This document shows positions 1 through 64,000 of a stretch of 64,000 nt of DNA, piece after piece. The DNA lies in contig JADZEM010000029.1 in the NCBI GenBank assembly GCA_020850535.1, forward strand, positions 1 to 64,000, in the 5' to 3' direction. Below the pieces are notes generated by a model, which saw nothing but the letters and a program-made list of their open reading frames with translations, was not told the origin of the DNA and did no database searches. The DNA comes from Chloroflexota bacterium. Lineage in GTDB: Bacteria; Chloroflexota; UBA6077; JACCZL01. Made by a program: the position numbers and the translations under genes. The number at the start of each line of letters is the position of its first letter. Position 1 is the stretch's first letter.

Positions 1-259
1 GAATCGCGAACAGCGACAGCAGCAGCGTCGGCCAGGCGTCGGCGAACAGCGGCTGCACGTCGCGCAGCGCGAAGTCGAAGCCGTTCTTGGGCGTGTTCAG
101 GTGAGCGTAGACGGTGTTCAGCAGGTACGCGCCGCCGCTCGCCACCTCCAGCACGCCGACGAGCACGGCTCAGATCGCCCCGAACCGCAGCGCCGACCGC
201 CAGCGGCCGGTCAACGCCAGCCAGATGGCGGCGGCGGCCGCCCAGGCGACCCGCTGCCG
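1..259 (-). pseudogene. Broken membrane-protein gene, runs off the left edge
   Basis: Reading leftwards from about 259, one frame gives hydrophobic, coding-like sequence (WAAAAAIWLALTGRW, then after a stop VLVGVLEVASGGAYLLN and FADAWPTLLLSLFAI). The frame is cut by a TGA at 170-172, and another in-frame stop lies at 260-262 with no obvious start between them. It sits just downstream of the beta-lactamase-like gene on the same strand. A decayed or frameshifted integral membrane protein is the simplest reading; a sequencing error or an internal start after 170 is possible. The family is not recognised. Confidence 0.4.
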
Positions 260-280
260 TCATCTGGCTGGCGTCGGCGA

Positions 281-1174
281 TCAGGAGGTCGAGACAGCGG
301 CTGGAATCGCCCGTCCCTCAGTCTTCGCGGGGTCGGAGAGGGCGTCGTAGCAGAGCTTCGCCATCCGCGCGATCTGGTGGCCGGCCCAGTGGTAGCCCGA
401 CGTGCCGTCCGGCATGTTGACGGGCAGGTGCTCGGTGTAGACCGTCAGGACGAACAGCGGCGTGTCGCCCTGGAAGATGATGCCGGCGTCGTTGTTGTTG
501 CGCCCGAGCACGCCGGTCCCCGTCTTGTGGGCCACCTGGGCCTCGCTGGGCAGCAGGTTCGGCAGGCGGCTGCTCATCCGCTGCCAGAGCAGGATGTCGA
601 GCGCCAGCCTGCAGAGGTCGGTCGTCACGCCGAGCTTCGCGGCCACGTCGGCGTCAGTCGTCCCCTGGAGGATCAGCTCCAGCAGCCGGCCCACGTCGGC
701 GGGCGTCGTCGTGTTCGCCTCTTCGAGGGTGTGATCGCGGCCGGTCTTCGGCGGGATGTTGAAGCGGTGGGTGCTGTTGAGCATGCCCACGCGGCGGGTG
801 TAGGCGTTGATGGCGTCCAGCCCGAGGATGTCCACCACCTTGCCGGTGGAGGTGTTATCAGAAACGATGATCATCATCGTGATCGCATCACGGAAGGTGA
901 TGGTGAAGCCGGGCGTCAGGAACTGGAACGTCCCCGAGTTGTTGTCTTGATACGCCTTGTCGATGCTGAACGGGTCGTCCAGGCGCAGCGTGCCGGCGTT
1001 GACGGCCGCCAGCGCCGCCATCATGATCGAGATCTTGCGGGTGCTGGCCGACGGGAAGACCACGTCGCCGTTGCGGTCGGCCACGTCGCCCGACTGCAGA
1101 TCCTTCAGGTACCAGCCGGTCACGAACGGCTGCTCATCGCAGAGGGCGTTCAGCTCGTCGACGATCTGCTGCAT
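281..1174 (-). CDS. Class A beta-lactamase-fold serine hydrolase
   Basis: About 297 residues. The three hallmark motifs of the serine beta-lactamase/transpeptidase fold are visible: SxxK as STRK in FPSASTRKIS, the SDN loop in VSDNTSTGK, and KTG in AHKTGTGVLG. An omega-loop-like segment, LEEANTTTPADVGRLLELI, could supply the general-base Glu. I chose the ATG at 1174 (MQQIVDEL) because homology-like sequence begins there; the frame stays open to 1303 but the extra residues look non-coding. Neither start gives a convincing signal peptide, which is unusual for a family acting on beta-lactams or peptidoglycan outside the membrane. The activity could be beta-lactamase, carboxypeptidase or esterase. 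Confidence 0.85.
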   Translation of the reverse strand: MQQIVDELNALCDEQPFVTGWYLKDLQSGDVADRNGDVVFPSASTRKISIMMAALAAVNAGTLRLDDPFSIDKAYQDNNSGTFQFLTPGFTITFRDAITMMIIVSDNTSTGKVVDILGLDAINAYTRRVGMLNSTHRFNIPPKTGRDHTLEEANTTTPADVGRLLELILQGTTDADVAAKLGVTTDLCRLALDILLWQRMSSRLPNLLPSEAQVAHKTGTGVLGRNNNDAGIIFQGDTPLFVLTVYTEHLPVNMPDGTSGYHWAGHQIARMAKLCYDALSDPAKTEGRAIPAAVSTS

Positions 1175-1365
1175 GGCTGCAGGCCTCCTCAGACTGACGG
1201 GCACGACTCGGCGCAACTGATGCCCGAACGGGTCTGAGGATGATACCTGGGGTGCTCGCCCGAAGAGACGCTGCCGACGACAGCCTCGGTTGATCTCGCC
1301 CATTTGACCCGGGCTACACTGCCGTGCCCGGCCTCACGACCGGCCCGGGCTGCCTGGGAGGGCAG

Positions 1366-2313
1366 ATGGCGACCATCAACTCGGTGCTCGGGCCGCTCGA
1401 CACGGCGGACCTCGGGTTCACGCTCACCCACGAGCATGTCTTCACCGCCTCGGCGGGCATTCAGCAGACGTTCCCCGAGCTGTTCGGCGACTTCGACCGC
1501 CTGACTGCCCAGGCCGAGCTGACGCTCAACGAGGCCCGCGCTGGCGGCGTCAAGACCATCGTCGACCTCTCGACGCTCGACCTCGGCCGCGACATCCGCT
1601 TCCTGGCCGAGATGTCACGGCGCACGGGCGTCCAGATCATCGCGGCGACGGGCATCTGGCGCGACATCCCGCGCGCGCTCTGGTTCCGCACTCCCGACGA
1701 GATCGCCGCCCTGTTCGTCCGCGAGATCGAAGTCGGCATCGAGGGGACCGGCATCAAGGCCGGCATCATCAAGGTCGCCAACGACGCCGAGGGCGTCACC
1801 AAGGAAGGCGAGATCATCCTGCGGGCGGCCGTGCGCGCCGCGCAGCAGACCGGCGTCCGCATCTCGACCCACAGCTTTGCGCCGGGCCGCGTCGGCGAGC
1901 AGCAGGTGGCCGTCTTCGAGGACGAGGGCTTTGACCTGAACCGCGTCTACATCGGCCACAGCAACGACACCACGGATGTGGAGTACCTGCTCGGGCTGGT
2001 GAAGAAGGGCGTCTGGCTCGGGCTGGACCGTCACCAGACCAGCGCACCCATCGGTCCCGACTGGGAGGGCCGCACCCAGACGCTGGCCGCGCTGATCCAG
2101 GCCGGCGTGGGCGACCGCCTGATGGTCTCGCACGACTGGTCCGTGCTGGGCGTCAGCCGGACATCCGACCCGACCCTGAGCCGCACCTACAACCCGGACG
2201 GCTGGCTGTTCGCCAAACGGCGCGTCTTCCCACGGCTGCTGGAGCTGGGCATCACCCAGGCGCAGATCAACGCGCTGAACAATGAGAACCCGCGCCGGTT
2301 CCTGGGCGGCTGA
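1366..2313 (+). CDS. Phosphotriesterase-family metal-dependent hydrolase
   Basis: 315 residues. Amidohydrolase-superfamily TIM barrel of the phosphotriesterase/PHP branch. The metal-binding HxH is in LTHEHVF near residue 22. The later ligands fit KAGIIKVA (bridging, probably carbamylated Lys), the strand with ISTHSF, IGHSNDTTD and the late Asp in VSHDWS. Such enzymes are usually lactonases or organophosphate/ester hydrolases, so the natural substrate is open. ATG 1366 is preceded by GGGAGGGCAG, a good ribosome-binding site; a GTG at 1324 would add 14 unlikely residues. It stands alone, divergent from the beta-lactamase-like gene. Confidence 0.85.
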   Translation: MATINSVLGPLDTADLGFTLTHEHVFTASAGIQQTFPELFGDFDRLTAQAELTLNEARAGGVKTIVDLSTLDLGRDIRFLAEMSRRTGVQIIAATGIWRDIPRALWFRTPDEIAALFVREIEVGIEGTGIKAGIIKVANDAEGVTKEGEIILRAAVRAAQQTGVRISTHSFAPGRVGEQQVAVFEDEGFDLNRVYIGHSNDTTDVEYLLGLVKKGVWLGLDRHQTSAPIGPDWEGRTQTLAALIQAGVGDRLMVSHDWSVLGVSRTSDPTLSRTYNPDGWLFAKRRVFPRLLELGITQAQINALNNENPRRFLGG

Positions 2314-2394
2314 CGCATCCCCGGGGCCGGATTGTGGCTGACGCGGGCCTGGAGTCTGCGCCCGACTGTCCAGCGGCGCGGCGGCCGGCGCGGA

Positions 2395-2811
2395 CTACGC
2401 GCCGGGCGTGCTCGCCGCGCCTGACGGCGCCGACTCCGCAGGCGTCTCTTCCTCCGCCAGCAGGTCGATGGCCTGTGGCAGCACCGACGACACCAGCGTG
2501 ACGTGCGCCTTCGCCCACGCGAACTCGTCCGGTGTCAGCAGCACGAGGTCGAGCGGCGCGTTGCCGCCGACCTCGTAGAACTTACGTCGAAGCCCGTAGC
2601 CTCGGCGAGTTCGTGGTACATCAGCGAACGAATCGGCCACGACGACGAGGTCGTAGTCGCTGTCAGCGCGGGCATGGCCGGTTGCCTGAGAGCCGAACAG
2701 CAACACCTGCGTCGCCCCGACCTCGTCCTTCAGACGATGAGCGAATCGACGTATGGCATCGGGTCCGCGAGCTAGAGCAGCGGCAGAACCCACCCGAGTA
2801 CCCTCCGACAT
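2395..2811 (-). CDS. MNT-type nucleotidyltransferase, partner of the upstream HEPN protein
   Basis: 138 residues from ATG 2811 (a GTG at 2793 is an alternative). The minimal nucleotidyltransferase motif is present as LLFGSQATG followed by DSDYDLVVV, with the G-S and D-x-D residues of the pol-beta fold. It overlaps the end of the HEPN gene by about 40 bp, so the two are translated together. In characterised HEPN/MNT pairs the MNT protein is the antitoxin, modifying (AMPylating) the HEPN RNase toxin. The C-terminal 30 residues are acidic and Ala-rich. Confidence 0.8.
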   Translation of the reverse strand: MSEGTRVGSAAALARGPDAIRRFAHRLKDEVGATQVLLFGSQATGHARADSDYDLVVVADSFADVPRTRRGYGLRRKFYEVGGNAPLDLVLLTPDEFAWAKAHVTLVSSVLPQAIDLLAEEETPAESAPSGAASTPGA

Positions 2812-3149
2812 GCTTCAATGTGCATGGTCGCTTCAGTTGACGAGACGGCGTCGACTGGCGGCACGCCGTAGTTGTCAGGATACCTCGACTCGTCGAATGT
2901 CGGATTGAGGATCTGGAGATCAGCATCGACCGATGCGGGCGCGCCGACCAGCGTCCCCAAGTACTCCAGATCGTGTGTGCGAGGAGCGAGGTCGGTGGTA
3001 CGTTCGATGAACAGCGCCTTGAGCGCCTTCTCCGTGGCCTGCTGGGCGAACCAGGACGCGGCATACCACTGGCCGTTCGCCAGCATGATGTCGCCGCTGT
3101 GGAGGTCGGCTTCGGCCTGCCGCCACCATGCAAGAGTGTCCGGTCTCAT
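2772..3149 (-). CDS. HEPN-domain protein (putative toxin of a HEPN/MNT pair)
   Basis: 125 residues, a four-helix HEPN protein with the typical start RPDTLAWWRQAEADLHSG and core WFAQQATEKALKALFIE. The expected R-x(4-6)-H RNase motif is not in its classic form; the nearest is the RTHDLEYL segment. This could be an active toxin or a non-nucleolytic substrate-binding HEPN partner. It is followed, with overlap, by the MNT gene. A TATACT box at 3162-3167 lies 12 bp before the ATG, implying a very short leader. Confidence 0.8.
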   Translation of the reverse strand: MRPDTLAWWRQAEADLHSGDIMLANGQWYAASWFAQQATEKALKALFIERTTDLAPRTHDLEYLGTLVGAPASVDADLQILNPTFDESRYPDNYGVPPVDAVSSTEATMHIEACRRVLGWVLPLL

Positions 3150-3161
3150 GGCTCTCTAGAC

Positions 3162-3167
3162 AGTATA
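3162..3167 (-). promoter_or_regulatory. -10 box of the HEPN/MNT operon
   Basis: TATACT on the minus strand, 12 bp upstream of the HEPN ATG. The -35 is weak (TGACCA at 3187-3192 with a long spacer). Predicted transcription would start only about six bases before the start codon. Confidence 0.45.
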
Positions 3168-3237
3168 GCGATGACCGGACACGGGATGGTCATTGGCCGC
3201 CACCGACACGCTGTCAGCACAGCATCCGCCGAGTGAA

Positions 3238-3261
3238 GCGCCCCGCGCCAGCACGGGGCGC
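3238..3261 (-). terminator. Hairpin downstream of RNase J
   Basis: An 8-bp GC stem, GCGCCCCG / CGGGGCGC, with an 8-nt loop, 52 bp beyond the rnj stop and between convergent transcription from rnj and the HEPN promoter region. No T tract, so termination strength is uncertain. Confidence 0.5.
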
Positions 3262-3312
3262 TCGTCGGACTCGGGGGCTGGTGGCGGCGACGCACCGCCA
3301 GCCCTGCCCTGG

Positions 3313-5025
3313 TTAGACCTCCGTCACCACCGAGAGGATCATCGGGCGGCGGCGGATGCGCTCGTAGATGAACCCGCTGAGCACCTCGCGGATCTTGCCG
3401 ACCAGGAAGCCGTAGCTCGGCAGGTTGCCGGACGACTCGTCGTCGCGGTCGTCTCCCGGGACGCGGCGTGGCCGCAGCACCTTGTGCAGCGCGTCCGTCA
3501 GGACGTCCCGCGCCTCGTCCAGGATCGCGTCCTGGCGCGGGTCCACGATGCCGCGCGAGATCAGATCCGGACCGCCGATCAACTCGCCGGTCTCACGGTC
3601 GATCACGATCGACGCGATCAGGACGCCATCGCCGGCCAGCCGCTTGCGGTCGCGCAGCACGACGCTGGTGACCTCGCCCACCGTCACGCCGTCAACCAGC
3701 ACCGAGCCGGAGGGCACCGTCCCGTTCAGCTCGATGCGGTCCTCTTCGATGTCGATGACTTCGCCGATGTCGGCGATCAGGATGTTCCCGGAGGGCATGC
3801 CCGACCGGACGGCCAGCTCTTTGTAGAGCACCAGCATGCGGTACTCGCCGTGGATCGGCACGCAGTACTTCGGGCGCAACAGGCCGAGCATGTGGGTCAG
3901 CTCGTCCTGGCTGGAGTGCCCGGACACGTGTACGCCCTCGTTGATCGCCCGGTAGATCACCTTCGCGCCGCGCCGGTAGAGGTTGTCGATGGCCCGCGCC
4001 ACCGTCTCCTCGTTGCCGGGGATCGGGCCGGCGCTGAAGATGACCGTGTCCTCCTCGATGATCTTGATGTTCGGGTGGTCGCCCATGGCCATGCGGCTCA
4101 GGACGGAGGTCGGCTCACCCTGGCTGCCCGTCGCCAGCACCACCAGCTTGTTCGGCGGGATGGTGTTGCTCTCGCGCAGGTCGATCAGCGTCCCTGGAGG
4201 CGCGCCCAGATAGCCGATCTCGCCGGCCACCTTCAGGTTCTGGTCCATGCTGCGCCCGGCCACCGCCACCCGCCGCCCGAGCTTGTGGGCGATGTGGACG
4301 ACCTGCCGCAGGCGCGCCAGGTTCGAGGCGAACGTGGTCACGATGACACGCCCGTGCGCCTCGCCGATCAGCTTTTCAAGGTTCTCGCTGACCATCGACT
4401 CGGAGCCGGTCCAGCCCGGGTTCTCGACGCGCACGCAGTCCGAGAACAGGGCCAGCATGCCCTCGTCACCCAGGCGGCGCAGCGCGTCCTCGTCGGTGCT
4501 GCGCCCATCGACGGGGTTCTTGTCAAACTTGTAGTCGCCGGTGTGGAAGACCGTGCCGGCCGGCGTCTTGATGGCGAACCCGACAGAGCCCGGCACGCTG
4601 TGGTTGACGAAGACCGGCTCGATGGTGAACGGGTCGAGGTCGAGGATCTCGCCCGGCTCGAACTCGACCAGCTTGACCTTGTCGAGGACGCGGTGCTCCT
4701 TGAGCTTGGTCGCGATCAACCCGAGCGTCATCTTGGTGCCGTAGATCGGGACCGGCTCGGCGCGCTCAAGCTGCATCACCAGGAACGGCAGCGCGCCGAT
4801 GTGATCCTCGTGGCCGTGGGTGATGATGATGGCGCGAAGGTCGTCCGCCGCCTCGGTCACGTACTCGAAGTTTGGAATGACGAGATCGACGCCGAGCAGC
4901 TCGGCCTCGGGGAACTTCACCCCGGCGTCGACCATCAACATCTGGTCGTCGTACTCAAAAACCGTCGAGTTCTTGCCGACCTCTCCGACGCCGCCGAGGA
5001 GGATCGCGCGTAGCGCTTGATCCAC
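3313..5025 (-). CDS. rnj: Ribonuclease J
   Basis: 570 residues, the usual RNase J length plus a short tail. It has a metallo-beta-lactamase domain with the zinc motif THGHEDHIGAL near residue 70 and HTGDYKFD further on, a beta-CASP insertion (ATGSQGEPTSVLSRMA, HVSGHSSQDEL), and a C-terminal domain with LISRGIVDPRQD. The enzyme carries out 5'-3' exonucleolytic and endonucleolytic mRNA decay and rRNA maturation in bacteria lacking an RNase E-centred system. It starts at ATG 5025 and is divergent from nrdR across a 71-bp gap. Confidence 0.95.
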   Translation of the reverse strand: MDQALRAILLGGVGEVGKNSTVFEYDDQMLMVDAGVKFPEAELLGVDLVIPNFEYVTEAADDLRAIIITHGHEDHIGALPFLVMQLERAEPVPIYGTKMTLGLIATKLKEHRVLDKVKLVEFEPGEILDLDPFTIEPVFVNHSVPGSVGFAIKTPAGTVFHTGDYKFDKNPVDGRSTDEDALRRLGDEGMLALFSDCVRVENPGWTGSESMVSENLEKLIGEAHGRVIVTTFASNLARLRQVVHIAHKLGRRVAVAGRSMDQNLKVAGEIGYLGAPPGTLIDLRESNTIPPNKLVVLATGSQGEPTSVLSRMAMGDHPNIKIIEEDTVIFSAGPIPGNEETVARAIDNLYRRGAKVIYRAINEGVHVSGHSSQDELTHMLGLLRPKYCVPIHGEYRMLVLYKELAVRSGMPSGNILIADIGEVIDIEEDRIELNGTVPSGSVLVDGVTVGEVTSVVLRDRKRLAGDGVLIASIVIDRETGELIGGPDLISRGIVDPRQDAILDEARDVLTDALHKVLRPRRVPGDDRDDESSGNLPSYGFLVGKIREVLSGFIYERIRRRPMILSVVTEV

Positions 5026-5085
5026 TGTGCCTCCTTGTCTTCTTGAGGGATTGAACCACGCCGCCAGAAGTCAGACAAGGCGTGG

Positions 5086-5091
5086 TAGACT
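5086..5091 (+). promoter_or_regulatory. -10 box of nrdR (leaderless candidate)
   Basis: TAGACT ends five bases before the nrdR ATG at 5097, so the expected transcription start coincides with the start codon. No convincing -35 is visible. Confidence 0.4.
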
Positions 5092-5096
5092 GTCGT

Positions 5097-5549
5097 ATGC
5101 GCTGTCCATTCTGCTCGTCGCGCGATACGCGCGTGCTCGATAAGCGAGACGCCGACGATGTCTCCATGACGAGGCGCCGGCGCGAGTGCCAGCAGTGCAA
5201 CGGTCGATTCACGACCTACGAGCGGCCGGAGATCTCCACACTCATCATTGTGAAGAAAGACGGCCGCCGGCAGCCTTTCAATCGTGAGAAACTGCGGTCC
5301 AGTATTCAGACCGCGTGCACCAAGCGGCCCGTCAGCGCCGAGATCATCGAGCGCATGGTCGATCAGATTGAGAGCGCCCTCCGCAAGCGAGATGGCCTTG
5401 AGGTGCCGAGCAGCGTGGTCGGCGATCTGGTGATCGAGGGCTTGCGCGGCCTCGACCAGGTCGCCTACATCCGTTTTGCATCAGTGTACCGTGCCTTTGC
5501 CGACGTATCGTCATTTGAGGACGAGCTGCGGAAGCTCCTCAAGAACTAA
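5097..5549 (+). CDS. nrdR: Transcriptional repressor NrdR
   Basis: 150 residues, full length for NrdR. The N-terminal zinc ribbon has CPFC near residue 3 and CQQC further on, followed by GRFTTYER. The central ATP-cone domain starts with VKKDGRRQPFNREKL. NrdR represses ribonucleotide reductase operons by sensing ATP/dATP. The start at ATG 5097 (MRCPFC) matches the family; an upstream GTG would add five residues. No ribonucleotide reductase gene lies in this window. Confidence 0.95.
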   Translation: MRCPFCSSRDTRVLDKRDADDVSMTRRRRECQQCNGRFTTYERPEISTLIIVKKDGRRQPFNREKLRSSIQTACTKRPVSAEIIERMVDQIESALRKRDGLEVPSSVVGDLVIEGLRGLDQVAYIRFASVYRAFADVSSFEDELRKLLKN

Positions 5550-5567
5550 GGCGGTCGTCAGAGGCGC

Positions 5568-6605
5568 ATGCACGGTCACGACTCTGAGGATCGCACGCCG
5601 GCTGCCGGGACTGGCGGTGGCGTCGGCACGCCCGATCTGACCACGCCCTCATCAAGCGATGTGCGGCTCCCACGGGTGGGCCAGACCTGGGTTGGCGGCC
5701 GGATCGCGGTGATCGTCGCCGTACTGGGACTGGTCGGGGCGGCGCTCGGGGGCGGGGTCGTGGCCGTCGTGGCGCAGTCCGGGCCGTCGATGGATGCCAT
5801 CCTGACGGCGGGCATCACCCTGGTGGCCATCGCCCTGCTGGTCGGCGGGCTGCTGCTCACGGCGGGCGGCCTGGGCTACTACGTCCTTGCCCCCGGCTTT
5901 ATGGGCCGCGCGATGGCTGCGCGCGGCTTCGGATCGCACCGGCTGGTCATCGCCTGCACGCTGCTCATCGCGCTGCTCGCGAACGGCCCGCCGCTGCTCT
6001 GGGCGGCCTGGGCCGGGCGCGCCGGCATCTGCACGCCGGCCGGCCTCGTGACGGCGGCGCTCTCGGTGGACGCTGCGCTGCTCGGCGTGACGTACCTGCG
6101 GTTCATCCGCCCGGGCGTCCTGACGCTCGCCGACCTCGGGCTTGACCGCACGGCGACCGTCCGCCACGTCGGGCTGGGCCTGCTGGTCGGCGTCTCGGTG
6201 CTGGTCATCAGCGCGATGATCCAGGCGGCCATGTCGGCGTTGGGCATCCGCCAGACCCAGCTTGCGGATCTCTCGTGCATCCGGCAGTTTCCGCTGCTCG
6301 GCTTCTTCGGCGTGGTCTTCGCCGGGGCGATACTCGCGCCCATCGCCGAGGAGATCTACTTTCGCGGGTACGTGTTCGGCAGCTACCTACGGACGCAGCG
6401 GCCCGTGGTAGCTTATGCCGCGACGGGCCTCATCTTTGCCGCGCTGCACGGTAACCTGCCCGCGCTCCTGCCGATTCTCGCGCTCAGCGTCGTGTTCTGC
6501 TACGCCTACCAGCGGACGGGCAGTCTCGTGCCGAGCATGGTGGGGCATGCGCTGAACAACACGGCGGCGTTCTGTATCCTGTACTTCACCAACGCCCAGG
6601 TCTGA
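5568..6605 (+). CDS. CPBP-family intramembrane metalloprotease
   Basis: 345 residues with about eight hydrophobic segments. The C-terminal CPBP (Abi) domain carries EEIYFRGYVFG (the EExxxR motif), FAALHGN and GHALNNTAAF, which supply the catalytic Glu and His residues of this Rce1-like family. A polar N-terminal region of about 40 residues precedes the first membrane segment. Eighteen bases downstream of nrdR and likely co-transcribed. Substrates of bacterial members are mostly unknown (prenyl-protein processing, bacteriocin immunity). Confidence 0.88.
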   Translation: MHGHDSEDRTPAAGTGGGVGTPDLTTPSSSDVRLPRVGQTWVGGRIAVIVAVLGLVGAALGGGVVAVVAQSGPSMDAILTAGITLVAIALLVGGLLLTAGGLGYYVLAPGFMGRAMAARGFGSHRLVIACTLLIALLANGPPLLWAAWAGRAGICTPAGLVTAALSVDAALLGVTYLRFIRPGVLTLADLGLDRTATVRHVGLGLLVGVSVLVISAMIQAAMSALGIRQTQLADLSCIRQFPLLGFFGVVFAGAILAPIAEEIYFRGYVFGSYLRTQRPVVAYAATGLIFAALHGNLPALLPILALSVVFCYAYQRTGSLVPSMVGHALNNTAAFCILYFTNAQV

Positions 6606-6664
6606 GCCTGTGCAACCTCGCCCGCCGGTCCTGGCCGACCGGTCCGGGCGCCAGGAGGACGACG

Positions 6665-7954
6665 ATGGATCTGCCCCGCGCTCCACTGCCTCGGATGGTG
6701 CGTGTCCGCCAGGAGCTGCCGGACCAGCACCTGGCCGATGTGGCTCAGGCCGTTCGTGATGCCCTGGCCGCCGGCGGCCTGAAGGAGCGGGTGCGGCCAG
6801 GGCAGCGCATCGCCATCACGGCCGGCAGCCGGGGCATCTCGAACATCGCGCTGGTCATCAAGACCTGTGTCGAAGAGCTGCGGGCAGCCGGAGCCGAGCC
6901 GTTCGTGGTGCCGGCGATGGGCAGCCACGGCGGCGCGACCCCGGAGGGCCAGCGGGCCGTCCTGGCCGAGTACGGCATCACCGAGGCCGAGGTCGGCGCG
7001 CCGGTCCTGGCGACGATGGACACCCACATCGTCGGTCACCTGGACGATGGCTCATCCTGCTACATGGACTTGAACGCCTGGAACGGCGACGGCGTCCTGG
7101 TGGTCGGGCGGGTCAAGGCGCACACGGCCTTCCGCGCGGACATCGAGAGCGGCCTCTGCAAGATGCTGGCGATTGGCCTCGGCAAGCAGCGGGGCGCGGA
7201 GACCAATCACGCGCGCGGCCTCGCCCGGACCATCCCGGAAGTGGCCTCCGTGCTGCTGGCCAGCGGCAAGGTCACCATGGGCCTGGGCCTGGTGGAGAAC
7301 GCCTACCACAAGCTGCACACGGTCCGCGCCACCGGCCCCGAGGGATTCCACGAGACGGACCGCTCGCTGCTGATGCTGGCCAACGAGCTGCTGCCGCGCG
7401 TGCCGTTCCAGGAGCTCGATCTGCTGATCGTGGATCAGATCGGCAAGAACGTCTCCGGCAGCGGCATGGACTACAACATCGTCGGGATGTGGCGGCGCAT
7501 CGGCGGGCCGCGGACGCCGAACTACACCCGCATCGCCGTGCTCGGGATCACCCCGCAATCCGAGGGGAACGGCATGGGCATGGGCATCGCGAACTTCACG
7601 ACCCAGCGCCTGTTCGATCAGCTCGACCTGCAGATGACCTACATGAACGGGCTGACGGCGAACGCCTACGACGCCATCAAGATCCCGATCATCCTGCCGA
7701 GCGACCGGGAAGCCTGCGAGGCCGCCCTCAAGGCGGCCCTGACCACCGCGCCGCCGCGCGTGGTGTGGATCAGGAACACGCTGGAGCTGGACGAGATGCT
7801 GGTCTCCGAGGCGCTGCTCCCCGAGGTGTCGGAGATCGCGGCGCTCCGGGCGCAGGGCAACCCGGCCGACTTCGCCGTGACTGCCGATGGCAGCTTCGTC
7901 CGCGACGGCGGCCGGGTGCTCCTGGCAACGGAGCGGGCGGCCGTCTCAGTCTGA
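6665..7954 (+). CDS. LarA-like (lactate racemase N-terminal domain, DUF2088) protein
   Basis: 429 residues. The N-terminal half matches the LarA/DUF2088 pattern, with GQRIAITAGSRGISN and VVPAMGSHGGATPEG; the C-terminal half includes RVKAHTAFRADIESG and GLGKQRGAE. LarA is a nickel-pincer-dependent lactate racemase, and relatives racemise or epimerise other 2-hydroxy acids. No larBCE cofactor-synthesis genes are nearby, so the exact reaction is uncertain. ATG 6665 follows GCCAGGAGGACGACG, a strong ribosome-binding site. Confidence 0.75.
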   Translation: MDLPRAPLPRMVRVRQELPDQHLADVAQAVRDALAAGGLKERVRPGQRIAITAGSRGISNIALVIKTCVEELRAAGAEPFVVPAMGSHGGATPEGQRAVLAEYGITEAEVGAPVLATMDTHIVGHLDDGSSCYMDLNAWNGDGVLVVGRVKAHTAFRADIESGLCKMLAIGLGKQRGAETNHARGLARTIPEVASVLLASGKVTMGLGLVENAYHKLHTVRATGPEGFHETDRSLLMLANELLPRVPFQELDLLIVDQIGKNVSGSGMDYNIVGMWRRIGGPRTPNYTRIAVLGITPQSEGNGMGMGIANFTTQRLFDQLDLQMTYMNGLTANAYDAIKIPIILPSDREACEAALKAALTTAPPRVVWIRNTLELDEMLVSEALLPEVSEIAALRAQGNPADFAVTADGSFVRDGGRVLLATERAAVSV

Positions 7955-7960
7955 CCGGGT

Positions 7961-9172
7961 CTACGGGCGCGGCGTCGCCGTGGGGGCGGCTCCCCCGCCG
8001 GATGGGCGCGGCGTGGCCGGCTGGATGATGACCGGCAGGTTGGGGTTCGGCGTGGACGGGGCCGTCGTCGGCTTGGGAGCGGCTGGCGCGGACGTCGGCG
8101 GCGCGCCGCTGGTGCCGGTCGTCGGCTTCGGGGCGGCCGGGGCCTGCGTCGCGCCGGCCGGCTGCGGGGTGGTGGCGGCCCGTGTGGCGGCGGGTGCGAC
8201 GGGCGTCGGCACACTGCCGGCCGGCGCGACCGCCCCGCGAATGATCCAGCCGGTGACGCCGGCGCTGTCGCGGACCTGCCGCCAGATCTGCCCGTCAACC
8301 TCGCGCTCCGGGCCGAGCACCTCGATGTTCGAGCCTTCGGTCAGGGTCTTGAGGATTCGGCCGCCACTGCCCGGCTCAGAGCGGATGTTGGCGCCCTGGC
8401 CGTTGGTGTTGCCGATCTGTCCCCGACCGGCCCCGGCCGCCGCCACGCCCGGCGACGTCGGCTTCGGGACTGGCGTCGCGGCGGGCGCGGCGGCGCTGGT
8501 GCTGCTGACGGACGGCTGCTGTTCGGAGCCAGGGACCGCCGCCACCGAGGAGACCGTGCCCTCGGCGGCCAGGAAGTTGGCAGCGATCCAACCCTGGTCG
8601 CCCTGGGTGTCGCGGACGTTCCGCCAGATGGTGCCGTCGATGGTCTGTTCCGGGCCGATCACGTCCACGACGGTGCCTTCACGAACGGTCTTGATCCGCT
8701 CGCCGTTCTGACCAGGGTCACGGCGGAGGTTGACGCCGTCATTGCCGGTATTGGCAACCTGGAGCCGCTGCCCGATGGCGGGCGCGCGTGGGACGGTCGG
8801 ACTGACGACGGGCGTCGGCGTGAGCGTTGCGAAGATCTCGGCCAGCGACGAGTTGTTCGGCGTGGGGGAGACGATGGCCACCGGGAGCGCCGTCGGCGTG
8901 GGCGCCGGCCGGCTGGACGGCTGGATGACGGACATGATCACGAAGACCAGCCCGGCCGTCAGTGCGACGGCCAGCGCAGCGGCGAGGCCCAACCCGATCC
9001 ACTGTGCGCGGGCCATCGGGCGGGCTGGCTCGGAGGCGTCGTAGCTGCGGACGCCTGGCGTCAGCGGCTGAGCCTGCGTGCGCCCGCGCCGCTTTGCAGC
9101 GCTGCCGGGGCCGGCCGCTCCGGCGTTTCCGCCGGAGCCGAACTGGTCGCGAAGCCGGTCGAGCAGACTCAT
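7961..9172 (-). CDS. Membrane-anchored protein with two bacterial SH3 domains
   Basis: 403 residues from ATG 9172 (MSLLDRL). A basic cytoplasmic segment is followed by one membrane helix, WIGLGLAAALAVALTAGLVF, a Pro/Thr-rich linker, and two SH3b domains (NTGNDGVNLRRDPGQNGER, later NTNGQGANIRSEPGSGGR), each ending in a TIWRNVRDTQGDQGWI-type strand. The last 80 residues are a Pro/Ala/Thr-rich tail. SH3b domains usually bind cell-wall or other extracellular ligands; no enzyme domain is seen. The gene converges on the LarA-like gene with a 6-bp gap and is a domain relative of the proteins at 9449 and 55103. Confidence 0.75.
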   Translation of the reverse strand: MSLLDRLRDQFGSGGNAGAAGPGSAAKRRGRTQAQPLTPGVRSYDASEPARPMARAQWIGLGLAAALAVALTAGLVFVIMSVIQPSSRPAPTPTALPVAIVSPTPNNSSLAEIFATLTPTPVVSPTVPRAPAIGQRLQVANTGNDGVNLRRDPGQNGERIKTVREGTVVDVIGPEQTIDGTIWRNVRDTQGDQGWIAANFLAAEGTVSSVAAVPGSEQQPSVSSTSAAAPAATPVPKPTSPGVAAAGAGRGQIGNTNGQGANIRSEPGSGGRILKTLTEGSNIEVLGPEREVDGQIWRQVRDSAGVTGWIIRGAVAPAGSVPTPVAPAATRAATTPQPAGATQAPAAPKPTTGTSGAPPTSAPAAPKPTTAPSTPNPNLPVIIQPATPRPSGGGAAPTATPRP

Positions 9173-9448
9173 CCCTCTCCCCTCGGCAGCAGCGTCGTCG
9201 CCAGGCCGCCGGCCGGGGACGGCTGCTCCCGGCGCAGCCAATCCGCGTTAGCATTCATTGTATCAGGGGGCGCTGACGGCTCGATCATGACTCTCCGAGA
9301 AAAGGAACGGTCGAAAGCGGTAACCGTCGCACATGCTCATCCGTTCTACAGAAGACGCGACGGATGTCACAGGAGGGTCACAGGCGAGGTCTTCTCGCCC
9401 CCTCCTCGGTGGACGCCGGCCGCGTGCTGGATGTTCCTTGGAGGCCCC

Positions 9449-10822
9449 GTGCGCCGACTCGCGACCCTGCTTCTGTCTGGCCTGCTCTCGTTGACCGTCG
9501 TGCTTCAACCCGGTGGCACATCTGCCGCCCGCGCCCAGTCCGACGAGATGGTGCACGGCGTCATCGTGGACACCACCGACCCCCGCAGCATGAAGGCGGC
9601 CCGTGAGGCCGGCTTCACCCACGCCAAGATGGTCCTGTACTGGCCGCGCATCGAGCCGAACCCGGGCCAGTTCCGCTGGCAGGAGTCGGACCAGAACGAC
9701 CTCGACAACGTGATCCGCGCGGCCCAGGCCGAGGGCATCCCGCTGGTCCTGCGGGTAGACGAGGTGCCGGGCTGGGCGGGCGGCTCGCCGGGCAACGCTG
9801 ACCTGGGCGCGGTCGAGGCGTTCTACGCAGCGATGGCCGCCCACGGGAAGGGGAAGGTCGTCGCCTACGAGATCCTGAACGAGCCGAACCTGCCGTTCGA
9901 GTGGGGTGGCCCGCCGGACCCGGCCGGCTACACGCGGTTCCTCCAGGCAGCCTATCGTGGGGTGAAGTCGCAGGATCCGGACGCGATGATTATCGGCGGC
10001 GGCCCCTCCCCGAACACCGGCGGCTACGGCGGGACCATTGAGGACTTCGACTTCTTGAACGGCATGTACAAGGCCGGCGCGAAGGGGTACATGGACGCGC
10101 TCGGGGTGCACAACTACGGCGGCAACACGGAACCAGAGCGCGACCCGGGCGATTGCGGCATCTGCTTCCGGCGCGCCGAGCTGTACCGGCAACTGATGGT
10201 TCGCAACGGCGACGCCAACACCCCGATCTGGGCCACCGAGTTCGGCTGGCTGATGGACCCCGGGCGCGGCCTGGGCCAGTACGACTGGATGAAGGTCAGC
10301 CCGGAGCAGCAGGCCGACTACGTCGTGCGCTCCTACCGCTACGCCCAGAAGAACTGGCCGTGGATGGGTGGGATGTTGCTCTCCAACCTGGACGCCAGCA
10401 CGTCGCCGTACCACCAGGGGCCGGAGGACGGCCTGCCCTGGTTCGCGATCCTCAACGACGACTACTCGCCGCGCCCGGCCTGGACGGCGTTCCGCGACAT
10501 GCGCTCCGAGGCGCGCAACCGGAGCGCGGCTGCCCCCGCACGCACGGCGGCGAAGCCATCGGCCAGCGAGGCGGCGGCCCAGGAGGCGGCAGCCGCGCAA
10601 GCGTCCGGCCCGACGGTCCGCGTGGCCGGCACGGACGGCCAGGGCGTGACCCTGCGGGAGAAGCCCGGCGTGGCCGGCCGGCGTCTGTCGGTGGTGCCCG
10701 AGGGCGCACGCCTCACGGTCATCGGCGAGGACGTTCAGGCGGACGGCCGCACCTGGCGAAACGTCAAGACGGCGTCCGGGGCGTCAGGCTGGGTCGCCGC
10801 GGAGTACGTCCGCACCGAGTGA
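9449..10822 (+). CDS. Secreted clan GH-A glycoside hydrolase with C-terminal SH3 domain
   Basis: 457 residues from GTG 9449, chosen because GGAGG lies four bases upstream and a signal peptide follows directly (VRRLATLLLSGLLSLTVVLQ). The catalytic TIM barrel shows the clan GH-A acid/base motif EILNEPNLPFEW and the later nucleophile-type motif IWATEFGWLMD. An Ala-rich linker leads to an SH3b domain (GVTLREKPGVAGRR to SGWVAAEYV). Likely an extracellular glycosidase of the GH5/GH39-like group. Its 3' end overlaps the convergent HAD gene by 39 bp. Confidence 0.8.
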   Translation: MRRLATLLLSGLLSLTVVLQPGGTSAARAQSDEMVHGVIVDTTDPRSMKAAREAGFTHAKMVLYWPRIEPNPGQFRWQESDQNDLDNVIRAAQAEGIPLVLRVDEVPGWAGGSPGNADLGAVEAFYAAMAAHGKGKVVAYEILNEPNLPFEWGGPPDPAGYTRFLQAAYRGVKSQDPDAMIIGGGPSPNTGGYGGTIEDFDFLNGMYKAGAKGYMDALGVHNYGGNTEPERDPGDCGICFRRAELYRQLMVRNGDANTPIWATEFGWLMDPGRGLGQYDWMKVSPEQQADYVVRSYRYAQKNWPWMGGMLLSNLDASTSPYHQGPEDGLPWFAILNDDYSPRPAWTAFRDMRSEARNRSAAAPARTAAKPSASEAAAQEAAAAQASGPTVRVAGTDGQGVTLREKPGVAGRRLSVVPEGARLTVIGEDVQADGRTWRNVKTASGASGWVAAEYVRTE

Positions 10823-11632
10823 GCGTTGACCGGCCGCGTCGATGGCCGTCTGGAGCGCCGGCAAGTCCTCAAAGATGCGCTCGGGCTGCACGTCCACGGC
10901 GGCGGCCTCCTCGCGGGTCGAGACGCCCGTCAGCACCAGGAACGTCTGCACGCCGGCGCGGTAGCCGCCCACGATGTCCGTGTCGAGGCGGTCTCCGATG
11001 ATCGCCGTCTCGGCGGGCGTGGTCCCGAGCCGCTCGCAGCCGATCAGCAGCATCGTCGGCTCCGGCTTCCCGATGATCGTCGGGCGGATGCCGCCGCTGG
11101 CCGCGGCGATCAGTGCGTGAAACGAGCCTGCCCCCGGGATGATGCCGTCGTCCGTTGGCAGGGTCGTGTCGGGATTCGGGCCGACGAACCGCGCGCCGGC
11201 CCGCACCAGCCGGACGGCCGTTGTCAGCTTGGCGAACGTCAGCTCGCGGTCCAGGCCGACCACCACGAAGTCGGCATCCGAGTCGGCCAGCGTGAAGCCG
11301 GCCGCCTCAACCGCCCCCTTCAGCCCCGACTCGCCGATGACGTAGACGCGGCCGCCGTTCGGCGCTTCGTGCTGCAGGAAGCTGGCCGTGGCGTCGGCGC
11401 TCGCCAGCACCTCGTGCTCGCCAACCTGGATGTCCATCCGCGCCAGCTTCTCGACGTACTGCGGCGGCCCGAGCGTCGAGTTGTTGGTGGTCAGCAGGAA
11501 CGGGATGCCGCGCGCCCGCAAGAACCGAAAGAACCCGGGCGCGGCCGGGATGACGCGGTCGCCGTGGTACACCACGCCGTCCAGGTCCACCAGGAAGCCA
11601 CGCGGCGTCACGAACGGCCGCTCTCCACTCAT
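10784..11632 (-). CDS. HAD-IIA (NagD-like) phosphatase
   Basis: 282 residues. HAD motif I is LVDLDGVVYHGD, motif II is TTNNST, motif III/IV is KPEPTMLLIG followed by IIGDRLDTDI. This is the class IIA layout of NagD/PNPase-type sugar- or nucleotide-phosphatases. Its ATG overlaps the TGA of the upstream TIGR01906 gene by four bases, making it the last gene of the nine-gene minus-strand array. Confidence 0.88.
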   Translation of the reverse strand: MSGERPFVTPRGFLVDLDGVVYHGDRVIPAAPGFFRFLRARGIPFLLTTNNSTLGPPQYVEKLARMDIQVGEHEVLASADATASFLQHEAPNGGRVYVIGESGLKGAVEAAGFTLADSDADFVVVGLDRELTFAKLTTAVRLVRAGARFVGPNPDTTLPTDDGIIPGAGSFHALIAAASGGIRPTIIGKPEPTMLLIGCERLGTTPAETAIIGDRLDTDIVGGYRAGVQTFLVLTGVSTREEAAAVDVQPERIFEDLPALQTAIDAAGQRSLGADVLRGDPA

Positions 11633-12357
11633 CGTCGTGCTCCGAAGTACATGATCCCGACCCCGATGCCGCCCAGCACGACGGCTTCCAGTGCGCTCTG
11701 CATCGCGATCTTCATGACCGCGTCGAACCAGAAGCCTTCAGGGTAGAGCATGATCAGGTAGTCGGTGCGGGGGTCCAGCATCCAGTCGTCGTTGCTGAAC
11801 GCGACATGGTGGAACTGCGTCCACGCCTCGGTGAAATCGACCAGCGAGAGCAGCCCCGCCAGCCCTAGCAACACGACCGTCGCCACGCCGCCCGCCACCA
11901 GCAGCATCCCGAGCCGCGGCAGGAACGCCGGTCCGCCCCCCAGCCCGATCCCCAGCAGGGGGATCAGCAGCAAGATCGCGCCCGCCACCAGCCGAGCCTG
12001 CCCGGCCAGGTGAAACAGCTTCTGGACGTCCACCATGTGGCTGATCTCTTTGGCGTTGAACAAGGGGCGCCGGGCGCCGTTCACGGTGATCTCGACGTCC
12101 AGCGTGGCGCTCGGCTCGCGCAGGTAGCGGATGAAACGGTCGGCGACGGCCATCAGTTGGGCGTCGTCCAGGCCCGTGACCTCGCGGATGCGGTACTTCT
12201 GAAACTCGGACTCGTAAAAGGCGCGGTCGCTCGCCACATCCAGGATGTTTCCGAGGATCAGGAACAGCGGCAGCGCGACGACGAACAGGATGGCCGCCAG
12301 CCAGCGCACGGCGACGGGCACGCTTGAGAGGCCCTCGGCGGCCACGGCGTCGCTCAC
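11629..12357 (-). CDS. TIGR01906-family integral membrane protein
   Basis: 242 residues from GTG 12357, which overlaps the previous stop by four bases. A transmembrane segment near residue 20 precedes a soluble stretch (SEFQKYRIREVTGLDD, FNAKEISHMVDVQKL), then further membrane helices (LVAGAILLLIPLLGIGLGG, VATVVLLGLAGLLS) and one near the C-terminus. The pattern NDDWMLDPRTDYLIMLYPEGFW is typical of the TIGR01906 family. Function unknown. Confidence 0.8.
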   Translation of the reverse strand: MSDAVAAEGLSSVPVAVRWLAAILFVVALPLFLILGNILDVASDRAFYESEFQKYRIREVTGLDDAQLMAVADRFIRYLREPSATLDVEITVNGARRPLFNAKEISHMVDVQKLFHLAGQARLVAGAILLLIPLLGIGLGGGPAFLPRLGMLLVAGGVATVVLLGLAGLLSLVDFTEAWTQFHHVAFSNDDWMLDPRTDYLIMLYPEGFWFDAVMKIAMQSALEAVVLGGIGVGIMYFGARR

Positions 12358-12968
12358 GCGGGGCGCACGCCGGTGTCGAGCGTGCCGACCGCCGGCCGGG
12401 CCGGCCCGAGGTCGCGCTCGAGAATGGCGTCGATCCGTGGATAGATCAGCCAGACGCTGGCCGCCCCGAAGAGGCCGCCCGTGAGCGTCCGCAGGAGCAC
12501 GTCGCTCTCGCGCCAACCGAACAGCTGGGAGAAGCCGTCGAGGGCCATCGGCAAGATCAGCAGCGCGTAGGCCCGCATGCTGAGACCCGCCACGTTGCCC
12601 GGCGAGGGGCCGCGCCGCACGGCGTAGGCCAGCCCGGTCAGGAGGACTGACAGGTAGATCGCGACGTCGCGCTCGCAGAAGGCGACCTTGTACCCGAGGT
12701 CCGCCGACCCCACGAACCGGTACGGGCCGCTCTCGCCGATCAGGCCCGCCAGCGTGCCCTGTGGATACGTCCACTCCGGCCCGAACAGGAAGTACGACCG
12801 GAACGCCCACTGGTGGCAGACGGCGCTGTAGGCCCAGTAGATCAGGTTGGCCGGTCGGTCCAATCCGGCTGCCAGCAGGAGCGGCGCCAGCAACGGCAGC
12901 GCGATGAAGACGGCGGCCGCCGCGTTTGCGAGGAGCAGCCAGCGCCGCAGCGCGCCCTCGATGGTCAC
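12354..12968 (-). CDS. DUF2085 membrane protein
   Basis: 204 residues from GTG 12968 (4-bp overlap with the upstream stop). Four to five hydrophobic segments. The DUF2085 signature appears as YSAVCHQWAFRSYFLFG and the CERDVAIYLSVLLTG segment, with conserved Cys/His near the membrane boundary. Function unknown. It is translationally coupled on both sides. Confidence 0.82.
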   Translation of the reverse strand: MTIEGALRRWLLLANAAAAVFIALPLLAPLLLAAGLDRPANLIYWAYSAVCHQWAFRSYFLFGPEWTYPQGTLAGLIGESGPYRFVGSADLGYKVAFCERDVAIYLSVLLTGLAYAVRRGPSPGNVAGLSMRAYALLILPMALDGFSQLFGWRESDVLLRTLTGGLFGAASVWLIYPRIDAILERDLGPARPAVGTLDTGVRPA

Positions 12969-13228
12969 GGCGCGCTCGACGCCGCGACGACGGCCTTGCG
13001 GAGCCGCTCGGCAGTCGTCGGCCAGTCCAGCGTCTGCCCGCCCGCCACCGCGATGACCGGGATACGGTAGCGGTACTCTGCGAACAGCTCCGGCGAGGAC
13101 TCGATGTTCACGTGCTCAACGGTCAGCGGCTGGCTGCGGGCCACGGCAGCGATCAGCGCTTCAGCCAGTTCGCAGAGATGGCAGCCGGGCTTGCTGTAGA
13201 GTGTGACGCGCGGCCCGCTCGCTGCCAC
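12965..13228 (-). CDS. Glutaredoxin-like (thioredoxin-fold) protein
   Basis: 87 residues from GTG 13228, which begins the fold directly (VAASGPRVTLYSKPGCHLC). The CxxC redox centre is CHLC, with the cis-Pro in YRIPVIAVAG. This matches the DUF836/glutaredoxin-like family. The open frame extends to 13387 but overlaps the previous gene, so the shorter form is preferred. A 4-bp overlap joins it to DUF2085. Its position right after a zf-HC2 protein hints at redox control of the sigma factor; this is inference only. Confidence 0.75.
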   Translation of the reverse strand: MAASGPRVTLYSKPGCHLCELAEALIAAVARSQPLTVEHVNIESSPELFAEYRYRIPVIAVAGGQTLDWPTTAERLRKAVVAASSAP

Positions 13229-13247
13229 CAGACACGTCGCTCCGGGC

Positions 13248-13664
13248 TCAGGCCTGCTCGCGGCGGGCCTGTTCGAGGATGCGGGCGCGCGCTCCCGCCG
13301 GGGCCTTGGGGGCCGGCAGCTGGCTGACGGCTCTGACCGTCGCCCTGAACGACTCCAGGTAGGCGGCGCAGGGCTGGCACGTCGCAAGATGACGGTCGAT
13401 CCTGTGGCGGACTGTCTCGCTCAGGCTGTCGTCCAGGTACTCTGACAGCTGACCTCTGACGAGATCGTGGGTGAGATCGGCGACCCCAACGCTGGCCTGG
13501 GTCGATGGCTGCGTGGCGCCTCGCGACACCGGCGCGACCCCCTCGTCGGCCCTGGTCACTACGCTCCTCCCGGACGCTCCGCTCATATCGGGGCTCAAAG
13601 ATGACGATCCGCGCCCGCTCTCAGCGCACCCGGCGGCGGCATACGACGTGACGTGGCTGTCCAT
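13248..13664 (-). CDS. zf-HC2 (putative anti-sigma factor) protein
   Basis: 138 residues from ATG 13664. The N-terminal 60 residues look disordered. The zinc-finger anti-sigma domain follows, GQLSEYLDDSLSETV then HLATCQPC, which is the H-x3-C-x2-C motif, then a basic helix (AGARARILEQARREQ). There is no membrane helix, so it would be soluble. The ECF sigma gene on the same strand 4.7 kb upstream is the natural partner, although the PrkA, DUF444 and SpoVR genes lie between. Confidence 0.72.
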   Translation of the reverse strand: MDSHVTSYAAAGCAESGRGSSSLSPDMSGASGRSVVTRADEGVAPVSRGATQPSTQASVGVADLTHDLVRGQLSEYLDDSLSETVRHRIDRHLATCQPCAAYLESFRATVRAVSQLPAPKAPAGARARILEQARREQA

Positions 13665-13743
13665 TATAGCCCCATCCTGTTGGGCGGCATTCGGCGCACC
13701 GCCCCGCATTGAATTCCAGGCGCAGCTCGGGCTGCTGGCGCAC

Positions 13744-15147
13744 TCACTTGACGCCAGCGATTGCCCGTCCGTGCTGCCCCTCATACTTGAGAACGGTGTG
13801 TTTGCCCTCGACGAGCGTCTCAAGATGCACCGGCCGCGACCACAGCTGATGCACGTACTTCAACGTCTTGTCCGCGTACTCAAGGTCGAGATCGTCACCC
13901 TCGTGGCAGTGTTTCAGATACAGCTCGCGGCCGCGGCGATAGTCGCCGTCTTCAACCACTATGTAGGGTTGCCCGAAGTTGGTCATGCCGGCAAGGATTG
14001 TGTCGCGGACGGCCTCCCAGTCCTTCTCCGCGATGACCCACTGGTCCCCTTCCAGCTTGTACAGGTAGAGGTCAAGCTCCTCCACCAGATCCTTCGTCAG
14101 GTAGTTGCGGAGGAACGAGGCGTCGTTGTCCACCTCGCGCACCTCGAAGACCTTGGCCAGCCCCTGCCCGGCCGTACGCCCGAGCTTCTCCCGCTCCTCT
14201 GGGCTCGGCTCGTTCCAGCGTCGTTCGATGTCCTCGAAGATCTTCATGCCCAGGTAGTACGGGTTGACGCTCCGCTTGGAGGGTGAGAGCACGCTGCTGT
14301 GCAGCCGCGCGAACTCGACGTACTCCTCGCTGCTCAGGTCAAGCTCGCGCAGGATGCGGGCGTGCCAGAAGCTGGCCCAGCCCTCGTTCATGATCTTCGT
14401 CTGCATCTGGGGCAGGAAGTACAACTGCTCCGCGCGGACGATGTGGATCACGTCGCGCTGCCACGGCTCGAGGTCCGGGGCGTGGTCGGCCAGAAAGAGC
14501 AGCAGATCCTTCTCTGGCTGCGGCGGCAGCTTGCGCGGCATCGGCGGCGGTGGGTCTTCCTTCGCCTCGCCCAGCGCGAAGATGTCGTCGTAGGGGCGGG
14601 GCGTGGCTGACCGCCGCTTCGGCGGCTCGGGCGGCGTCACCCGCAGGCGGGGGTTGGCGTCGATGTGCTCCTGGATCGAGAGCACGGCGTCCAGCAGCTG
14701 CTCGACCGCCTTCTGCCCGTGCTCGAACTCGTAGCGGCGCAGGCGCTCGGCGTTGATGCTGACCGTCTCCAGCATCGAGCGGTTGGTGTGCGCGAAGTAG
14801 GCGTTATTCTTGAAGAAGTCGACGTGCGCCAGGACGTGCGCCGCCACCAGCTTGTTCTGAAGGACCGAGTTGTTCTCCAGCAGGAAGGCGTAGGCAGGGT
14901 TCGTGTTGATGACCAGCTCGTAGATCTTGCTCAGGCCGTAGTCGTACTGGGTCTTGATCTGCTGGTATGCTCGCCCGTGAGTCCAGTGCGAGAACCGTCC
15001 CGGCAGCCCGTAGGCCCCGAACTCGTACATGATCGAGGCCGGCACCAGCTCGAAGTGGACCGGGTACGGCTCCAGCCCGACCCGCCCGGCGATCTCCCAG
15101 ATCTCCCCGATGGCGCGCTCCAGCTCGCGGATCTCTTCGGGGGTCAT
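13744..15147 (-). CDS. spoVR: SpoVR-family protein
   Basis: 467 residues, typical SpoVR length. It shows the family landmarks FELVPASIMYEFGAYGLPG, VINTNPAYAFLLENNS, HVDFFKNNAYFAHTNR and MNEGWASFWHARIL. In Bacillus SpoVR affects spore cortex formation; in non-sporulating bacteria it is co-expressed with PrkA and DUF444 (E. coli ycgB with yeaG/yeaH) under stationary-phase or nitrogen stress. Its start overlaps the DUF444 stop by four bases. Confidence 0.93.
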   Translation of the reverse strand: MTPEEIRELERAIGEIWEIAGRVGLEPYPVHFELVPASIMYEFGAYGLPGRFSHWTHGRAYQQIKTQYDYGLSKIYELVINTNPAYAFLLENNSVLQNKLVAAHVLAHVDFFKNNAYFAHTNRSMLETVSINAERLRRYEFEHGQKAVEQLLDAVLSIQEHIDANPRLRVTPPEPPKRRSATPRPYDDIFALGEAKEDPPPPMPRKLPPQPEKDLLLFLADHAPDLEPWQRDVIHIVRAEQLYFLPQMQTKIMNEGWASFWHARILRELDLSSEEYVEFARLHSSVLSPSKRSVNPYYLGMKIFEDIERRWNEPSPEEREKLGRTAGQGLAKVFEVREVDNDASFLRNYLTKDLVEELDLYLYKLEGDQWVIAEKDWEAVRDTILAGMTNFGQPYIVVEDGDYRRGRELYLKHCHEGDDLDLEYADKTLKYVHQLWSRPVHLETLVEGKHTVLKYEGQHGRAIAGVK

Positions 15148-16322
15148 CGGGCCACCGCCGCGAGGCCGGACTCGTCACGCGTCGAGAAGAACTGTTTGAG
15201 GGCCGGGTAGACGTCTTCCTTCTTGGTGATGGTGACGCCGATGAATTGCGGATCGCGGATCTGGCCGAACGCCGACATCAGTGTGGAGGGGGAGCGCCGG
15301 CCGCCCTCCTGAATCTCACCGTAGCCGAACGCATTGGAGCGGGCCAGCAGGGCCTTCACCAGATCGAGGCAGCGCTGGTTGTCCACCTCGCCCCAGTTGT
15401 CGCCGTCCGAGAAGTGGAACGGGTAGGTGTTCCACTCCGAGGCGGGGTAGCGCTCGTTGGCGATCTCCAGCGCCAACTGGTACGCCGACGACACCTTGGT
15501 GCCGCCGCTCTCGCCCAGGTTGAAGAAGGTGTCCTCGTCCACCTCCTTTGCCTCGGTGTGGTGGGTGATGAAGACGATCTGCACCTGGGTGTAGCGCGTG
15601 CGGAGGAAGCGCACCATCCAGAAGTAGAAGCTGCGCGTGATGTACTTCTCGAACTCGCCCATCGAGCCCGACACGTCGCGCATGGCGATGACGACGGCGT
15701 TCGACTCCTCCTTGACGCGCCGCTCCCAGGTCTTGAAGCGGAGATCGTCGTTCTGGAGACCGCCGAAGCCGGAGCGCCCGGCCCGAGCGTTTCGCATCAG
15801 GTTCTGACGGATGGTGCGGCGCTTGTCGAGGTTACTGAGCGGGCCGGTCTTGCGGACCTCGTCGAAGCGGACCTCCTCCGACTCCACCAGGGCCCGACCC
15901 TTCGGCTTGAGGAACGGCAGCCCGAGATCCTCGAACATCAGGGCTGCCAGCTCGTCTACCGTGATCTCGGCCTCGTAGTAGTCGATGCCCGGCATCTCGC
16001 CGGCCTGCTTCCCCTTGCCCGGCCCCCGCGGTTGTCCTCCCGCCTCCTGCCCGATCACGTCGCCGACCTTCGAGCCGCCCTGGCCCTGGCCGGCGTGCTT
16101 CTTCCGGCCTCGGTCGAAGCGGAAACGCGGCAGCTCCAGCGACCGAATCGGGATCTTGACGATCTTCTTGCCGTCCGAGGTGATGATCGACTCCTGGCTG
16201 ACGATATCCCCCAGGCTGTCCTTGATGGCCTCTTTCACACGCTCGTTGTGGCGCGCCTGGTCAATCGGCCCCTTGCGGTGCAGCGACCAGTCGCTCTTGG
16301 AGAGCGAGACGGTTGGCAGCAT
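15144..16322 (-). CDS. DUF444 / UPF0229 (YeaH-like) protein
   Basis: 392 residues from ATG 16322, ten bases after the prkA stop. The N-terminal section is basic. The core carries VKIPIRSLELPRFRFDRGRK and a von Willebrand A-like domain with the MIDAS-type sequence IAMRDVSGSMGEFEKYI, then IVFITHHTEAKEVDEDTFF and SGGTKVSSAYQLAL. The family always travels with PrkA and SpoVR and is thought to act with the kinase. Confidence 0.93.
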   Translation of the reverse strand: MLPTVSLSKSDWSLHRKGPIDQARHNERVKEAIKDSLGDIVSQESIITSDGKKIVKIPIRSLELPRFRFDRGRKKHAGQGQGGSKVGDVIGQEAGGQPRGPGKGKQAGEMPGIDYYEAEITVDELAALMFEDLGLPFLKPKGRALVESEEVRFDEVRKTGPLSNLDKRRTIRQNLMRNARAGRSGFGGLQNDDLRFKTWERRVKEESNAVVIAMRDVSGSMGEFEKYITRSFYFWMVRFLRTRYTQVQIVFITHHTEAKEVDEDTFFNLGESGGTKVSSAYQLALEIANERYPASEWNTYPFHFSDGDNWGEVDNQRCLDLVKALLARSNAFGYGEIQEGGRRSPSTLMSAFGQIRDPQFIGVTITKKEDVYPALKQFFSTRDESGLAAVAR

Positions 16323-16332
16323 CGTGGGCCTC

Positions 16333-18228
16333 CTAGCGCGACAGCAGCGCGCCGACGTACTTGACCAGCTCGTTGGCACAGGTGGGGCAGTAGCCCTGCT
16401 CCGCGATCAGCCGGTCCGCCACCTCGTTGATGCGCCGCAGCTGCTCGGCATCCGGGGTCTTGGTGCTGGTCGTGATCTTGACCACGTCCTTGAGGTCGGC
16501 GAACAGCTTCTTCTCGATGGCCTCGCGCAGCCGCTCGTGCGACTGGTACGTGAACGACTGATTGCGCCGGGCCATCGCCGAGAGCCGAATCAGGATCTCC
16601 TCGCGGAACGCCTTCTTGGCGTTCTCGGAGATGCCGATCTGCTCCTCGACGGACCGCATCAGCTGCTCGTCCGGCTCGACCTCGTCCTCGGTGATCGGGT
16701 CGCGCAGCTTGGTCTTGTTGCAGAACGCCTCGACGTTGTCCAGGTAGTTGTCGAGCAGGGTCTTGGCGGATTGCTCGAAGGAGTAGACGAAGGCGCGCTG
16801 CACTTCCTTCTTCGCCAGCTCGTCGTACTCGCGGCGTGTCTCGGCGATCAGGTTCAGCAGCTCGTCCTTGCGCTCGCGGGTCAGGCCCGGGCTGTGCTCC
16901 ATACCGTCGCGCAGGGCGCGCAGGGCGTCGATCGGGTTGATGCAGGTGGTGTCGCCGCGCACCAGGGCCGTCGAGAGGGCGTTGATGACGTAGCGGGGGG
17001 AGATGCCGTCCATCCCCTCACGGGTGGCCTCGTCCTGAAGCTCCCGCACGTCCTTCTGGCTGAAGTCGTCCACGTCCTCGCCGTCGTACAGCTTGAGCTT
17101 CTTCATCAGGCTCATGCCGGCCTTCTTGGACGCTTCGAGCCGGGAGAGGATCGCGAACATGCTGGCGACGCGCAAGGTGTTCGGCGCGACGTGCACGCCC
17201 TGCAGGTTGCTGTTTCCGATCAGCTTCTCGTAGATCTTGACCTCTTCGGTCACCTTCAGGTTGTACGGAACCTTGATCAGGATGATGCGGTCGTGGAGCG
17301 CCTCGGACTTCTTGTTGCCGATGAACGAGGTGTACTCGTGCTCGTTGGTGTGTGAGACGATCACTTCGTCGGCGTAGATCATCGCGAAGCGGCCGGTCTT
17401 GATGTTCTGCTCCTGCGACAACGTCAGCAGGTTGTAGAGGAACTTCTCGTCGCACTTGAGCATTTCTACGAATTCCATGAGGCCGCGATTCGCAACGTTG
17501 AGTTCGCCGTCGAATCGGTAGGCTCGTGGATCGCTCTCGACGCCGTAGTCGCCGATGGTGGCAAGGTCGATGGACCCGGTCAGCTCGCTGATATCCTGCG
17601 ACTTCGGGTCGGACGGCGCGAACGTGCCGATGCCGACCCGCTTCTTCTCTGAGAAGGCGACTCGACAGACCTCGACATCCTCGATCCGGCCGCCGTACTG
17701 CTCGTCCACGGCCACCCGGCAGCGCGGGCAGAGATCGCCCTCGATGTAGATGCCGTACTCGTCCCAGATTTCCTTGCGGATGCTGTCCGGCAGCAGGTGC
17801 AACGGCTCCTCATGCATCGGGCAGCCGGCGATGGCGTAGACAGCGCCCTCCTGGCGGGTGTACTCCTCAAGCCCCCGCTTGAGCATCGTGACGATGGTGG
17901 ACTTGCCACCGCCGACTGGTCCCATCAGGAGGAGGATGCGCTTGCGGACCTCCAGGCGGCGCGCCGCCGACGCGAAGTAGTCCACAAGGTGCTGCAACGG
18001 CCGCTCGATGCCGTACAGCTCGTCGGCGAAGAAGGCGTGCTGCTTCTCACCGTTTGGCAGCGTCGCGACGCCCCTGGACATGAGCATGTCGTAGAGGCGG
18101 GCGTGTGAGAGCCGGGCGATCTTCGGGTCGGCAACGACAAGGTCGAAGTACTCCTTGAAGCTGCCGCGCCAGGCAAGTTGCTGCTCTTCCGCTCTGAATG
18201 CTTCCAGCCGTGAAACGAGGTTGAGCAT
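16333..18228 (-). CDS. prkA: PrkA serine protein kinase (AAA+ type)
   Basis: 631 residues. The PrkA AAA domain contains the P-loop LLMGPVGGGKSTIVTML. Hallmarks include a cysteine pair, CPRCRVAVDEQYGG, a Walker-B-like stretch and the C-terminal kinase-like domain (RKDELLNLIAETRREYDEL). ATG 18228 follows GGAGAGGGTTCAG. PrkA is a stress- and sporulation-linked protein with reported kinase and AAA+ protease activity. It is the second gene of the array, downstream of an ECF sigma factor. Confidence 0.94.
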   Translation of the reverse strand: MLNLVSRLEAFRAEEQQLAWRGSFKEYFDLVVADPKIARLSHARLYDMLMSRGVATLPNGEKQHAFFADELYGIERPLQHLVDYFASAARRLEVRKRILLLMGPVGGGKSTIVTMLKRGLEEYTRQEGAVYAIAGCPMHEEPLHLLPDSIRKEIWDEYGIYIEGDLCPRCRVAVDEQYGGRIEDVEVCRVAFSEKKRVGIGTFAPSDPKSQDISELTGSIDLATIGDYGVESDPRAYRFDGELNVANRGLMEFVEMLKCDEKFLYNLLTLSQEQNIKTGRFAMIYADEVIVSHTNEHEYTSFIGNKKSEALHDRIILIKVPYNLKVTEEVKIYEKLIGNSNLQGVHVAPNTLRVASMFAILSRLEASKKAGMSLMKKLKLYDGEDVDDFSQKDVRELQDEATREGMDGISPRYVINALSTALVRGDTTCINPIDALRALRDGMEHSPGLTRERKDELLNLIAETRREYDELAKKEVQRAFVYSFEQSAKTLLDNYLDNVEAFCNKTKLRDPITEDEVEPDEQLMRSVEEQIGISENAKKAFREEILIRLSAMARRNQSFTYQSHERLREAIEKKLFADLKDVVKITTSTKTPDAEQLRRINEVADRLIAEQGYCPTCANELVKYVGALLSR

Positions 18229-18346
18229 CTGAACCCTCTCCTGCCGCACTCGCGAGGTGCCCGCGTTTGGAGAGTTAGATGCAGGCTGGCCGAAAAGGAT
18301 TCAGGCAGGCCGCGCCCGTTCGGCCGCCAGACGAGCGATTCTGCCG

Positions 18347-18937
18347 TCAGCGGTCGCTGGCGAGCAGTCCGCCGAGGTAGGCCCGGAGGATCGTGCGGGC
18401 GCGGTGGAGACGGGATTTGACGGCTGCTTCGGTGATGTCCAGCGTCGCGGCGGTCTCGGCCGTCGAAAGGCTCTCGATGTCGCGGAGGATCAGCACCACC
18501 CGCATCTCGTCGGGCAGCCGGGCGATGCCCGCGCCGATCTGCTCGTTCAACTCGCCGCGCAGAACCGCCTGCAGGGCATCCGCCGACCACTCAACGATCT
18601 CGTCGGTCTCGAGCACGTCGTCGAGCGGCTCAACAGGGCGGCGCGAGCGGACCCGCATCAGCGCGGCGTTCACGGCGATGCGGTAGAGCCATGTCGTCGG
18701 GGAAGACTCGCCTCGAAAGGAGGGCCAGCTTCGGAACGCCTGCAGGAAGGCGTCCTGCATGGCATCCTCGGCGTCGGCGGGCGAGCCGGTGATACGGAGC
18801 GCGATCCCGTAGACGCGGTCCCCGTACTCCTCGACCAGCTGCTCGAAGGCCGCCGAATCCGACGTCCCTTCCGAAGAGAGGCTCATGGCCGTGGTTCCCA
18901 GGCTGCGGGGGCGGACACCCCCATATGCCATTGTCAC
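18347..18937 (-). CDS. ECF-type RNA polymerase sigma factor
   Basis: Up to 196 residues. Region 2 runs through FEQLVEEYGDRVYGIALRI, AEDAMQDAFLQAFRSW and TTWLYRIAVNAALM. Region 4 carries LPDEMRVVLILRDIESLS and the helix-turn-helix AAVKSRLHRARTILRAYL. ATGs at 18937, 18931 and 18886 (MSLSSEG) are all possible and none has a strong ribosome-binding site; the conserved part begins just after the last. First gene of the co-directional array ending at 10784. A soluble zf-HC2 protein further downstream is the likely anti-sigma factor. Confidence 0.9.
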   Translation of the reverse strand: MTMAYGGVRPRSLGTTAMSLSSEGTSDSAAFEQLVEEYGDRVYGIALRITGSPADAEDAMQDAFLQAFRSWPSFRGESSPTTWLYRIAVNAALMRVRSRRPVEPLDDVLETDEIVEWSADALQAVLRGELNEQIGAGIARLPDEMRVVLILRDIESLSTAETAATLDITEAAVKSRLHRARTILRAYLGGLLASDR

Positions 18938-18996
18938 AGTCTTCTGTTCGGCGCAGCAATATCGCTCTGCTGCGCCGATATCACAGGCGTATCACG

Positions 18997-19293
18997 TCAC
19001 AGCGACATCACGTCGATCTGCCGGTCGACCAGCTCGGCGTCGAGACGGGTCTCTTCGATGGCCTCCAGGATGCGCTCCACCTGTCGAGAGGCATGGCCAG
19101 CTTCGTTGCTGATGACGGCGAGGCCCAGTACGGCGGTCTGCCAGGCATCCTGCTCCTCGACCTCGGCGACGGCCACGTTGAACTGCCGACGCAGGCGGTC
19201 GGACAGCGAGCGCACCACCTGCCGCTTGTCCTTGAGTGAGTGGCTGGCGGGCAGGTGGAGGGTCAGGATACAGGCTCCGACGTAGACAGACAG
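18997..19293 (-). CDS. DUF503 (YlxP-like) protein, possible CTG start
   Basis: 98 residues if translation starts at the CTG at 19293. The conserved family sequence begins immediately (YVGACILTLHLPASHSLKDK, then FNVAVAEVEEQDAWQ, GLAVISNEAGHA). The only upstream ATG in frame, at 19365, would add 24 residues that do not belong to the family. A GAGGAGG ribosome-binding site lies eight bases before the CTG, which supports a non-standard start. The function is unknown; relatives often sit beside rbfA in the nusA-infB region. Confidence 0.75.
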   Translation of the reverse strand: MSVYVGACILTLHLPASHSLKDKRQVVRSLSDRLRRQFNVAVAEVEEQDAWQTAVLGLAVISNEAGHASRQVERILEAIEETRLDAELVDRQIDVMSL

Positions 19294-19453
19294 GGCTGGT
19301 TCCTCCTCGGCGATGCACCGGGGTGCTTTGCAGAAGATACGTTCGGCACAGGCCGCCGGTTGCACAGTCCGGACCAGCGCGCCGGCGGCGGGGAGGCCGG
19401 CCGGTGTTTACGGTATGCTGTGCGCGGCGGCTGGCCGTCGGTCGGCTCGCTCT

Positions 19454-19551
19454 GGGGGTGGAAGGGTCCCGGTGGGTCTCGCCGTCTTCAAAACGGTTGC
19501 CTGGCCGCCAGCGCGGTCAGGGGTGGGTTCGACTCCCATGCACCTCCGCCA
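19454..19551 (+). tRNA. selC: tRNA-Sec (anticodon UCA)
   Basis: 98 nt including an encoded CCA. The acceptor strands are GGGGGUGG (19454-19461) and GCACCUCC (19540-19547), followed by discriminator G and CCA. The long D-stem with a very short loop (19464-19480), the anticodon loop CUUCAAA with UCA at 19488-19490, a long variable arm with a nine-base-pair stem (CCUGGCCGC pairing GCGGUCAGG, 19499-19521) and the T arm GUGGG-UUCGACU-CCCAU are all recognisable. The UCA anticodon plus a 13-bp acceptor/T stack and oversized extra arm are specific to selenocysteine tRNA. One mismatch closes the acceptor stem. Confidence 0.93.
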
Positions 19552-19559
19552 GCCTCTCG

Positions 19560-19928
19560 CTACCCTGGCAACGCCTGATAGGCGTCGGCGACAAGCGCCA
19601 GCAGCGTACCCAGGTCGTACGGCTTGATCAGGAACCGCTCGACGGCAAGCTCGGCGGCCCGCTCCGCAATCCGCGTCGCGCCGCTCAGGATCACCAGCGA
19701 CGCTGACGAGTCGGGCAGCGCGCGGTACGCCTGCACGAACTCGCTGCCGCTCTCGCCGTTCAAGCCCAGGTCGAACACGACCACGCGGGGCGGGCGCTCG
19801 ACCGCCAGCGTCAGCGCCTCATCCATCGTCGGAACCGCCTCGACAGCGTAGCCCGCACTCGTCAGCGTGATGGTGAGCAGGTCTCGAACGATCTCGTCGT
19901 CGTCAAGCACGAGGATGTACCCAGACAT
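19560..19928 (-). CDS. Single-domain response regulator (receiver)
   Basis: 122 residues from ATG 19928 (MSGYILVLDDDE); an earlier ATG at 19940 adds four residues. The CheY-like receiver has the acidic pocket DDD, the phospho-acceptor Asp in VVVFDLGLNGESG, the Thr/Ser in VILSGATR and the Lys in FLIKPYD. No output domain, so it signals through partners. The 3' end lies nine bases from the tRNA-Sec gene. Confidence 0.88.
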   Translation of the reverse strand: MSGYILVLDDDEIVRDLLTITLTSAGYAVEAVPTMDEALTLAVERPPRVVVFDLGLNGESGSEFVQAYRALPDSSASLVILSGATRIAERAAELAVERFLIKPYDLGTLLALVADAYQALPG

Positions 19929-20232
19929 CGGCGCACGCATCTCCCAATGGGATGATGCACGGGCCGGCGCGCGGAGTCCAGCGTTCCCAGCCCCACGCCA
20001 CCCCTGATCGATCCCTGAATCTCAAACTCGCCCGCCGTATCGGCGCCGCCGGACCCACCGGACGCTGTGTTACAGCGTCGATCAGTCTCCGAACAGCTTT
20101 GCGACAATTCGGCATCCTGGCTCGCATCGCGCGTTCGTTGGCCCTGTTCCTGCCTACCCGCTTCGACGGCGGACACGCGCCAGCGGTGCTGCTCGCCAGC
20201 TTCGGCTGAGGCAATCCGTGGGAGGAACGACA
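19929..20232. other. Intergenic region between divergent genes
   Basis: About 300 bp separating the receiver gene and the stress-protein gene. Short open frames here lack coding character. No clear promoter hexamers or hairpins were found except the ribosome-binding site GGGAGGAACG before 20233. Confidence 0.4.
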
Positions 20233-21273
20233 ATGCAGACACGCGATACCGTCGTTGCGGTCTTCGACGAGCGGGACGACGCGCAGGACGCCATCAACGC
20301 CCTTCGCGACGCCGGCTTCCTGGCCGACGACATCAGCATCCTGGCTCGCGACCGGGATACCGCCGGCCGACTGGCCGACGACACCGGCACCGAGGCAGCC
20401 ACCGGTGCAGCAACTGGCGCGCTTGCGGGCGGCCTGCTCGGCGGCGTGGCCGGCTGGCTGGTGGGAATCGGCGCGCTGGCGATCCCAGGCGTCGGCCCGA
20501 TCATCGCGGCCGGGCCGATTGCGGCAGCGCTCGGCGGCGCGGCCATCGGCGCGACCACTGGCGGCATCATCGGTGCGCTGACCGGGGCCGGCATCCCCGA
20601 GGACGAGGCCCGCTACTACGACACCGAGTTCAGGCGGGGTGGCATCGTCGTGACGGTGCAGGCGCGCGGCCGGTTCGACGAGGCTCGCGACATCCTGCGC
20701 GAGAATGGCGGGCGTGATACCGAGAGCACGTCGACGGCCTACTCCTCGTGGAACGAGACCGCTCCGCGCTTCCGCACATCCTACGAGAACCGCTACGGCG
20801 CCAGCCGCAGGTGGGAGGACGTCGAGCCGGCCCACCGCTTCGGCTACGAGTCGTATGGCCGCATGCGGACCGGCGACATGCGTGCCGACTACCGTAACGC
20901 CGAGCCGACGCTCCGCCAGGAGTGGACGCGCAGCGGCATAACCGGCGACTACGACACCCATCGCAACGACGTGCGGCGCGGCTGGGACTACGGTCGCGGC
21001 CGGACCAACTTCAACGACTACGACCGTGACACCGGCACCGAAGGTGAGAACACGGCGGCCACGGCCGGCGGTGCGCTCGCCGGTGGCGCGGCCGGCGGCG
21101 TCGCTGGCGCAGCCATTGGCGGCCCGGTCGGGCTGGCCGCCGGTGCGGCGATTGGCGGCACGGCCGGCGCGATGGCTGGTGATGCTGCCGTCGAGACCCC
21201 GGACGAGCGGCGTCGGGACCGTGACGCCGATCGGCGCGACCGCCTGAACGACGACACCTCGCGCCGACGCTAG
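20233..21273 (+). CDS. General-stress-type protein with glycine-zipper regions
   Basis: 346 residues. The N-terminal domain (TVVAVFDERDDAQDAINALR) resembles the general stress protein 17M/YflT-like fold. It is interrupted by a Gly/Ala zipper segment (GALAGGLLGGVAGWLVGIGA) and resumes with GIVVTVQARGRFDEARDILR. The middle is rich in Tyr, Arg and Asp; a second glycine-zipper block (GGALAGGAAGGVAGAAIGG) lies near the C-terminus, before a very charged RRDRDADRRDR tail. It may associate with membranes. ATG 20233 is preceded by GGGAGGAACGACA. Confidence 0.7.
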   Translation: MQTRDTVVAVFDERDDAQDAINALRDAGFLADDISILARDRDTAGRLADDTGTEAATGAATGALAGGLLGGVAGWLVGIGALAIPGVGPIIAAGPIAAALGGAAIGATTGGIIGALTGAGIPEDEARYYDTEFRRGGIVVTVQARGRFDEARDILRENGGRDTESTSTAYSSWNETAPRFRTSYENRYGASRRWEDVEPAHRFGYESYGRMRTGDMRADYRNAEPTLRQEWTRSGITGDYDTHRNDVRRGWDYGRGRTNFNDYDRDTGTEGENTAATAGGALAGGAAGGVAGAAIGGPVGLAAGAAIGGTAGAMAGDAAVETPDERRRDRDADRRDRLNDDTSRRR

Positions 21274-21323
21274 GTCTCGGTCTGGCCGGCGGCGGTCGTC
21301 CAGCCGCTCCCGCTCATCCCGGC

Positions 21324-21354
21324 GAGGCCGCCCACGAGTGACGTGGGCGGCCTC
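21324..21354 (+). terminator. Hairpin terminator of the stress-protein gene
   Basis: Perfect 12-bp stem GAGGCCGCCCAC / GTGGGCGGCCTC with a 7-nt loop, 51 bp after the stop. No T run. Confidence 0.65.
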
Positions 21355-21356
21355 GC

Positions 21357-21362
21357 TATACT
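21357..21362 (+). promoter_or_regulatory. -10 box of the M16 peptidase operon
   Basis: TATACT directly after the terminator hairpin, about 35 bp before the first start codon. The hairpin occupies the -35 position, so no ordinary -35 is seen. Confidence 0.4.
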
Positions 21363-21396
21363 CCGTCCACAGTCATCATCAGTGCGATGTGAGAGG

Positions 21397-22794
21397 ATGG
21401 AGCCGGTGCGGTCAATGCGTCTGATAGCCAGTTGCGCCCTGATTGCCGCTGTCGCGGCAGGGCCGTCGCCCCGAGAGGCCGGCGCGGCCACCGCCGCAGT
21501 CAGCTCGGTGCTCCCCAACGGGATCACCGTCGTGAGCCGCCAGCGGACCGGCAGTCAGGTGCTCGCCATCGACGTGGCCGTGCGGGCCGGCGCACGCTAC
21601 GAGACGGCTCAGACCGCCAGCGCCACCAGGTTTCTCGAAAGCGCCCTGGTGCTCGGCACCGAGCGCTGGCCGACGCGTGACGCCCTCAGCCGGGCGCTGA
21701 CCAGCCGTGGCGGCGACCTCGCGGTCTCGGCCGGCCGCGAGATCGTCGAGGTCGCCGTGACGGCCGGCCAGGACGATGCCGATCTGGCGCTCGACGTGCT
21801 GCACGAGGTGCTGCTCCGCTCCCGCTTCGACCCGGACGATCTCGAGCGTGAGCGCGCTGTCATCCTCCAGCAGGTGCAGGAGCACGAGGACGAGCCCGAG
21901 GACCGTGCGACCGACACCTTTTTCCAGACCATCTTCGGCGATCACCCGCTGAGCCACCTGCCGGCTGGCACGTCGGAGGCCGTCGAAGAGCTGACCGTCG
22001 AGCAACTGCAGGGCTACTGGCGCGAGCGGCTGGTCGGCCCGAACGTCCTGATCTCCGTCGTCAGCGGCATGAGCCCGGACGAGGTGACCGCCCGCCTCGC
22101 CGCGGCGCTGGCGGACCTGCCAGCCGGCCCGGTGCCGGCCGTCAATTACGGCGATGTCCAGGTCGTCCTCGCGCAGACGGTTGACCTGCCGCTCGGGACG
22201 GATCAGTCACACATCTTCGTCGGGGCGCAGATCCCCGGAGTCGCGACGGAGGATCGCGCGCCCCTGCGCGTGCTCAACGCCGTCCTCGGACGGTCCAGCG
22301 GCCGGCTCTTCACCGAGATTCGGGACCGGCGCGGGCTGGCGTACAGCACCTACTCAGCCGTCACCCAGTACGTTGACGGGGGCCTGTTCTACGTCTACGC
22401 CGGCACGCGGCCCGGCTCGGCGGATGCCGTGCTCGACCTCGTCAAGGCCGAGCTGAAGCGCGTGCGCGAGGAGCCGATCAGCCCGACCGAGCTGCAGAAC
22501 GCCATCGGCGGCGAGATCGGCTCGCGGACCATCGCGATGGAGACGAGCGCCAACGAAGCGCTCTACACCGCGCGTGACACCATGTTCGGGATCCCCTCGC
22601 GTGAGCTGCAGGCCCAGGCGATTCGCGCCGTGACGGCGGCCGACGTGCAGCGTGTGGCCCGAACATATCTCGATCCCGAGCGGCTCGTCGTCGTCATGAC
22701 GCGCCCGGCTGGTCCGACCGACGCCGGCGGCCCGCCCGACGCCGGCGGCCCGACCGATGCCGCCATGCTGGACAGCGGCGAGGTGCTCCCATGA
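21397..22794 (+). CDS. M16-family peptidase subunit without zinc motif
   Basis: About 465 residues with a short signal-like N-terminus (MRLIASCALIAAVAAGP) if started at the ATG at 21415; ATG 21397 and GTG 21406 are also in frame. M16 fold, but where active subunits have HxxEH this one reads ATRFLESALVLG, so it cannot bind catalytic zinc. It keeps the C-terminal substrate-binding R/Y motif (RDRRGLAYSTYSAV). This is the non-catalytic partner in a heterodimeric M16B peptidase. The stop overlaps the next ATG by four bases. Confidence 0.88.
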   Translation: MEPVRSMRLIASCALIAAVAAGPSPREAGAATAAVSSVLPNGITVVSRQRTGSQVLAIDVAVRAGARYETAQTASATRFLESALVLGTERWPTRDALSRALTSRGGDLAVSAGREIVEVAVTAGQDDADLALDVLHEVLLRSRFDPDDLERERAVILQQVQEHEDEPEDRATDTFFQTIFGDHPLSHLPAGTSEAVEELTVEQLQGYWRERLVGPNVLISVVSGMSPDEVTARLAAALADLPAGPVPAVNYGDVQVVLAQTVDLPLGTDQSHIFVGAQIPGVATEDRAPLRVLNAVLGRSSGRLFTEIRDRRGLAYSTYSAVTQYVDGGLFYVYAGTRPGSADAVLDLVKAELKRVREEPISPTELQNAIGGEIGSRTIAMETSANEALYTARDTMFGIPSRELQAQAIRAVTAADVQRVARTYLDPERLVVVMTRPAGPTDAGGPPDAGGPTDAAMLDSGEVLP

Positions 22795-24137
22795 TTCGTA
22801 TCCTCGGGGCCGCCCGCCTGACCACCATCCTGTGTACTGCTGTGCTGGCCGGCCTCGCGCTCGGCGTGGCGGTAGGAGGCACTGTGAACGCCGCTGTGCG
22901 CGCGGCCGACGAGCCAGACGTCTACCGAACCGTGCTGCCGAACGGCCTGCGTGCCGTCGTGCGCGAGCGTCCAGAGAGCGAGGTCACGGCGATCAGCGTC
23001 GGGATTCGTGGCGGCTCGCGCGACGAGCGCCGCGAGACGGTCGGCGCGGCCCACTTCATGGAGCACATGTTCTTCCAGGGCACGCCGCGCCGGCCGGACG
23101 CCGCCGACCTCGACCGCGAGCTGGAGGCGCGCGGCGGCTGGACCAACGCCTGGACCGGCTGGGAGTCGATCAACTTCCAGGTGGTGACCGCCACCGAGGA
23201 CTTCGAGCTTGGCCTGGACGTGATAGCCGACCAGATGGCCCACTCGCTGTTCGCCGCCGAGAAGATCGACAAAGAGCGGCGCGTCGTCCTCGAAGAGCTG
23301 AACGGCCGGAACAACAGCCCCACCAGCAAGGCGTATGACATCTTCCTGGTGGAGGTCTTCGGCGATCACCCGGCCCGAAACCTCCCCATCGGCAACCGCC
23401 AGACGATCAACTCGTCCACCCGCGAGGTGCTGGTCGGCTTCCGCGACACCTATTTCGTGGCCGGCAACATGGTCGTGGCGGTCGTCGGCAACGTGAAGCA
23501 TGACGAGGTGTTCGCGAAGCTGGCGACGGCGTTCGCCGATCTCCGCACCGGCGCCGTGCCGCCGAAGAACGTCGCAGCGGTGCCGCCCGCCGAGCCGAGG
23601 ATGCTGGTCGACCAGGCGCCCGGCCAGCAGGCCCGCATCATCATGGGCGGGCCGACGGTCGGCTACGACAGCAAGGACCGGTACGTCTTCGACGTGCTCG
23701 ACGCTATCCTCGGGGAGTCCGGCCGCCGCCTCGAACGCGAGCTGGTGGACACCCAGGCGATTGCCTCGTCGGCCTACCCGTTCTACCTGGCCCTGACGGA
23801 TGTGGGCGTGTGGGGCGTCTCGGCCGGCGCGCGGCCATCGAACGTGGACCGCGTGATGGAGACGATCAAGGCCGAGCTGCGGGCGCTCCGCGAGCAGCCC
23901 GTGGAGGCCGACGAGCTGGCCGAGGCCAAGGCGTACATCCGTGGCCGCCTGCTCCTGAATCGAGAGCGGAGCGTCGATCTGGCCGAGGAGCTGAGCGATG
24001 GCGAGGCGCTCGGCACCTACGAACCGTTGTCGGCGTATCTCGCCGCCGTGGACGCCGTCACTAGCGGGGACATCCAGCGGGTGGCGCGGACCCACATGGA
24101 CCCCGACCGGCTGACCGTGACGGTCCTCCGCCCCTGA
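22791..24137 (+). CDS. M16-family zinc peptidase, catalytic subunit
   Basis: 448 residues with an N-terminal signal/anchor (LTTILCTAVLAGLALGVAVG). The zinc motif HxxEH is intact as AAHFMEHMFFQGTPRR near residue 83, with the third ligand expected in the KERRVVLEELNGR helix. The C-terminal half lacks the RxLAY motif found in its partner (reads IASSAYPFYLAL). The pair therefore divides zinc site and R/Y motif between two chains, as in mitochondrial processing peptidase and bacterial M16B heterodimers. Probably extracytoplasmic peptide degradation. Confidence 0.9.
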   Translation: MIRILGAARLTTILCTAVLAGLALGVAVGGTVNAAVRAADEPDVYRTVLPNGLRAVVRERPESEVTAISVGIRGGSRDERRETVGAAHFMEHMFFQGTPRRPDAADLDRELEARGGWTNAWTGWESINFQVVTATEDFELGLDVIADQMAHSLFAAEKIDKERRVVLEELNGRNNSPTSKAYDIFLVEVFGDHPARNLPIGNRQTINSSTREVLVGFRDTYFVAGNMVVAVVGNVKHDEVFAKLATAFADLRTGAVPPKNVAAVPPAEPRMLVDQAPGQQARIIMGGPTVGYDSKDRYVFDVLDAILGESGRRLERELVDTQAIASSAYPFYLALTDVGVWGVSAGARPSNVDRVMETIKAELRALREQPVEADELAEAKAYIRGRLLLNRERSVDLAEELSDGEALGTYEPLSAYLAAVDAVTSGDIQRVARTHMDPDRLTVTVLRP

Positions 24138-24218
24138 CGGGTGCGGGCCATTGTGTGAATCAGGTTAAGGTCGCTTGCGCGTGGGGCGGCTGTTTGTGCG
24201 CCCCTGCAAGGGCTTTTG

Positions 24219-24224
24219 TATACT
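24219..24224 (+). promoter_or_regulatory. -10 box of the DUF5989-carbamoyltransferase cluster
   Basis: TATACT preceded by TTG, 34 bp before the DUF5989 ATG. A TTGTGC at 24194-24199 could serve as -35 with a 19-bp spacer. Confidence 0.4.
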
Positions 24225-24258
24225 TGGGCCGCGCCAAGTCACGCTTGGACGCGGGGGC

Positions 24259-24426
24259 ATGACCTTGGGCATCTTTCGGACGATCGGCGAGCTGCTCCAC
24301 TTCCTGGTTCAGGATCGACGTGGCTGGTTCCTGCTTCCGATCGTGGTCGGCCTGCTGGTCATCGGCGCGCTGATCGCGCTGGCCTCGGCCACGCCGCTCG
24401 GCCCGTTCATCTACACCATTTTCTGA
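24259..24426 (+). CDS. DUF5989 small membrane protein
   Basis: 55 residues from ATG 24259. The family signature is clear: FRTIGELLHFLVQDRRGW, a single membrane helix (FLLPIVVGLLVIGALIALA) and the end GPFIYTIF. Genes of this family usually sit immediately before a NodU/CmcH-type carbamoyltransferase, as here, which suggests a small partner or membrane tether. The role is unproven. Confidence 0.8.
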   Translation: MTLGIFRTIGELLHFLVQDRRGWFLLPIVVGLLVIGALIALASATPLGPFIYTIF

Positions 24427-24521
24427 TCGGGCTCGGGAGTCCCGGGCGATCTCGTGGCCGGCAGGGCGACTCGGGCATAGAGCCCGCCCTGCTCCTGCCG
24501 TCGGCCGGAGGCAGTACGCGC

Positions 24522-26318
24522 GTGTACATCCTTGGAATCTCGTGCTTCTACCACGATTCCGCAGCCGCCCTCCTCAAGGACGGTGTCCTGATTGCCGCCG
24601 CTGAGGAGGAGCGCTTCTCCCGGAAGAAGCACGATTCGGGTTACCCGACTCTCGCCGTGGCCTACTGCCTGGAAGAAGCCGGCATCACTCCGGAAGACCT
24701 TGACTACGTGGTCTTCTACGAGAAGCCGCTCCCGAAGTTCGAGCGGCTCCTGACCACCGCCCTCGCGACGTGGCCGAAGTCCACCGTCGTCTTCCGCGAG
24801 GCGATGATCACCTGGCTCAACGAGAAGCTCTGGATCAAGGATCGCATCCGCAAGCAGCTGGCCGTGCCGATGGACAAGGTGTTGTTCGTGGAGCACCACC
24901 TGTCCCACGCCGCGAGCGCGTTCTTCTGCTCGCCCTACGAAGAGTCGGCTGTCCTGACCGTGGACGGCGTCGGCGAGTGGACCTCGGCCACGCTCGGCAT
25001 GGGCAAAGCGACCTGGGACGGCAGCGGCACGAACAGCATCGAGCTGTTCCAGGAGTCGCGGTTCCCGCACTCGCTCGGCCTCTACTACTCGGCGTTCACC
25101 GCGTGGCTCGGCTTCGAGGTCAACGACGGCGAGTACAAGGTGATGGGTATGGCCCCCTACGGCCGCCCGAATCACCAGGACAAGGTTCGCAAGGTCATCG
25201 ACTTCGCGAACGACGGCAGCTTCTGGCTGGACATGGACTACTTCAGCTTCCATCACTCGATGGAGAACACGTTCAGCCGGAAGTTCGAGACGCTGTTTGG
25301 AACGCCGCGCAAGCGCGAGTCCGAGTTCTACACGCTGGAGACCGGCGTCCCTGACGGGGCCTCGAAGGCGTCCATCGAGGAGAACCAGTACTACGCCGAT
25401 ATCGCCGCCAGCGTGCAGACGACCACCGAAGAGGCGATCATCAACATCGCCAATTACCTGCACAAACGAACCGGCTCCAAGCGGCTCTGCATGGCCGGTG
25501 GCGTGGCCTACAACAGCGTTGCCAACGGCCGGCTGCTGCGTGAGACGGGTTTCGAGGAGCTGTATATCCAGCCCTCCGCCGGCGACTCCGGTGGTGCGCT
25601 GGGCGCGGCCCTCTACGCCCATCACGTGCTGCTGGGCAAGCCCCGCACGTTCGTGATGGATCATGCGTACTGGGGCCGCGGGTACAACGACGGCGAGATC
25701 AAGTCGGCGCTCGAAGCGCGCGGCGTCAGCTACGAGTACATCGGCAACGAGGACAAGCTGGCCGAGGTCTGCGCCGGCGAGCTAGCCTCAGGTCGCGTGC
25801 TCGGCTGGTACCAGGGCCGCTTCGAGTGGGGGCCACGCGCCCTCGGCAACCGCAGCATCATCGCCGATCCGCGCCGCGAAGAGATGAAGGACGTGGTCAA
25901 CGTCAAGATCAAGTTCCGCGAGCCGTTCCGCCCGTTCGCGCCGAGCATCCTCTCGGAGCGGGTGAACGGCTACTTCGACCACACTGACGACCCGACCTCC
26001 TGGCCGAAGGAGCTGGCGAAGTTCATGCTGGCGGTGATGCCGGTGGCCGAGGACAAGCAGTCGAAGATCCCGGCCGTCAGCCACCTGGGGACGGGCCGCC
26101 TGCAAACGGTCCTGGCCGAGACGAACCCCCGTTACCACGCCCTGATCTCCAACTTCGAGCAGGCGACCGGCGTGCCGGTCATCATGAACACCTCGTTCAA
26201 CCTGCGCGGCGAGCCGATCGTCACCACGCCGGACAACGCGATGAACACCTTCTTCGCGAGCGGTCTCGATACGCTGGTGCTCGGCAACTTCGTGGTCCGC
26301 AAGGACGGGAACGGCTGA
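24522..26318 (+). CDS. NodU/CmcH-family carbamoyltransferase
   Basis: 598 residues from GTG 24522 (VYILGISCFYHDSAAALL); GGAGG lies about ten bases upstream. The N-terminal Kae1-like ATPase domain has EEERFSRKKHD, the metal-binding HHLSHAASAFF and the DGVGEW segment. The C-terminal domain has GRFEWGPRALGNRSIIADPR and NTSFNLRGEPIVTTP. The enzyme transfers the carbamoyl group from carbamoyl phosphate via a carbamoyl adenylate to a hydroxyl, typically on a sugar or natural product. The acceptor is unknown. It overlaps the next gene by one base (TGATG). Confidence 0.93.
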   Translation: MYILGISCFYHDSAAALLKDGVLIAAAEEERFSRKKHDSGYPTLAVAYCLEEAGITPEDLDYVVFYEKPLPKFERLLTTALATWPKSTVVFREAMITWLNEKLWIKDRIRKQLAVPMDKVLFVEHHLSHAASAFFCSPYEESAVLTVDGVGEWTSATLGMGKATWDGSGTNSIELFQESRFPHSLGLYYSAFTAWLGFEVNDGEYKVMGMAPYGRPNHQDKVRKVIDFANDGSFWLDMDYFSFHHSMENTFSRKFETLFGTPRKRESEFYTLETGVPDGASKASIEENQYYADIAASVQTTTEEAIINIANYLHKRTGSKRLCMAGGVAYNSVANGRLLRETGFEELYIQPSAGDSGGALGAALYAHHVLLGKPRTFVMDHAYWGRGYNDGEIKSALEARGVSYEYIGNEDKLAEVCAGELASGRVLGWYQGRFEWGPRALGNRSIIADPRREEMKDVVNVKIKFREPFRPFAPSILSERVNGYFDHTDDPTSWPKELAKFMLAVMPVAEDKQSKIPAVSHLGTGRLQTVLAETNPRYHALISNFEQATGVPVIMNTSFNLRGEPIVTTPDNAMNTFFASGLDTLVLGNFVVRKDGNG

Positions 26319-27076
26319 TGCGCCTTGCGGGGAAGGTCGCCATCATCACCGGGGCCGGCTCGGGCATCGGGCGGGCCACTTCCGAGCTGTTCGCGAAGGA
26401 GGGCTCGAAGGTCGCCGTGGTCGATCTCTCGGAGCCGGCCGGCGAGCAGACCGTGGAAGCGATCCACGAGGCCGGCGGTGAGGCGATCTTCGTGCGGGCG
26501 GATGTCAGCAGCCCCGACGACGTGCAGCAGATGATCGCGCGGACCGTCGAGACCTGGGGCAAGGTGGACATCCTCTACAACAATGCCGGTATCCCGATGG
26601 GCGGCACCCCGATTGAGGAGGTTGACGACGCTTTCTTCGACCGGATGATGGCCGTCAACGTCCGCAGCGTGCATCTCGGCATCAAGTACGTCGTCCCGCA
26701 GATGAAGCGGCAGGGCGGCGGCGTGATCCTCAGCACAGCGTCCACCGCTGGCATCCGGCCACGCCCTGGGATGAGCTCCTACGCGGCGTCGAAGGCGGCG
26801 GTGATCGGGCTGACCAAGGCCGTGGCTATCGAGCTTGCGCCGTTCAAGATCCGGGTGGTCTCGATCAACCCGGTCGCCACGGACACGCCGATGCTGCCCG
26901 ACTTCTTCGGCAAGGCCGACCCGGCCGAGGCCCGTGCCCGCTTCCTGGGCACCATCCCGATGGGGCGCTTCAACACCCCGACGGACATCGCCAACGCGGC
27001 GCTGTACCTGGCCTCGGACGAGGCGTACATGGTGACGGGCACCGCGTTCGAGATCGACGGCGGCCGGGACATCTAG
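26318..27076 (+). CDS. Short-chain dehydrogenase/reductase
   Basis: 252 residues, classical SDR. Cofactor motif TGAGSGIG near residue 12, acidic residue in VAVVDLSE favouring NAD(H), NNAG in YNNAGIP, catalytic Ser in ILSTASTAG and YxxxK as SYAASKAA. It overlaps the carbamoyltransferase stop by one base, so both are probably produced together. Substrate unknown. Confidence 0.92.
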   Translation: MRLAGKVAIITGAGSGIGRATSELFAKEGSKVAVVDLSEPAGEQTVEAIHEAGGEAIFVRADVSSPDDVQQMIARTVETWGKVDILYNNAGIPMGGTPIEEVDDAFFDRMMAVNVRSVHLGIKYVVPQMKRQGGGVILSTASTAGIRPRPGMSSYAASKAAVIGLTKAVAIELAPFKIRVVSINPVATDTPMLPDFFGKADPAEARARFLGTIPMGRFNTPTDIANAALYLASDEAYMVTGTAFEIDGGRDI

Positions 27077-27119
27077 CCGGCCGCGTCGCCCTCGATCGCG
27101 GTACGTCGCCGCCCTCGGC

Positions 27120-27413
27120 CTACAGGCGGATCTGGCAGCGGACTGCCTGCTCCACGCCGTTGGCCGGCAACTGCGCCCTGACCTCGTTGTGGTAGGCGTC
27201 CGCGTCGAAGGCCCGGAACGACGCCTCGTCCGCGAAGTCGAAGACGGCCAGGGTTGTCCAGTTGCCGTCGCGCAGGCCAGCGTCGGGACCGTACGTCAGC
27301 CCGAGCATCCCCCTGTAGCGTGTCCGGGACTCCTCCCAGAAGTTGTGGAGGAACCGGAGGCCGCCCGCGGGGGCATCCGGCTTGAACTTGACCATGATGA
27401 CGTGGCGGATCAT
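27120..27413 (-). CDS. Dabb (stress-responsive A/B barrel) protein
   Basis: 97 residues. The dimeric alpha/beta-barrel pattern IRHVIMVKFKPDAP, then YGPDAGLRDGNWTTLAVFDF, then FRAFDADAYHNEV. Members are small stress or cyclase-like proteins and the specific role is unknown. Convergent with the SDR gene. Confidence 0.85.
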   Translation of the reverse strand: MIRHVIMVKFKPDAPAGGLRFLHNFWEESRTRYRGMLGLTYGPDAGLRDGNWTTLAVFDFADEASFRAFDADAYHNEVRAQLPANGVEQAVRCQIRL

Positions 27414-27535
27414 CGTGCGCCTCGGCGAGCAGAATGGAGGCAGTCTATCAGACTCCGGGCCAGACGCTGCCCTCGCCTATGCGCCACGCTGCTGCCAGGG
27501 GTACGATTCCCGCCACACTCGTCGAGGGTATCAAG

Positions 27536-28450
27536 ATGGCGAAGCGCGTCGGGTTTGTCGGCGTCGGCACCATGGGCAAGCTCATGGCGATCAACCTGCT
27601 CAAGCGGCACATCCCCGTGACGGCGTACGATCTCAACCCCGCGCCGCTGGACGAGCTGCGCGAATACGGCGCGGAGATCGTGGACAGCGCAAAGGCGGCA
27701 GCGGCGGCCGGTGAGGTGATCGTCACGATGCTGCCGTCCTCGCCGCACGTCGAGGCCGCCGTGCTCGGGGCGGGCGGTGTGCTGGAGGGCATGCGTCCGG
27801 GATCGGTCCTGGTGGACATGAGCACCATCGATCCGCTGGTGAGCAAATCGGTGGCGGAGAAGGTCGCGGCGGCCGGCTTCACGATGCTGGATGCGCCCGT
27901 GAGCGGCGGCTCGGTCGGCGCGCGGGACGCCACCCTGACGATCATGGTCGGCGGTCCGGCAGGCGTGTTCGAGGAGGTCAGGCCGATCCTCGAAGCGATG
28001 GGGAAGAACGTCATTCACTGCGGCGAGAACGGCATGGGCGAAGTCGTCAAGGTGGTCAACAACCTGATCGCCGGCGTCAGCATGGCCGTGGTGGCCGAGG
28101 CGTACAACATCGGCATCCGCGCGGGGGCCGATCCAAAGGTGATGTACGACGTGATCAGCAAGTCGTCGGGGCGCTGCTGGTCGCACGACGTCAACCTGCC
28201 GATTGGCGACGTGATCCCGGTCACACCGGCGAACCAGGACTACGAGCCGGGCTTCATGGTTGACCTCATGCGGAAGGATCTCGGACTCGCGATCTCGGCG
28301 GCGAAGGGCGTGCAGGCGCCGGCGATCATGGCGGCGGCTGCCGAGCAGTTGTACGGATCGGCCTCGAACCTGGGCTTCGGCCGGCGCGACATGTCGGCGG
28401 TTGTCAAGGCGGTGACAGCCCTGAGCGGCCCCGACGAGCCAGACGCCTGA
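27536..28450 (+). CDS. 3-hydroxyisobutyrate dehydrogenase-like (beta-hydroxyacid) dehydrogenase
   Basis: 304 residues from ATG 27536 (MAKRVGFVGVGTMGKLMA). Rossmann motif GVGTMG, then the substrate-binding segment DAPVSGGSVGARDATLTIMV and the catalytic Lys in MGEVVKVVNNLI. The family oxidises beta-hydroxyacids such as 3-hydroxyisobutyrate, tartronate semialdehyde or glyoxylate relatives with NAD(P). Upstream in-frame sequence back to 27434 does not look coding. Confidence 0.88.
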   Translation: MAKRVGFVGVGTMGKLMAINLLKRHIPVTAYDLNPAPLDELREYGAEIVDSAKAAAAAGEVIVTMLPSSPHVEAAVLGAGGVLEGMRPGSVLVDMSTIDPLVSKSVAEKVAAAGFTMLDAPVSGGSVGARDATLTIMVGGPAGVFEEVRPILEAMGKNVIHCGENGMGEVVKVVNNLIAGVSMAVVAEAYNIGIRAGADPKVMYDVISKSSGRCWSHDVNLPIGDVIPVTPANQDYEPGFMVDLMRKDLGLAISAAKGVQAPAIMAAAAEQLYGSASNLGFGRRDMSAVVKAVTALSGPDEPDA

Positions 28451-28540
28451 GACGTTCACCCGCGCTTCAACACGGAGGGCGCCCGGCAGATCGACGGAAC
28501 GGCTACCATCAAGCATGTCGTCCGAATGCGTGGCCAGCCG

Positions 28541-29110
28541 ATGGACTTCCTGAGAGCGCTGCAGGCTCGGCTGTTCGGCGACGACGAGCAGCCGGACGAC
28601 CTCAGCCAGCCGTCGTCAGAGGACGACGTGCAGCCCGAGTACGAGGGCGAGGTCGCTTCCGAGCCGGCAGAGGAGGTCACTCGACAGTCATCAGACGAGG
28701 TGCAGCCGGAGCCAGCAGACGAGGTCACTCCACAGTCGGCGGACGAGGTGTACCCCGAGTCTGCGGGTGAGGCCGACTCGGCGCCTGAAGCTGAGGTTCC
28801 TGCAGAGGCCGAGGCCGATGTCTCTTCCGACCCCCCACCCTTTGCCGACGCCGTCCCTGGCCGGCAGGAGCGGGCGGCCGGCCGCATCCTCGACGATGAG
28901 GGCCTGCGCGGCGACCTGACCGACGACGAGTACCAGCCGCTGCTGGACTGGGCGCTCGCTCAGACCGACGCGCTGGCGGCTGCCACGGCCGCCCTTGACG
29001 ACGAGCAGGCCGATACCACCATCGAAGCCGGCCTGGTCGCCATCCGCGACGCGCTTCAAGTTGCCCAGGAAGCCCACACCGCGCCGACGCTCGGTGAGGA
29101 GACCGCGTGA
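28541..29110 (+). CDS. Acidic protein of unknown function with degenerate repeats
   Basis: 189 residues if started at ATG 28541 (MDFLRALQARLFGDDEQPDD); ATG 28526 adds five. A very acidic central region contains an imperfect repeat of about ten residues (EEVTRQSSDEV, ADEVTPQSADEV, ADEVYPESAGE). The C-terminal 90 residues look folded and helical (DDEYQPLLDWALAQTDALAA). No family recognised. Its TGA overlaps the next GTG by four bases, coupling it to the phospholipase D-like gene. Confidence 0.6.
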   Translation: MDFLRALQARLFGDDEQPDDLSQPSSEDDVQPEYEGEVASEPAEEVTRQSSDEVQPEPADEVTPQSADEVYPESAGEADSAPEAEVPAEAEADVSSDPPPFADAVPGRQERAAGRILDDEGLRGDLTDDEYQPLLDWALAQTDALAAATAALDDEQADTTIEAGLVAIRDALQVAQEAHTAPTLGEETA

Positions 29111-30291
29111 GCAGCCGCCGGCGCGCGCGGCGTGGCGTTCCCTGGTGGCTGATCTCCCTCATCCTCCTGCTGCTGCTGGTGCTCGTCATCGTGCTGTTGT
29201 GGGAGCGCATCCCCGGCTCGACCCCTTCTCAACAGGGCGGCCAATCGCCCGCGCCGTCGCCAGTGGCTGGCGGGCCGAATGGCCCGGTCGAGGTGTACTT
29301 CACCACGCCCATCTACCCGGACCGGCCAGCCACGCGCCACGGCGGCATCGACGAGAAGTTCGTGGCCTTTGTAGATGCGGCGACCACGTCGCTCGACATC
29401 GCGGCCTACGAGTTTGACCTGGAGAATGTGGCTCAGGCGATCCGCCGAGCGCGACAGCGTGGCGTCGCCGTGCGGATGGTGACCGACTCCGACACCGTCA
29501 ACGACGTTCGCGATCCGGTGACCCAGAACGCGCTCAAGATCGTCCGCGACGCTGGCGTGACCATCGTGCCGGACGAGCGTAACGCCATCATGCACGACAA
29601 GTTTGCCGTGCGCGACGGCCAGGAGATCTGGACAGGCTCCTGGAATCTGACCGTGGGCGACACCTATCGTCTCAACAATAACGCGATCCGCATGGCGTCC
29701 CCCGAGCTTGCCCGCCTCTACACTCAAGAGTTCGAGTTCATGTTCGTGCAGCGCAAGTTCGGCGCTGCGCGACCCCGCAACAGCGTCCATCCGCCGGTCC
29801 AGGTGGGCGGTATGCGCGTCCAGGTGCTCTTCGCGCCGGAAGATGGCGTTGCCCAGCGGATCGCCGACCGCGTCAATCAGGCCAGCCAGTCCATCCAGTT
29901 TCTGGCCTTCTCGTTCACCCACGACGCCATCGGGCAGGCCGTCAAGGCCCGGGCGACGGCCGGCGTTTCCGTCGCCGGCGTCTTCGAGAAGACCGGCTCC
30001 GAGACCCGATTCAGCGAGTACGGCAGCATGAAGCAGGCTGGCCTCCAGGTGTATCAGGACGGCAACCCCTACGTGATGCACCACAAGGTCTTCGTGCTCG
30101 ACGGCCGTACCACGATGATGGGGTCGTTCAACTTCAGCGACGGCGCAGACCGCGAGAACGACGAGAACCTGCTGATCGTGGACGACCCCGGCTTTGCGCG
30201 CCTGTACGCCCAGGAGTTCGAGCGGATGCTGACGCTGGCGCGGACGGCGTCTGGGGCAAAGGCGACGCCTGAGAAGGAGCGGCCCCGCTGA
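29107..30291 (+). CDS. Membrane-anchored phospholipase D-like protein
   Basis: 394 residues from GTG 29107. One N-terminal membrane helix (WLISLILLLLLVLVIVLLW). Two HKD half-sites: first HDKFAVRDGQEIWTGSWN with M-H-x-K-x4-D, second HHKVFVLDGRTTMMGSFNFS followed by ENDEN. The two motifs form one active site in PLD enzymes (phospholipases, cardiolipin synthases, nucleases such as Nuc). The anchored extracellular layout fits a secreted nuclease or phospholipase. Confidence 0.85.
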   Translation: MSSRRRARRGVPWWLISLILLLLLVLVIVLLWERIPGSTPSQQGGQSPAPSPVAGGPNGPVEVYFTTPIYPDRPATRHGGIDEKFVAFVDAATTSLDIAAYEFDLENVAQAIRRARQRGVAVRMVTDSDTVNDVRDPVTQNALKIVRDAGVTIVPDERNAIMHDKFAVRDGQEIWTGSWNLTVGDTYRLNNNAIRMASPELARLYTQEFEFMFVQRKFGAARPRNSVHPPVQVGGMRVQVLFAPEDGVAQRIADRVNQASQSIQFLAFSFTHDAIGQAVKARATAGVSVAGVFEKTGSETRFSEYGSMKQAGLQVYQDGNPYVMHHKVFVLDGRTTMMGSFNFSDGADRENDENLLIVDDPGFARLYAQEFERMLTLARTASGAKATPEKERPR

Positions 30292-30339
30292 CGGCTCGCC
30301 CGGCGGCGGGCAGCGCCCGAAGCCGACCGACGGCCGGGA

Positions 30340-33162
30340 CTACGTCGGCCTGGCCCACTTCAGCAGGATAGACTGGAGCGTCAGGCGGTCCACCGGCTTG
30401 GCAACGAAGTCGTCCATGCCGACCTCGCTGCAGCGCTTGCGGTCGGTGTCGAGCACCGAGGCCGTGAGCGCGATGATCGGCAGATGGCGGGCAAGCCGCT
30501 GGCGCAGCAGGCGCGTGGCCTCGAAGCCGTCGATGCCGGGCATGTGACAGTCCATCAGGACGGCGGCGTACTCTTGCGCCAGGGCTGACTTGACCACCGC
30601 CTCACCATCGGCGACGAGGTCGAACTCGTAGCCGAGCTGCCGCAGCATGGCGCGGATCACCTTCTGCCCGATAGGGTTGTCCTCGGCGACCAGGATGCGT
30701 GCAGTGTGAGTGGTCTGCTCGACCGTCGGCGCGACACCCGTCGGCGTCTTCCGCAGCTCGCCCGTCCGCGCGCACGCGGCAGCGGCGCGCACGGCATCAT
30801 ACAGATGCCCCGGCTGGACCGGCAGCGTGAGGGGAATGCCGTCGCTGGCCGGACGGTTGCTGTGGGGCGTCTGGCCGAGCGGCGACAGCACGATGACCGG
30901 GCACGTCAGCGCTCCGCCTTCCCCGCCCTGCGTGACGAGCCGCGGCAGCCGGTCTGCATCGATGAGGATCATCGTTCGTGGATGGCTGCTGGTTGGGGCG
31001 AGGAGCGCACGCTCTGGAACGCCTGTCGGGCAGGTCTCCACGCCCATGCCCCACGCCTCAAGCTGTGCGGCCAGCGCGCTGGCTGTCTCGGCCTGCCGCG
31101 TCGAGATGACGGCCCGAACTCCGCGCAGCGGCGAGAATCTCGGCTGCTCGGATCGGTTCACGGGCAGCGTGACGACGATGGAGAAGGTACTGCCCCGGCC
31201 AACCTCGGTCTCGACCGAGACTTCGCCACCCATCAGGCTGACGAGCCGCCGGGTGATCGCCAGCCCCAGCCCGGTACCGCCGAAGCGCCGAGTCGTCGAG
31301 GCATCGGCCTGGACAAACGGCTCGAACAGCCGATGGAGCACGTCGGCGGCGATGCCCGGCCCGGTGTCCGAGACATCGATGCGGACCAGCTCACGATCTG
31401 TGTGCTGGGCGGACGGCTCGACGGACAGGGTGAGCGAGACCGCCCCCCGGTCGGTGAACTTCAGGGCATTGCCCATCAGGTTCAGGATCACCTGGCGCAA
31501 TCGGCCGGGATCGCCGACCAGCTTCAGCCCGGGCTGGTGCGAGGCCAGCGTTGTGAGGGCCAGCCCCTTCGCCAGCGCCTGCGGTGAACCGGTCGCGACG
31601 ATGTCGTCAAGCAGGTGCAGCGGGTCAAAGGGCGACTGTTCGAGGTTCAGGCGCCCGGCCTCGACTTTCGAGAAGTCCAGCAAGTCGTCGATGATCTGGA
31701 GCAGCGCGCCGCCGCTGACCTGGATGGTGCGCGCCAGCTCGCGCTGCCCGGGGTCGAGATCGGTGCCCAGCAGCAACTGGCTCATGCCGAGCACGCCGTT
31801 CATCGGGGTGCGGATCTCGTGCGACATCATGGCCAGGAAGTCGGTCTTGGCACGGTCTGCTGCCTCAGCGCGGATCACGGCCTCGCGCAGGGCGGCATTC
31901 GTCTCGGCGAGCTGTGCAGCGTCGCGTGCGCGATCTGTGATGTCGCGGCTGGTGGCGGCCAGGAGTCGCTGCCCGTTGGCGCCGACGAATGACGACTTCT
32001 TGGTCAGCAGGGTGCGGACCGTCCCATCCGAGCCGGTGAACTGCTCCTCGTTCTCGATCGGGACCGAGCTGGCGAGCGCGAGTTCATCCTGCTCCCAGGA
32101 GATATCGGCCTCCTCCTTCGGCACGATCTCGTAGTCGGTCTTGCCGAGGTGTGAGGACTCGTCGGCGTCGATGAACTGCCAGAACGCCCGGTTGCCGAGC
32201 ACCCAGCGGTGGTGCTCATCCTTCACGAAGATCGGGTCGGCGACGGTGTCGATCACCGACCGGAGGAAGTCGCGGCTCGCGCGGGCCTCGTGCTCAGCTT
32301 GCTTGCGCTCGGTGATGTCGGTCTGCACGGAGGTGTACTGGACAAGCTGCCCGTCGTCGCCGTAGATGGGAAGCAAGTCGATATCTGCCCAGTAGCTCGT
32401 GCCGTCCTTGCGATAGTTCAGCAACTCGACACTCAGGCACGCGCCGCAGCGCATCGCGGTCGTCAACCGCCTGGCGACTTCGAGGTTTGTGTCCGGCCCG
32501 GAAAGCAGCTGACTGACCCGTTGTCCGACGGCCTCCTGCGAACGGTAGCCGGTCATCCGAACGAATCCCTCGTTGACCCACTCGATGGTGCCACGGGGAT
32601 CCATGACGGCGACGCCATTGTTCGTTCGGGCCGTCACCACGGCCAGCTTGCGAGCCTCGGACACCGCCTCGCGCAGCTGGATCTCTGACATAACCGTTTC
32701 AGCAAGGTCGGTCAGCACCTCGAGGTCGTCATCGGACCACGCGCGCGGCTGACGATCGATGGCGCACATCGCCCCGATGGTGTCGCCGCTCGCCAGCGTC
32801 AGCGGGATGCCCGCGTAGGCGACGATGCCGAGGTCAGGGATCGCGCGGTTGGTGACCACGCGATAGTCGTGCCGCGCGTCCTCGACGACCATTGGCCGGC
32901 GTGTCCGCACCACGATCTGGCAGAAGGAGTGCGTGAGCGGGGTCTCGCGCCGGCTCGCCCAGGGCTCCGGCAGCCCGACCTCGCTCAGGAAGAACTGCCG
33001 CGTGTCGTCCACCAGCGTGATGAGCGCGACGGGCGCGCTCAGAAAGCGGGTGGTCAGCCTCGTCAGCCGGTCAAAGCGCTCGTCCGGCTGGGAGTCGAGG
33101 AGGTCGAGTGCACGAAGCCGAGCCAGCCTCGTCGGATCGTCAGTGTGCGAGAACGAGTGCAT
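30340..33162 (-). CDS. Hybrid sensor histidine kinase (GAF-PAS-PAS-HisKA-HATPase-REC)
   Basis: 940 residues, no membrane segment. Order: N-terminal GAF (about 25-165), PAS (about 170-290, ending in TDITERKQAEHEA), second PAS (about 300-410), coiled coil, HisKA with the phospho-His in LAMMSHEIRTPMNG, HATPase with NALKFTDRGAV, DTGPGIA and GTGLGLAITRR, a degenerate receiver-like segment, and a C-terminal receiver (ILVAEDNPIGQKV, phospho-Asp in VLMDCHMPG, Lys in VAKPVD). It is a cytosolic sensor with phosphorelay architecture. No cognate output regulator is adjacent. Confidence 0.93.
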   Translation of the reverse strand: MHSFSHTDDPTRLARLRALDLLDSQPDERFDRLTRLTTRFLSAPVALITLVDDTRQFFLSEVGLPEPWASRRETPLTHSFCQIVVRTRRPMVVEDARHDYRVVTNRAIPDLGIVAYAGIPLTLASGDTIGAMCAIDRQPRAWSDDDLEVLTDLAETVMSEIQLREAVSEARKLAVVTARTNNGVAVMDPRGTIEWVNEGFVRMTGYRSQEAVGQRVSQLLSGPDTNLEVARRLTTAMRCGACLSVELLNYRKDGTSYWADIDLLPIYGDDGQLVQYTSVQTDITERKQAEHEARASRDFLRSVIDTVADPIFVKDEHHRWVLGNRAFWQFIDADESSHLGKTDYEIVPKEEADISWEQDELALASSVPIENEEQFTGSDGTVRTLLTKKSSFVGANGQRLLAATSRDITDRARDAAQLAETNAALREAVIRAEAADRAKTDFLAMMSHEIRTPMNGVLGMSQLLLGTDLDPGQRELARTIQVSGGALLQIIDDLLDFSKVEAGRLNLEQSPFDPLHLLDDIVATGSPQALAKGLALTTLASHQPGLKLVGDPGRLRQVILNLMGNALKFTDRGAVSLTLSVEPSAQHTDRELVRIDVSDTGPGIAADVLHRLFEPFVQADASTTRRFGGTGLGLAITRRLVSLMGGEVSVETEVGRGSTFSIVVTLPVNRSEQPRFSPLRGVRAVISTRQAETASALAAQLEAWGMGVETCPTGVPERALLAPTSSHPRTMILIDADRLPRLVTQGGEGGALTCPVIVLSPLGQTPHSNRPASDGIPLTLPVQPGHLYDAVRAAAACARTGELRKTPTGVAPTVEQTTHTARILVAEDNPIGQKVIRAMLRQLGYEFDLVADGEAVVKSALAQEYAAVLMDCHMPGIDGFEATRLLRQRLARHLPIIALTASVLDTDRKRCSEVGMDDFVAKPVDRLTLQSILLKWARPT

Positions 33163-33643
33163 GCAGCGTAGCCCGCCACTTCAAGTGATCGAAAAGCGCC
33201 CGACAGCGCTGTCCACGAAAGCGTGCGGTGGTTTGACAGACTAGGGAACGTGCGGTGCACCGATCTTGGGACGGCGCTTTTGGTGGCAGTCCGCGACGAA
33301 CGGCGCGGAGCGATGATGCCCGCGGACGCTGGCATTCTGCCAGCATCGTGTTGCCCACGGCAGCGGAGAAGTTCGGCAAGGACTGACGCCGCGGGCGCGT
33401 CGCCTGGAGCACGGCGAGCTGCTCCGTGCCCGCCAGCCCGAGGCCGTCCAGCGGCGCCGACATCCCGGCCAGTACCAGCCGACAACGGGCGGTCGGCAGG
33501 TCGTCTGCGATCTCTCCGACGGCCTCCCGGGCCAGCGCGCTGTCGGCCTGGAACAGGTGCTCGCACAGCAGGATGCCGTCGCTCGGTCCTGAGGCGGCAC
33601 CGTCCGCTGGCGGCCTGCAACACGGCGCGCCGGCACGACAAAG
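33163..33643. other. Intergenic region with a possible gene remnant
   Basis: No intact gene. On the minus strand between about 33600 and 33340 one frame looks coding-like, with GC-rich third positions (SDGILLCEHLFQADSALARE, DDLPTARCRLVLAGMSAPLD), then loses that character towards 33240. No family recognised. A decayed gene fragment is plausible. Confidence 0.3.
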
Positions 33644-33692
33644 GGGTCGCTGCCCCGTCCACGGCCATGATCCGTGGGCGGGGCAGCGACCC
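33644..33692. terminator. Long hairpin downstream of katG
   Basis: A 21-bp stem with one G-U type mismatch; arms GGGTCGCTGCCCC... (33644-33664) and ...GGGGCAGCGACCC (33672-33692), loop CCATGAT. It lies 32 bp beyond the katG stop. It is a likely terminator or part of a dispersed palindromic repeat. Confidence 0.6.
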
Positions 33693-33723
33693 GTGCGATG
33701 CAGGCGCGCGCAACAGCCTGCCC

Positions 33724-36523
<2,800 letters not shown>

Positions 36524-36529
36524 GCCCGT

Positions 36530-36558
36530 AGTGTACGCCATACTTTTGATGGAGTCAA
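36530..36558 (-). promoter_or_regulatory. furA-katG promoter, leaderless, with operator-like -35 region
   Basis: On the minus strand, -35 TTGACT (36553-36558), a 17-bp spacer, -10 TACACT (36530-36535), then six bases to the furA ATG. Transcription should begin at or next to the start codon. The TCTTGACT sequence at the -35 recalls the FurA operator described upstream of actinobacterial furA, suggesting autoregulation. Confidence 0.7.
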
Positions 36559-36696
36559 GAATAAGAGTTCTACAGAAAGAAGAGAAGATCAAAAACGTTT
36601 CATCTTGAAGCGCGGGGCGGCGTTGCCGGCGCCGGCCTGTTCTGCGCCTGACGATTCCCTGACCCTCACCCTCGGCTCACGGACGTGAGAGCCGCC

Positions 36697-36705
36697 TGCT
36701 AGAAT
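36697..36705 (+). promoter_or_regulatory. Extended -10 of the sugar ABC operon
   Basis: TGCTAGAAT, an extended -10 element, about 130 bp before the substrate-binding protein ATG. No strong -35, as is common with extended -10 promoters. Confidence 0.4.
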
Positions 36706-36779
36706 GTCGCCGCCCGGGTCCAGGCGCATTCGTGCCTTCGAGACGGGCCGGTGGCTGGACGCGCAGCCGAACCGAGCAT

Positions 36780-36807
36780 CTGACATCGCCAGCGCTGGCG
36801 ATGTCAG
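36780..36807. promoter_or_regulatory. Perfect 28-bp palindrome, operator candidate
   Basis: Two 14-bp arms without spacer: CTGACATCGCCAGC (36780-36793) and its exact complement (36794-36807). It lies downstream of the candidate -10 and 26 bp before the ATG of the substrate-binding protein, an ideal place for a dimeric repressor (LacI or GntR type). No such regulator gene is in the window. Confidence 0.6.
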
Positions 36808-36833
36808 CAGGACGACGGTCAACAGGGGGGACG

Positions 36834-38348
36834 ATGATGTCATTCGCCGATGGACAGCCCCGGCGTTTGAGCAGGCGCGCGGTGATGCGGAGCCTGAGCG
36901 TGGCATCGCTCGGGGTGGCGATTGCGCCGTTCCTGGCCGCATGTGGCGGCGCACCGGCTGCCGCTCCGACGGCGGCGCCGGCCAAGCCGGCCGAGGCGAG
37001 CAAGCCGGCCGAGGCCGCGAAACCGGCCGAGAGCAAGCCAGCCGCTCCGGCCGCCGCCGCCCAGCCGACAACGGCTGCTGCCGCGCCGGCACAGGCGGTC
37101 ACCAAGTCGAGCGCCGAGATCCGGCTGCACGTCCGCACCGGAAACGAGGCCGACACGCTCTCGGACCGGCTGCCGGAACTGGAGCAGAAGACCGGCATCA
37201 AGACCAAGATCGAGAGCTTCCCAGCCGCCGAGTACTTCACGAAGCTCCAGACCCTGACGGCCGGCGGTCAGCTCGGCGATGTGTTCTGGTCGATCGCGCA
37301 CCAGGGGTGGGGCGCGTACTTCATGTCCAACGGCGTGGCGCTGCCGCTGGACGACATCGTCAAGGCCGAGAACTTCGACCTGAACCAGTACTACCCCGTC
37401 TCGATCCAGGCGGCCAAAGTCTTCGAGAACAAGCTGGCTGGGATTCCGTTCAAGCTCCAGCCGTTCTCCATCGGGCTCTACTACAACGCGACCGCCTTCG
37501 CCGAGGAGAAGGTCACCCCGCCCACGCTGGAGACGAAGTACGAAGAGCTTGTCGAGATCGCCAAGAAGATGACCAGGGTCGAGGGCGGCAAGACGACCCG
37601 CTTCGGGCTGCTGCCGCTCCAGATCGGCACGGCCCAGGGCGGCTACGAGACGATGGTCGTCTCGACCCGCGCCTTCGGCGGCGACGTTACCGACAAGGAA
37701 GGCAAGAAGGCGACCGTCAACACGCCTGAGGCCATCGCCGGCATCAAGTGGATCTACGACCTTGTGTTCACCCACAAGGCCGCTCCGAGGGTTCAGGAGC
37801 TGGGCGGTGACCCGGCCAACCCGCAGGACGCGATGTTCGTGGCCGGCACCGGCGCGATGTACCAGGCCGGCTCGTCGGCCAAGAGCCTGCCCACCCGCGT
37901 CAAGGACAAGTTCGAGGTCAAGGACACGATGCTGCCCATCGGGCCAGGCAAGAGCCGCGGTTCGATGGCTGGCGTGGACTTCATCATGATGAACAAGGCG
38001 ACCAAGTTCCAGAAGGAGAGTTGGGAGCTCACGAAGATCCTCTGCGACAAGGAGACGGGTATCCGGCTCGGGGAGGGGCGCGGCGGCGCGTCCGGCACCT
38101 GTGGGGCGCGCCCTGACTCCTTCAACGACCCACGGCTGCTGGCGAACCCGCTCCACCAGGTCTGGATCAAGCAGGCCGAGGAGGCCGGGCCGCTCTTCAT
38201 CCCGGCCAACTTCCGGGGCGGCGAGATCGACACTCTGATCAAGCAGAAGCTGAGCGGCCTGTTCAACGGCGATGAGAAGTTCGAGCAGAAGTTCTTCGAC
38301 GACCTGAACACGCAGATCCAGCAGGTTCTGGACAAGCCGAAGCCGTAG
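36834..38348 (+). CDS. Sugar ABC transporter substrate-binding lipoprotein
   Basis: 504 residues from the double ATG at 36834/36837 after AGGGGGGACG. The signal carries a twin-arginine-like start (RRLSRRAVMRSLSVASLG) and lipobox LAAC, then an Ala/Pro/Lys-rich spacer. The mature part is a family 1 extracellular solute-binding protein (IRLHVRTGNEADTLSDRLPE, GDVFWSIAHQGWGAYF). It presumably captures a carbohydrate for the two permeases downstream. No ATPase gene is in the cluster, so a shared MsiK-like ATPase elsewhere is likely. Confidence 0.9.
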   Translation: MMSFADGQPRRLSRRAVMRSLSVASLGVAIAPFLAACGGAPAAAPTAAPAKPAEASKPAEAAKPAESKPAAPAAAAQPTTAAAAPAQAVTKSSAEIRLHVRTGNEADTLSDRLPELEQKTGIKTKIESFPAAEYFTKLQTLTAGGQLGDVFWSIAHQGWGAYFMSNGVALPLDDIVKAENFDLNQYYPVSIQAAKVFENKLAGIPFKLQPFSIGLYYNATAFAEEKVTPPTLETKYEELVEIAKKMTRVEGGKTTRFGLLPLQIGTAQGGYETMVVSTRAFGGDVTDKEGKKATVNTPEAIAGIKWIYDLVFTHKAAPRVQELGGDPANPQDAMFVAGTGAMYQAGSSAKSLPTRVKDKFEVKDTMLPIGPGKSRGSMAGVDFIMMNKATKFQKESWELTKILCDKETGIRLGEGRGGASGTCGARPDSFNDPRLLANPLHQVWIKQAEEAGPLFIPANFRGGEIDTLIKQKLSGLFNGDEKFEQKFFDDLNTQIQQVLDKPKP

Positions 38349-38373
38349 CGGCGCCCCCCTCGACGTCAACTAT

Positions 38374-38401
38374 GGCCCCGCTCCCGCGCGGGAGCGGGGC
38401 C
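38374..38401 (+). terminator. Hairpin between substrate-binding protein and permeases
   Basis: Perfect palindrome, arms GGCCCCGCTCCCGC and its complement, 26 bp after the stop. It may reduce read-through so that the binding protein is made in excess over the permeases. Confidence 0.6.
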
Positions 38402-38494
38402 GCGCCCGTCGTATCCTGAGACCCACCACACAGCACGGGCTACCACACAGCACGGCCCACCACTCCTGATGCATGGCGGTCGAGCGGTCGACCT

Positions 38495-38607
38495 GTCAGT
38501 TCCTCCTCCCACCGCTTGAACCGAGGGACGGCTGCCCGGTGACTCCGGACCGCCTCGGCATCGGCTTTGAGTTGAACGAGGAGTTTCTGGCGCGCCAGCG
38601 GGCCTGA
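38495..38607 (+). pseudogene. C-terminal stub of an enolase-superfamily dehydratase
   Basis: One frame reads FLLPPLEPRDGCPVTPDRLG then IGFELNEEFLARQRA and a TGA at 38605-38607. This is the characteristic C-terminal tail of mandelate racemase/galactonate dehydratase-type proteins, with no body upstream. It is not a copy of the intact enolase-family gene at 40565, whose tail differs. Remnant of a lost gene in the same operon. Confidence 0.55.
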
Positions 38608-38641
38608 TCGGCCAACCGGGCGCTCGCCGTTGGAGGCACGT

Positions 38642-39598
38642 ATGGCGACTGTCGCGCGGTCCGCGCCGCGGCCTGGAACATCGAGGTTTGCCCGCCGCGA
38701 GGCGATGGAAGGCCTGCTCTACATCTCACCGTTCCTGCTGGGCTTCCTCGTCTTCACGGCCTACCCGATGATCGCGTCGTTCTACCTCAGCTTCACGAAG
38801 TACAACATCATCACCGCGCCGACCTGGATCGGACTGGAGAACTACCAGGAGGCGTTCTTCCAGGATGCCCAGTTCTGGACCTCGCTCCAGCGAACCCTGT
38901 TCTTCGCGCTGCTGAACGTCACGCTCGGCGTGGCTGGGTCGCTGGGCGCGGCGTTGCTGCTGAGCAAGAGCTACCCGGGCACCACCACCTTTCGGACGTT
39001 CTTCTTCCTGCCCTCCATCACGCCGATCATCGCGTCGGCGCTTCTGTGGGTCTGGATCTTCCAACCGACCATCGGCGTCCTCAACTACCTGCTCAGCCTG
39101 GTCGGAATCGAAGGGCCAGCCTGGCTCCAGTCCGGCAGCTGGGCCATCCCCTCGGTGACCATCATCAGCCTCTGGGGCGCCATCGGGGGCAGCCGGATGA
39201 TTATCTTCCTGGCCGCGCTTCAGAGCGTGCCCCAGGAGATGTACGAAGCGGCGGAGATCGACGGGGCCGGCGCGCTCCGCAAGTTCTGGCACATCACCCT
39301 GCCGCTGATCTCCCCGACGATGTTCTTCAACGTGGTGCTGACGATCATCGGCTCGCTGTCCGTCTTCTCGCTGGCGTATATCGCCACGAACGGCGGCCCC
39401 AACTACGCGACGTACTTCTACGTCTACCACCTCTTCAAGAACGCCTTCGAGTTCTCGCGGATGGGGTACGCCGCCGCGATGGCCTGGGTCTTCTTTCTGA
39501 TCGTGCTGGTGCTCACGGCGATCCAGTTCAAGCTCTCGAACCGCTGGGTCTTCTACGCCGGTGGCGAGGCCAACGAGGGGGCGAACGATGACCAGTAG
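38642..39598 (+). CDS. Sugar ABC transporter permease (MalF/UgpA type)
   Basis: 318 residues, ATG 38642 after TTGGAGGCACGT. Six membrane segments, starting with LLYISPFLLGFLVFTAYP; the ATPase-contacting EAA loop is YEAAEIDGAGALRKFWHITLP. Its stop overlaps the start of the second permease by 11 bp. Confidence 0.93.
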   Translation: MATVARSAPRPGTSRFARREAMEGLLYISPFLLGFLVFTAYPMIASFYLSFTKYNIITAPTWIGLENYQEAFFQDAQFWTSLQRTLFFALLNVTLGVAGSLGAALLLSKSYPGTTTFRTFFFLPSITPIIASALLWVWIFQPTIGVLNYLLSLVGIEGPAWLQSGSWAIPSVTIISLWGAIGGSRMIIFLAALQSVPQEMYEAAEIDGAGALRKFWHITLPLISPTMFFNVVLTIIGSLSVFSLAYIATNGGPNYATYFYVYHLFKNAFEFSRMGYAAAMAWVFFLIVLVLTAIQFKLSNRWVFYAGGEANEGANDDQ

Positions 39599-40484
39599 TG
39601 CTGTCGCGCTGCCCACGGCCTCGGCCAACCGCCGTGCGCGGAGCCTCGGCAAGATCCGGAACGCCGTCATCTTCTACGTCAGCGTGGCGATTCTCTCGGT
39701 CTTCTTCATGGGGCCGTTTGTCTGGACCGTGATCTCCTCGTTGAAGGATGCCAGCGAGATCGCCACCTTTCCGCCGACCTTCCTCCCGAAGCAGTTGCAC
39801 TGGGAGAACTACCCGAACGCCTGGAGCCGGGTGCCGTTCCTCAGCTTCTACATCAACTCGATTCTGGTGACCGGCCTCGCGACGCTCGGACAGACGGTCA
39901 CGGCGACGCTGGTGGCGTACGGCTTCGCGCGCTTTCGCTTCCCCTGGAAGAACGCCCTGTTCATGCTGGTCATGTCCACCCTGATGGTGCCGTGGGAGGT
40001 GACCATCGTCCCGAGCTTCCTGCTGTTCAGGACGCTGGGCTGGCTCGACACGCTGACGCCGCTGATCGTGCCACACTGGCTGGGCGGCGGGCCGTTCTTC
40101 ATCTTCCTGCTGCGCCAGTTCTTCATGACGATCCCGCGAGACTATGACGAGGCGGCCAAGATCGACGGGGCCAACTCCCTGCAAGTCCTCTGGGAGATTC
40201 TGGTGCCGCTCTGTCGCCCGGCGATCACGACGGTGGCGATCTTCGCGGCGCTGTTCCACTGGAACGCCTTCATCGAGCCGCTGATCTTCCTGAACTCGCC
40301 GGAGAAGTTCACCATCTCGCTCGGGCTTCGCTACTTCCAGACGGCCCCACTGGACGCCGGTGAGCCGAAGGAGCATCTGTTGATGGCGGGCACCATCATC
40401 ATGATCGTGCCGTGCGTGATCCTGTTCTTCGCGGCGCAGCGGTACTTCGTGAAGGGCATCGTGCTGTCTGGCCTCAAGGGCTAG
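39588..40484 (+). CDS. Sugar ABC transporter permease (MalG/UgpE type)
   Basis: 298 residues from ATG 39588. Membrane segments begin at NAVIFYVSVAILSVFFMGPF; the EAA loop is YDEAAKIDGANSLQVLWEIL. It pairs with the preceding permease to form the channel of a carbohydrate importer. Confidence 0.93.
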   Translation: MTSSAVALPTASANRRARSLGKIRNAVIFYVSVAILSVFFMGPFVWTVISSLKDASEIATFPPTFLPKQLHWENYPNAWSRVPFLSFYINSILVTGLATLGQTVTATLVAYGFARFRFPWKNALFMLVMSTLMVPWEVTIVPSFLLFRTLGWLDTLTPLIVPHWLGGGPFFIFLLRQFFMTIPRDYDEAAKIDGANSLQVLWEILVPLCRPAITTVAIFAALFHWNAFIEPLIFLNSPEKFTISLGLRYFQTAPLDAGEPKEHLLMAGTIIMIVPCVILFFAAQRYFVKGIVLSGLKG

Positions 40485-40564
40485 CCGTTGAACCCGAGCC
40501 TGGGAGCCGTTGCTGTCGGCCAGCCGCCGGCGCGCTCCGCTCTCGGCCCTCCACTGGAGGAGAC

Positions 40565-41692
40565 ATGAAAGTTACCGGTCTCGAGACCATCCTCATCGAC
40601 AATGTACCGCCCTACCGGGGCGGCAGGAAGTGGCTGTTCATCAAGCTGAGCACGGACGAGGGCATCGTCGGGCTGGGTGAGCGGGTCACCGGCGGCGTCA
40701 TCGATCTCGGGTCGCAGATCGCGCTGCTCAACGAGCTGTTCGAGCAGTACGTCAAGGGTGAGAACCCGTTCAACGTCGAGTTGATCTGGCAACGGATGTT
40801 CTCGACGCCCCACGACTACCGCCACCCTGGCATGAGCCGCACGCCCGCGATGTCGGCCATCGAGATCGCGCTCTGGGACATCATCGGGAAGGCGACCAAT
40901 CAGCCGATCTACAACCTGCTCGGCGGCCGGTTCCACGAGAGGCTGCGCGCCTATGCCTACATGCCGGCCGAAGGGGTCTGGGAACAGCCTGAGAGGGCCG
41001 GCGAGATCGCCCAGCAGCTCGTTTCCGAGGGCTGGTCCGCATGCAAGACCGATCCGTTCCGCCCGACGTTCCCCTACCCGCGCGACTGGCCGCTGAAGGA
41101 TCTGAAGCACGCCGCGAAGATCTTCCAGGCTGTCCGCGATGCCGTCGGCGACGACCTCGAGATCGGGATCGGGACACACAGCCAGTTCAGCACGGCCGGC
41201 GCGATCCGGGTCGCCAAGATCTTCGAGGAGTTCTACCCGATCTGGTTCGAGGAGCCGGTCCCTCCCGAGATGGTCGAGGAGATGGCGCGCGTGGCCGCCC
41301 AGACGAGTATCCCGATTGCCTCCGGCGAGCGCCTCGCCACCAAGTACGAGTTCGCCAACGCACTGGAGAAGAAGGCGTTCGGGATCGTCCAGGTGGACGT
41401 CGGCCAGTGCGGCGGCATCCTTGAGGCGAAGAAGATCGCCGCCATCGCCGAGTCACATCATGCGCTGATCGCGCCACACATGTACGTCGGGCCGATCGCG
41501 GCGGCGGCGGCGGTCCAACTGGACACCTGTTCCGCGAATTTCATGCTGCAGGAGTTCAACGACGGCCCGCTCCACCGGGAGATTTTCGAGGAGCCCATCG
41601 TCGTGAGGAACGGGTACATCACGCCGCCGTCGGGGCCGGGGCTGGGTCTGGTGCTGGATGAAGCGGTGGTGAAGCGGCACCGCGCCAACTAA
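40565..41692 (+). CDS. Enolase-superfamily (mandelate racemase/muconate lactonizing) enzyme
   Basis: 375 residues from ATG 40565 after TGGAGGAGAC. The N-terminal capping domain is followed by the barrel with SAIEIALWDIIGKATNQPIY. Likely metal ligands and catalytic residues lie in EIGIGTHSQF, WFEEPVPPE, IASGERLATKYEF and the late catalytic His in ALIAPHMYVG. In a sugar-importer operon it is most likely an acid-sugar dehydratase; exact substrate unknown. Confidence 0.9.
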   Translation: MKVTGLETILIDNVPPYRGGRKWLFIKLSTDEGIVGLGERVTGGVIDLGSQIALLNELFEQYVKGENPFNVELIWQRMFSTPHDYRHPGMSRTPAMSAIEIALWDIIGKATNQPIYNLLGGRFHERLRAYAYMPAEGVWEQPERAGEIAQQLVSEGWSACKTDPFRPTFPYPRDWPLKDLKHAAKIFQAVRDAVGDDLEIGIGTHSQFSTAGAIRVAKIFEEFYPIWFEEPVPPEMVEEMARVAAQTSIPIASGERLATKYEFANALEKKAFGIVQVDVGQCGGILEAKKIAAIAESHHALIAPHMYVGPIAAAAAVQLDTCSANFMLQEFNDGPLHREIFEEPIVVRNGYITPPSGPGLGLVLDEAVVKRHRAN

Positions 41693-41724
41693 GAGACGTT
41701 CTCCAGAAGTCCTGGTCCTGGCAC

Positions 41725-41771
41725 GGGGCTTGTCCCCCGCCCGTTCGCTCTGGGCGCGGGTGGGAGACAGG
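41725..41771. repeat. Hairpin whose right arm is split by the MITE
   Basis: GGGGCTTGTCCCCCGCCCG (41725-41743) pairs imperfectly with CGGGTGGGAGACAGG (41757-41771) plus CCCC, which now lies beyond the MITE at 42000-42003. Probably the terminator of the enolase-family gene, interrupted by insertion. Confidence 0.55.
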
Positions 41772-41989
41772 CAGGGCGATTGCATGTTCATTGGTGTATC
41801 CGAAGCATCATGGAACGGGCGGTCGGGGACTGAAGTCCCCGCCTACAGTCATTCAGTCGCTGCGCGACGGCCGTCGGGCACGGGCAGGCACTGGTGCGAC
41901 TGGAGCGTCGCGCAGCGACTGCAGGCGTGTAGGCGGGGCTTTCAAGCCCCGACGCGGCGGCACGACGACATCAACATGCAATCGCCCTG
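41772..41989. mobile_element. MITE-like palindromic element, copy 1
   Basis: 218 bp with perfect 16-bp terminal inverted repeats (CAGGGCGATTGCATGT at the left, its complement at the right) and no coding capacity. Directly flanked by a perfect 10-bp duplication GGGAGACAGG (41762-41771 and 41990-41999). Inside, further inverted segments (GTCGGGGACTGAAGTCCCCG with GGGGCTTTCAAGCCCC; GTCGCTGCGCGAC with GTCGCGCAGCGAC) let the whole element fold into one long hairpin or nested cruciforms. Two more copies lie at 57994 and 58221. Confidence 0.85.
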
Positions 41990-41999
41990 GGGAGACAGG

Positions 42000-42130
42000 C
42001 CCCAATGCCGTTCAGGTAGGACGCCATCCGGACCGCGAGCGTCAGCGAGTCGGACCTGCACTATGCGGGTCCACTCGCTGACGCTCGTCGTACGGCGGCG
42101 CGACGCGTGACAGACTGAACGGCATTGGGG
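42000..42130. repeat. Second inverted-repeat element (single copy here)
   Basis: 131 bp bounded by a perfect 16-bp inverted repeat, CCCCAATGCCGTTCAG and its complement. An inner pair (GCGAGCGTCAGCGAGT / ACTCGCTGACGCTCG) continues the symmetry. It abuts copy 1 of the MITE and has no coding capacity. It may be a different non-autonomous element or a structured repeat. Confidence 0.6.
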
Positions 42131-42512
42131 GTACGCCCTGGGGGTACGCCCCGTACTTCGGTGCCCGTCAAGCTGAGGTGGGCGATACAGCTCCGTCTCC
42201 GGGCAGGCGACGGCGGGTGTCGAGCGTGTCGATGACGACGACGTCGTGCGCGCTCGCTCGCGTCCCTTGAACGCACCGGCGCACGTTGCAGTGGGTGGAA
42301 GCCACCGCTCCTGACGGTTGTCCATTCGGTGCCACTCCCCGGCCCTGGCCGGCTCTGCGGCGCCGTTCGGGCAGCGGCTCCGTCAGGCGGGTGCCGACGG
42401 GTCGGCAAGGCATCGGGCGCGGAGCACGACAGGCGATGCGCTCGGGCCATGCATGGCGGAACCCCGTCGCGGGCGTGCTCGCCGAGGCCGACAGCGCGCG
42501 ACCTCTGGGATC
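42131..42512. other. Non-coding or eroded sequence
   Basis: No convincing gene. A short GGGGGTACGCCC motif is repeated at its left end. The stretch leads into the truncated pseudogene at 42513 and may include its lost 5' part. Confidence 0.35.
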
Positions 42513-43297
42513 GACGTCTACGCCAACGATAGCTGCGACCCCAGCGGCTACGGCGAGGGCCAGACCTACCTCGGCTCGACCAGCGTCACGACGAACGGCA
42601 GCGGCAACGCCACGTTCGCGCTGATCACCCTGCTGGCCGTCACGGCCGGGCAGGTGCTCACGGCCACCACCTCGGACACGACCTCGGTACGACCTCCGAG
42701 TTCTCGGCCTGCACCAGCCTGACCGCACCCGCCATCACGGTGTCGCCGACGTCGGGCCTGGTGACGACCGAGGGCGGCAGCACAGCCACGTTCACCGTGC
42801 GACTGGCCCTCGTGCCGTCCTCCGACGTGACGGTCGGCGTCTCCAGCAGCAACACCACCGAGGGGACCGTCAGCCCGTCGACGCTCACGTTGACACTCTC
42901 GGCCCCGACCAACGCCGTGATCTCGCAGGGATCCGCCACGGGCACGATCCAGAACCGCGCGGTGCCGTCCTGCTCGCCGCGGCCGGCCGTCACGGTCAGC
43001 CAGCGCGTGAGCGACGGCAAGCTGCTGGTCCACGTCGCCACCAGCGCGCTCAACTCGAACCAGGCGAATCCGCTCAACGAGCTTCGGTTTGGTGCGTTGC
43101 GGAACGTCAGGGTGGCGCTCAACGGTCAGCCGGTCGCCAGCGGCCAGAACGTGAGCCTGCCGCCCGGCGCTGCTGCTGTTGACTTCACCGTCGAGCGCGT
43201 GACGCCCGGCCAGGCCACCATCGTCCCGTTCACCGTGGTCGATGGCTGCGGCTCCTGGTCGACGTTCGTGGGCGGGGGCGCAAGCGCCGGCTTCTGA
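42513..43297 (+). pseudogene. Frameshifted surface protein with Ig/Calx-beta-like repeats
   Basis: A truncated first part (IDVYANDSCDPSGYGEGQTY) runs to about 42690, where the frame shifts within a near-duplicated ACGACCTCGG/ACGACCTCCG sequence. The second frame continues with SEFSACTSLTAPAITVSPTS and a Calx-beta-like block (TTEGGSTATFTVRLALVPSS), then a C-terminal domain ending in FTVVDGCGSWSTFVGGGASAG. The start and signal peptide are missing and the Calx-beta block is shortened. Remnant of a large secreted protein. Confidence 0.6.
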
Positions 43298-43330
43298 GGC
43301 CCGTCGCAAGCGATCGGGTGAGGAGTGCGT

Positions 43331-43360
43331 GACGCCCAGGGTGGAGACACCCCGGGCGTC
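43331..43360. terminator. Hairpin between convergent genes
   Basis: 13-bp stem GACGCCCAGGGTG / CACCCCGGGCGTC with one mismatch and loop GAGA, following the pseudogene and facing the gene at 43477. Confidence 0.6.
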
Positions 43361-43476
43361 GCATGAACGGTTGGCCAGCGTGACTGCAGGCCATGACGTA
43401 GCGGGCCTCGTCGTTGGATGAACGGGCCGCCAGGAGCAACTCCAACGCTGGACAGGACCGGATGGCTCTCACGGCA

Positions 43477-44436
43477 TTACGGTGTTGGCTCCAGCGGCGG
43501 CATGTTCAAGCGCGAGACGACGACAACTGGGCAGGCGATCTGGAATTCACCGCTCTCGAAGTCGGCTTCGATGTTCCCGCTGTCGTTCTCGAAGTGCAGC
43601 AACAGCGCGACCTCGAACACCACGACGTTGCCGGGCGGCACGGCGAACATGGTGGCGTGCAGTTGCTCCCCGAACGAGATCGACGCACCCTCAGTGTCGC
43701 TGCCGAGGGTGAACGAAGCGAATGCCGCGGCCGTACCGAGGCCCTTGATGTCGGACTGGACGGAGGTCACGTCGTTGGGCCAGCCAAGCCACATGTTGAG
43801 CACCGCGCTCGCGCCGACAGAACTGATGTTCGTGGCGAATGCCCACGGGGCATGCGCCTTCAGGTGCCCGATGGCCGACATGAAGGTGGTCGCGTTGATG
43901 ACCGCGTAGTCGCTGGAGGAGTTCACCCAGGAGAAGTAGAACCCGAACTTCTGCGGACCTCGGCGCTTGGATGTCGCAAACTTGAACTTTGCGAAACTCC
44001 CGAACGGCGCGGTGGTGGCCGTCGAGATCTCCTGGAGCGGGATGCTCCAGATCAGGAACGGCGTGTCGAGGCTGAAGCTCGGAAACGGGAAGAAACGGTC
44101 GCGGGACGCGAGATCCCGCAACGCCCTGGCTTGCGCCGCCACGCTTGCGTGCAACGTGTCCTTGTGCGTCGCGGCTCGTTGGACGGCCTCGATCTTCTGC
44201 TGCTCGACCATCCGCGCGAGGTCCGCGCTACGCGGCTCCTGCACGGCCTGGAGCTTCGTGACGTCCAGGCCAGCATCCTGCAGGAATGTGGAGACCATCG
44301 CCTCCGACCGTCGGCGGCTTTCCGCCAGAGCAGCAAGCTGCTGTTCGTCGGGCTGGAAGGTCGGCGGATGCTTGAGCCGCTCGGCTTCCACGGCCACGAT
44401 TCCTTGCTTGAGCGCGGACTCGGAAATCCTCTTCAT
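43477..44436 (-). CDS. Hypothetical protein
   Basis: 319 residues; ATG 44436 has a good ribosome-binding site (GGGAGGACGGC). The N-terminal 130 residues are helical and charged, probably coiled coil (EQQLAALAESRRRSEAMVST, LARMVEQQKIEAVQRAATHK). The C-terminal part is aromatic and beta-rich (KFGFYFSWVNSSSDYAVINA, VVVFEVALLLHFENDSG), like a jelly-roll or structural domain. No signal peptide and no recognised family. Confidence 0.6.
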   Translation of the reverse strand: MKRISESALKQGIVAVEAERLKHPPTFQPDEQQLAALAESRRRSEAMVSTFLQDAGLDVTKLQAVQEPRSADLARMVEQQKIEAVQRAATHKDTLHASVAAQARALRDLASRDRFFPFPSFSLDTPFLIWSIPLQEISTATTAPFGSFAKFKFATSKRRGPQKFGFYFSWVNSSSDYAVINATTFMSAIGHLKAHAPWAFATNISSVGASAVLNMWLGWPNDVTSVQSDIKGLGTAAAFASFTLGSDTEGASISFGEQLHATMFAVPPGNVVVFEVALLLHFENDSGNIEADFESGEFQIACPVVVVSRLNMPPLEPTP

Positions 44437-44490
44437 GCCGTCCTCCCAGTAACTGCGCCAGCATGCCGCCCGGGGATACCGCCACGATGA

Positions 44491-44542
44491 GTCACGTCGC
44501 GCTGGTGAGGTACGTCGTCACGTCGCGCTGGTGAGGTACGTC
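44491..44542. repeat. Tandem duplication, 26 bp x 2
   Basis: Two exact, adjacent copies of a 26-bp unit beginning GTCACGTCGCGCTGG (44491-44516, 44517-44542), upstream of the hypothetical gene at 44436. The rest of the 44437-44861 gap holds only the hairpin at 44711. Confidence 0.9.
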
Positions 44543-44710
44543 GTGACGCCGTGTCCCTCGTGGATCACATCGTGTTCTCTCGCACCGTACCATCCGACAT
44601 GGGGAACTCCCGTCCCCCGTTCGACATCTCGGCTGTTATTCCCGGAACCCCTACGGGCTCTCGCCAGCAGCGGTCCCCACGGTCCGATGCGGAGAGCGTC
44701 GAACGGCGTC

Positions 44711-44752
44711 AGAAAGCCCGGGCCGTGGGCTTCCCCACGACTCGGGCTTTCT
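44711..44752. terminator. Hairpin terminator after the siroheme-decarboxylase-like gene
   Basis: An 18-bp stem with two mismatches, AGAAAGCCCGGGCCGTGG and CCACGACTCGGGCTTTCT, loop GCTTCC. Each side has a short A or T run, so it could stop transcription in both directions. Confidence 0.65.
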
Positions 44753-44861
44753 CGCAATCCGTATGGAGACCACCATGCCGGTCCCAGCCAGATGGGCTGG
44801 CGCGGCATGCCACACTCCCTCACCAACGGCAGCCGCGCCCCGATGAGGGATGTCGGGCCGA

Positions 44862-45908
44862 TCAGGTCGCCGGGACCACCTCTGGCTGCGGCATGTGCTT
44901 CGCCTCCCACTCCTCGTAGGCCGGCGTGTAGAACCTCGTCCTGGTCTTCTTATACTCGCGAGTGGAATAGAGGCTGATGTAGTTGGTCATGCCGGTCGCG
45001 CGGGAGATCGCCGCCAGCACCTCTTCGCACTGCTCGTTCGACTGGCCGTGGACCATCGTGAAGACGTTGTACGGCCAGTCCGGATAGGTCGGGCGGCGGT
45101 AGCAGTGGCTGACGTTCGCAAACGCCGCCATCCGCTCGCCCAGCTCGATGACGTTCTCCTCGGGCACCGCCCAGACGCCCATGCCGTTCGCCTTGAAGCC
45201 GGCGCGGCGATGGTAGAGGATCGCCGCCATCCGCCGCATGAAGCCCCGCTCGACAAGGCTGGCCATCGCCACGAACAGCTCGTCCTCAGAGATGCCGACC
45301 CGCTCAGCCACGCCGTTGAACGGCTCGGCCTCGATAGGCAGATCCTCCTGCAGCTCGCGGATGACGGCCTTGTCCAGCTCCGTCACCTCGTAATTCTTCG
45401 CCCGCGCCCGGTCCTGCTCGCGGTACTCAGGGGTCGCCTGGGCATCCAGCGGACGCTCGCCGGTCATGTCCAGGTTGACGCCGATCTTGAACAGCCGCAG
45501 GGTGTACATCACCCGCGTGACCTCGGCGTTCGCCATCTCGTGGATGCGCTGCACCACCGCTTCCAGGTCCGACGTCGGCGGCACCGCGATCGTGAACCAG
45601 AGGTTGTAGTCGTGGTTGCGCTCGTAGTTGTGGGTGACGCCCGGGTGCTCGTTGATAGTACGGGCGGCCTCGGTGATCCGGGCCGGGTCCACGCGCATCG
45701 CGACCAGGCTCGACTTGTACCCAAGGCTCTTGGTATCGAAAATGGCGCTGATCTGACGGACGATCCGACCATCCTTGAGCGCGCGCATCCGTGTGATGAT
45801 CTCGTCCTCGGAGACGCCGAGCGAGGCTCCAAGCTCGGCGTAGGGCCGCGCCACCAGGGGAAAATCGGACTGGATGCGGTTGAGAATCCGCCGATCCAGA
45901 TCGTCCAT
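44862..45908 (-). CDS. Two-half Lrp/AsnC-type siroheme decarboxylase (AhbA-AhbB / NirDL-like fusion)
   Basis: 348 residues from ATG 45908; GAGGTG lies six bases upstream, favouring it over ATG 45914. Two homologous halves, each a winged helix plus alpha/beta domain: the first has LDRRILNRIQSDFPLVARPY and NYERNHDYNLWFTIAVP, the second LDKAVIRELQEDLPIEAEPF and RRPTYPDWPYNVFTMVHG. The HxYNLWF and YPDWPYNV motifs are those of siroheme decarboxylases, which make 12,18-didecarboxysiroheme for heme d1 or the alternative heme route, not ordinary regulators. Divergent from the heme O/A synthase fusion. A transcriptional regulator remains an alternative. Confidence 0.75.
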   Translation of the reverse strand: MDDLDRRILNRIQSDFPLVARPYAELGASLGVSEDEIITRMRALKDGRIVRQISAIFDTKSLGYKSSLVAMRVDPARITEAARTINEHPGVTHNYERNHDYNLWFTIAVPPTSDLEAVVQRIHEMANAEVTRVMYTLRLFKIGVNLDMTGERPLDAQATPEYREQDRARAKNYEVTELDKAVIRELQEDLPIEAEPFNGVAERVGISEDELFVAMASLVERGFMRRMAAILYHRRAGFKANGMGVWAVPEENVIELGERMAAFANVSHCYRRPTYPDWPYNVFTMVHGQSNEQCEEVLAAISRATGMTNYISLYSTREYKKTRTRFYTPAYEEWEAKHMPQPEVVPAT

Positions 45909-46048
45909 ACTCATCACCTCGACCCGTCGGACCATCAGAGTAGCATCGAGCCGCGGGCGTCCGTTACCAGTATACCGTCGCCGTCGAGACGCGATGTCCC
46001 GAAAAAACCTGACAGATGACACGGTATTCTCCTGGCAAGTGCCCCCGG

Positions 46049-46054
46049 TATAAT
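46049..46054 (+). promoter_or_regulatory. -10 box of ctaA-ctaB (leaderless candidate)
   Basis: Consensus TATAAT eight bases before the ATG at 46063, so transcription should begin at or within two bases of the start codon. The -35 region is weak (TTCTCC). Confidence 0.55.
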
Positions 46055-46062
46055 GGCGCTCG

Positions 46063-48000
<1,938 letters not shown>

Positions 48001-48040
48001 TCCGCCGCATGCAGTTGTCCGTGGAGACCGTGGCCGCCTG

Positions 48041-48724
48041 ATGCCCCTGCCGACGCCCGTACCTGTCCGCACCGAGACCGCGGCCTCGCAGGCGTCCACT
48101 CCGGCGCGCCTGGCGCGCACCGGCCGCAAGCTCAGGCTGCGCGGCCTGATCCTGCTCGCGGTGGCCGCGCTCGCGCTGCTGGTCGCCTGCCGCCCATCCT
48201 CGACGCTGCCGGTGCTCTTCCCCGCGCCGCGGTTCGACCTGCTCGATCAGACGGGCCGGCCGTTCAGCTCAAGCCACCTGAGCGGCAAGGTCGTCATCGC
48301 GAACTTCATCTTCACCACCTGCACCGACATCTGCCCGCTGCTGACCGCGACCATGTCCCAGGTCCGCGACCAGCTCCGGGCCGCGAACCTCCTCGGGGAC
48401 AAGGTGGTCATCGTGTCGTTCACGGTGGACCCTGAGCACGACACGCCCGATGCGCTGCGCGTCTACGGCGAGCGCTTCGGCGCGGTGCCCAGCGAGTGGC
48501 GCTTCCTGACCGGCTCCCGCGCCGCCATCGACGAGATCCTGATCGGCGGCTTCAAGGTGGGCCGGCCGCCGTCGGCAGCGCGGACGGCCGGCGGCACGCC
48601 CGAGATCGTCCACTCCAACCGGGTCGCGCTGATCGACGCAGCCAGCAAGATCCGGGCGTTTCTCAACGGCGAGGAGCTGGACATCCCCGCCCTGGTCGAA
48701 GAGGCGCGCCGGCTCGCGCCGTAA
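48041..48724 (+). CDS. sco: SCO1/SenC copper chaperone
   Basis: 227 residues. N-terminal hydrophobic segment with a lipobox-like LALLVAC, so probably a lipoprotein or membrane anchored. Thioredoxin-like fold with the copper-binding CxxxC as TTCTDICPLL and the distal His in IVHSNRVALID. It delivers copper to the CuA site of cytochrome oxidase, consistent with its place after the heme A/O synthase fusion. Its last five codons form part of a 30-bp perfect palindrome. Confidence 0.93.
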   Translation: MPLPTPVPVRTETAASQASTPARLARTGRKLRLRGLILLAVAALALLVACRPSSTLPVLFPAPRFDLLDQTGRPFSSSHLSGKVVIANFIFTTCTDICPLLTATMSQVRDQLRAANLLGDKVVIVSFTVDPEHDTPDALRVYGERFGAVPSEWRFLTGSRAAIDEILIGGFKVGRPPSAARTAGGTPEIVHSNRVALIDAASKIRAFLNGEELDIPALVEEARRLAP

Positions 48725-48768
48725 CCGGGCCGGCCGCAGGCCGGCCCGGTTACGGCGCGAGCCGGCGC
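48706..48768. terminator. 63-bp perfect palindrome at the sco 3' end
   Basis: Two exactly complementary 30-nt arms (48706-48735 and 48739-48768) around a GCA loop. The left arm contains the end of sco and its TAA. It ends ten bases before the stop of the convergent gene at 48779, so it probably serves as a bidirectional terminator. No T tract. Confidence 0.8.
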
Positions 48769-48778
48769 TGCCGAACCG

Positions 48779-49954
48779 TCAGAGGAACGTCGAGGTCGGG
48801 TTCAGCCCCAGCACGACCTTCCCCACCAGCTCGTAGTGGGCCCGTCGCGACTGCATGTGCTGCGTGACGACGTGGACATCCTGAAAGTGCCGCTGGATCG
48901 GCTGGTCCTTCAAGACGGCCGTGGCGCCGGCCGCGTTGTACATGGCGTCCACGACGCTGGCCGACTGGCGGATCGCATGGACGGCCGCCAGCCGGAGATC
49001 CGCCTTCTGCCCCAGGGTGATCGCGTGGGTCCGCTCAACTTCGGTCCAGACCTCGCGGACCGTCTGGCGGAGGTACATCCTGCTGGAGCGCAGCTCGGCC
49101 TCGGCCAGACCCACGTCGTACTGGACCAGCGACTCGTCGCGCAGCAGGCCGGCCATGTTGGCTGCGCGCTTGGTCTGGGCCATCCGCACGAACGTGTCGA
49201 CGCAGTCCCGAGCCACGCCGAGCGCCGTCATGGCGTCGCCACAGGCCGCCAGGATCTGGCGCGGGATCACGTAGATCGGGGCGCGCTCCTGCGCGGCGAC
49301 GGCGTCCGGCGAGAATGTGCGCTCCTCGGGCACGAAGGCGTCGGCGACGCGCCAGTGGTGCGTGCCGGTGCCGCGCAGGCCGCGCACGTTCCAGGTGTCC
49401 AGGATCTCGGCTTCCTCGGCCGGGAGCATGAAGTAGCGGATCTCGGCGTCGCCTGACACCGTCCGGCGGACCACGCCATCGTCGAGGATCTGCGCGCGGG
49501 CGGCCACCCAGCTCGCATGGTGGCAGCCGGTCCCGTAGCTGAACGTGCCGGTCACCCGGTAGCCGCCAGCCTCGGCGATGGCCGTGCCGGTGGCGGCCGG
49601 GGTGTTCGCCACGACGCCGCGCGGGTTCTCCTCGAAGATCAGCCGTGCGACGTCGATGGGCATGACCGGCGAGTAGGTCTGGAAGCTCGACGCCTGATTG
49701 ACGCACCACGCCGTGCTGGCGTCCGCCCGCGCCACCTCTTCGATGACGTCCAGGTAGGTTGGGAAGTCGATCTCCTGGCCGCCGGCGTCGGCGCACACCA
49801 CCATCCGAAACAGGCCGGCATCGGCAAGGGCCTCGAACAGGGGGCGTGGCAGCACACAGGTGCGCTCGATCTCGTCCGCGTACTCACGGATCAGCGACCC
49901 AAGCGACCGAGTGGCGTCGACGGAGGCAAAGACCCGTTCAGTGGCGGCGTGCAT
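48779..49954 (-). CDS. Acyl-CoA dehydrogenase-fold flavoprotein (possible flavin-dependent monooxygenase)
   Basis: 391 residues. N-terminal helical domain (LPRPLFEALADAGLFRMVVC, EVARADASTAWCVNQASS), middle beta domain (YRVTGTFSYGTGCHHASW, DTWNVRGLRGTGTHHWRV) and C-terminal helices (YNAAGATAVLKDQPIQRHFQ, DVHVVTQH). The SYGTGCHHASW and GLRGTGTH segments resemble the HsaA/HpaB-type group, which uses reduced flavin and oxygen, more than true acyl-CoA dehydrogenases. Ribosome-binding site GGGAG before ATG 49954. Standalone gene. Confidence 0.82.
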   Translation of the reverse strand: MHAATERVFASVDATRSLGSLIREYADEIERTCVLPRPLFEALADAGLFRMVVCADAGGQEIDFPTYLDVIEEVARADASTAWCVNQASSFQTYSPVMPIDVARLIFEENPRGVVANTPAATGTAIAEAGGYRVTGTFSYGTGCHHASWVAARAQILDDGVVRRTVSGDAEIRYFMLPAEEAEILDTWNVRGLRGTGTHHWRVADAFVPEERTFSPDAVAAQERAPIYVIPRQILAACGDAMTALGVARDCVDTFVRMAQTKRAANMAGLLRDESLVQYDVGLAEAELRSSRMYLRQTVREVWTEVERTHAITLGQKADLRLAAVHAIRQSASVVDAMYNAAGATAVLKDQPIQRHFQDVHVVTQHMQSRRAHYELVGKVVLGLNPTSTFL

Positions 49955-49989
49955 CGTGTGCTGGCTCCCGGACGGACTGGATCGCCGGC

Positions 49990-49995
49990 ATTCTA
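49990..49995 (-). promoter_or_regulatory. -10 box of the flavoprotein gene
   Basis: TAGAAT on the minus strand, preceded directly by TG, 35 bp from the ATG at 49954. No clear -35. Confidence 0.35.
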
Positions 49996-50337
49996 CAGAT
50001 CACAGGCCATCCGGTGCGGCGGCAGCAGGCACACACGGCGGCCGTCCAGCGCAGGGCAGCCGCGGACGGTGGTGGGGAACGGTGGCGGGGAACGGTGGCA
50101 GGGCCGGGTGAGACGGCCCGTCGGTGCGGGGAGCACGCCGAGCCGGCCGTCCGCGCCGGGCCGCGATCGCGAGCAAGGGGCGCTCGTTCGGCCTGGTGGT
50201 GACGATCCATCGCCCCCCGCTTCGGATCGCCAGGCTCGAACGATGCGCCCCTTGTGCCCGCTCCCCAGTGTCGCTCCCCCGAGCGTCACCGCGCATCCAC
50301 TGTATGCGCCCCGACCACCGGAGCGCGCGCCTACCGT
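49996..50337. other. Intergenic DNA upstream of the flavoprotein gene
   Basis: No gene recognised. Around 50068-50104 there are three tandem imperfect 13-bp units of the form ACGGTGGCGGGGA. A 16-bp inverted repeat, CCTACCG-TC-CGGTAGG (50330-50345), begins the repeat array at its right end. Confidence 0.4.
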
Positions 50338-50389
50338 CCGGTAGGTTCTGGCTGACCAACCGGTAGGCTCGCGCAGCGAATCCGGTGGG
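50338..50389. promoter_or_regulatory. Array of three CCGGTRGG sites at exact 22-bp spacing
   Basis: CCGGTAGG at 50338, CCGGTAGG at 50360 and CCGGTGGG at 50382. Spacing of two helical turns puts all three on one face of the DNA, as expected for cooperative regulator binding. The first site is the right half of an inverted repeat, and the second lies in the near-palindrome CCAACCGGTAGG. Confidence 0.45.
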
Positions 50390-50475
50390 TTGTCGGTCGG
50401 GCAGGCCGGTCCGCGATGCAGGACTCCCGCCACGTCGGCGCCTTTCGACTGTTGACGATCGGGCCGGGGGCCGAC

Positions 50476-52383
50476 CTACCCAGTGGCGCGCTTCGCCGAG
50501 GCGATGCGGTCAGCGATCGCCGAGACATCCGCCAGGGCCATCTCGACGGCCTTGAGCGTGGCGGCGTCCAGGTTGCCGCTCCGCTTCAACGCCGTAATGG
50601 TGTCCGCGACGAAGGTGTACTGAACCTCGGGATTGTCCCACTCGAACCCTTCCTCCGGCGGGATCGGCACGGTGTCGAGAATCATCGTCGTCTGAATCGC
50701 GGGGTGTGCGTCTGGTGCGCCCTCGCTGCCGCCCCGTTCGTCCCCTTGACCGCCGTACGCGACGCCGGGATTGACCAGCGCATCGTAGGTCACGCCGGCG
50801 GCCATCCGCGTCGGGACCGTCCGATACTCGTCATGTTCTGGGTCGGCCAGCGGATCGTCGATGGTGATGGCCGATCCGAATGCGCGGCCAGCATGGCCTG
50901 GGAGGAGGCTCAGCGGCCCGTCGTTGCCCCAGCCGGAGCCGCTCGGGCCGCCTTCGTCACCGAGCGGCGAACCCTCCTCGCCGGAATCGGGATCAGGATC
51001 TCCAGCACCGTTGTTGGAGTTCCCGCCGTTGGAGTTCCCGCCCGCGTCAGAGTTGTCGCCGCCGGATTCGCCACCTGACCCAGAACCGCCACCGGTGCTG
51101 CTACCGCCCGAACCCTTGCCCACTGGCTCAGTGGTCGTAGGCCCTTGCGGGTTCCCATTCTTGTCCACTCTGGACGTTGTGCGCTGACCGTTCCCATTCT
51201 TGTCCGTGGTGGTCGTGACGATGAGCCAGCCGCCGTCCGACTGCTTCGTCGATGTGGAGATGCTCGTCCCGGCGCCTGAGTGCGTCTCGGCTCCGCGAGA
51301 CTCCGTCACGTTGCCAGCCTGATCTACTCCCGAATGCTCCCAGGTCTTGGTGTACATGCCGGCTCCGCCCGGGTGGTCTGTCTCGCCGCCCGGGTCGATA
51401 TCAGGCCGATGCTCACCGACATGTATCACCTCTCTGTCGTGCGAGACCTCCTTGGTCCCGTTCGGATACTGGACTTCGCGCGTCTTGTCGACGACCGTGG
51501 GGTGGATCAACGGGGTCCCACTGACCACATCAGTTCCCCACTCCTCGTACTGGGTTTCGACAACCTTGCGCCCGTTGTTGTAACTCGTGACGTCGACGGT
51601 GGTCTCACCCTTGCCTGGGCCATCGAAGGTCTGCTGCGTACGCGTCCAGTGCGGACCCTGCTCAGTGCTGGTCCGGATGAGCCTGCCGGGCGCCGGCGCC
51701 GCTGGGCCGCCCCCACCGTCGCCGTCGCTCGCGAAATACGCGACGACCGTGCTGGACCCTACGCTCGTGTCAGCATAGGTCGCCGTCCCGATCGTTCGGA
51801 GCATGGGGACGGAAGCACCCGACCATCCCAGGCCGGAGCGGTTTGGCCGGGCGAGTATCTGCTGTGTCTCGGACTCGGCCGTCCACAGCATCGTGCCCCC
51901 GGCGTCCAGTTTCCGTCGCTGTCTGGTGACGCGGCCAGTGGCGTTGGCGCCACGGGTTGCGGCGCCGAGAACGCGGCGCCCGTTGCCGTCGTCACGGTCG
52001 TAGTCGGTGTCCCAGGCGCCGTCGGGCTGAAGGCGCAGTGACCGGCGCACCTGCTGGCCGCGCAGTGATGTGGACAGCAGCGTGGCAAGGACGGAGCCGT
52101 CCGGTTGCGACGCTGCCGTGCGGATCGTCATGGCCGGCCCGCGGCCTCGGGGCGCTATGCCGAAGTCAATGCCGATCTCGCGCCAGACGGAGTCGTGGAC
52201 CTGGAGCAGGGAGTACGAGCCGTCCGGCATGAACGTCACCTTGACGGCCTCGGATGTGCTTGGAATCACGTACTGGACGATCAGCGTGCCGTCGGCACCG
52301 ACAACGACATGTACGATCGTCGGGAGTGTTGCGGAAGCGATGCGATCGCCCCGATCGGGAGAACTGAAGTGGTCGTCCTGCAT
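50476..52383 (-). CDS. Large hypothetical protein with repetitive beta-rich body
   Basis: 635 residues; ATG 52383 has a near-perfect ribosome-binding site (AAAGGAGGCACG). No signal peptide or membrane helix. The first 400 residues are beta-rich with YD/Rhs-like character (YNNGRKVVETQYEEWGTDVV, TESRGAETHSGAGTSISTST), followed by a Gly/Ser/Asn low-complexity linker (about 425-480) and a C-terminal region ending in helices (NLDAATLKAVEMALADVSAI). No family recognised. The strong ribosome-binding site implies high expression. Confidence 0.65.
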   Translation of the reverse strand: MQDDHFSSPDRGDRIASATLPTIVHVVVGADGTLIVQYVIPSTSEAVKVTFMPDGSYSLLQVHDSVWREIGIDFGIAPRGRGPAMTIRTAASQPDGSVLATLLSTSLRGQQVRRSLRLQPDGAWDTDYDRDDGNGRRVLGAATRGANATGRVTRQRRKLDAGGTMLWTAESETQQILARPNRSGLGWSGASVPMLRTIGTATYADTSVGSSTVVAYFASDGDGGGGPAAPAPGRLIRTSTEQGPHWTRTQQTFDGPGKGETTVDVTSYNNGRKVVETQYEEWGTDVVSGTPLIHPTVVDKTREVQYPNGTKEVSHDREVIHVGEHRPDIDPGGETDHPGGAGMYTKTWEHSGVDQAGNVTESRGAETHSGAGTSISTSTKQSDGGWLIVTTTTDKNGNGQRTTSRVDKNGNPQGPTTTEPVGKGSGGSSTGGGSGSGGESGGDNSDAGGNSNGGNSNNGAGDPDPDSGEEGSPLGDEGGPSGSGWGNDGPLSLLPGHAGRAFGSAITIDDPLADPEHDEYRTVPTRMAAGVTYDALVNPGVAYGGQGDERGGSEGAPDAHPAIQTTMILDTVPIPPEEGFEWDNPEVQYTFVADTITALKRSGNLDAATLKAVEMALADVSAIADRIASAKRATG

Positions 52384-52650
52384 CGTGCCTCCTTTCGGCC
52401 CCTCAGTTAGGCCACACTGCCCAGCCTCGCGGCATCCGTGCGATCCCGTAATGGGGCCGCAGCATCATCAGGGGATCCGGCTGACGGGAGACACTGCGCC
52501 AGCATGAATCGCCTGATGCCGAGCAATGCCCGACTGCGACCGGTGAGGGCGGGGGCGGCCAGGACGTGGGCGCAGTTCCGCGCTGAGCGGTTCGGGTACA
52601 GTTGTCCCCGTGCGAGGCGACGCTGCCCGACGCCGCGCCTGCTCCGCTAA

Positions 52651-53094
52651 CTAATACGCTGTCGCCGGTTGGTTATGAAGCATCCAGAAAATGATCCAAC
52701 CCGTTACCACGACGTACAGCCACATCGGGAACGTGATCCGCGCGATCTGCCGATGCTTCGGGAACTCGCCACGAAACGCCCGCCGCAATGTGACCAGCGC
52801 GAACGGCCCCACCAGGATCGCCAGGATCGTGTGGCTGATCAAGATCACCAGGTAGATGACACGTACCAGCCCTTCGCCGGCGAAGACCTTGGTTTCAAAG
52901 AGCAGGGCGCGGCTGACGTACACCACCAGAAAGAGTGCAGCGAACGTGGTCGCCGTGAGCATACTTTTCTTGTGAAGCTCGATCTTCTTCGACCGAATGA
53001 AGTAGTACCCCAGCAGCAAGAAGACGCCACTGATGACGATCAGCGAGGTGTTGAGCAGGGCAACCCATTCCGGAGCGGGACCACGAGGAGGCAT
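52651..53094 (-). CDS. DUF420 membrane protein
   Basis: 147 residues from ATG 53094 (MPPRGPAPEW). Four to five membrane helices with the family pattern LHKKSMLTATTFAALFLVVY, ISHTILAILVGPFALVT and HRQIARITFPMWLYVVVTGW. The His residues at helix ends are conserved in this family, which often accompanies cytochrome oxidase genes (CtaM/YozB-like). The assembly role is inferred. Confidence 0.85.
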   Translation of the reverse strand: MPPRGPAPEWVALLNTSLIVISGVFLLLGYYFIRSKKIELHKKSMLTATTFAALFLVVYVSRALLFETKVFAGEGLVRVIYLVILISHTILAILVGPFALVTLRRAFRGEFPKHRQIARITFPMWLYVVVTGWIIFWMLHNQPATAY

Positions 53095-53243
53095 CTGGCA
53101 CCTGTTGTCGGAGCGATTGGGCCGGCCAGGGAGCCCGTGGCGCGGCTGGATGCGGCACGACGAGCGGGGCACACCGCGGGGCGAGGCCGCTATGCCGGAC
53201 CGCCGGGCGGCGTTCCGCAGCCTCTCGCCGAGATTGTAGCCAG

Positions 53244-54206
53244 ATGACCGTCAGCAGCCCGGCGATTTCGGTCCAGGGGCTCGTCCAGCGCTTCGGCGAC
53301 CGCAACGTGGTGGACGGTCTCACCTTCGAGGTCCGGCGCGGCGAGGTCTTCGCGCTGCTCGGGCCGAACGGCGCCGGCAAGACCACGACCGTCGAGATCC
53401 TCGAAGGGTATCGCTCGCCAACGGCCGGGCTGGTGCGCGTCCTCGGCCTGGACCCGATGTCCGATGCCCATCGCTTGCAGCCGCGCATCGGCGTCATGCT
53501 CCAGGACGGCGGTATCGCCCCGGCCATGCGCCCGCTCGAAGCCCTGGAGCTGTTCGCGAGCTTCTTCGCCGCGCCGGCCGATCCCCGCGAGCTGCTGCGC
53601 CTCATCGGCCTCGAGGATGCCGCGCGAACGCGGTACCGGGCGCTCTCGGGCGGCCAGAAGCAGCGGCTGTCGCTCGGGCTGGCGCTGGTGGGCCGGCCGG
53701 AGCTGGTCTTCCTGGATGAGCCGACCGCCGGGATGGATCCACAGGCCCGCCGCGCCACCTGGGAGATCGTCCGCAGCCTGAAGCGCGGCGGCGTGACGGT
53801 GCTGCTCACGACCCACTTCATGGAAGAGGCCGAGGAGCTTGCCGACCGTGTCGCCATCGTCGACAGCGGCAGGCTGGTGGCGCTCGACGCGCCGTCCGCG
53901 CTCGGGCAGGCCGGCGGCCCGCCCGACGAGTTGCGATTCCGCGCCAGGGCGGGGCTGCCGCTCGCGCGGCTCGCGGAGCGGCTGCCAGCATTCCAGATCG
54001 ACGAGGTGCGTCCTGGCGAGTACCGCGTGGACGGGCCGATCGCGCCCGACGTCGTCACCGCGGCGACCTCCTGGCTGGCCGAGCACGACGCGTTGCTGGT
54101 TGAGCTGCACGTCGGCCGGCAGTCGCTCGAAGACGTCTTCCTGCGCCTCACCGCGAACGGCGGCGGCGCGCCACTCTCGCCCGTGGAGGCCGCCCGCCGT
54201 GCCTGA
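53244..54206 (+). CDS. ABC-2 transporter ATP-binding protein
   Basis: 320 residues. Walker A GPNGAGKTTT, Q-loop in VMLQDGG, signature ALSGGQKQRLSLGLA, Walker B LVFLDEPTAGMD, switch His in TTHFME. A C-terminal extension of about 90 residues is common in daunorubicin/drug-exporter ATPases. Overlaps the permease gene by eight bases. Confidence 0.94.
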   Translation: MTVSSPAISVQGLVQRFGDRNVVDGLTFEVRRGEVFALLGPNGAGKTTTVEILEGYRSPTAGLVRVLGLDPMSDAHRLQPRIGVMLQDGGIAPAMRPLEALELFASFFAAPADPRELLRLIGLEDAARTRYRALSGGQKQRLSLGLALVGRPELVFLDEPTAGMDPQARRATWEIVRSLKRGGVTVLLTTHFMEEAEELADRVAIVDSGRLVALDAPSALGQAGGPPDELRFRARAGLPLARLAERLPAFQIDEVRPGEYRVDGPIAPDVVTAATSWLAEHDALLVELHVGRQSLEDVFLRLTANGGGAPLSPVEAARRA

Positions 54207-55005
54207 CCTGACCGCGACCCCGCAGGCGCTGCATGCACTCCGGCTCCCACCGGGCGCTGACCAGGCACCGTCTCCGCTCGCCCGGATGATCGTCGCACAG
54301 ACCGCCGCCGAGCTGCGCCTCTCGTTGCGGCGGGGCGAGAGCGTCCTGATCACCCTGATCATCCCGCCGTTGCTGCTGGTCTTCTTCGGCCTGGTGGACC
54401 TGATGCCGATCCCGCCCGAGCGCCGCGCCGAGTATCTGGTGCCGGGCATTCTGGCGCTCGCCATCATGTCCACGGCGATGGTCAGCACCGGCATCGCGAC
54501 GGCCTTCGAGCGGTACTACAAGGTGCTCAAGCGGCTGGGCGTGTCCCCGCTGCCGCGCGGCGGCCTGCTGACGGCGAAGATCGCGGCGATCCTGGTGATG
54601 GAGGGCATCCAGACGCTGCTGATCGTCGGGGTCGCGGCGCTGGTGCTCGGCTGGCGGCCGACGGGCACGCTGGTGCTGACGCCCGTCGCGCTGGTGCTGG
54701 GGACGGCGGCGTTCGGCGGTCTGGGCCTGCTGATGGCCGGCGCCTTGCGCGCCGAGGCGACGTTGGCTGTTGCGAACGGGCTGTACATCGCGTTTCTGCT
54801 GATGGGTGGCATCGTGTTTCCGACCACCCACCTCGGGCCGTGGCTGGCCGGGCCGGCGGCGCTGCTGCCGAGTACCGCCCTGGCGGAAGCCTTGCGGGGC
54901 GCGCTCGGGGCGACTGACGCCGTGCCGATCCTCAGCTGGCTGGTGCTGGCTGGCTGGGCGCTGCTGATGCCGCTGGCCGCGATGCTGACGTTCCGTTGGG
55001 AGTGA
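54199..55005 (+). CDS. ABC-2 transporter permease
   Basis: 268 residues from GTG 54199, which follows GGAGG. Six membrane segments beginning VLITLIIPPLLLVFFGLVDL; the ABC-2 pattern includes PGILALAIMSTAMVSTGIAT and RYYKVLKRLGVSPLPR. With the preceding ATPase it forms an exporter of unknown substrate, possibly drug or lipid. The stop codon falls in the first unit of a tandem repeat. Confidence 0.9.
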   Translation: MPDLTATPQALHALRLPPGADQAPSPLARMIVAQTAAELRLSLRRGESVLITLIIPPLLLVFFGLVDLMPIPPERRAEYLVPGILALAIMSTAMVSTGIATAFERYYKVLKRLGVSPLPRGGLLTAKIAAILVMEGIQTLLIVGVAALVLGWRPTGTLVLTPVALVLGTAAFGGLGLLMAGALRAEATLAVANGLYIAFLLMGGIVFPTTHLGPWLAGPAALLPSTALAEALRGALGATDAVPILSWLVLAGWALLMPLAAMLTFRWE

Positions 55006-55042
55006 CCCGACCGGGAGTGACCCGACCGGGAGTGACCCGACC
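54998..55042. repeat. Tandem repeat, 15 bp x 3, over the permease stop codon
   Basis: Three perfect copies of GGGAGTGACCCGACC (54998-55012, 55013-55027, 55028-55042), followed by degenerate copies to about 55085. Each unit contains a TGA, so contraction or expansion would not alter the permease C-terminus. Confidence 0.92.
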
Positions 55043-55102
55043 GCCTCTGACCTGACCACAGGTGACCCGCCCGCGAGCGACCCGACGAAGAGGAGCCGCC
55101 GT

Positions 55103-56179
55103 TTGATTCAGAGACCGATGCTCGGCGTCGCGCGGGTGGCGCTGCTGTGCCTGCTGCCGCTGCTGCTCGGCGCGTGCGGGTTGCTCGGCGGCTCACCGAC
55201 CGCCGAGAAGCCGGCCGCCGAGGCGTCTCCGACCCTGCTGCCGCCGCCGAAGCCGATCTCGTCGCCCGAGCCGGGCGTTGCACTGTCTCCCGGCCTGATC
55301 GCGCCCGGCAGCCCGTCGCCCGTCGCGCCGCCGACGCCCGTGCCGCCGCCCGACCTCAACGCGAAGCCGCAAGCCAGCGCCGCCGTTTCCGGCGGCCCCC
55401 GCGCAACCGTCGCCAACACCGAAGGCCAGGGGGCGAACATGCGGGCCGAGCCAGCGGCGACCGCCCGGCTGATCCGGACCGTCAAGGAGGGAACCGAGCT
55501 TGAGGTGATCGGCGACGAGCGCGAGGCCGGCGGCCGAACGTGGCGGAATGTCCGCGACTCCGCCGACGGATCGGTCGGGTGGATCGTCAGCGAGCTGCTC
55601 GCGATCTCCGAGCCGCCCGCCGCCGCGCCTCCGCAAGCTGCACCCTCGCCGGTTGCGAAGCCGGCTGGTGAGCCGAAGCCGGCCACGGAAGGCAGCCCGG
55701 CCCCCCAGCCGAAGCCGAGCGGCTCACCGGCCGCCGGAGCACCGGCGGCCTCGGGTCCACCGGGCGCGGCGAAGCCCGGCCAGCGTATCGGCGACGAAGA
55801 CCGCGCCTATCTGGGCGCCCTCCAGGGGCCGGTCGACGCCCTGGGCACGGCCATCAGCTCCGCCAACGAGCAGATCGAGCGGGCCGGTGGCAAGCCGGAC
55901 ATCGCGTCCGATCCGGCCTGGCGGCGGGATACCGAGGCCGTGATCCAGTCGTTGCGCGACGCTTCCTCAAAGATCCGGGCTGCGAAGCCCGGGCCGAGCA
56001 CCGCCCCGGTGCAGCGCTACGCCCTCAACGCCGCCGACCGCGCCGACGAGGCTGCTGACGGCCTGAGCGCCGCTCTCAACTCGGGCGACACGCGCGGGCT
56101 GACCAACGTGCGTACCACCCTCGTGCGGATGCTCGCCGAGATCAACAACATGAACCTGACGCTGCTCGATCTCCAGTAG
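55103..56179 (+). CDS. SH3-domain lipoprotein
   Basis: 358 residues from TTG 55103, which has AGGAG seven bases upstream; ATG 55118 is the alternative. Signal peptide with lipobox LLLGACGLL, a Pro/Ala-rich linker, then one SH3b domain (NTEGQGANMRAEPAATARLI to GGRTWRNVRDSADG and GWIVSELL). A second Pro-rich linker precedes a C-terminal helical domain (GPVDALGTAISSANEQIERA to RTTLVRMLAEINNMNLTLLD). Likely a surface protein binding wall or polysaccharide. Confidence 0.78.
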   Translation: MIQRPMLGVARVALLCLLPLLLGACGLLGGSPTAEKPAAEASPTLLPPPKPISSPEPGVALSPGLIAPGSPSPVAPPTPVPPPDLNAKPQASAAVSGGPRATVANTEGQGANMRAEPAATARLIRTVKEGTELEVIGDEREAGGRTWRNVRDSADGSVGWIVSELLAISEPPAAAPPQAAPSPVAKPAGEPKPATEGSPAPQPKPSGSPAAGAPAASGPPGAAKPGQRIGDEDRAYLGALQGPVDALGTAISSANEQIERAGGKPDIASDPAWRRDTEAVIQSLRDASSKIRAAKPGPSTAPVQRYALNAADRADEAADGLSAALNSGDTRGLTNVRTTLVRMLAEINNMNLTLLDLQ

Positions 56180-56302
56180 TGCCTGTTCGACATGACCTGA
56201 GGTGCGCCACGGATACGTCGTACACTGTGTTGCAGCCCGTTGCAGTTCGCGGAACTTCGAGTGGGAGGATGGCGCAGGGCGCTCAGGTCGGTCCCAGTGC
56301 CG

Positions 56303-57541
56303 ATGATTCGGCGCGTGCGGATCAACAACTTCCGCAGCATTGAGGACTGCGACATCGCGCTGGGGCCGCTAACCATCCTGATCGGGCCGAATGGCTCCGG
56401 CAAGAGCAATTTCCTGCATGCGCTGGATCTCGTGGCCGACGCGCTGAACGGTGGTCTGGAGGCCGCTGTTCTCAGGCGGGGCGGCATCGTCAGCCTCCTG
56501 TCGCGCTGGGCAAGCGACGACCCGAATGCTCGGCTCCGAATTGAGATCGAAGTATCGATCTCCGATCAGCAAGGTGCCACGTACAGTATCGAGCTTGCCA
56601 GATCTGCCGGCGCCGCACGCATAGTCGAGGAGCGCTGCACGGTGCGGCGTTCACCGACAGGGCCTGCAGCCAGCGATGTCGAGGTGGCGAACTATGTCAT
56701 TCGCCAAGACGGGAGCGAATGGCATGATGCTCGTGGAGTGCAGTTTGTGCCGCGGATCGTTCCCGACGGAGGGACACAGACGCTCGTGCTCCCGCACCTT
56801 GCCGATCATGTGCCGTACGGAACGATTCTCCGTGCCCTGCGCGGGCTGGCCTTCTACAGCCTGCACGATGCACCGATGCGGAAGCCACAAGAAATCGATG
56901 GCAGCGAGCGTCTTCGCGCTGATGGGTCGAATGTCGCGGGCATCTACAGGCGGCTGCAGAGCACGAATCAGTTTGGCTGGCGACCGGCTGACGCGGTGAC
57001 GGATGTACTCCGCGTGGTCACACCGGGAGTCAGCGGTATCTCAGTATCGACGATCGACAATTTCGAGGTGCTTCGGTTCGAGCAGGTGCTCGAGCGTGCA
57101 GAAGCGCCGGTCTCGTTCTCCGCGAGTGAAATGTCCTACGGCACGCTTCGGACCCTTGGCGTGCTCGTCGCACTGTACCAGGGCAGTATGGCGGGAGGAT
57201 CGTCCGTCACGCTCGTGGAGTTGGAGGAGCCGGAAAGTGCTGTCCATCCGGGCGCCGCACCGCTCCTGCTGGAGGCGATGCAGGAGGCAGCGCTTTCAAC
57301 CCAGGTGTTTGCGACCTCCCACAGCGCGGCGATGCTGGATCAGGACGACCTCGACGTGTCGATGCTTCGGGTGGTGTCGCGGCATGGTGGACGGACGACG
57401 ATCGGTGCGGTCGATACTGTGAGTCAGAGCCTGATCGCGGCTGGGCTCTTTACCGCTGGCGAGTTGATGCGGTCACGGCAGTTCCGCCCCGAGCGGGACG
57501 TGCGTGCGTTTGAGTCCAGAACCGCGGTTTCGGCCTCGTGA
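56303..57541 (+). CDS. AAA family ATPase (RecF/OLD-like)
   Basis: 412 residues from ATG 56303 (MIRRVRINNFRSIEDCD); the frame also opens at 56240. Walker A IGPNGSGKSNFLHAL, ABC-type signature region EMSYGTLRTLGVL, Walker B VTLVELEEPESAVHPG and the His switch in FATSHSAAMLD. This AAA_15/AAA_21 group is common in defence islands, often with a DUF4276 gene directly downstream as here. That partner is broken. Codon usage is slightly less GC-rich than the neighbours, which hints at acquisition. Confidence 0.88.
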   Translation: MIRRVRINNFRSIEDCDIALGPLTILIGPNGSGKSNFLHALDLVADALNGGLEAAVLRRGGIVSLLSRWASDDPNARLRIEIEVSISDQQGATYSIELARSAGAARIVEERCTVRRSPTGPAASDVEVANYVIRQDGSEWHDARGVQFVPRIVPDGGTQTLVLPHLADHVPYGTILRALRGLAFYSLHDAPMRKPQEIDGSERLRADGSNVAGIYRRLQSTNQFGWRPADAVTDVLRVVTPGVSGISVSTIDNFEVLRFEQVLERAEAPVSFSASEMSYGTLRTLGVLVALYQGSMAGGSSVTLVELEEPESAVHPGAAPLLLEAMQEAALSTQVFATSHSAAMLDQDDLDVSMLRVVSRHGGRTTIGAVDTVSQSLIAAGLFTAGELMRSRQFRPERDVRAFESRTAVSAS

Positions 57542-57977
57542 CCGAGCTTCCTCGTATCGTATCCGTCGTTGAAGGTGAGGCTGAAGACAGGGCGAACGCC
57601 GTTCCGGCACGGTCAACCACCGGGCTTGCTTGGTGACGAACTGGCCCGAGTTCTGGAGCCGCTGGCAGGCGGTCGGCCACTGGCGGTCCTGTGGGCTGAG
57701 CGTGAGTACGAAGCCTGGCTCGTTGCAGGCCGACCTGTTGATGCACGATCGCGGCCTGACTGACGGCGTGGAAGTTCCCGGTGATCCGGATGCGCTTCGG
57801 GATCCGAAGGGGTGGCTCACGTCGAACATGCGAGAGCGACAGGCCTACGCACCGATGAGGCATCAGACACGTTTCACCGCGATGTTCAATATCGATGGAG
57901 CACTCGGACGTTCGCCGTCGTTCGCTCGGGCCTATCACGAGATCGAGCGACTGGTTCGTACAGTGCACCAACGTTGA
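57538..57977 (+). pseudogene. Decayed DUF4276 gene, partner of the AAA ATPase
   Basis: Reads through three frames. The start GTG 57538 gives VTELPRIVSVVEGEAE (typical VEGEGE opening), then the frame changes to PPGLLGDELARVLEPLAGG and LAVLWAEREYEAWLVAG, then near 57725 to GVEVPGDPDALRDPKGWL, NIDGALGRSPSFARAYHEI and a stop at 57977. The segments line up with successive parts of DUF4276, but a central part with the acidic DADD-type motif is missing and at least two frameshifts are needed. Confidence 0.7.
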
Positions 57978-57993
57978 CAGGACACCTGCAGCT

Positions 57994-58210
57994 CAGGGCG
58001 ATTGCATGTTCATTGGTGTTCCCGGAGCATCATGGAACGGGCGGTCGGGGACTGAAGTCCCCGCCTACACTCCTGCAGTCGCTGCGCGACGGACGCAGGG
58101 AACGGCTGGGGCTGGCGAGCCTGGAGCGTCGCGCAGCGACTGCAGGAGTGTAGGCGGGGCTTTCAAGCCCCGACGCGGCGACACGACGCGCTCAACATAC
58201 GATTGCACTG
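57994..58210. mobile_element. MITE-like palindromic element, copy 2
   Basis: 217 bp. The left end CAGGGCGATTGCATGT is intact and the inner inverted segments are conserved. The right end has decayed (AACATACGATTGCACTG instead of AACATGCAATCGCCCTG). Preceded by ACCTGCAGCT (57984-57993), which recurs only after copy 3. Separated from copy 3 by ten bases. Confidence 0.8.
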
Positions 58211-58220
58211 GTAGCAGCAT

Positions 58221-58438
58221 CAGGGCGATTGCATGTCTGTTGGTGCTCCCGAGGCACCGTCACACGCGAGGTCGGGGACTGAAGTCCCCGCCTACAGTCA
58301 CGCCGTCGCTGCGCGACGGACACCGGGCACGGACAGGGACTGGTGCGACTGGAGCGTCGCGCAGCGACTGCAGGATGGTAGGCGGGGACTTCAGTCCCCG
58401 ACGCCGCGGCACGACGACATCAACATGCAATCGCCCTG
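58221..58438. mobile_element. MITE-like palindromic element, copy 3
   Basis: 218 bp, same length as copy 1, with both 16-bp termini intact. Followed by ACCTGCAGCT (58439-58448), matching the ten bases before copy 2. The pair 57994-58438 therefore sits as one 445-bp unit inside a single 10-bp target duplication. Confidence 0.85.
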
Positions 58439-58540
58439 ACCTGCAGCTGCTGTGCTTCGGAGAACGTGCGCTCGATGCAGTAGAATGCCGAGAACTGACT
58501 GAATCATTCGTCCGGGCAGAGTGCCGGCGCCGAGGATGAG

Positions 58541-60091
58541 ATGCGCGCGCTGATCAGCGTGTTCGACAAGACTGGTGTGGTGGACTTCGCTCGTGGGCTG
58601 GCCGATCGCGGCGTCGAGCTGATCGCCACTGGCAACACCGAAGCCATGCTCCGTGAGAGTGGCGTCGCCGTGCGCGGTATTCAGGAGCTGACCGGCTTCC
58701 CCGAGATCCTGGGCGGTCGCGTCAAGACCTTGCACCCGCTGATCTACGCCGGCATTCTCGGGTTGCGCCATGACCCCGGCCATCTCGAAGAGATGGACCG
58801 CGTCGGCGCATCGCCCATCGATTTCGTGGTCTGTAACCTCTACCCGTTCCGCGAGACCGCCAAGGGCTCCGGCCAGGATCTCGCGAACGTGCTGGAGAAC
58901 ATCGACATCGGCGGCGTGACGCTCCTGCGGGCGGCGGCCAAGAACTTCGCCCAGGTCGTGCCGATCTGCGACCCGATGGACTACGGGACCGTCCTCGACG
59001 AGCTGGCCAGCGACGCCGGCAACGTGGGCCAGGGGATTCGCAGGCGGCTGGCGGCCAAGGCGTTCCAGCACTGCGCCGTCTACGACACCCACATCTCGGG
59101 CTACCTGCGGAGCGCCGACGAGCTGTTCCCGGATCACCTGACGCTCGCCATGAAGAAGATCGGCGAGCTGCGGTACGGCGAGAACCCGCATCAGCTGGCC
59201 GCGTTCTATGCCGACAGCACCATCCGCAGCCTGCCGCGCGGCGTCGTCAGCGGCCGACAGCTACACGGCAAACAGCTCGCCTTCAATAACACCTACGACC
59301 TCGACGCTGCCTGGCGCATCGTGGCCGACTTCTCCGCGCCAACGGTCGCCATCGTCAAGCACGGCAACCCGGTCGGGCTGGCCTGCGGCGACGATCTCGC
59401 CGAGACCTATCGGCGGGCCGTGGCCGGCGATCCGCAAACGGCGTTCGGCGGCGCGATCAGCTTCAACCGGACCGTCAACGAGGCGGCCGCCCGCGAGATC
59501 GCCGAGGTCTTCTTCGAGGACTTGATCGCCCCGGACTACACCCCCGAGGCGCTGGCCGTCCTCCAGAAGAAGCGCGATCTCCGCATCATGGCGACCGGCT
59601 ACCAGCCGGAGCGGCCCGGCGAGATCGAGGCCGGCGACCTCGACTTCAAGCGCGTGGTGGGCGGCTGGCTGGTGCAGACCCGCGATGCCCTCCCCGAGAA
59701 CATGCTGACCCGCGACGTGGTCACCACGCGCCCGCCCACCCTCTCCGAGCTGACCAGCCTCCTCTTCGCGTGGCGGGCCGTCAAGCACGTCCACTCGCAC
59801 GGCATCGTGCTGGCGCGCGGCCTCCAGCTGGTCGGCCTGGGCGCCGGGCAGCCGAGCCGGGTAGACGCCGTCGATCTGGCCTGCCGGAAGGCCGGCGACC
59901 GTGCAGCCGGCGCGGTGATGGCGTCCGATGCCTTCTTCCCGTTCCCGGACGGTATCGAGCGGGCGGCGGCGGCCGGCGTCACGGCGGTCATCCACCCGGG
60001 CGGCTCGATCCGCGATCAGCAGGCCATCGAGGTGGCGAACCGTCACCACATGGCGATGATCTTCACCCACCAGCGACACTTCAAGCACTAG
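58541..60091 (+). CDS. purH: Bifunctional AICAR transformylase / IMP cyclohydrolase PurH
   Basis: 516 residues. The N-terminal IMP cyclohydrolase (MGS-like) domain has ALISVFDKTGVVDFARGL and GGRVKTLHPLIYAGIL. The C-terminal transformylase domain has GENPHQLAAFY, GKQLAFNNTYDLDAAWRI, the Lys-His catalytic pair in IVKHGNPVGLA, and SDAFFPFPDGIERA near the end. It catalyses the last two steps of de novo IMP synthesis. Start ATG 58541 after GAGGATGAG. Confidence 0.96.
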   Translation: MRALISVFDKTGVVDFARGLADRGVELIATGNTEAMLRESGVAVRGIQELTGFPEILGGRVKTLHPLIYAGILGLRHDPGHLEEMDRVGASPIDFVVCNLYPFRETAKGSGQDLANVLENIDIGGVTLLRAAAKNFAQVVPICDPMDYGTVLDELASDAGNVGQGIRRRLAAKAFQHCAVYDTHISGYLRSADELFPDHLTLAMKKIGELRYGENPHQLAAFYADSTIRSLPRGVVSGRQLHGKQLAFNNTYDLDAAWRIVADFSAPTVAIVKHGNPVGLACGDDLAETYRRAVAGDPQTAFGGAISFNRTVNEAAAREIAEVFFEDLIAPDYTPEALAVLQKKRDLRIMATGYQPERPGEIEAGDLDFKRVVGGWLVQTRDALPENMLTRDVVTTRPPTLSELTSLLFAWRAVKHVHSHGIVLARGLQLVGLGAGQPSRVDAVDLACRKAGDRAAGAVMASDAFFPFPDGIERAAAAGVTAVIHPGGSIRDQQAIEVANRHHMAMIFTHQRHFKH

Positions 60092-60160
60092 GTCTGAGGG
60101 GGCCGCCTCGCGATCCGAGACGTGAACGTGCCCCGCCCAGTACACCGCCGAGGCGATGCG

Positions 60161-60628
60161 ATGAGCGCGGACCCGGACTGCCACGGAGCCTGTGACGGAG
60201 CGGACGACCGAAATGGGCGGTCGTCGCTGCGGATGACGCCGCAGCGGCAGGCCATCCTTGACGCCGTGCGCGCCAGCAACGATCACCCGCGCGCCGCCGA
60301 CATCTACGAGCGGGTGCGGCGGGTGCAGCCGGGCATCGCGTTCGCCACGGTCTACAACGCCCTGCACGCCCTGGCCGATCACGGCATCATCCTGCAGCTC
60401 TCGTTTGGCGACCATGCCAGCCGCTTCGACGCGCGCACCGACCGTCACGATCACGCGCTCTGCACGGCATGCGGGGATCTCGTGGATGCGGTCGCGCCGC
60501 CCTCGTTGGAGACGATCCAGCAGGCCGCTGCCGAGACCGGCTTCAGCATCCGGGCCTATCACACCCAGCTGCTCGGCGTGTGCGCCGCCTGCCAGCAGTG
60601 CGCTGTGGCGGAGACCGCCCGCCTGTAG
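60161..60628 (+). CDS. Fur-family regulator (PerR/Zur-like)
   Basis: 155 residues from ATG 60161; an earlier GTG at 60122 adds 13. The winged helix is RMTPQRQAILDAVRASNDHP with FATVYNALHALADHGII; the metal site includes RHDHALCTACG, then GVCAACQQC. Second Fur paralog of the window; whether it senses peroxide or zinc cannot be decided. Nearby genes give no clue. Confidence 0.88.
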   Translation: MSADPDCHGACDGADDRNGRSSLRMTPQRQAILDAVRASNDHPRAADIYERVRRVQPGIAFATVYNALHALADHGIILQLSFGDHASRFDARTDRHDHALCTACGDLVDAVAPPSLETIQQAAAETGFSIRAYHTQLLGVCAACQQCAVAETARL

Positions 60629-60689
60629 CCCATGAAGGTCTGCTGCGAGGTCGCGCAGGGCGCCCTACGGCTCCGAGGGACGGGCAGCG

Positions 60690-62651
60690 ATGGACCGACC
60701 TGATCTGCGCGAATGGCTCAGCACCAACGGCCTCGGCGGGTACGCCAGCGCCACCGTCAGCGGCGCAAACACCCGCCGCTATCATGGCCTCCTCGTGGCC
60801 GCGCTGGAGCCGCCCGGCCGGCGGACCGTGCTCCTCTCGCGGCTCGACGAGACGGCGATCGTCGGCGGCGAGGTCTACGACCTGGCAACCAACCTCTGGG
60901 CGTCGGGAATCACCGCGCCGGAGGGCTTCCGCCACCTGACCGCCTTCGAGCCCGAGCCGGTGCCGACCTGGACGTTCGGGGTGGGCCCTGGTAGGTTGGT
61001 CAAGCGTGTCGCCAGCCTGCCCGGCCACAATGCCGTAGCCGTCAGCTACCAGCTGGAGGTCGGCCCGCCCGTGCGCCTCGAACTCAAGGTGCTGGCGAAC
61101 TCGCGCGACTTCCATGGCGATACCCACGGGCGGCCGGACTGGCGCTTCGTGCAGGAGCGTCTGCCGGCCGAGGGCGGCGCTGGCCGCCTGCGGGTGGCCG
61201 CCTGGGACGGCGCGCCGTCCTGGACGCTGAGCTGGCACAGCGACGCGCCCGCCGACTACCGGCCGTCCGGCCAGTGGTACTGGAGCTACGCCTACCCCGA
61301 GGAGGCGGCGCGCGGTCTCAATTCCGTTGAGGACAACTACTGCCTGGGCATTCTCGACGTGCGGCTGGCGGCCGGCGGCCGTGTCGATCTGCTGGCGTCC
61401 GCCGAGCCGCTCGACTGCTGGCCGACCACCGACGAGCTGGCCGAGCAGGCCGTTCGCCGTCGCCGCGAGCAAGTGCTGGCAGCCGCTCTGCCGCCCTCCC
61501 GCGCGTCAGAGCGGCTGGTGGCGGCTGCCGACCAGTTCCTGGTTCGGCGCGCCTCGACGGACGGCACGACGGTCATCGCCGGCTACCCCTGGTTTGGCGA
61601 CTGGGGCCGCGACACGATGATCGCGCTGCCCGGCCTGACCCTGACCACGCAGCGCTTCGCCGAGGCCCGCGAGATCCTCCGGACGTTTGCGCGGTACTGC
61701 GACCGGGGCCTGCTGCCGAATCGCTTTCCCGACCACGGCGAAGCGCCCGAGTACAACACGGTCGATGCCACGCTGTGGTGGTTTCACGCCCTCGACCGAT
61801 ACTGGCGGCTCAGCGGCGACGACACGCTCGTGCACGAGCAGTTCCCGCTGCTGACCGGCGTGATCGACTGGCATCTGCGCGGCGCCCGCCACTGCATCCG
61901 CGCGGATCCGGCGGACGGGCTCCTCCAGGCCGGCGAGCCGGGCGTCCAGCTCACCTGGATGGACGCCCGCATCGGCGACTGGGTGGTGACGCCGCGCTAC
62001 GGCAAGCCGGTCGAGGTGAACGCGCTCTGGCTCAACGCCCTGAGCGTCATGGCGCGGTTCGCGGAGCACCTGTCCGTGGACGCCAGCCGCTACCGGCGGC
62101 TGGCCGAGCACGCGCGCCAGGGCATGCAGCAGTTCTGGAGCGCCGAGCACGGCTACCTGTTCGATGTGATCTCGCCGAACGGCGCCGGTGACCCGACCCT
62201 GCGTCCAAATCTGTTGTTCGCGTTCAGCCTGCCCACGTCGGCGTTCACGCGGGAGCAGGGCGAGCAGGTGTTGGCAGTCGTGCGCGAACGGCTGCTGACG
62301 CCGTACGGGCCGCGCTCCCTGGCCCCCGGCAGCCCGGGCTACGATGGCCACTACGCCGGCGACGCGTTCCACCGCGACAGCGTCTATCACCAGGGCGCGG
62401 TCTGGCCGTGGCTGCTCGGGGCCTACGCCGATGCCCTGGTGAACGTGCGCGGGCGGACCCCTGCCGTCCTCGGCGAGCTGCGCGAGCGCGTCGCGCCGCT
62501 CCTTCGCCACCTGGAGGCGGAAGCGTGCCTCGGCAGCGTCTCCGAGATCTTCGATGGCGACCCTCCCCATGCCCCGAACGGCTGCGTGGCGCAGGCGTGG
62601 TCCGTGGCCGAGCTGCTCCGCGTCCACGCCATGACGGTGTCCCCCGCGTAA
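60690..62651 (+). CDS. Glycogen debranching-type amylo-alpha-1,6-glucosidase
   Basis: 653 residues, single-polypeptide prokaryotic debranching enzyme type. N-terminal GDE domain opens with LREWLSTNGLGGYASATVSG and NTRRYHGLLVAAL. The (alpha/alpha)6 catalytic domain carries WFGDWGRDTMIALPGL, the segment EYNTVDATLWWFHALDRYW, and HRDSVYHQGAVWPWLLG. It hydrolyses alpha-1,6 branch points of glycogen-like glucans. Confidence 0.9.
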   Translation: MDRPDLREWLSTNGLGGYASATVSGANTRRYHGLLVAALEPPGRRTVLLSRLDETAIVGGEVYDLATNLWASGITAPEGFRHLTAFEPEPVPTWTFGVGPGRLVKRVASLPGHNAVAVSYQLEVGPPVRLELKVLANSRDFHGDTHGRPDWRFVQERLPAEGGAGRLRVAAWDGAPSWTLSWHSDAPADYRPSGQWYWSYAYPEEAARGLNSVEDNYCLGILDVRLAAGGRVDLLASAEPLDCWPTTDELAEQAVRRRREQVLAAALPPSRASERLVAAADQFLVRRASTDGTTVIAGYPWFGDWGRDTMIALPGLTLTTQRFAEAREILRTFARYCDRGLLPNRFPDHGEAPEYNTVDATLWWFHALDRYWRLSGDDTLVHEQFPLLTGVIDWHLRGARHCIRADPADGLLQAGEPGVQLTWMDARIGDWVVTPRYGKPVEVNALWLNALSVMARFAEHLSVDASRYRRLAEHARQGMQQFWSAEHGYLFDVISPNGAGDPTLRPNLLFAFSLPTSAFTREQGEQVLAVVRERLLTPYGPRSLAPGSPGYDGHYAGDAFHRDSVYHQGAVWPWLLGAYADALVNVRGRTPAVLGELRERVAPLLRHLEAEACLGSVSEIFDGDPPHAPNGCVAQAWSVAELLRVHAMTVSPA

Positions 62652-62665
62652 CTGTCGGGCGACCG

Positions 62666-62830
62666 ATGACCTTGCTACCCTGTACGTCGTGGATGCGAGC
62701 TTCTTCCCGTCGAACAGCTCGGTCAACCCATCGCTGACCACCATCGCCAACGCCCTCCGGGTCGGCGACCGGCTCCTGGAGCGGATGGGGATGCGGCGGC
62801 GGCGCGACGGCGCGATGGTCACCGCGTAGG
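62666..62830 (+). pseudogene. C-terminal stub of a GMC-family oxidoreductase
   Basis: One frame reads [20 protein letters not shown] then [20 protein letters not shown] and ends with TAG at 62828-62830. This is the characteristic glucose-methanol-choline oxidoreductase C-terminus, with the conserved VVDaSvfP and NPtlT blocks. The rest of the gene is absent, replaced by the debranching-enzyme gene upstream. Confidence 0.6.
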
Positions 62831-62841
62831 AGTAGCCAGCA

Positions 62842-64000
62842 TGTCGATCCATGAGACCGTCGAAGGGCGCCGCCTGGCCGAGGCGCGGTCCGGCGCCCAG
62901 GGCTGGAAGGTCTGGGGGCCATACCTCAGCGACCGCCAGTGGGGGACTGTCCGCGAGGACTACAGCACGTACGGGACAGCCTGGGAGTATTTCACGCACG
63001 ACGACGCCCGCAGCCGCGTCTATCGCTGGGGCGAGGACGGCATCGGCGGCTACTCCGACGACCAGCAGCGGCTGTGCTTCGCGCTGGCGCTCTGGAACGG
63101 GCGAGACCCGATCCTCAAAGAGCGCTACTTTGGGCTGACCGGCAACCAGGGGAACCACGGCGAAGACGTTAAGGAGTACTACTTCTACCTCGATGCCACG
63201 CCCACGGCGTCCTACCTGAAGATGCTCTACAAGTACCCACAGGCCGCCTTCCCCTATGCGGACCTCTGCGACACCAACGCCCGGCGCAGCCGCGAGGAGC
63301 CCGAGTACGAGTTGATCGACACCGGCGTATTTGCCGAGGATCGCTACTTCGATGTGGCGATCGAGTACGCCAAGGCCGGCCCTGACGATACGCTCATCCG
63401 CATCAGCGCCACCAACCACGGCCCAGACGAGGCTGAGCTGCACCTGCTGCCGTCCCTCTGGTTCCGCAATACCTGGATCTGGGGCGGCTCGCACGACACG
63501 CACCCCAAGCCGCTCCTGCGACGGCAGACCGGCGGCGACGGGCAGGTTGTCGTGCGCGCGGAGCACCCGGAGCTTGGCCCGACGACGCTGACCTGCGAGG
63601 GTGCGCCCGCGCTCCTGTTCACCGAGAACGAGACGAATGCCCAGCGCCTCTTCAACGCGCCGAACTACGCGCCATTCGTCAAGGACGGCATCAACGACGC
63701 CGTGGTGCATGGGCTGGCCGACCGCGTCAACATGGCGCAGCAGGGCACCAAGGCTGCCGCCCACTATCGGCTGAGTGTCGCCCCCGGAGCTACCGAGACG
63801 ATCCGCCTGCGCCTGACCGGCGACGCCACCATGCCGCCGCCCGTCAACCCCGCCGACGATCCCCGTGAGAACGGCCACGTGCGGAATCGGCCTGCGCGCA
63901 ACGCTCATCATGAGGATGACGACGAGTTCGAGGACGAGGTGTTCGGCGGTGAGGGCGCATGGGGCGTCTGGGACGACGAGCGCGCCTTTCGCGGCCGCTC
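62842..64000 (+). CDS. Glucosidase, GH63/MGH1-like, partial at the right edge
   Basis: At least 386 residues, open to the end of the window. ATG 62842 follows AGGAG by eight bases. N-terminal sequence [20 protein letters not shown] and [18 protein letters not shown], then [20 protein letters not shown] and [11 protein letters not shown], is characteristic of bacterial GH63-like glucosidases annotated as MGH1-like. The catalytic (alpha/alpha)6 domain should follow outside the window. Neighbouring the debranching enzyme, it suggests alpha-glucan or oligosaccharide turnover. Confidence 0.85.

What the first reader, a model, noticed from the sequence alone, without database searches (positions are those of the whole stretch)
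41772..41989. A MITE-like 218-bp palindromic element with a 10-bp target duplication
Perfect 16-bp terminal repeats (CAGGGCGATTGCATGT) and a perfect flanking duplication GGGAGACAGG show that a non-coding element inserted here. The interior is made of nested inverted segments, so the entire unit can fold into a single long hairpin. Three copies in 64 kb suggest a high-copy family in this genome. I do not recognise it as a named family. A 10-bp duplication is in the range known for IS4-superfamily transposases, so an IS4-like parent is a hypothesis.
Basis: partly seen in the sequence, partly recalled or inferred. Interest (0 to 1): 0.75.

Follow-up and report, generated by a model that had tools for sequence, protein, structure and literature searches.

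The report
ISAs1-derived MITE family, often dimeric
A 218-base stretch of non-coding DNA is one of several hundred copies of a jumping element that borrows the enzyme of a known bacterial transposon type (ISAs1), and in this genome it often sits and spreads as two copies joined head to tail by the same ten letters.

Summary
Window 41772-41989 has perfect 16-bp ends, a perfect 10-bp target duplication and a hairpin-forming non-coding interior. It is a MITE, and the ends identify its parent. In 28 other genomes of the class, the exact 16-mer occurs once, as the left end of an ISAs1-family IS in the same bacterial family. ISAs1 elements found here start with CAGGG, and several have 10-bp duplications. 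The parent is therefore ISAs1 rather than IS4. The host's own ISAs1 copies are broken.

The genome holds about 450 copies (298 exact ends; reversed control 0). In the sample, 42 of 54 single copies have a 10-bp duplication within 2 mismatches, several related empty sites exist, and 56 of 57 insertions lie outside coding sequence.

Its 10-bp spacer, GTAGCAGCAT, recurs exactly at 57 sites. At 39 of about 50 sampled junctions the inner end is the same mutated sequence. Dimers thus multiply with their junction intact. Bodies are shuffled by recombination, so transposition of the dimer as a unit and recombinational conversion of single copies are not separated. This is a new family with an unusual dimeric form, not a new kind of element.

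The parts
41762..41771 (.). left copy of 10-bp target-site duplication GGGAGACAGG
   Evidence: identical to 41990-41999
41772..41989 (+). single full-length MITE (218 bp)
   Evidence: 16-bp perfect terminal inverted repeats; best self-hit and ~450 relatives in own genome
41772..41787 (+). left terminal repeat CAGGGCGATTGCATGT
   Evidence: identical to left end of ISAs1 IS in L040
41974..41989 (-). right terminal repeat CAGGGCGATTGCATGT
   Evidence: exact inverted copy
41822..41847 (-). left GTAG-tagged REP-like hairpin (GTCGGGGACTGAAGTCCCCGCCTACA)
   Evidence: hairpin with compensatory changes across copies; practically absent outside the family
41929..41953 (+). right GTAG-tagged REP-like hairpin GTAGGCGGGGCTTTCAAGCCCCGAC
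   Evidence: inverted partner of 41822-41847
41855..41921 (.). inner inverted pair AGTCGCTGCGCGACG / CGTCGCGCAGCGACTG with variable loop
41990..41999 (.). right copy of target-site duplication GGGAGACAGG
57984..57993 (.). left copy of outer target-site duplication ACCTGCAGCT of the dimer
   Evidence: identical to 58439-58448
57994..58210 (+). left unit of MITE dimer; its inner (right) end is the variant CAGTGCAATCGTATGT
58211..58220 (+). 10-bp dimer spacer GTAGCAGCAT, read as a fossil target duplication
   Evidence: 57 exact CTG-GTAGCAGCAT-CAGGG junctions genome-wide, control 0
58221..58438 (+). right unit of MITE dimer, both ends intact
58439..58448 (.). right copy of outer target-site duplication ACCTGCAGCT

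Best explanation
The element is a non-autonomous DNA transposon (MITE) whose 16-bp ends are those of an ISAs1-family insertion sequence. An ISAs1 transposase acting in trans binds the two ends and inserts the element with a 10-bp staggered cut, which leaves the 10-bp duplication. Shown: the ends, the duplications, related empty sites, the high copy number, and the match to an ISAs1 IS. Inferred: mobilisation by that transposase. A second level exists. Head-to-tail dimers with exactly one target-duplication length (10 bp) between the units arose several times. The most successful lineage (spacer GTAGCAGCAT) has spread to more than 50 loci, keeping its spacer and a mutated inner end while the outer ends stay good. 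Most likely the dimers transpose as one unit through their outer ends. Homologous recombination among the hundreds of copies then reshuffles the unit bodies, and probably also converts some single copies into dimers.
For: ISAs1 origin: the exact 16-mer occurs outside this genome only once in 28 other genomes of the class, as the left end of the L040 ISAs1 element (right end 15/16), and once more in a phylum sample of 400 genomes. The L040 transposase scores 397 bits for NCBIfam ISAs1. ISAs1 elements found here have CAGGG ends and exact duplications of 10 bp (five), 9 bp (two) and 8 bp (one). The host's own broken ISAs1 copy ends in CAGGGCGATTGCATCA (14/16). Transposition: 31 of 54 single copies have a perfect 10-bp duplication and 42 of 54 have at most 2 mismatches, against 4 of 2862 mismatched pairs. 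Related empty sites carry the target once. One insertion splits a phosphonoacetate hydrolase gene. Dimers: 57 exact junctions genome-wide, control 0. Outer duplications are exact in 10 and within 1 mismatch in 14 of 26 testable dimers, each different from the spacer. Inner right end: mean 3.45 mismatches against 0.7-1.0 at the other ends; outer against inner Wilcoxon p = 2.5e-5. The same variant occurs at 39 of about 50 junctions. A GTTCGTGACT-spacer dimer has a clean related empty site (L134 against L091).
Against: No intact ISAs1 transposase with these ends was found in this genome, so the current driver is unknown or unassembled. Only about 17 bp are shared with the IS; there is no internal homology. 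For dimers, L and R bodies are not linked across loci (Mantel r = 0.07, p = 0.28), and only about the first 75 bp of R are more uniform than single copies. This points to recombination and leaves conversion of single copies possible. One single copy with the dimer-type 3' end (L081:11700-11916) has a 2-mismatch duplication, so that end may not be dead.
Confidence: 0.85

Rival explanations
1. Dimers spread not by transposition but by homologous recombination or gene conversion. A dimer (or an excised circle of one unit plus spacer) recombines with a resident single copy, so that the resident keeps its old flanking duplication and gains the second unit with the fixed spacer.
For: L and R bodies are unlinked across dimers. 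R uniformity decays away from the junction. Units of one dimer are more alike than units of different dimers (0.891 against 0.867, p = 0.0006). Two loci carry reciprocally swapped flanks, the mark of recombination between copies. Dimers do not have better preserved outer duplications than single copies.
Against: L bodies are more uniform than single copies along their whole length, which simple conversion with random crossovers does not predict. Outer ends are intact while inner ends are degenerate, as expected if the outer ends are the working ones.
Confidence: 0.4
2. The parent is a true IS4-family element.
For: 10-bp duplication; the ISAs1 transposase carries the DDE_Tnp_1 domain, which IS4-family transposases also have (general knowledge).
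Against: The only complete IS found with these exact ends is ISAs1, and the resident broken IS with nearly these ends is also ISAs1. No IS4-family element with these ends was found, though none was searched for separately.
Confidence: 0.04
3. The unit is a REPIN: a pair of GTAG-tagged REPs spread by a RAYT (Y1) transposase, with the terminal repeats only incidental.
For: The interior holds two inverted GTAG-tagged hairpins with compensatory changes, the REP hallmark described in PMC3733652.
Against: There is no Y1_Tnp gene in the genome. The hairpins are practically never found outside the element (391 in all, 1 outside). Insertion gives a 10-bp duplication at the 16-bp ends, not REP-type insertion.
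Confidence: 0.04
4. The arrays and shared junctions are assembly artefacts of a draft genome with several hundred near-identical repeats.
For: The genome is a 227-contig draft and many contigs end in the element.
Against: 57 junctions with the same 10-bp spacer and inner-end haplotype, many inside long contigs, with matching outer duplications unrelated to the spacer. Other spacers recur too. Individual swapped flanks could still be artefacts.
Confidence: 0.05

Closest known systems
ISAs1-family insertion sequences (NF033564, PF13808 + PF01609), e.g. the IS in L040 (JACCZL010000153.1, Chloroflexi bacterium MGR_bin229)
   Same: Identical 16-bp left end, 15/16 right end; CAGGG start; duplications of 8-10 bp, mostly 10.
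   Different: The MITE has no transposase gene and shares only about 17 bp of each end; its interior is unrelated.
Bacterial MITEs such as TIMEs (Tn3-derived, PMC4133298) and MITEPye1 (IS1182-derived, PMC11578231)
   Same: Short, non-coding, terminal inverted repeats matching an IS or transposon, target duplications, hairpin fold, preference for intergenic DNA.
   Different: Different parent family; far higher copy number than the 1-3 per chromosome reported for MITEPye1; large share of tandem dimers.
TIME-COMP composite elements (two TIMEs moving the DNA between them, PMC4133298)
   Same: Two non-autonomous elements act as the ends of one larger mobile unit with its own outer duplication.
   Different: Here the DNA between the two is only 10 bp, the length of a target duplication, and one dimer lineage has reached more than 50 loci.
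Tandem IS dimers of IS30, IS911 and IS256 (PMC9333248 and its reference list)
   Same: Head-to-tail dimer with a spacer; for IS30 the spacer is, from memory, about the length of the target duplication.
   Different: Those dimers are reactive transposition intermediates with abutted good ends; here the inner right end is mutated and the dimer is a stable, multiplied form. Circle formation by ISAs1 transposase was not tested.
Coral CMITEs (PMC2872659)
   Same: Full-length MITEs in tandem arrays.
   Different: Eukaryotic, piggyBac-like parent; array formation there is ascribed to replication slippage, with no report in the passages read that dimers re-inserted as units.
GTAG-tagged REP repeats inside longer palindromes (Anabaena variabilis GTAG-15, Thermomicrobium roseum GTAG-23; PMC3733652)
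   Same: A pair of GTAG-tagged hairpins nested in a larger palindrome.
   Different: No RAYT gene here, and the outer palindrome is a transposon end with a target duplication.

Membership tests
MITE (non-autonomous IS derivative) | terminal inverted repeats at both ends | tested here: met
   16-bp perfect inverted repeats; profile of 264 copies, 154 full length
MITE (non-autonomous IS derivative) | target-site duplication of constant length | tested here: met
   10 bp; 31/54 exact, 42/54 within 2 mismatches against 4/2862 control pairs
MITE (non-autonomous IS derivative) | no transposase gene, multiple copies | tested here: met
   218 bp, no room for a transposase; 298 exact ends in the genome
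MITE (non-autonomous IS derivative) | actual mobility (empty sites) | tested here: met
   related empty sites in other repeat copies; interrupted phosphonoacetate hydrolase gene. No orthologous empty site in a sister strain could be tested
ISAs1-derived | ends identical or near-identical to an ISAs1 IS | tested here: met
   16/16 and 15/16 with L040 IS; 14/16 with resident broken IS
ISAs1-derived | same duplication length | tested here: met
   10 bp in five, 9 bp in two, 8 bp in one ISAs1 element found here; L040 itself shows no duplication
ISAs1-derived | mobilisation by an ISAs1 transposase | not testable with these tools
   needs an experiment; only broken copies seen in this genome
IS4 family | IS4-family transposase with the same ends | tested here: inconclusive
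   the IS found with these ends is ISAs1; IS4 transposases were not searched for separately
REPIN / RAYT | RAYT (Y1_Tnp) gene in the genome | tested here: not met
   no PF01797 match; control genomes ring in 5 of 14
REPIN / RAYT | free REPs outside the element | tested here: not met
   391 hairpin matches, 1 outside the family
Composite transposon type of unit (two elements moving together) | outer duplication around the pair, different from the inner junction | tested here: met
   10 exact and 14 within 1 mismatch of 26 testable dimers; window dimer ACCTGCAGCT

The most novel reading that the evidence does not exclude
The head-to-tail dimer is a distinct and successful form of the element. 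A unit whose right end has gone bad survives by borrowing the right end of a neighbour exactly one target-duplication length away. ISAs1 transposition, possibly through circles and end-targeted insertion as in IS30/IS911, creates such dimers repeatedly with a spacer that records the original target site.
Probability: 0.3. Interest if true: 0.55.

Novelty: new variant of a known kind. Interest (0 to 1): 0.42.

Why it matters
MITEs derived from ISAs1 were not described in the papers that I read, and I found no report of bacterial MITE dimers with a fixed spacer spread over dozens of loci. The spacer acts as a barcode: it marks each dimer lineage and records the site where it first formed, so formation, re-insertion and recombination of tandem transposons can be followed in one genome. 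If the dimers move as units, they show how an element with one dead end can stay mobile. If they spread by recombination, they show how hundreds of short repeats rewire a bacterial chromosome. Either way several hundred such copies help to explain why this genome assembles into 227 pieces.

Tried and rejected
(1) REPIN/RAYT origin: no Y1 transposase, no free REPs. (2) Search for the 218-mer in plasmids and of an 18-bp end in viral contigs: nothing. (3) Search for the element in 60 relatives: only a 35-bp core-hairpin match in G035. (4) The single 16-mer in G245 (L221) has no ISAs1 gene within 1.5 kb. (5) Rfam: only weak sub-threshold miRNA hits in the neighbouring palindrome, taken as chance. 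(6) I first read the ungapped profile of the right units as site-specific joining at the right unit's end (IS30-like end targeting). A gapped alignment showed that the first ~75 bp of R are shared too, so that argument was dropped. (7) Unit-level identity alone does not separate transposition from conversion of dimers.

Full report
Observation. Window 41772-41989 is bounded by perfect 16-bp inverted repeats CAGGGCGATTGCATGT and flanked by GGGAGACAGG on both sides. Its single strand folds at -76.9 kcal/mol against a shuffle mean of -46.1 (z -8.8). The interior holds two inverted 48-bp arms, 83% complementary. Each arm has a GTAG-tagged hairpin and a CGTCGCGCAGCGAC segment.

Copy number. The exact 16-mer occurs 168 + 130 times in the 7.65-Mb draft genome and never in reversed control form. 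I fetched 1.75 Mb of the genome, chosen mainly around known copies and therefore enriched for them. A 217-position profile found 264 non-overlapping copies there, 154 of them full length. The sample holds 173 of the 298 exact ends, so by simple scaling the genome holds about 450 copies.

Insertion. Of 54 full single copies that do not abut a dimer spacer, 31 have a perfect 10-bp duplication and 42 have at most 2 mismatches. Swapping right flanks between copies gives 4 of 2862 pairs at that level. The duplications differ from site to site, with a weak symmetric preference for G at position 1 and C at position 10. Several copies sit inside other repeat families, and uninterrupted members of those families carry the target once (L134/L091, L136/L076, L068/window:42000-42130). 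With a codon-usage model trained on 758 long reading frames, 56 of 57 duplication-bearing insertions lie outside coding sequence, whereas 711 of 1000 random positions look coding. The one exception (L118:17108-17325) splits a gene whose flanks, joined at one target copy, read as a phosphonoacetate hydrolase-like protein with a Phosphodiest domain running across the site.

Parent. I tested ISAs1 because, from memory, that family has CAGGG ends and 8-10-bp duplications. PF13808, the ISAs1-associated domain, has two loci in this genome, both broken. The C136 copy is frameshifted and interrupted by about 5.5 kb and has ends CAGGGGGATTGCATAA and CAGGGCGATTGCATCA; the C187 copy is a remnant with end CAGGGCGATTGTATAG. 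In the same bacterial family, genome G001 (JACCZL010000153.1) has a 1256-bp ISAs1 element with left end CAGGGCGATTGCATGT and right end CAGGGCGATTGCATGA; its reading frame appears shifted near the 3' end. That is the only occurrence of the exact 16-mer in the 28 other genomes of the class. The phylum sample of 400 genomes adds one more isolated hit, with no ISAs1 gene beside it. The transposase scores 397 bits for NCBIfam ISAs1, cut-off 70. Other ISAs1 elements fetched here have CAGGG ends with exact duplications of 10 bp (L041, L061, L223, L225, L238), 9 bp (L042, L060) and 8 bp (L048). The match covers both ends but only about 17 bp each, as is usual for MITEs.

Dimers. In the sample, 66 of 186 loci hold two or more profile matches, nearly all head to tail and mostly exactly 10 bp apart (some of these are single copies with an internal gap). 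The spacer is not random: GTAGCAGCAT joins units at 57 exact sites genome-wide, and GTTCGTGACT, CCCCCTCGCT and GCGCTGCCCT recur at fewer sites. Of 26 full dimers with unique flanks, 10 have perfect outer duplications and 14 have at most one mismatch, and none equals the spacer. The window dimer 57994-58438 is one of these. The right end of the left unit is a shared variant, CAGTGCAATCGTATGT, at 39 of about 50 GTAGCAGCAT junctions. Mean mismatches to the consensus end are 0.68 (outer left), 3.45 (inner right), 0.87 (inner left) and 1.03 (outer right); outer against inner p = 2.5e-5. So the dimer lineages carry a fixed junction into many sites, and the ends that must work are the outer ones.

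How dimers spread. Pure descent of one dimer by transposition would link left and right bodies across loci. They are not linked (Mantel r 0.07, p 0.28). Left units are more uniform than single copies along their whole length; right units only in roughly the first 75 bp. Units within one dimer are more alike than expected (p 0.0006). Two loci show exactly swapped flanks (L127 and L133), as recombination between copies would give, though a chimeric assembly could mimic it. I conclude that recombination among copies is common. It may reshuffle dimers that move as units, or it may itself convert single copies into dimers. I favour unit transposition plus reshuffling at about 60:40; this is inference. 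How the first dimers form (slippage between the two target copies, or insertion beside a resident end as described for IS30 in PMC9333248) is not shown.

Interior. The left hairpin shows paired changes (GGGGACT/AGTCCCC against GGGGGTT/AACCCCC) in 20 of 42 copies; 99.1% of hairpin cells pair, above all 500 shuffles, although relatedness inflates that comparison. The hairpins look like GTAG-tagged REPs (PMC3733652) but occur almost only inside this family, and no RAYT gene is present. They are probably an old passenger, or are kept for folding; their role is unknown.

Distribution. The element was found only in this genome among 60 relatives, and was absent from plasmids; an 18-bp end was absent from viral contigs.

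Limits. The genome is a 227-contig draft. The sample is biased toward element-bearing regions. No sister strain was available for orthologous empty sites. ISfinder could not be searched.

Noticed in passing
42000-42130: A second palindromic element (131 bp, perfect 16-bp ends CCCCAATGCCGTTCAG) abuts the MITE's right duplication. Relatives occur at L085:9720-9836, L137:11069-11168, L126:4019-4115, and one in L068 is interrupted by the MITE.
   Followed up: partly
L091:16469-16658, L109, L076, L134, L164: Another abundant ~190-bp palindromic repeat family (GTCATCCCGACCGCGGCGAGGAACGAGCG...GCTCGGGATGACGG) that serves as landing site of the MITE.
   Followed up: no
L127:9525-9741 and L133:9380-9596 (C112 and C141): Two MITE copies with reciprocally exchanged 10-bp flanks, suggesting a chromosomal rearrangement by recombination between copies, or an assembly chimera.
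   Followed up: partly
L118:17108-17325: A MITE copy inserted inside a phosphonoacetate hydrolase-like (PhnA) gene, splitting it.
   Followed up: yes
L146 (C136:21107-27850): Resident ISAs1 element broken by a frameshift and by an insertion of about 5.5 kb.
   Followed up: partly
L137:4856-4963, L139:4415-4522, L111:9351-9458, L161:4142-4249: Mini forms of about 108 bp that keep both ends but lack the middle of the element.
   Followed up: no
58541-58640: The window dimer lies about 100 bp upstream of a gene that looks like purH ([33 protein letters not shown]).
   Followed up: no

Follow-up and report, generated by a model that had tools for sequence, protein, structure and literature searches.

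In PARIS, an ABC ATPase (AriA) is paired with a separate TOPRIM-type protein (AriB), and AriA is reported to hold the AriB nuclease, which is set free in response to a phage trigger (PMC12409363). HEC-01 belongs to the Hma-embedded candidates (HECs) and consists of an ATPase, HEC-01A, that adjoins and overlaps a DUF4276 partner, HEC-01B; another report credits several HECs, HEC-06 among them, with activity (PMC12988326). The OLD nucleases (P2 Old, GajA and TsOLD) provide a third point of comparison. The term "DUF4276" was absent from the papers retrieved in our literature search, and no title among the matches listed concerned the decay of HEC-01.

We analyzed a window comprising bases 1–64000 of one contig (C29) from a 7.65 Mb genome assembled in 227 contigs. 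Within this 64,000-bp stretch, an ATPase gene is followed by the remains of a DUF4276 gene and by a pair of miniature foldback elements (MITEs) (Table 1). Our preferred reading, to which we assign a probability of about 0.82, is that the locus is a decayed HEC-01-type defence module with an open ATPase, a DUF4276 partner reduced to a pseudogene, and a separate MITE insertion downstream.

Table 1. Features of the window and damaged loci elsewhere. Borders of the three partner pieces (~57588, ~57617–57727, ~57728) were judged from the alignment and are approximate.
Feature	Position or locus	Strand	Remarks
ABC/OLD-type ATPase gene, HEC-01A-like	56303..57541	+	uninterrupted 412-aa frame
Partner remnant start, frame 1	57538..57588	+	GTG overlaps ATPase stop (GTGA); ends past VVEG motif
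Deletion junction, ~55–65 partner codons missing, including the D-x-D strand	57589..57616	+	placed by alignment with intact partners
Partner remnant, frame 2	57617..57727	+	EREYEAWLVA motif at end; PDLC04196 81–118, E 9.8e-5
Partner remnant, frame 3, C-terminal half to natural stop	57728..57977	+	PDLC04196 120–193, E 2.1e-16
Left 10-bp target site duplication	57984..57993	+	identical to right copy
Tandem pair of 217–218-bp foldback MITEs, CAGGGCGATTGCATG ends, 10-bp spacer	57994..58438	+	445 bp
Right 10-bp target site duplication	58439..58448	+	identical to left copy
Damaged-partner loci	window, L052, L092, L090, L106, L102, L165, L150		open ATPase; called by eye
Damaged-partner loci (rest)	L110, L060, L148, L113, L122, L154, L119, L101		open ATPase; called by eye
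IS21-like insertion in HEC-01-type ATPase	L087, ~2834–6093 (G328 C242)		full-length DUF4276 partner downstream

The ATPase frame contains no internal stop. Pfam comparison identified AAA_21 (E 7.1e-28) and also AAA_15, and the best profile in PADLOC-DB 2.0.0 was the HEC-01A profile PDLC04178 (E 1.6e-107, residues 2–401 of 412). With another HEC-01A profile as the runner-up (5e-41), these matches assign the gene to HEC-01A. It carries all four motifs that we take to be the P-loop/Walker A (GPNGSGKS), the signature (S-Y-G-T), Walker B (..EEPE) and the H-loop (TSHS). No Rfam match reached the gathering threshold in 55000–60200, and no sigma-70-like promoter or terminator pattern was found in 56100–58600. 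GC3 of the ATPase is 0.72 versus 0.87–0.91 in five neighbouring genes; judging from this composition, the HEC-01-type module was therefore probably acquired from elsewhere.

The partner gene begins in a 4-bp overlap with the end of the ATPase and is readable only across three frames. Its position is that expected for HEC-01 – the ATPase-first order and the GTGA overlap are shared with intact pairs, annotated ones among them. Both larger pieces have HEC-01B PDLC04196 as their best PADLOC profile, and since they fall on consecutive profile positions, their resemblance to HEC-01B is more than chance. None of the three pieces matched Pfam, and the two scanned against NCBIfam gave no match. Alignment with intact pairs, a step proposed by an earlier, sequence-only reading of this DNA, placed a gap of ~55–65 codons in the first half and showed that the frame shifts again near 57,728. 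That reading's account of an intact ATPase beside a partner with at least two frameshifts and a missing central segment is thereby borne out. The deletion takes out the strand that bears D77 and the conserved D-x-D, while the C-terminal end is complete, with its stop codon at 57975–57977. The partner has thus been pseudogenized by a first-half deletion and a later frame change. What adjoins the ATPase is not an intact HEC-01B gene but a set of fragments spread over three frames and missing a central part, and on this pattern we interpret the locus as the remnant of a HEC-01 pair rather than a working one.

The two larger partner pieces retain 19 of 26 conserved positions, as against 19–25 of 26 in 12 intact partners. 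The frame-3 piece keeps 12 of 14, and the frame-2 piece keeps 7 of 12, a rough share because the aligner misplaced part of this piece. This suggests, but falls short of proving, a recent break. The description of the partner as "freshly" broken is thus supported only indirectly, and the break cannot be dated.

The defect comprises a loss of ~170–200 nt and another frame change, all within 440 bp, while five neighbouring genes (named by Pfam as an ABC ATPase, SH3, PurH, Fur and glycogen debranching enzyme) remain open. Sequencing error is for this reason an unlikely cause of the broken partner. An assembly or sequencing error that conceals a partner intact in the organism might be entertained for a genome in 227 contigs, but it would have to spare the ATPase as well as the five neighbours, and comparable damage is seen in further assemblies, one of them the complete genome of a named strain, Sorangium cellulosum So ce26 (L106). 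We consider such an error very improbable. The window PurH aligns end to end with the PurH of relatives. When the purH regions of two relatives (G001, 6.5 kb; G002, 15 kb) were compared with the window, the only strong match was in purH itself; elsewhere the best rows, with scores of 41 and 50 bits, were scattered and seem to reflect base composition. Since the purH neighbourhoods lack a clear match beyond purH, the site is not comparable in these relatives, and neither an intact nor an empty version of it was found in the two regions.

As the sequence-only reading had it, 17 bp separate the partner end at 57977 from the first base of the MITE pair at 57994; the target duplication starts 6 bp past the partner stop. 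A single unit folds as DNA far more strongly than 200 shuffles (z −10.9). The genome holds at least 40 matches to the pair at 327 bp or more, window copy included (40 of 502 candidates scored), some of which may be ends of one copy, because 6 of them start at the first base of a contig. Of 12 copies inspected, 6 are flanked by a 10-bp duplication in which no more than one position differs. The elements are therefore short non-coding foldbacks with terminal inverted repeats, a target duplication and many copies, as MITEs are. They often occur in tandem pairs whose 10-bp spacer has the same length as the target duplication. Further 217-bp copies are located at 41772–41989 of the window and at 1–216 of contig C119 (L084), so that copies lie near both HEC-01 pairs inspected (C29 and C119).

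The pair in the window inserted as one unit and is a bystander to the partner damage: the perfect 10-bp duplication starting just beyond the partner stop, along with at least 39 other long matches in the genome, marks the insertion as a separate event. Proximity could be taken to mean that the insertion itself caused the partner loss, but the perfect duplication flanks the MITE pair, the C-terminal half and stop of the partner survive in full beyond its border, and ~380–400 bp separate it from the deletion upstream, which makes that explanation scarcely credible. Mobile elements do lie beside the broken gene, as previously noted, but they are outside it and did not break it.

We compared the decayed module with the other described systems. 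Like PARIS, it combines an ABC ATPase with a separate gene for a putative TOPRIM-type protein, and AriA profiles also match the window ATPase (E 3.5e-25). However, HEC-01A scores 358 bits versus 87.6 for AriA (about 270 bits apart), and the two partner pieces scanned match HEC-01B profiles only; with neither an AriB-type partner nor an AriA-specific ATPase, the locus is not a PARIS system. TsOLD (6p74) resembles the ATPase in sequence over its first 45 residues (E 5.5e-13), and the ATPase model matches the TsOLD fold, with PtuA of retron Ec78/Septu, TsOLD and Rad50 among the top Foldseek rows (E 2.2e-15 to 3.2e-13). The window differs from the OLD nucleases in having the ATPase and the putative TOPRIM-like part as two genes, the second broken. 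Its agreement with HEC-01 extends to the best profiles of the ATPase and of the two larger partner pieces as well as to gene order and overlap, and it differs in that the window partner is a pseudogene.

Intact partners indicate what the window copy may once have encoded. E10, G11, D77, E113 and Y158 are invariant in 36 partners, and the conserved E, D-x-D and further acidic positions are presumably TOPRIM residues. An intact partner (L094) was modelled at pLDDT 96. Its top VIA row was the C-terminal region of an OLD protein (6nk8_B, Z 8.9, rmsd 4.3, 167 aligned), and further OLD nuclease C-terminal rows followed (6njw, 6njx and 6njv, Z 7.5–7.6). Argonaute MID rows (Z 8.2–8.3) were within 1 Z of the top OLD row and thus tied with it, and in Foldseek no PDB entry matched the partner below E 0.001. 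A TOPRIM-like fold of the DUF4276 partner is supported by this model but not proven, as a Z near 8 may reflect a common arrangement only.

The same genome encodes an intact HEC-01-type pair on contig C119 (L010/L084). As in the window, a HEC-01-type ATPase precedes the partner and a copy of the same MITE is nearby, ~150 bp upstream of the pair; the partner, in contrast to that of the window, is full-length (202 aa, DUF4276 E 1.6e-10). The C119 ATPase is 37% identical to the window ATPase and is not its closest relative in the tree. A third HEC-01A-type ATPase is encoded on contig C123, and a HEC-01A match at E 1e-40 was present in 45 of 400 genomes sampled from the phylum. These observations bear on the suggestion that the locus is a defence module that lost its effector, leaving the ATPase without a partner. 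The ATPase is of HEC-01A type and open, and its own partner is destroyed; the role of that partner as effector is one that we infer, and "without a partner" is uncertain because of the related intact pair on C119.

The window ATPase has one unusual feature, a tyrosine (Y279) in the ABC signature where its own clade has aspartate. Among 32 other ATPases of our first set, this position is D in 31 and E in 1, and in the wider set every other clade member that was aligned (L093 and L096 left out) has an acidic residue. The end branch of the window ATPase is also long, ranking third in the clade tree (1.53 vs a median of 0.77). These features would fit an ATPase that is also dead, making the whole module a pseudogene. 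Against this, the wider set of 116 homologues includes Y, F or H at 8 loci (D 104, E 4, Y 5, F 2, H 1), some beside full-length partners, so that Y is tolerated elsewhere and D279Y, however striking among the first 32, is insufficient on its own as proof of a dead ATPase. Moreover, only 1 of 19 strongly conserved columns deviates in the window ATPase (mean 0.82), and its 412 codons are free of stops. We regard a dead ATPase as unlikely. The eight ATPases with Y, F or H for D/E are L107, L114, L115, L138, L142, L168, L172 and L175; three are from Streptomyces.

We surveyed damage in related pairs through an ATPase-anchored census of 121 loci, 120 of them unique (L098 is the same as L057). It drew on the window, 30 loci from 58 family matches, three single loci, 80 of 238 confirmed loci, and 7 of 35. 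A contig scan with a single ATPase protein as query found no relative, whereas an alignment query recovered the 238 confirmed loci. Four loci were set aside: L174, which ends right after the ATPase, and three with damaged ATPases, one with a full partner (L058) and two in which no partner was found (L093, L096). In the remaining 116, all with an open ATPase, the partner is damaged in 16, full-length (a call supported by at least two other loci) in 85, and without a call in 15, some of which are full by profile (L095, L163, L129). The 16 damaged calls were made by eye, L101, L119 and L150 being the weakest, and other census loci may be misfiled because the automatic filter scored L102, L122 and L154 as full. 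The damage includes first-half loss (L052 of G001, and L092) and frame changes within or at the end of the first half (L090, L106, L102, L165). L113 and L154 lack an internal stretch, and L122 carries an insertion.

The opposite order is clear in one case. In G328, the ATPase is interrupted by an insertion while its 209-aa partner is full (DUF4276 E 5e-11). The coding regions of the insert resemble what we take to be an IS21-type transposase and helper ATPase; a group II intron was considered and rejected, as Rfam gave no match and the insert encodes these IS21-like proteins. Both genes are damaged in three further loci (L216, L226, L233). In L233, from a single-contig genome (G184 C1), the internal losses in ATPase and partner are in frame, and both frames consequently stay open.

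A partner-anchored control comprised 60 loci (L204–L263), 26 of which did not overlap the first set. Among these 26, both genes were full by profile span in 20 (one being L233, with internal losses in both), both were damaged in 2, and contig ends cut 2; an open ATPase accompanied a doubtful or stopped partner in the last 2, and a damaged ATPase with a full partner occurred in none. This outcome is compatible with partner-first decay but small, and we claim no significance for it, since the loci are too few and come partly from genomes chosen for an ATPase. In the main census, 16 to 1 looks lopsided because the ATPase, by its length, should be hit about twice as often. The hypothesis that the partner is more commonly damaged before the ATPase is nonetheless suggestive only, since the loci were found through their ATPases and a number of the 16 damage calls are weak.

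Two damaged loci from different phyla, L052 (G001 C212) and L092 (Verrucomicrobiales), have partners cut to the C-terminal half, with breakpoints within ~ten residues before the conserved xEFExW motif. Such a half could still be made and be useful, for example as a fragment that binds and sets the ATPase: in L052 it stands alone, in frame from a GTG that overlaps the ATPase stop, L092 keeps the same half alone with a similar breakpoint, and the frame-3 piece of the window keeps 12 of 14 conserved positions. In L092, however, the ATPase stop falls inside the half, and no ATG, GTG or TTG occurs in its frame from the last stop to the xEFExW motif. The window half is out of frame with its natural start, and a full-length partner is found in most loci (85 of 116 supported). 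A retained, functional half is accordingly improbable, and we return to the reading of a decayed module.

By analogy with PARIS or OLD-type systems, the ATPase of an intact pair would be the sensor as well as the holder. Its DUF4276 partner would be a TOPRIM-like nuclease that is harmful to the cell once a phage trigger releases it. The window copy, having lost the strand with the conserved D-x-D, would no longer be able to act. Under this scheme, early loss of the nuclease would be harmless and early loss of the ATPase could free the nuclease, which we propose as the reason that partner-first damage looks commoner. The window ATPase is probably drifting, unless it still helps the related intact pair on C119. 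A broader and rather doubtful proposal is that guard pairs decay in a fixed order – nuclease first, often through its catalytic first half, with the ATPase as the restraining component – and that the ATPase left behind persists for a while in the role of an immunity protein, neutralizing related partners, whether the one on C119 or others arriving on mobile DNA.

Taken singly, the window is a case of ordinary decay in a known candidate defence kind, and what makes it of interest is the decay rule that may lie behind it. From broken defence modules one can learn which component is safe for a cell to lose. Should partner-first damage be borne out in an unbiased sample, annotators would be cautioned that an ATPase match alone does not equal a working system, and the pattern would provide sequence evidence that HEC-01-type ATPases restrain DUF4276 proteins, as AriA does AriB.
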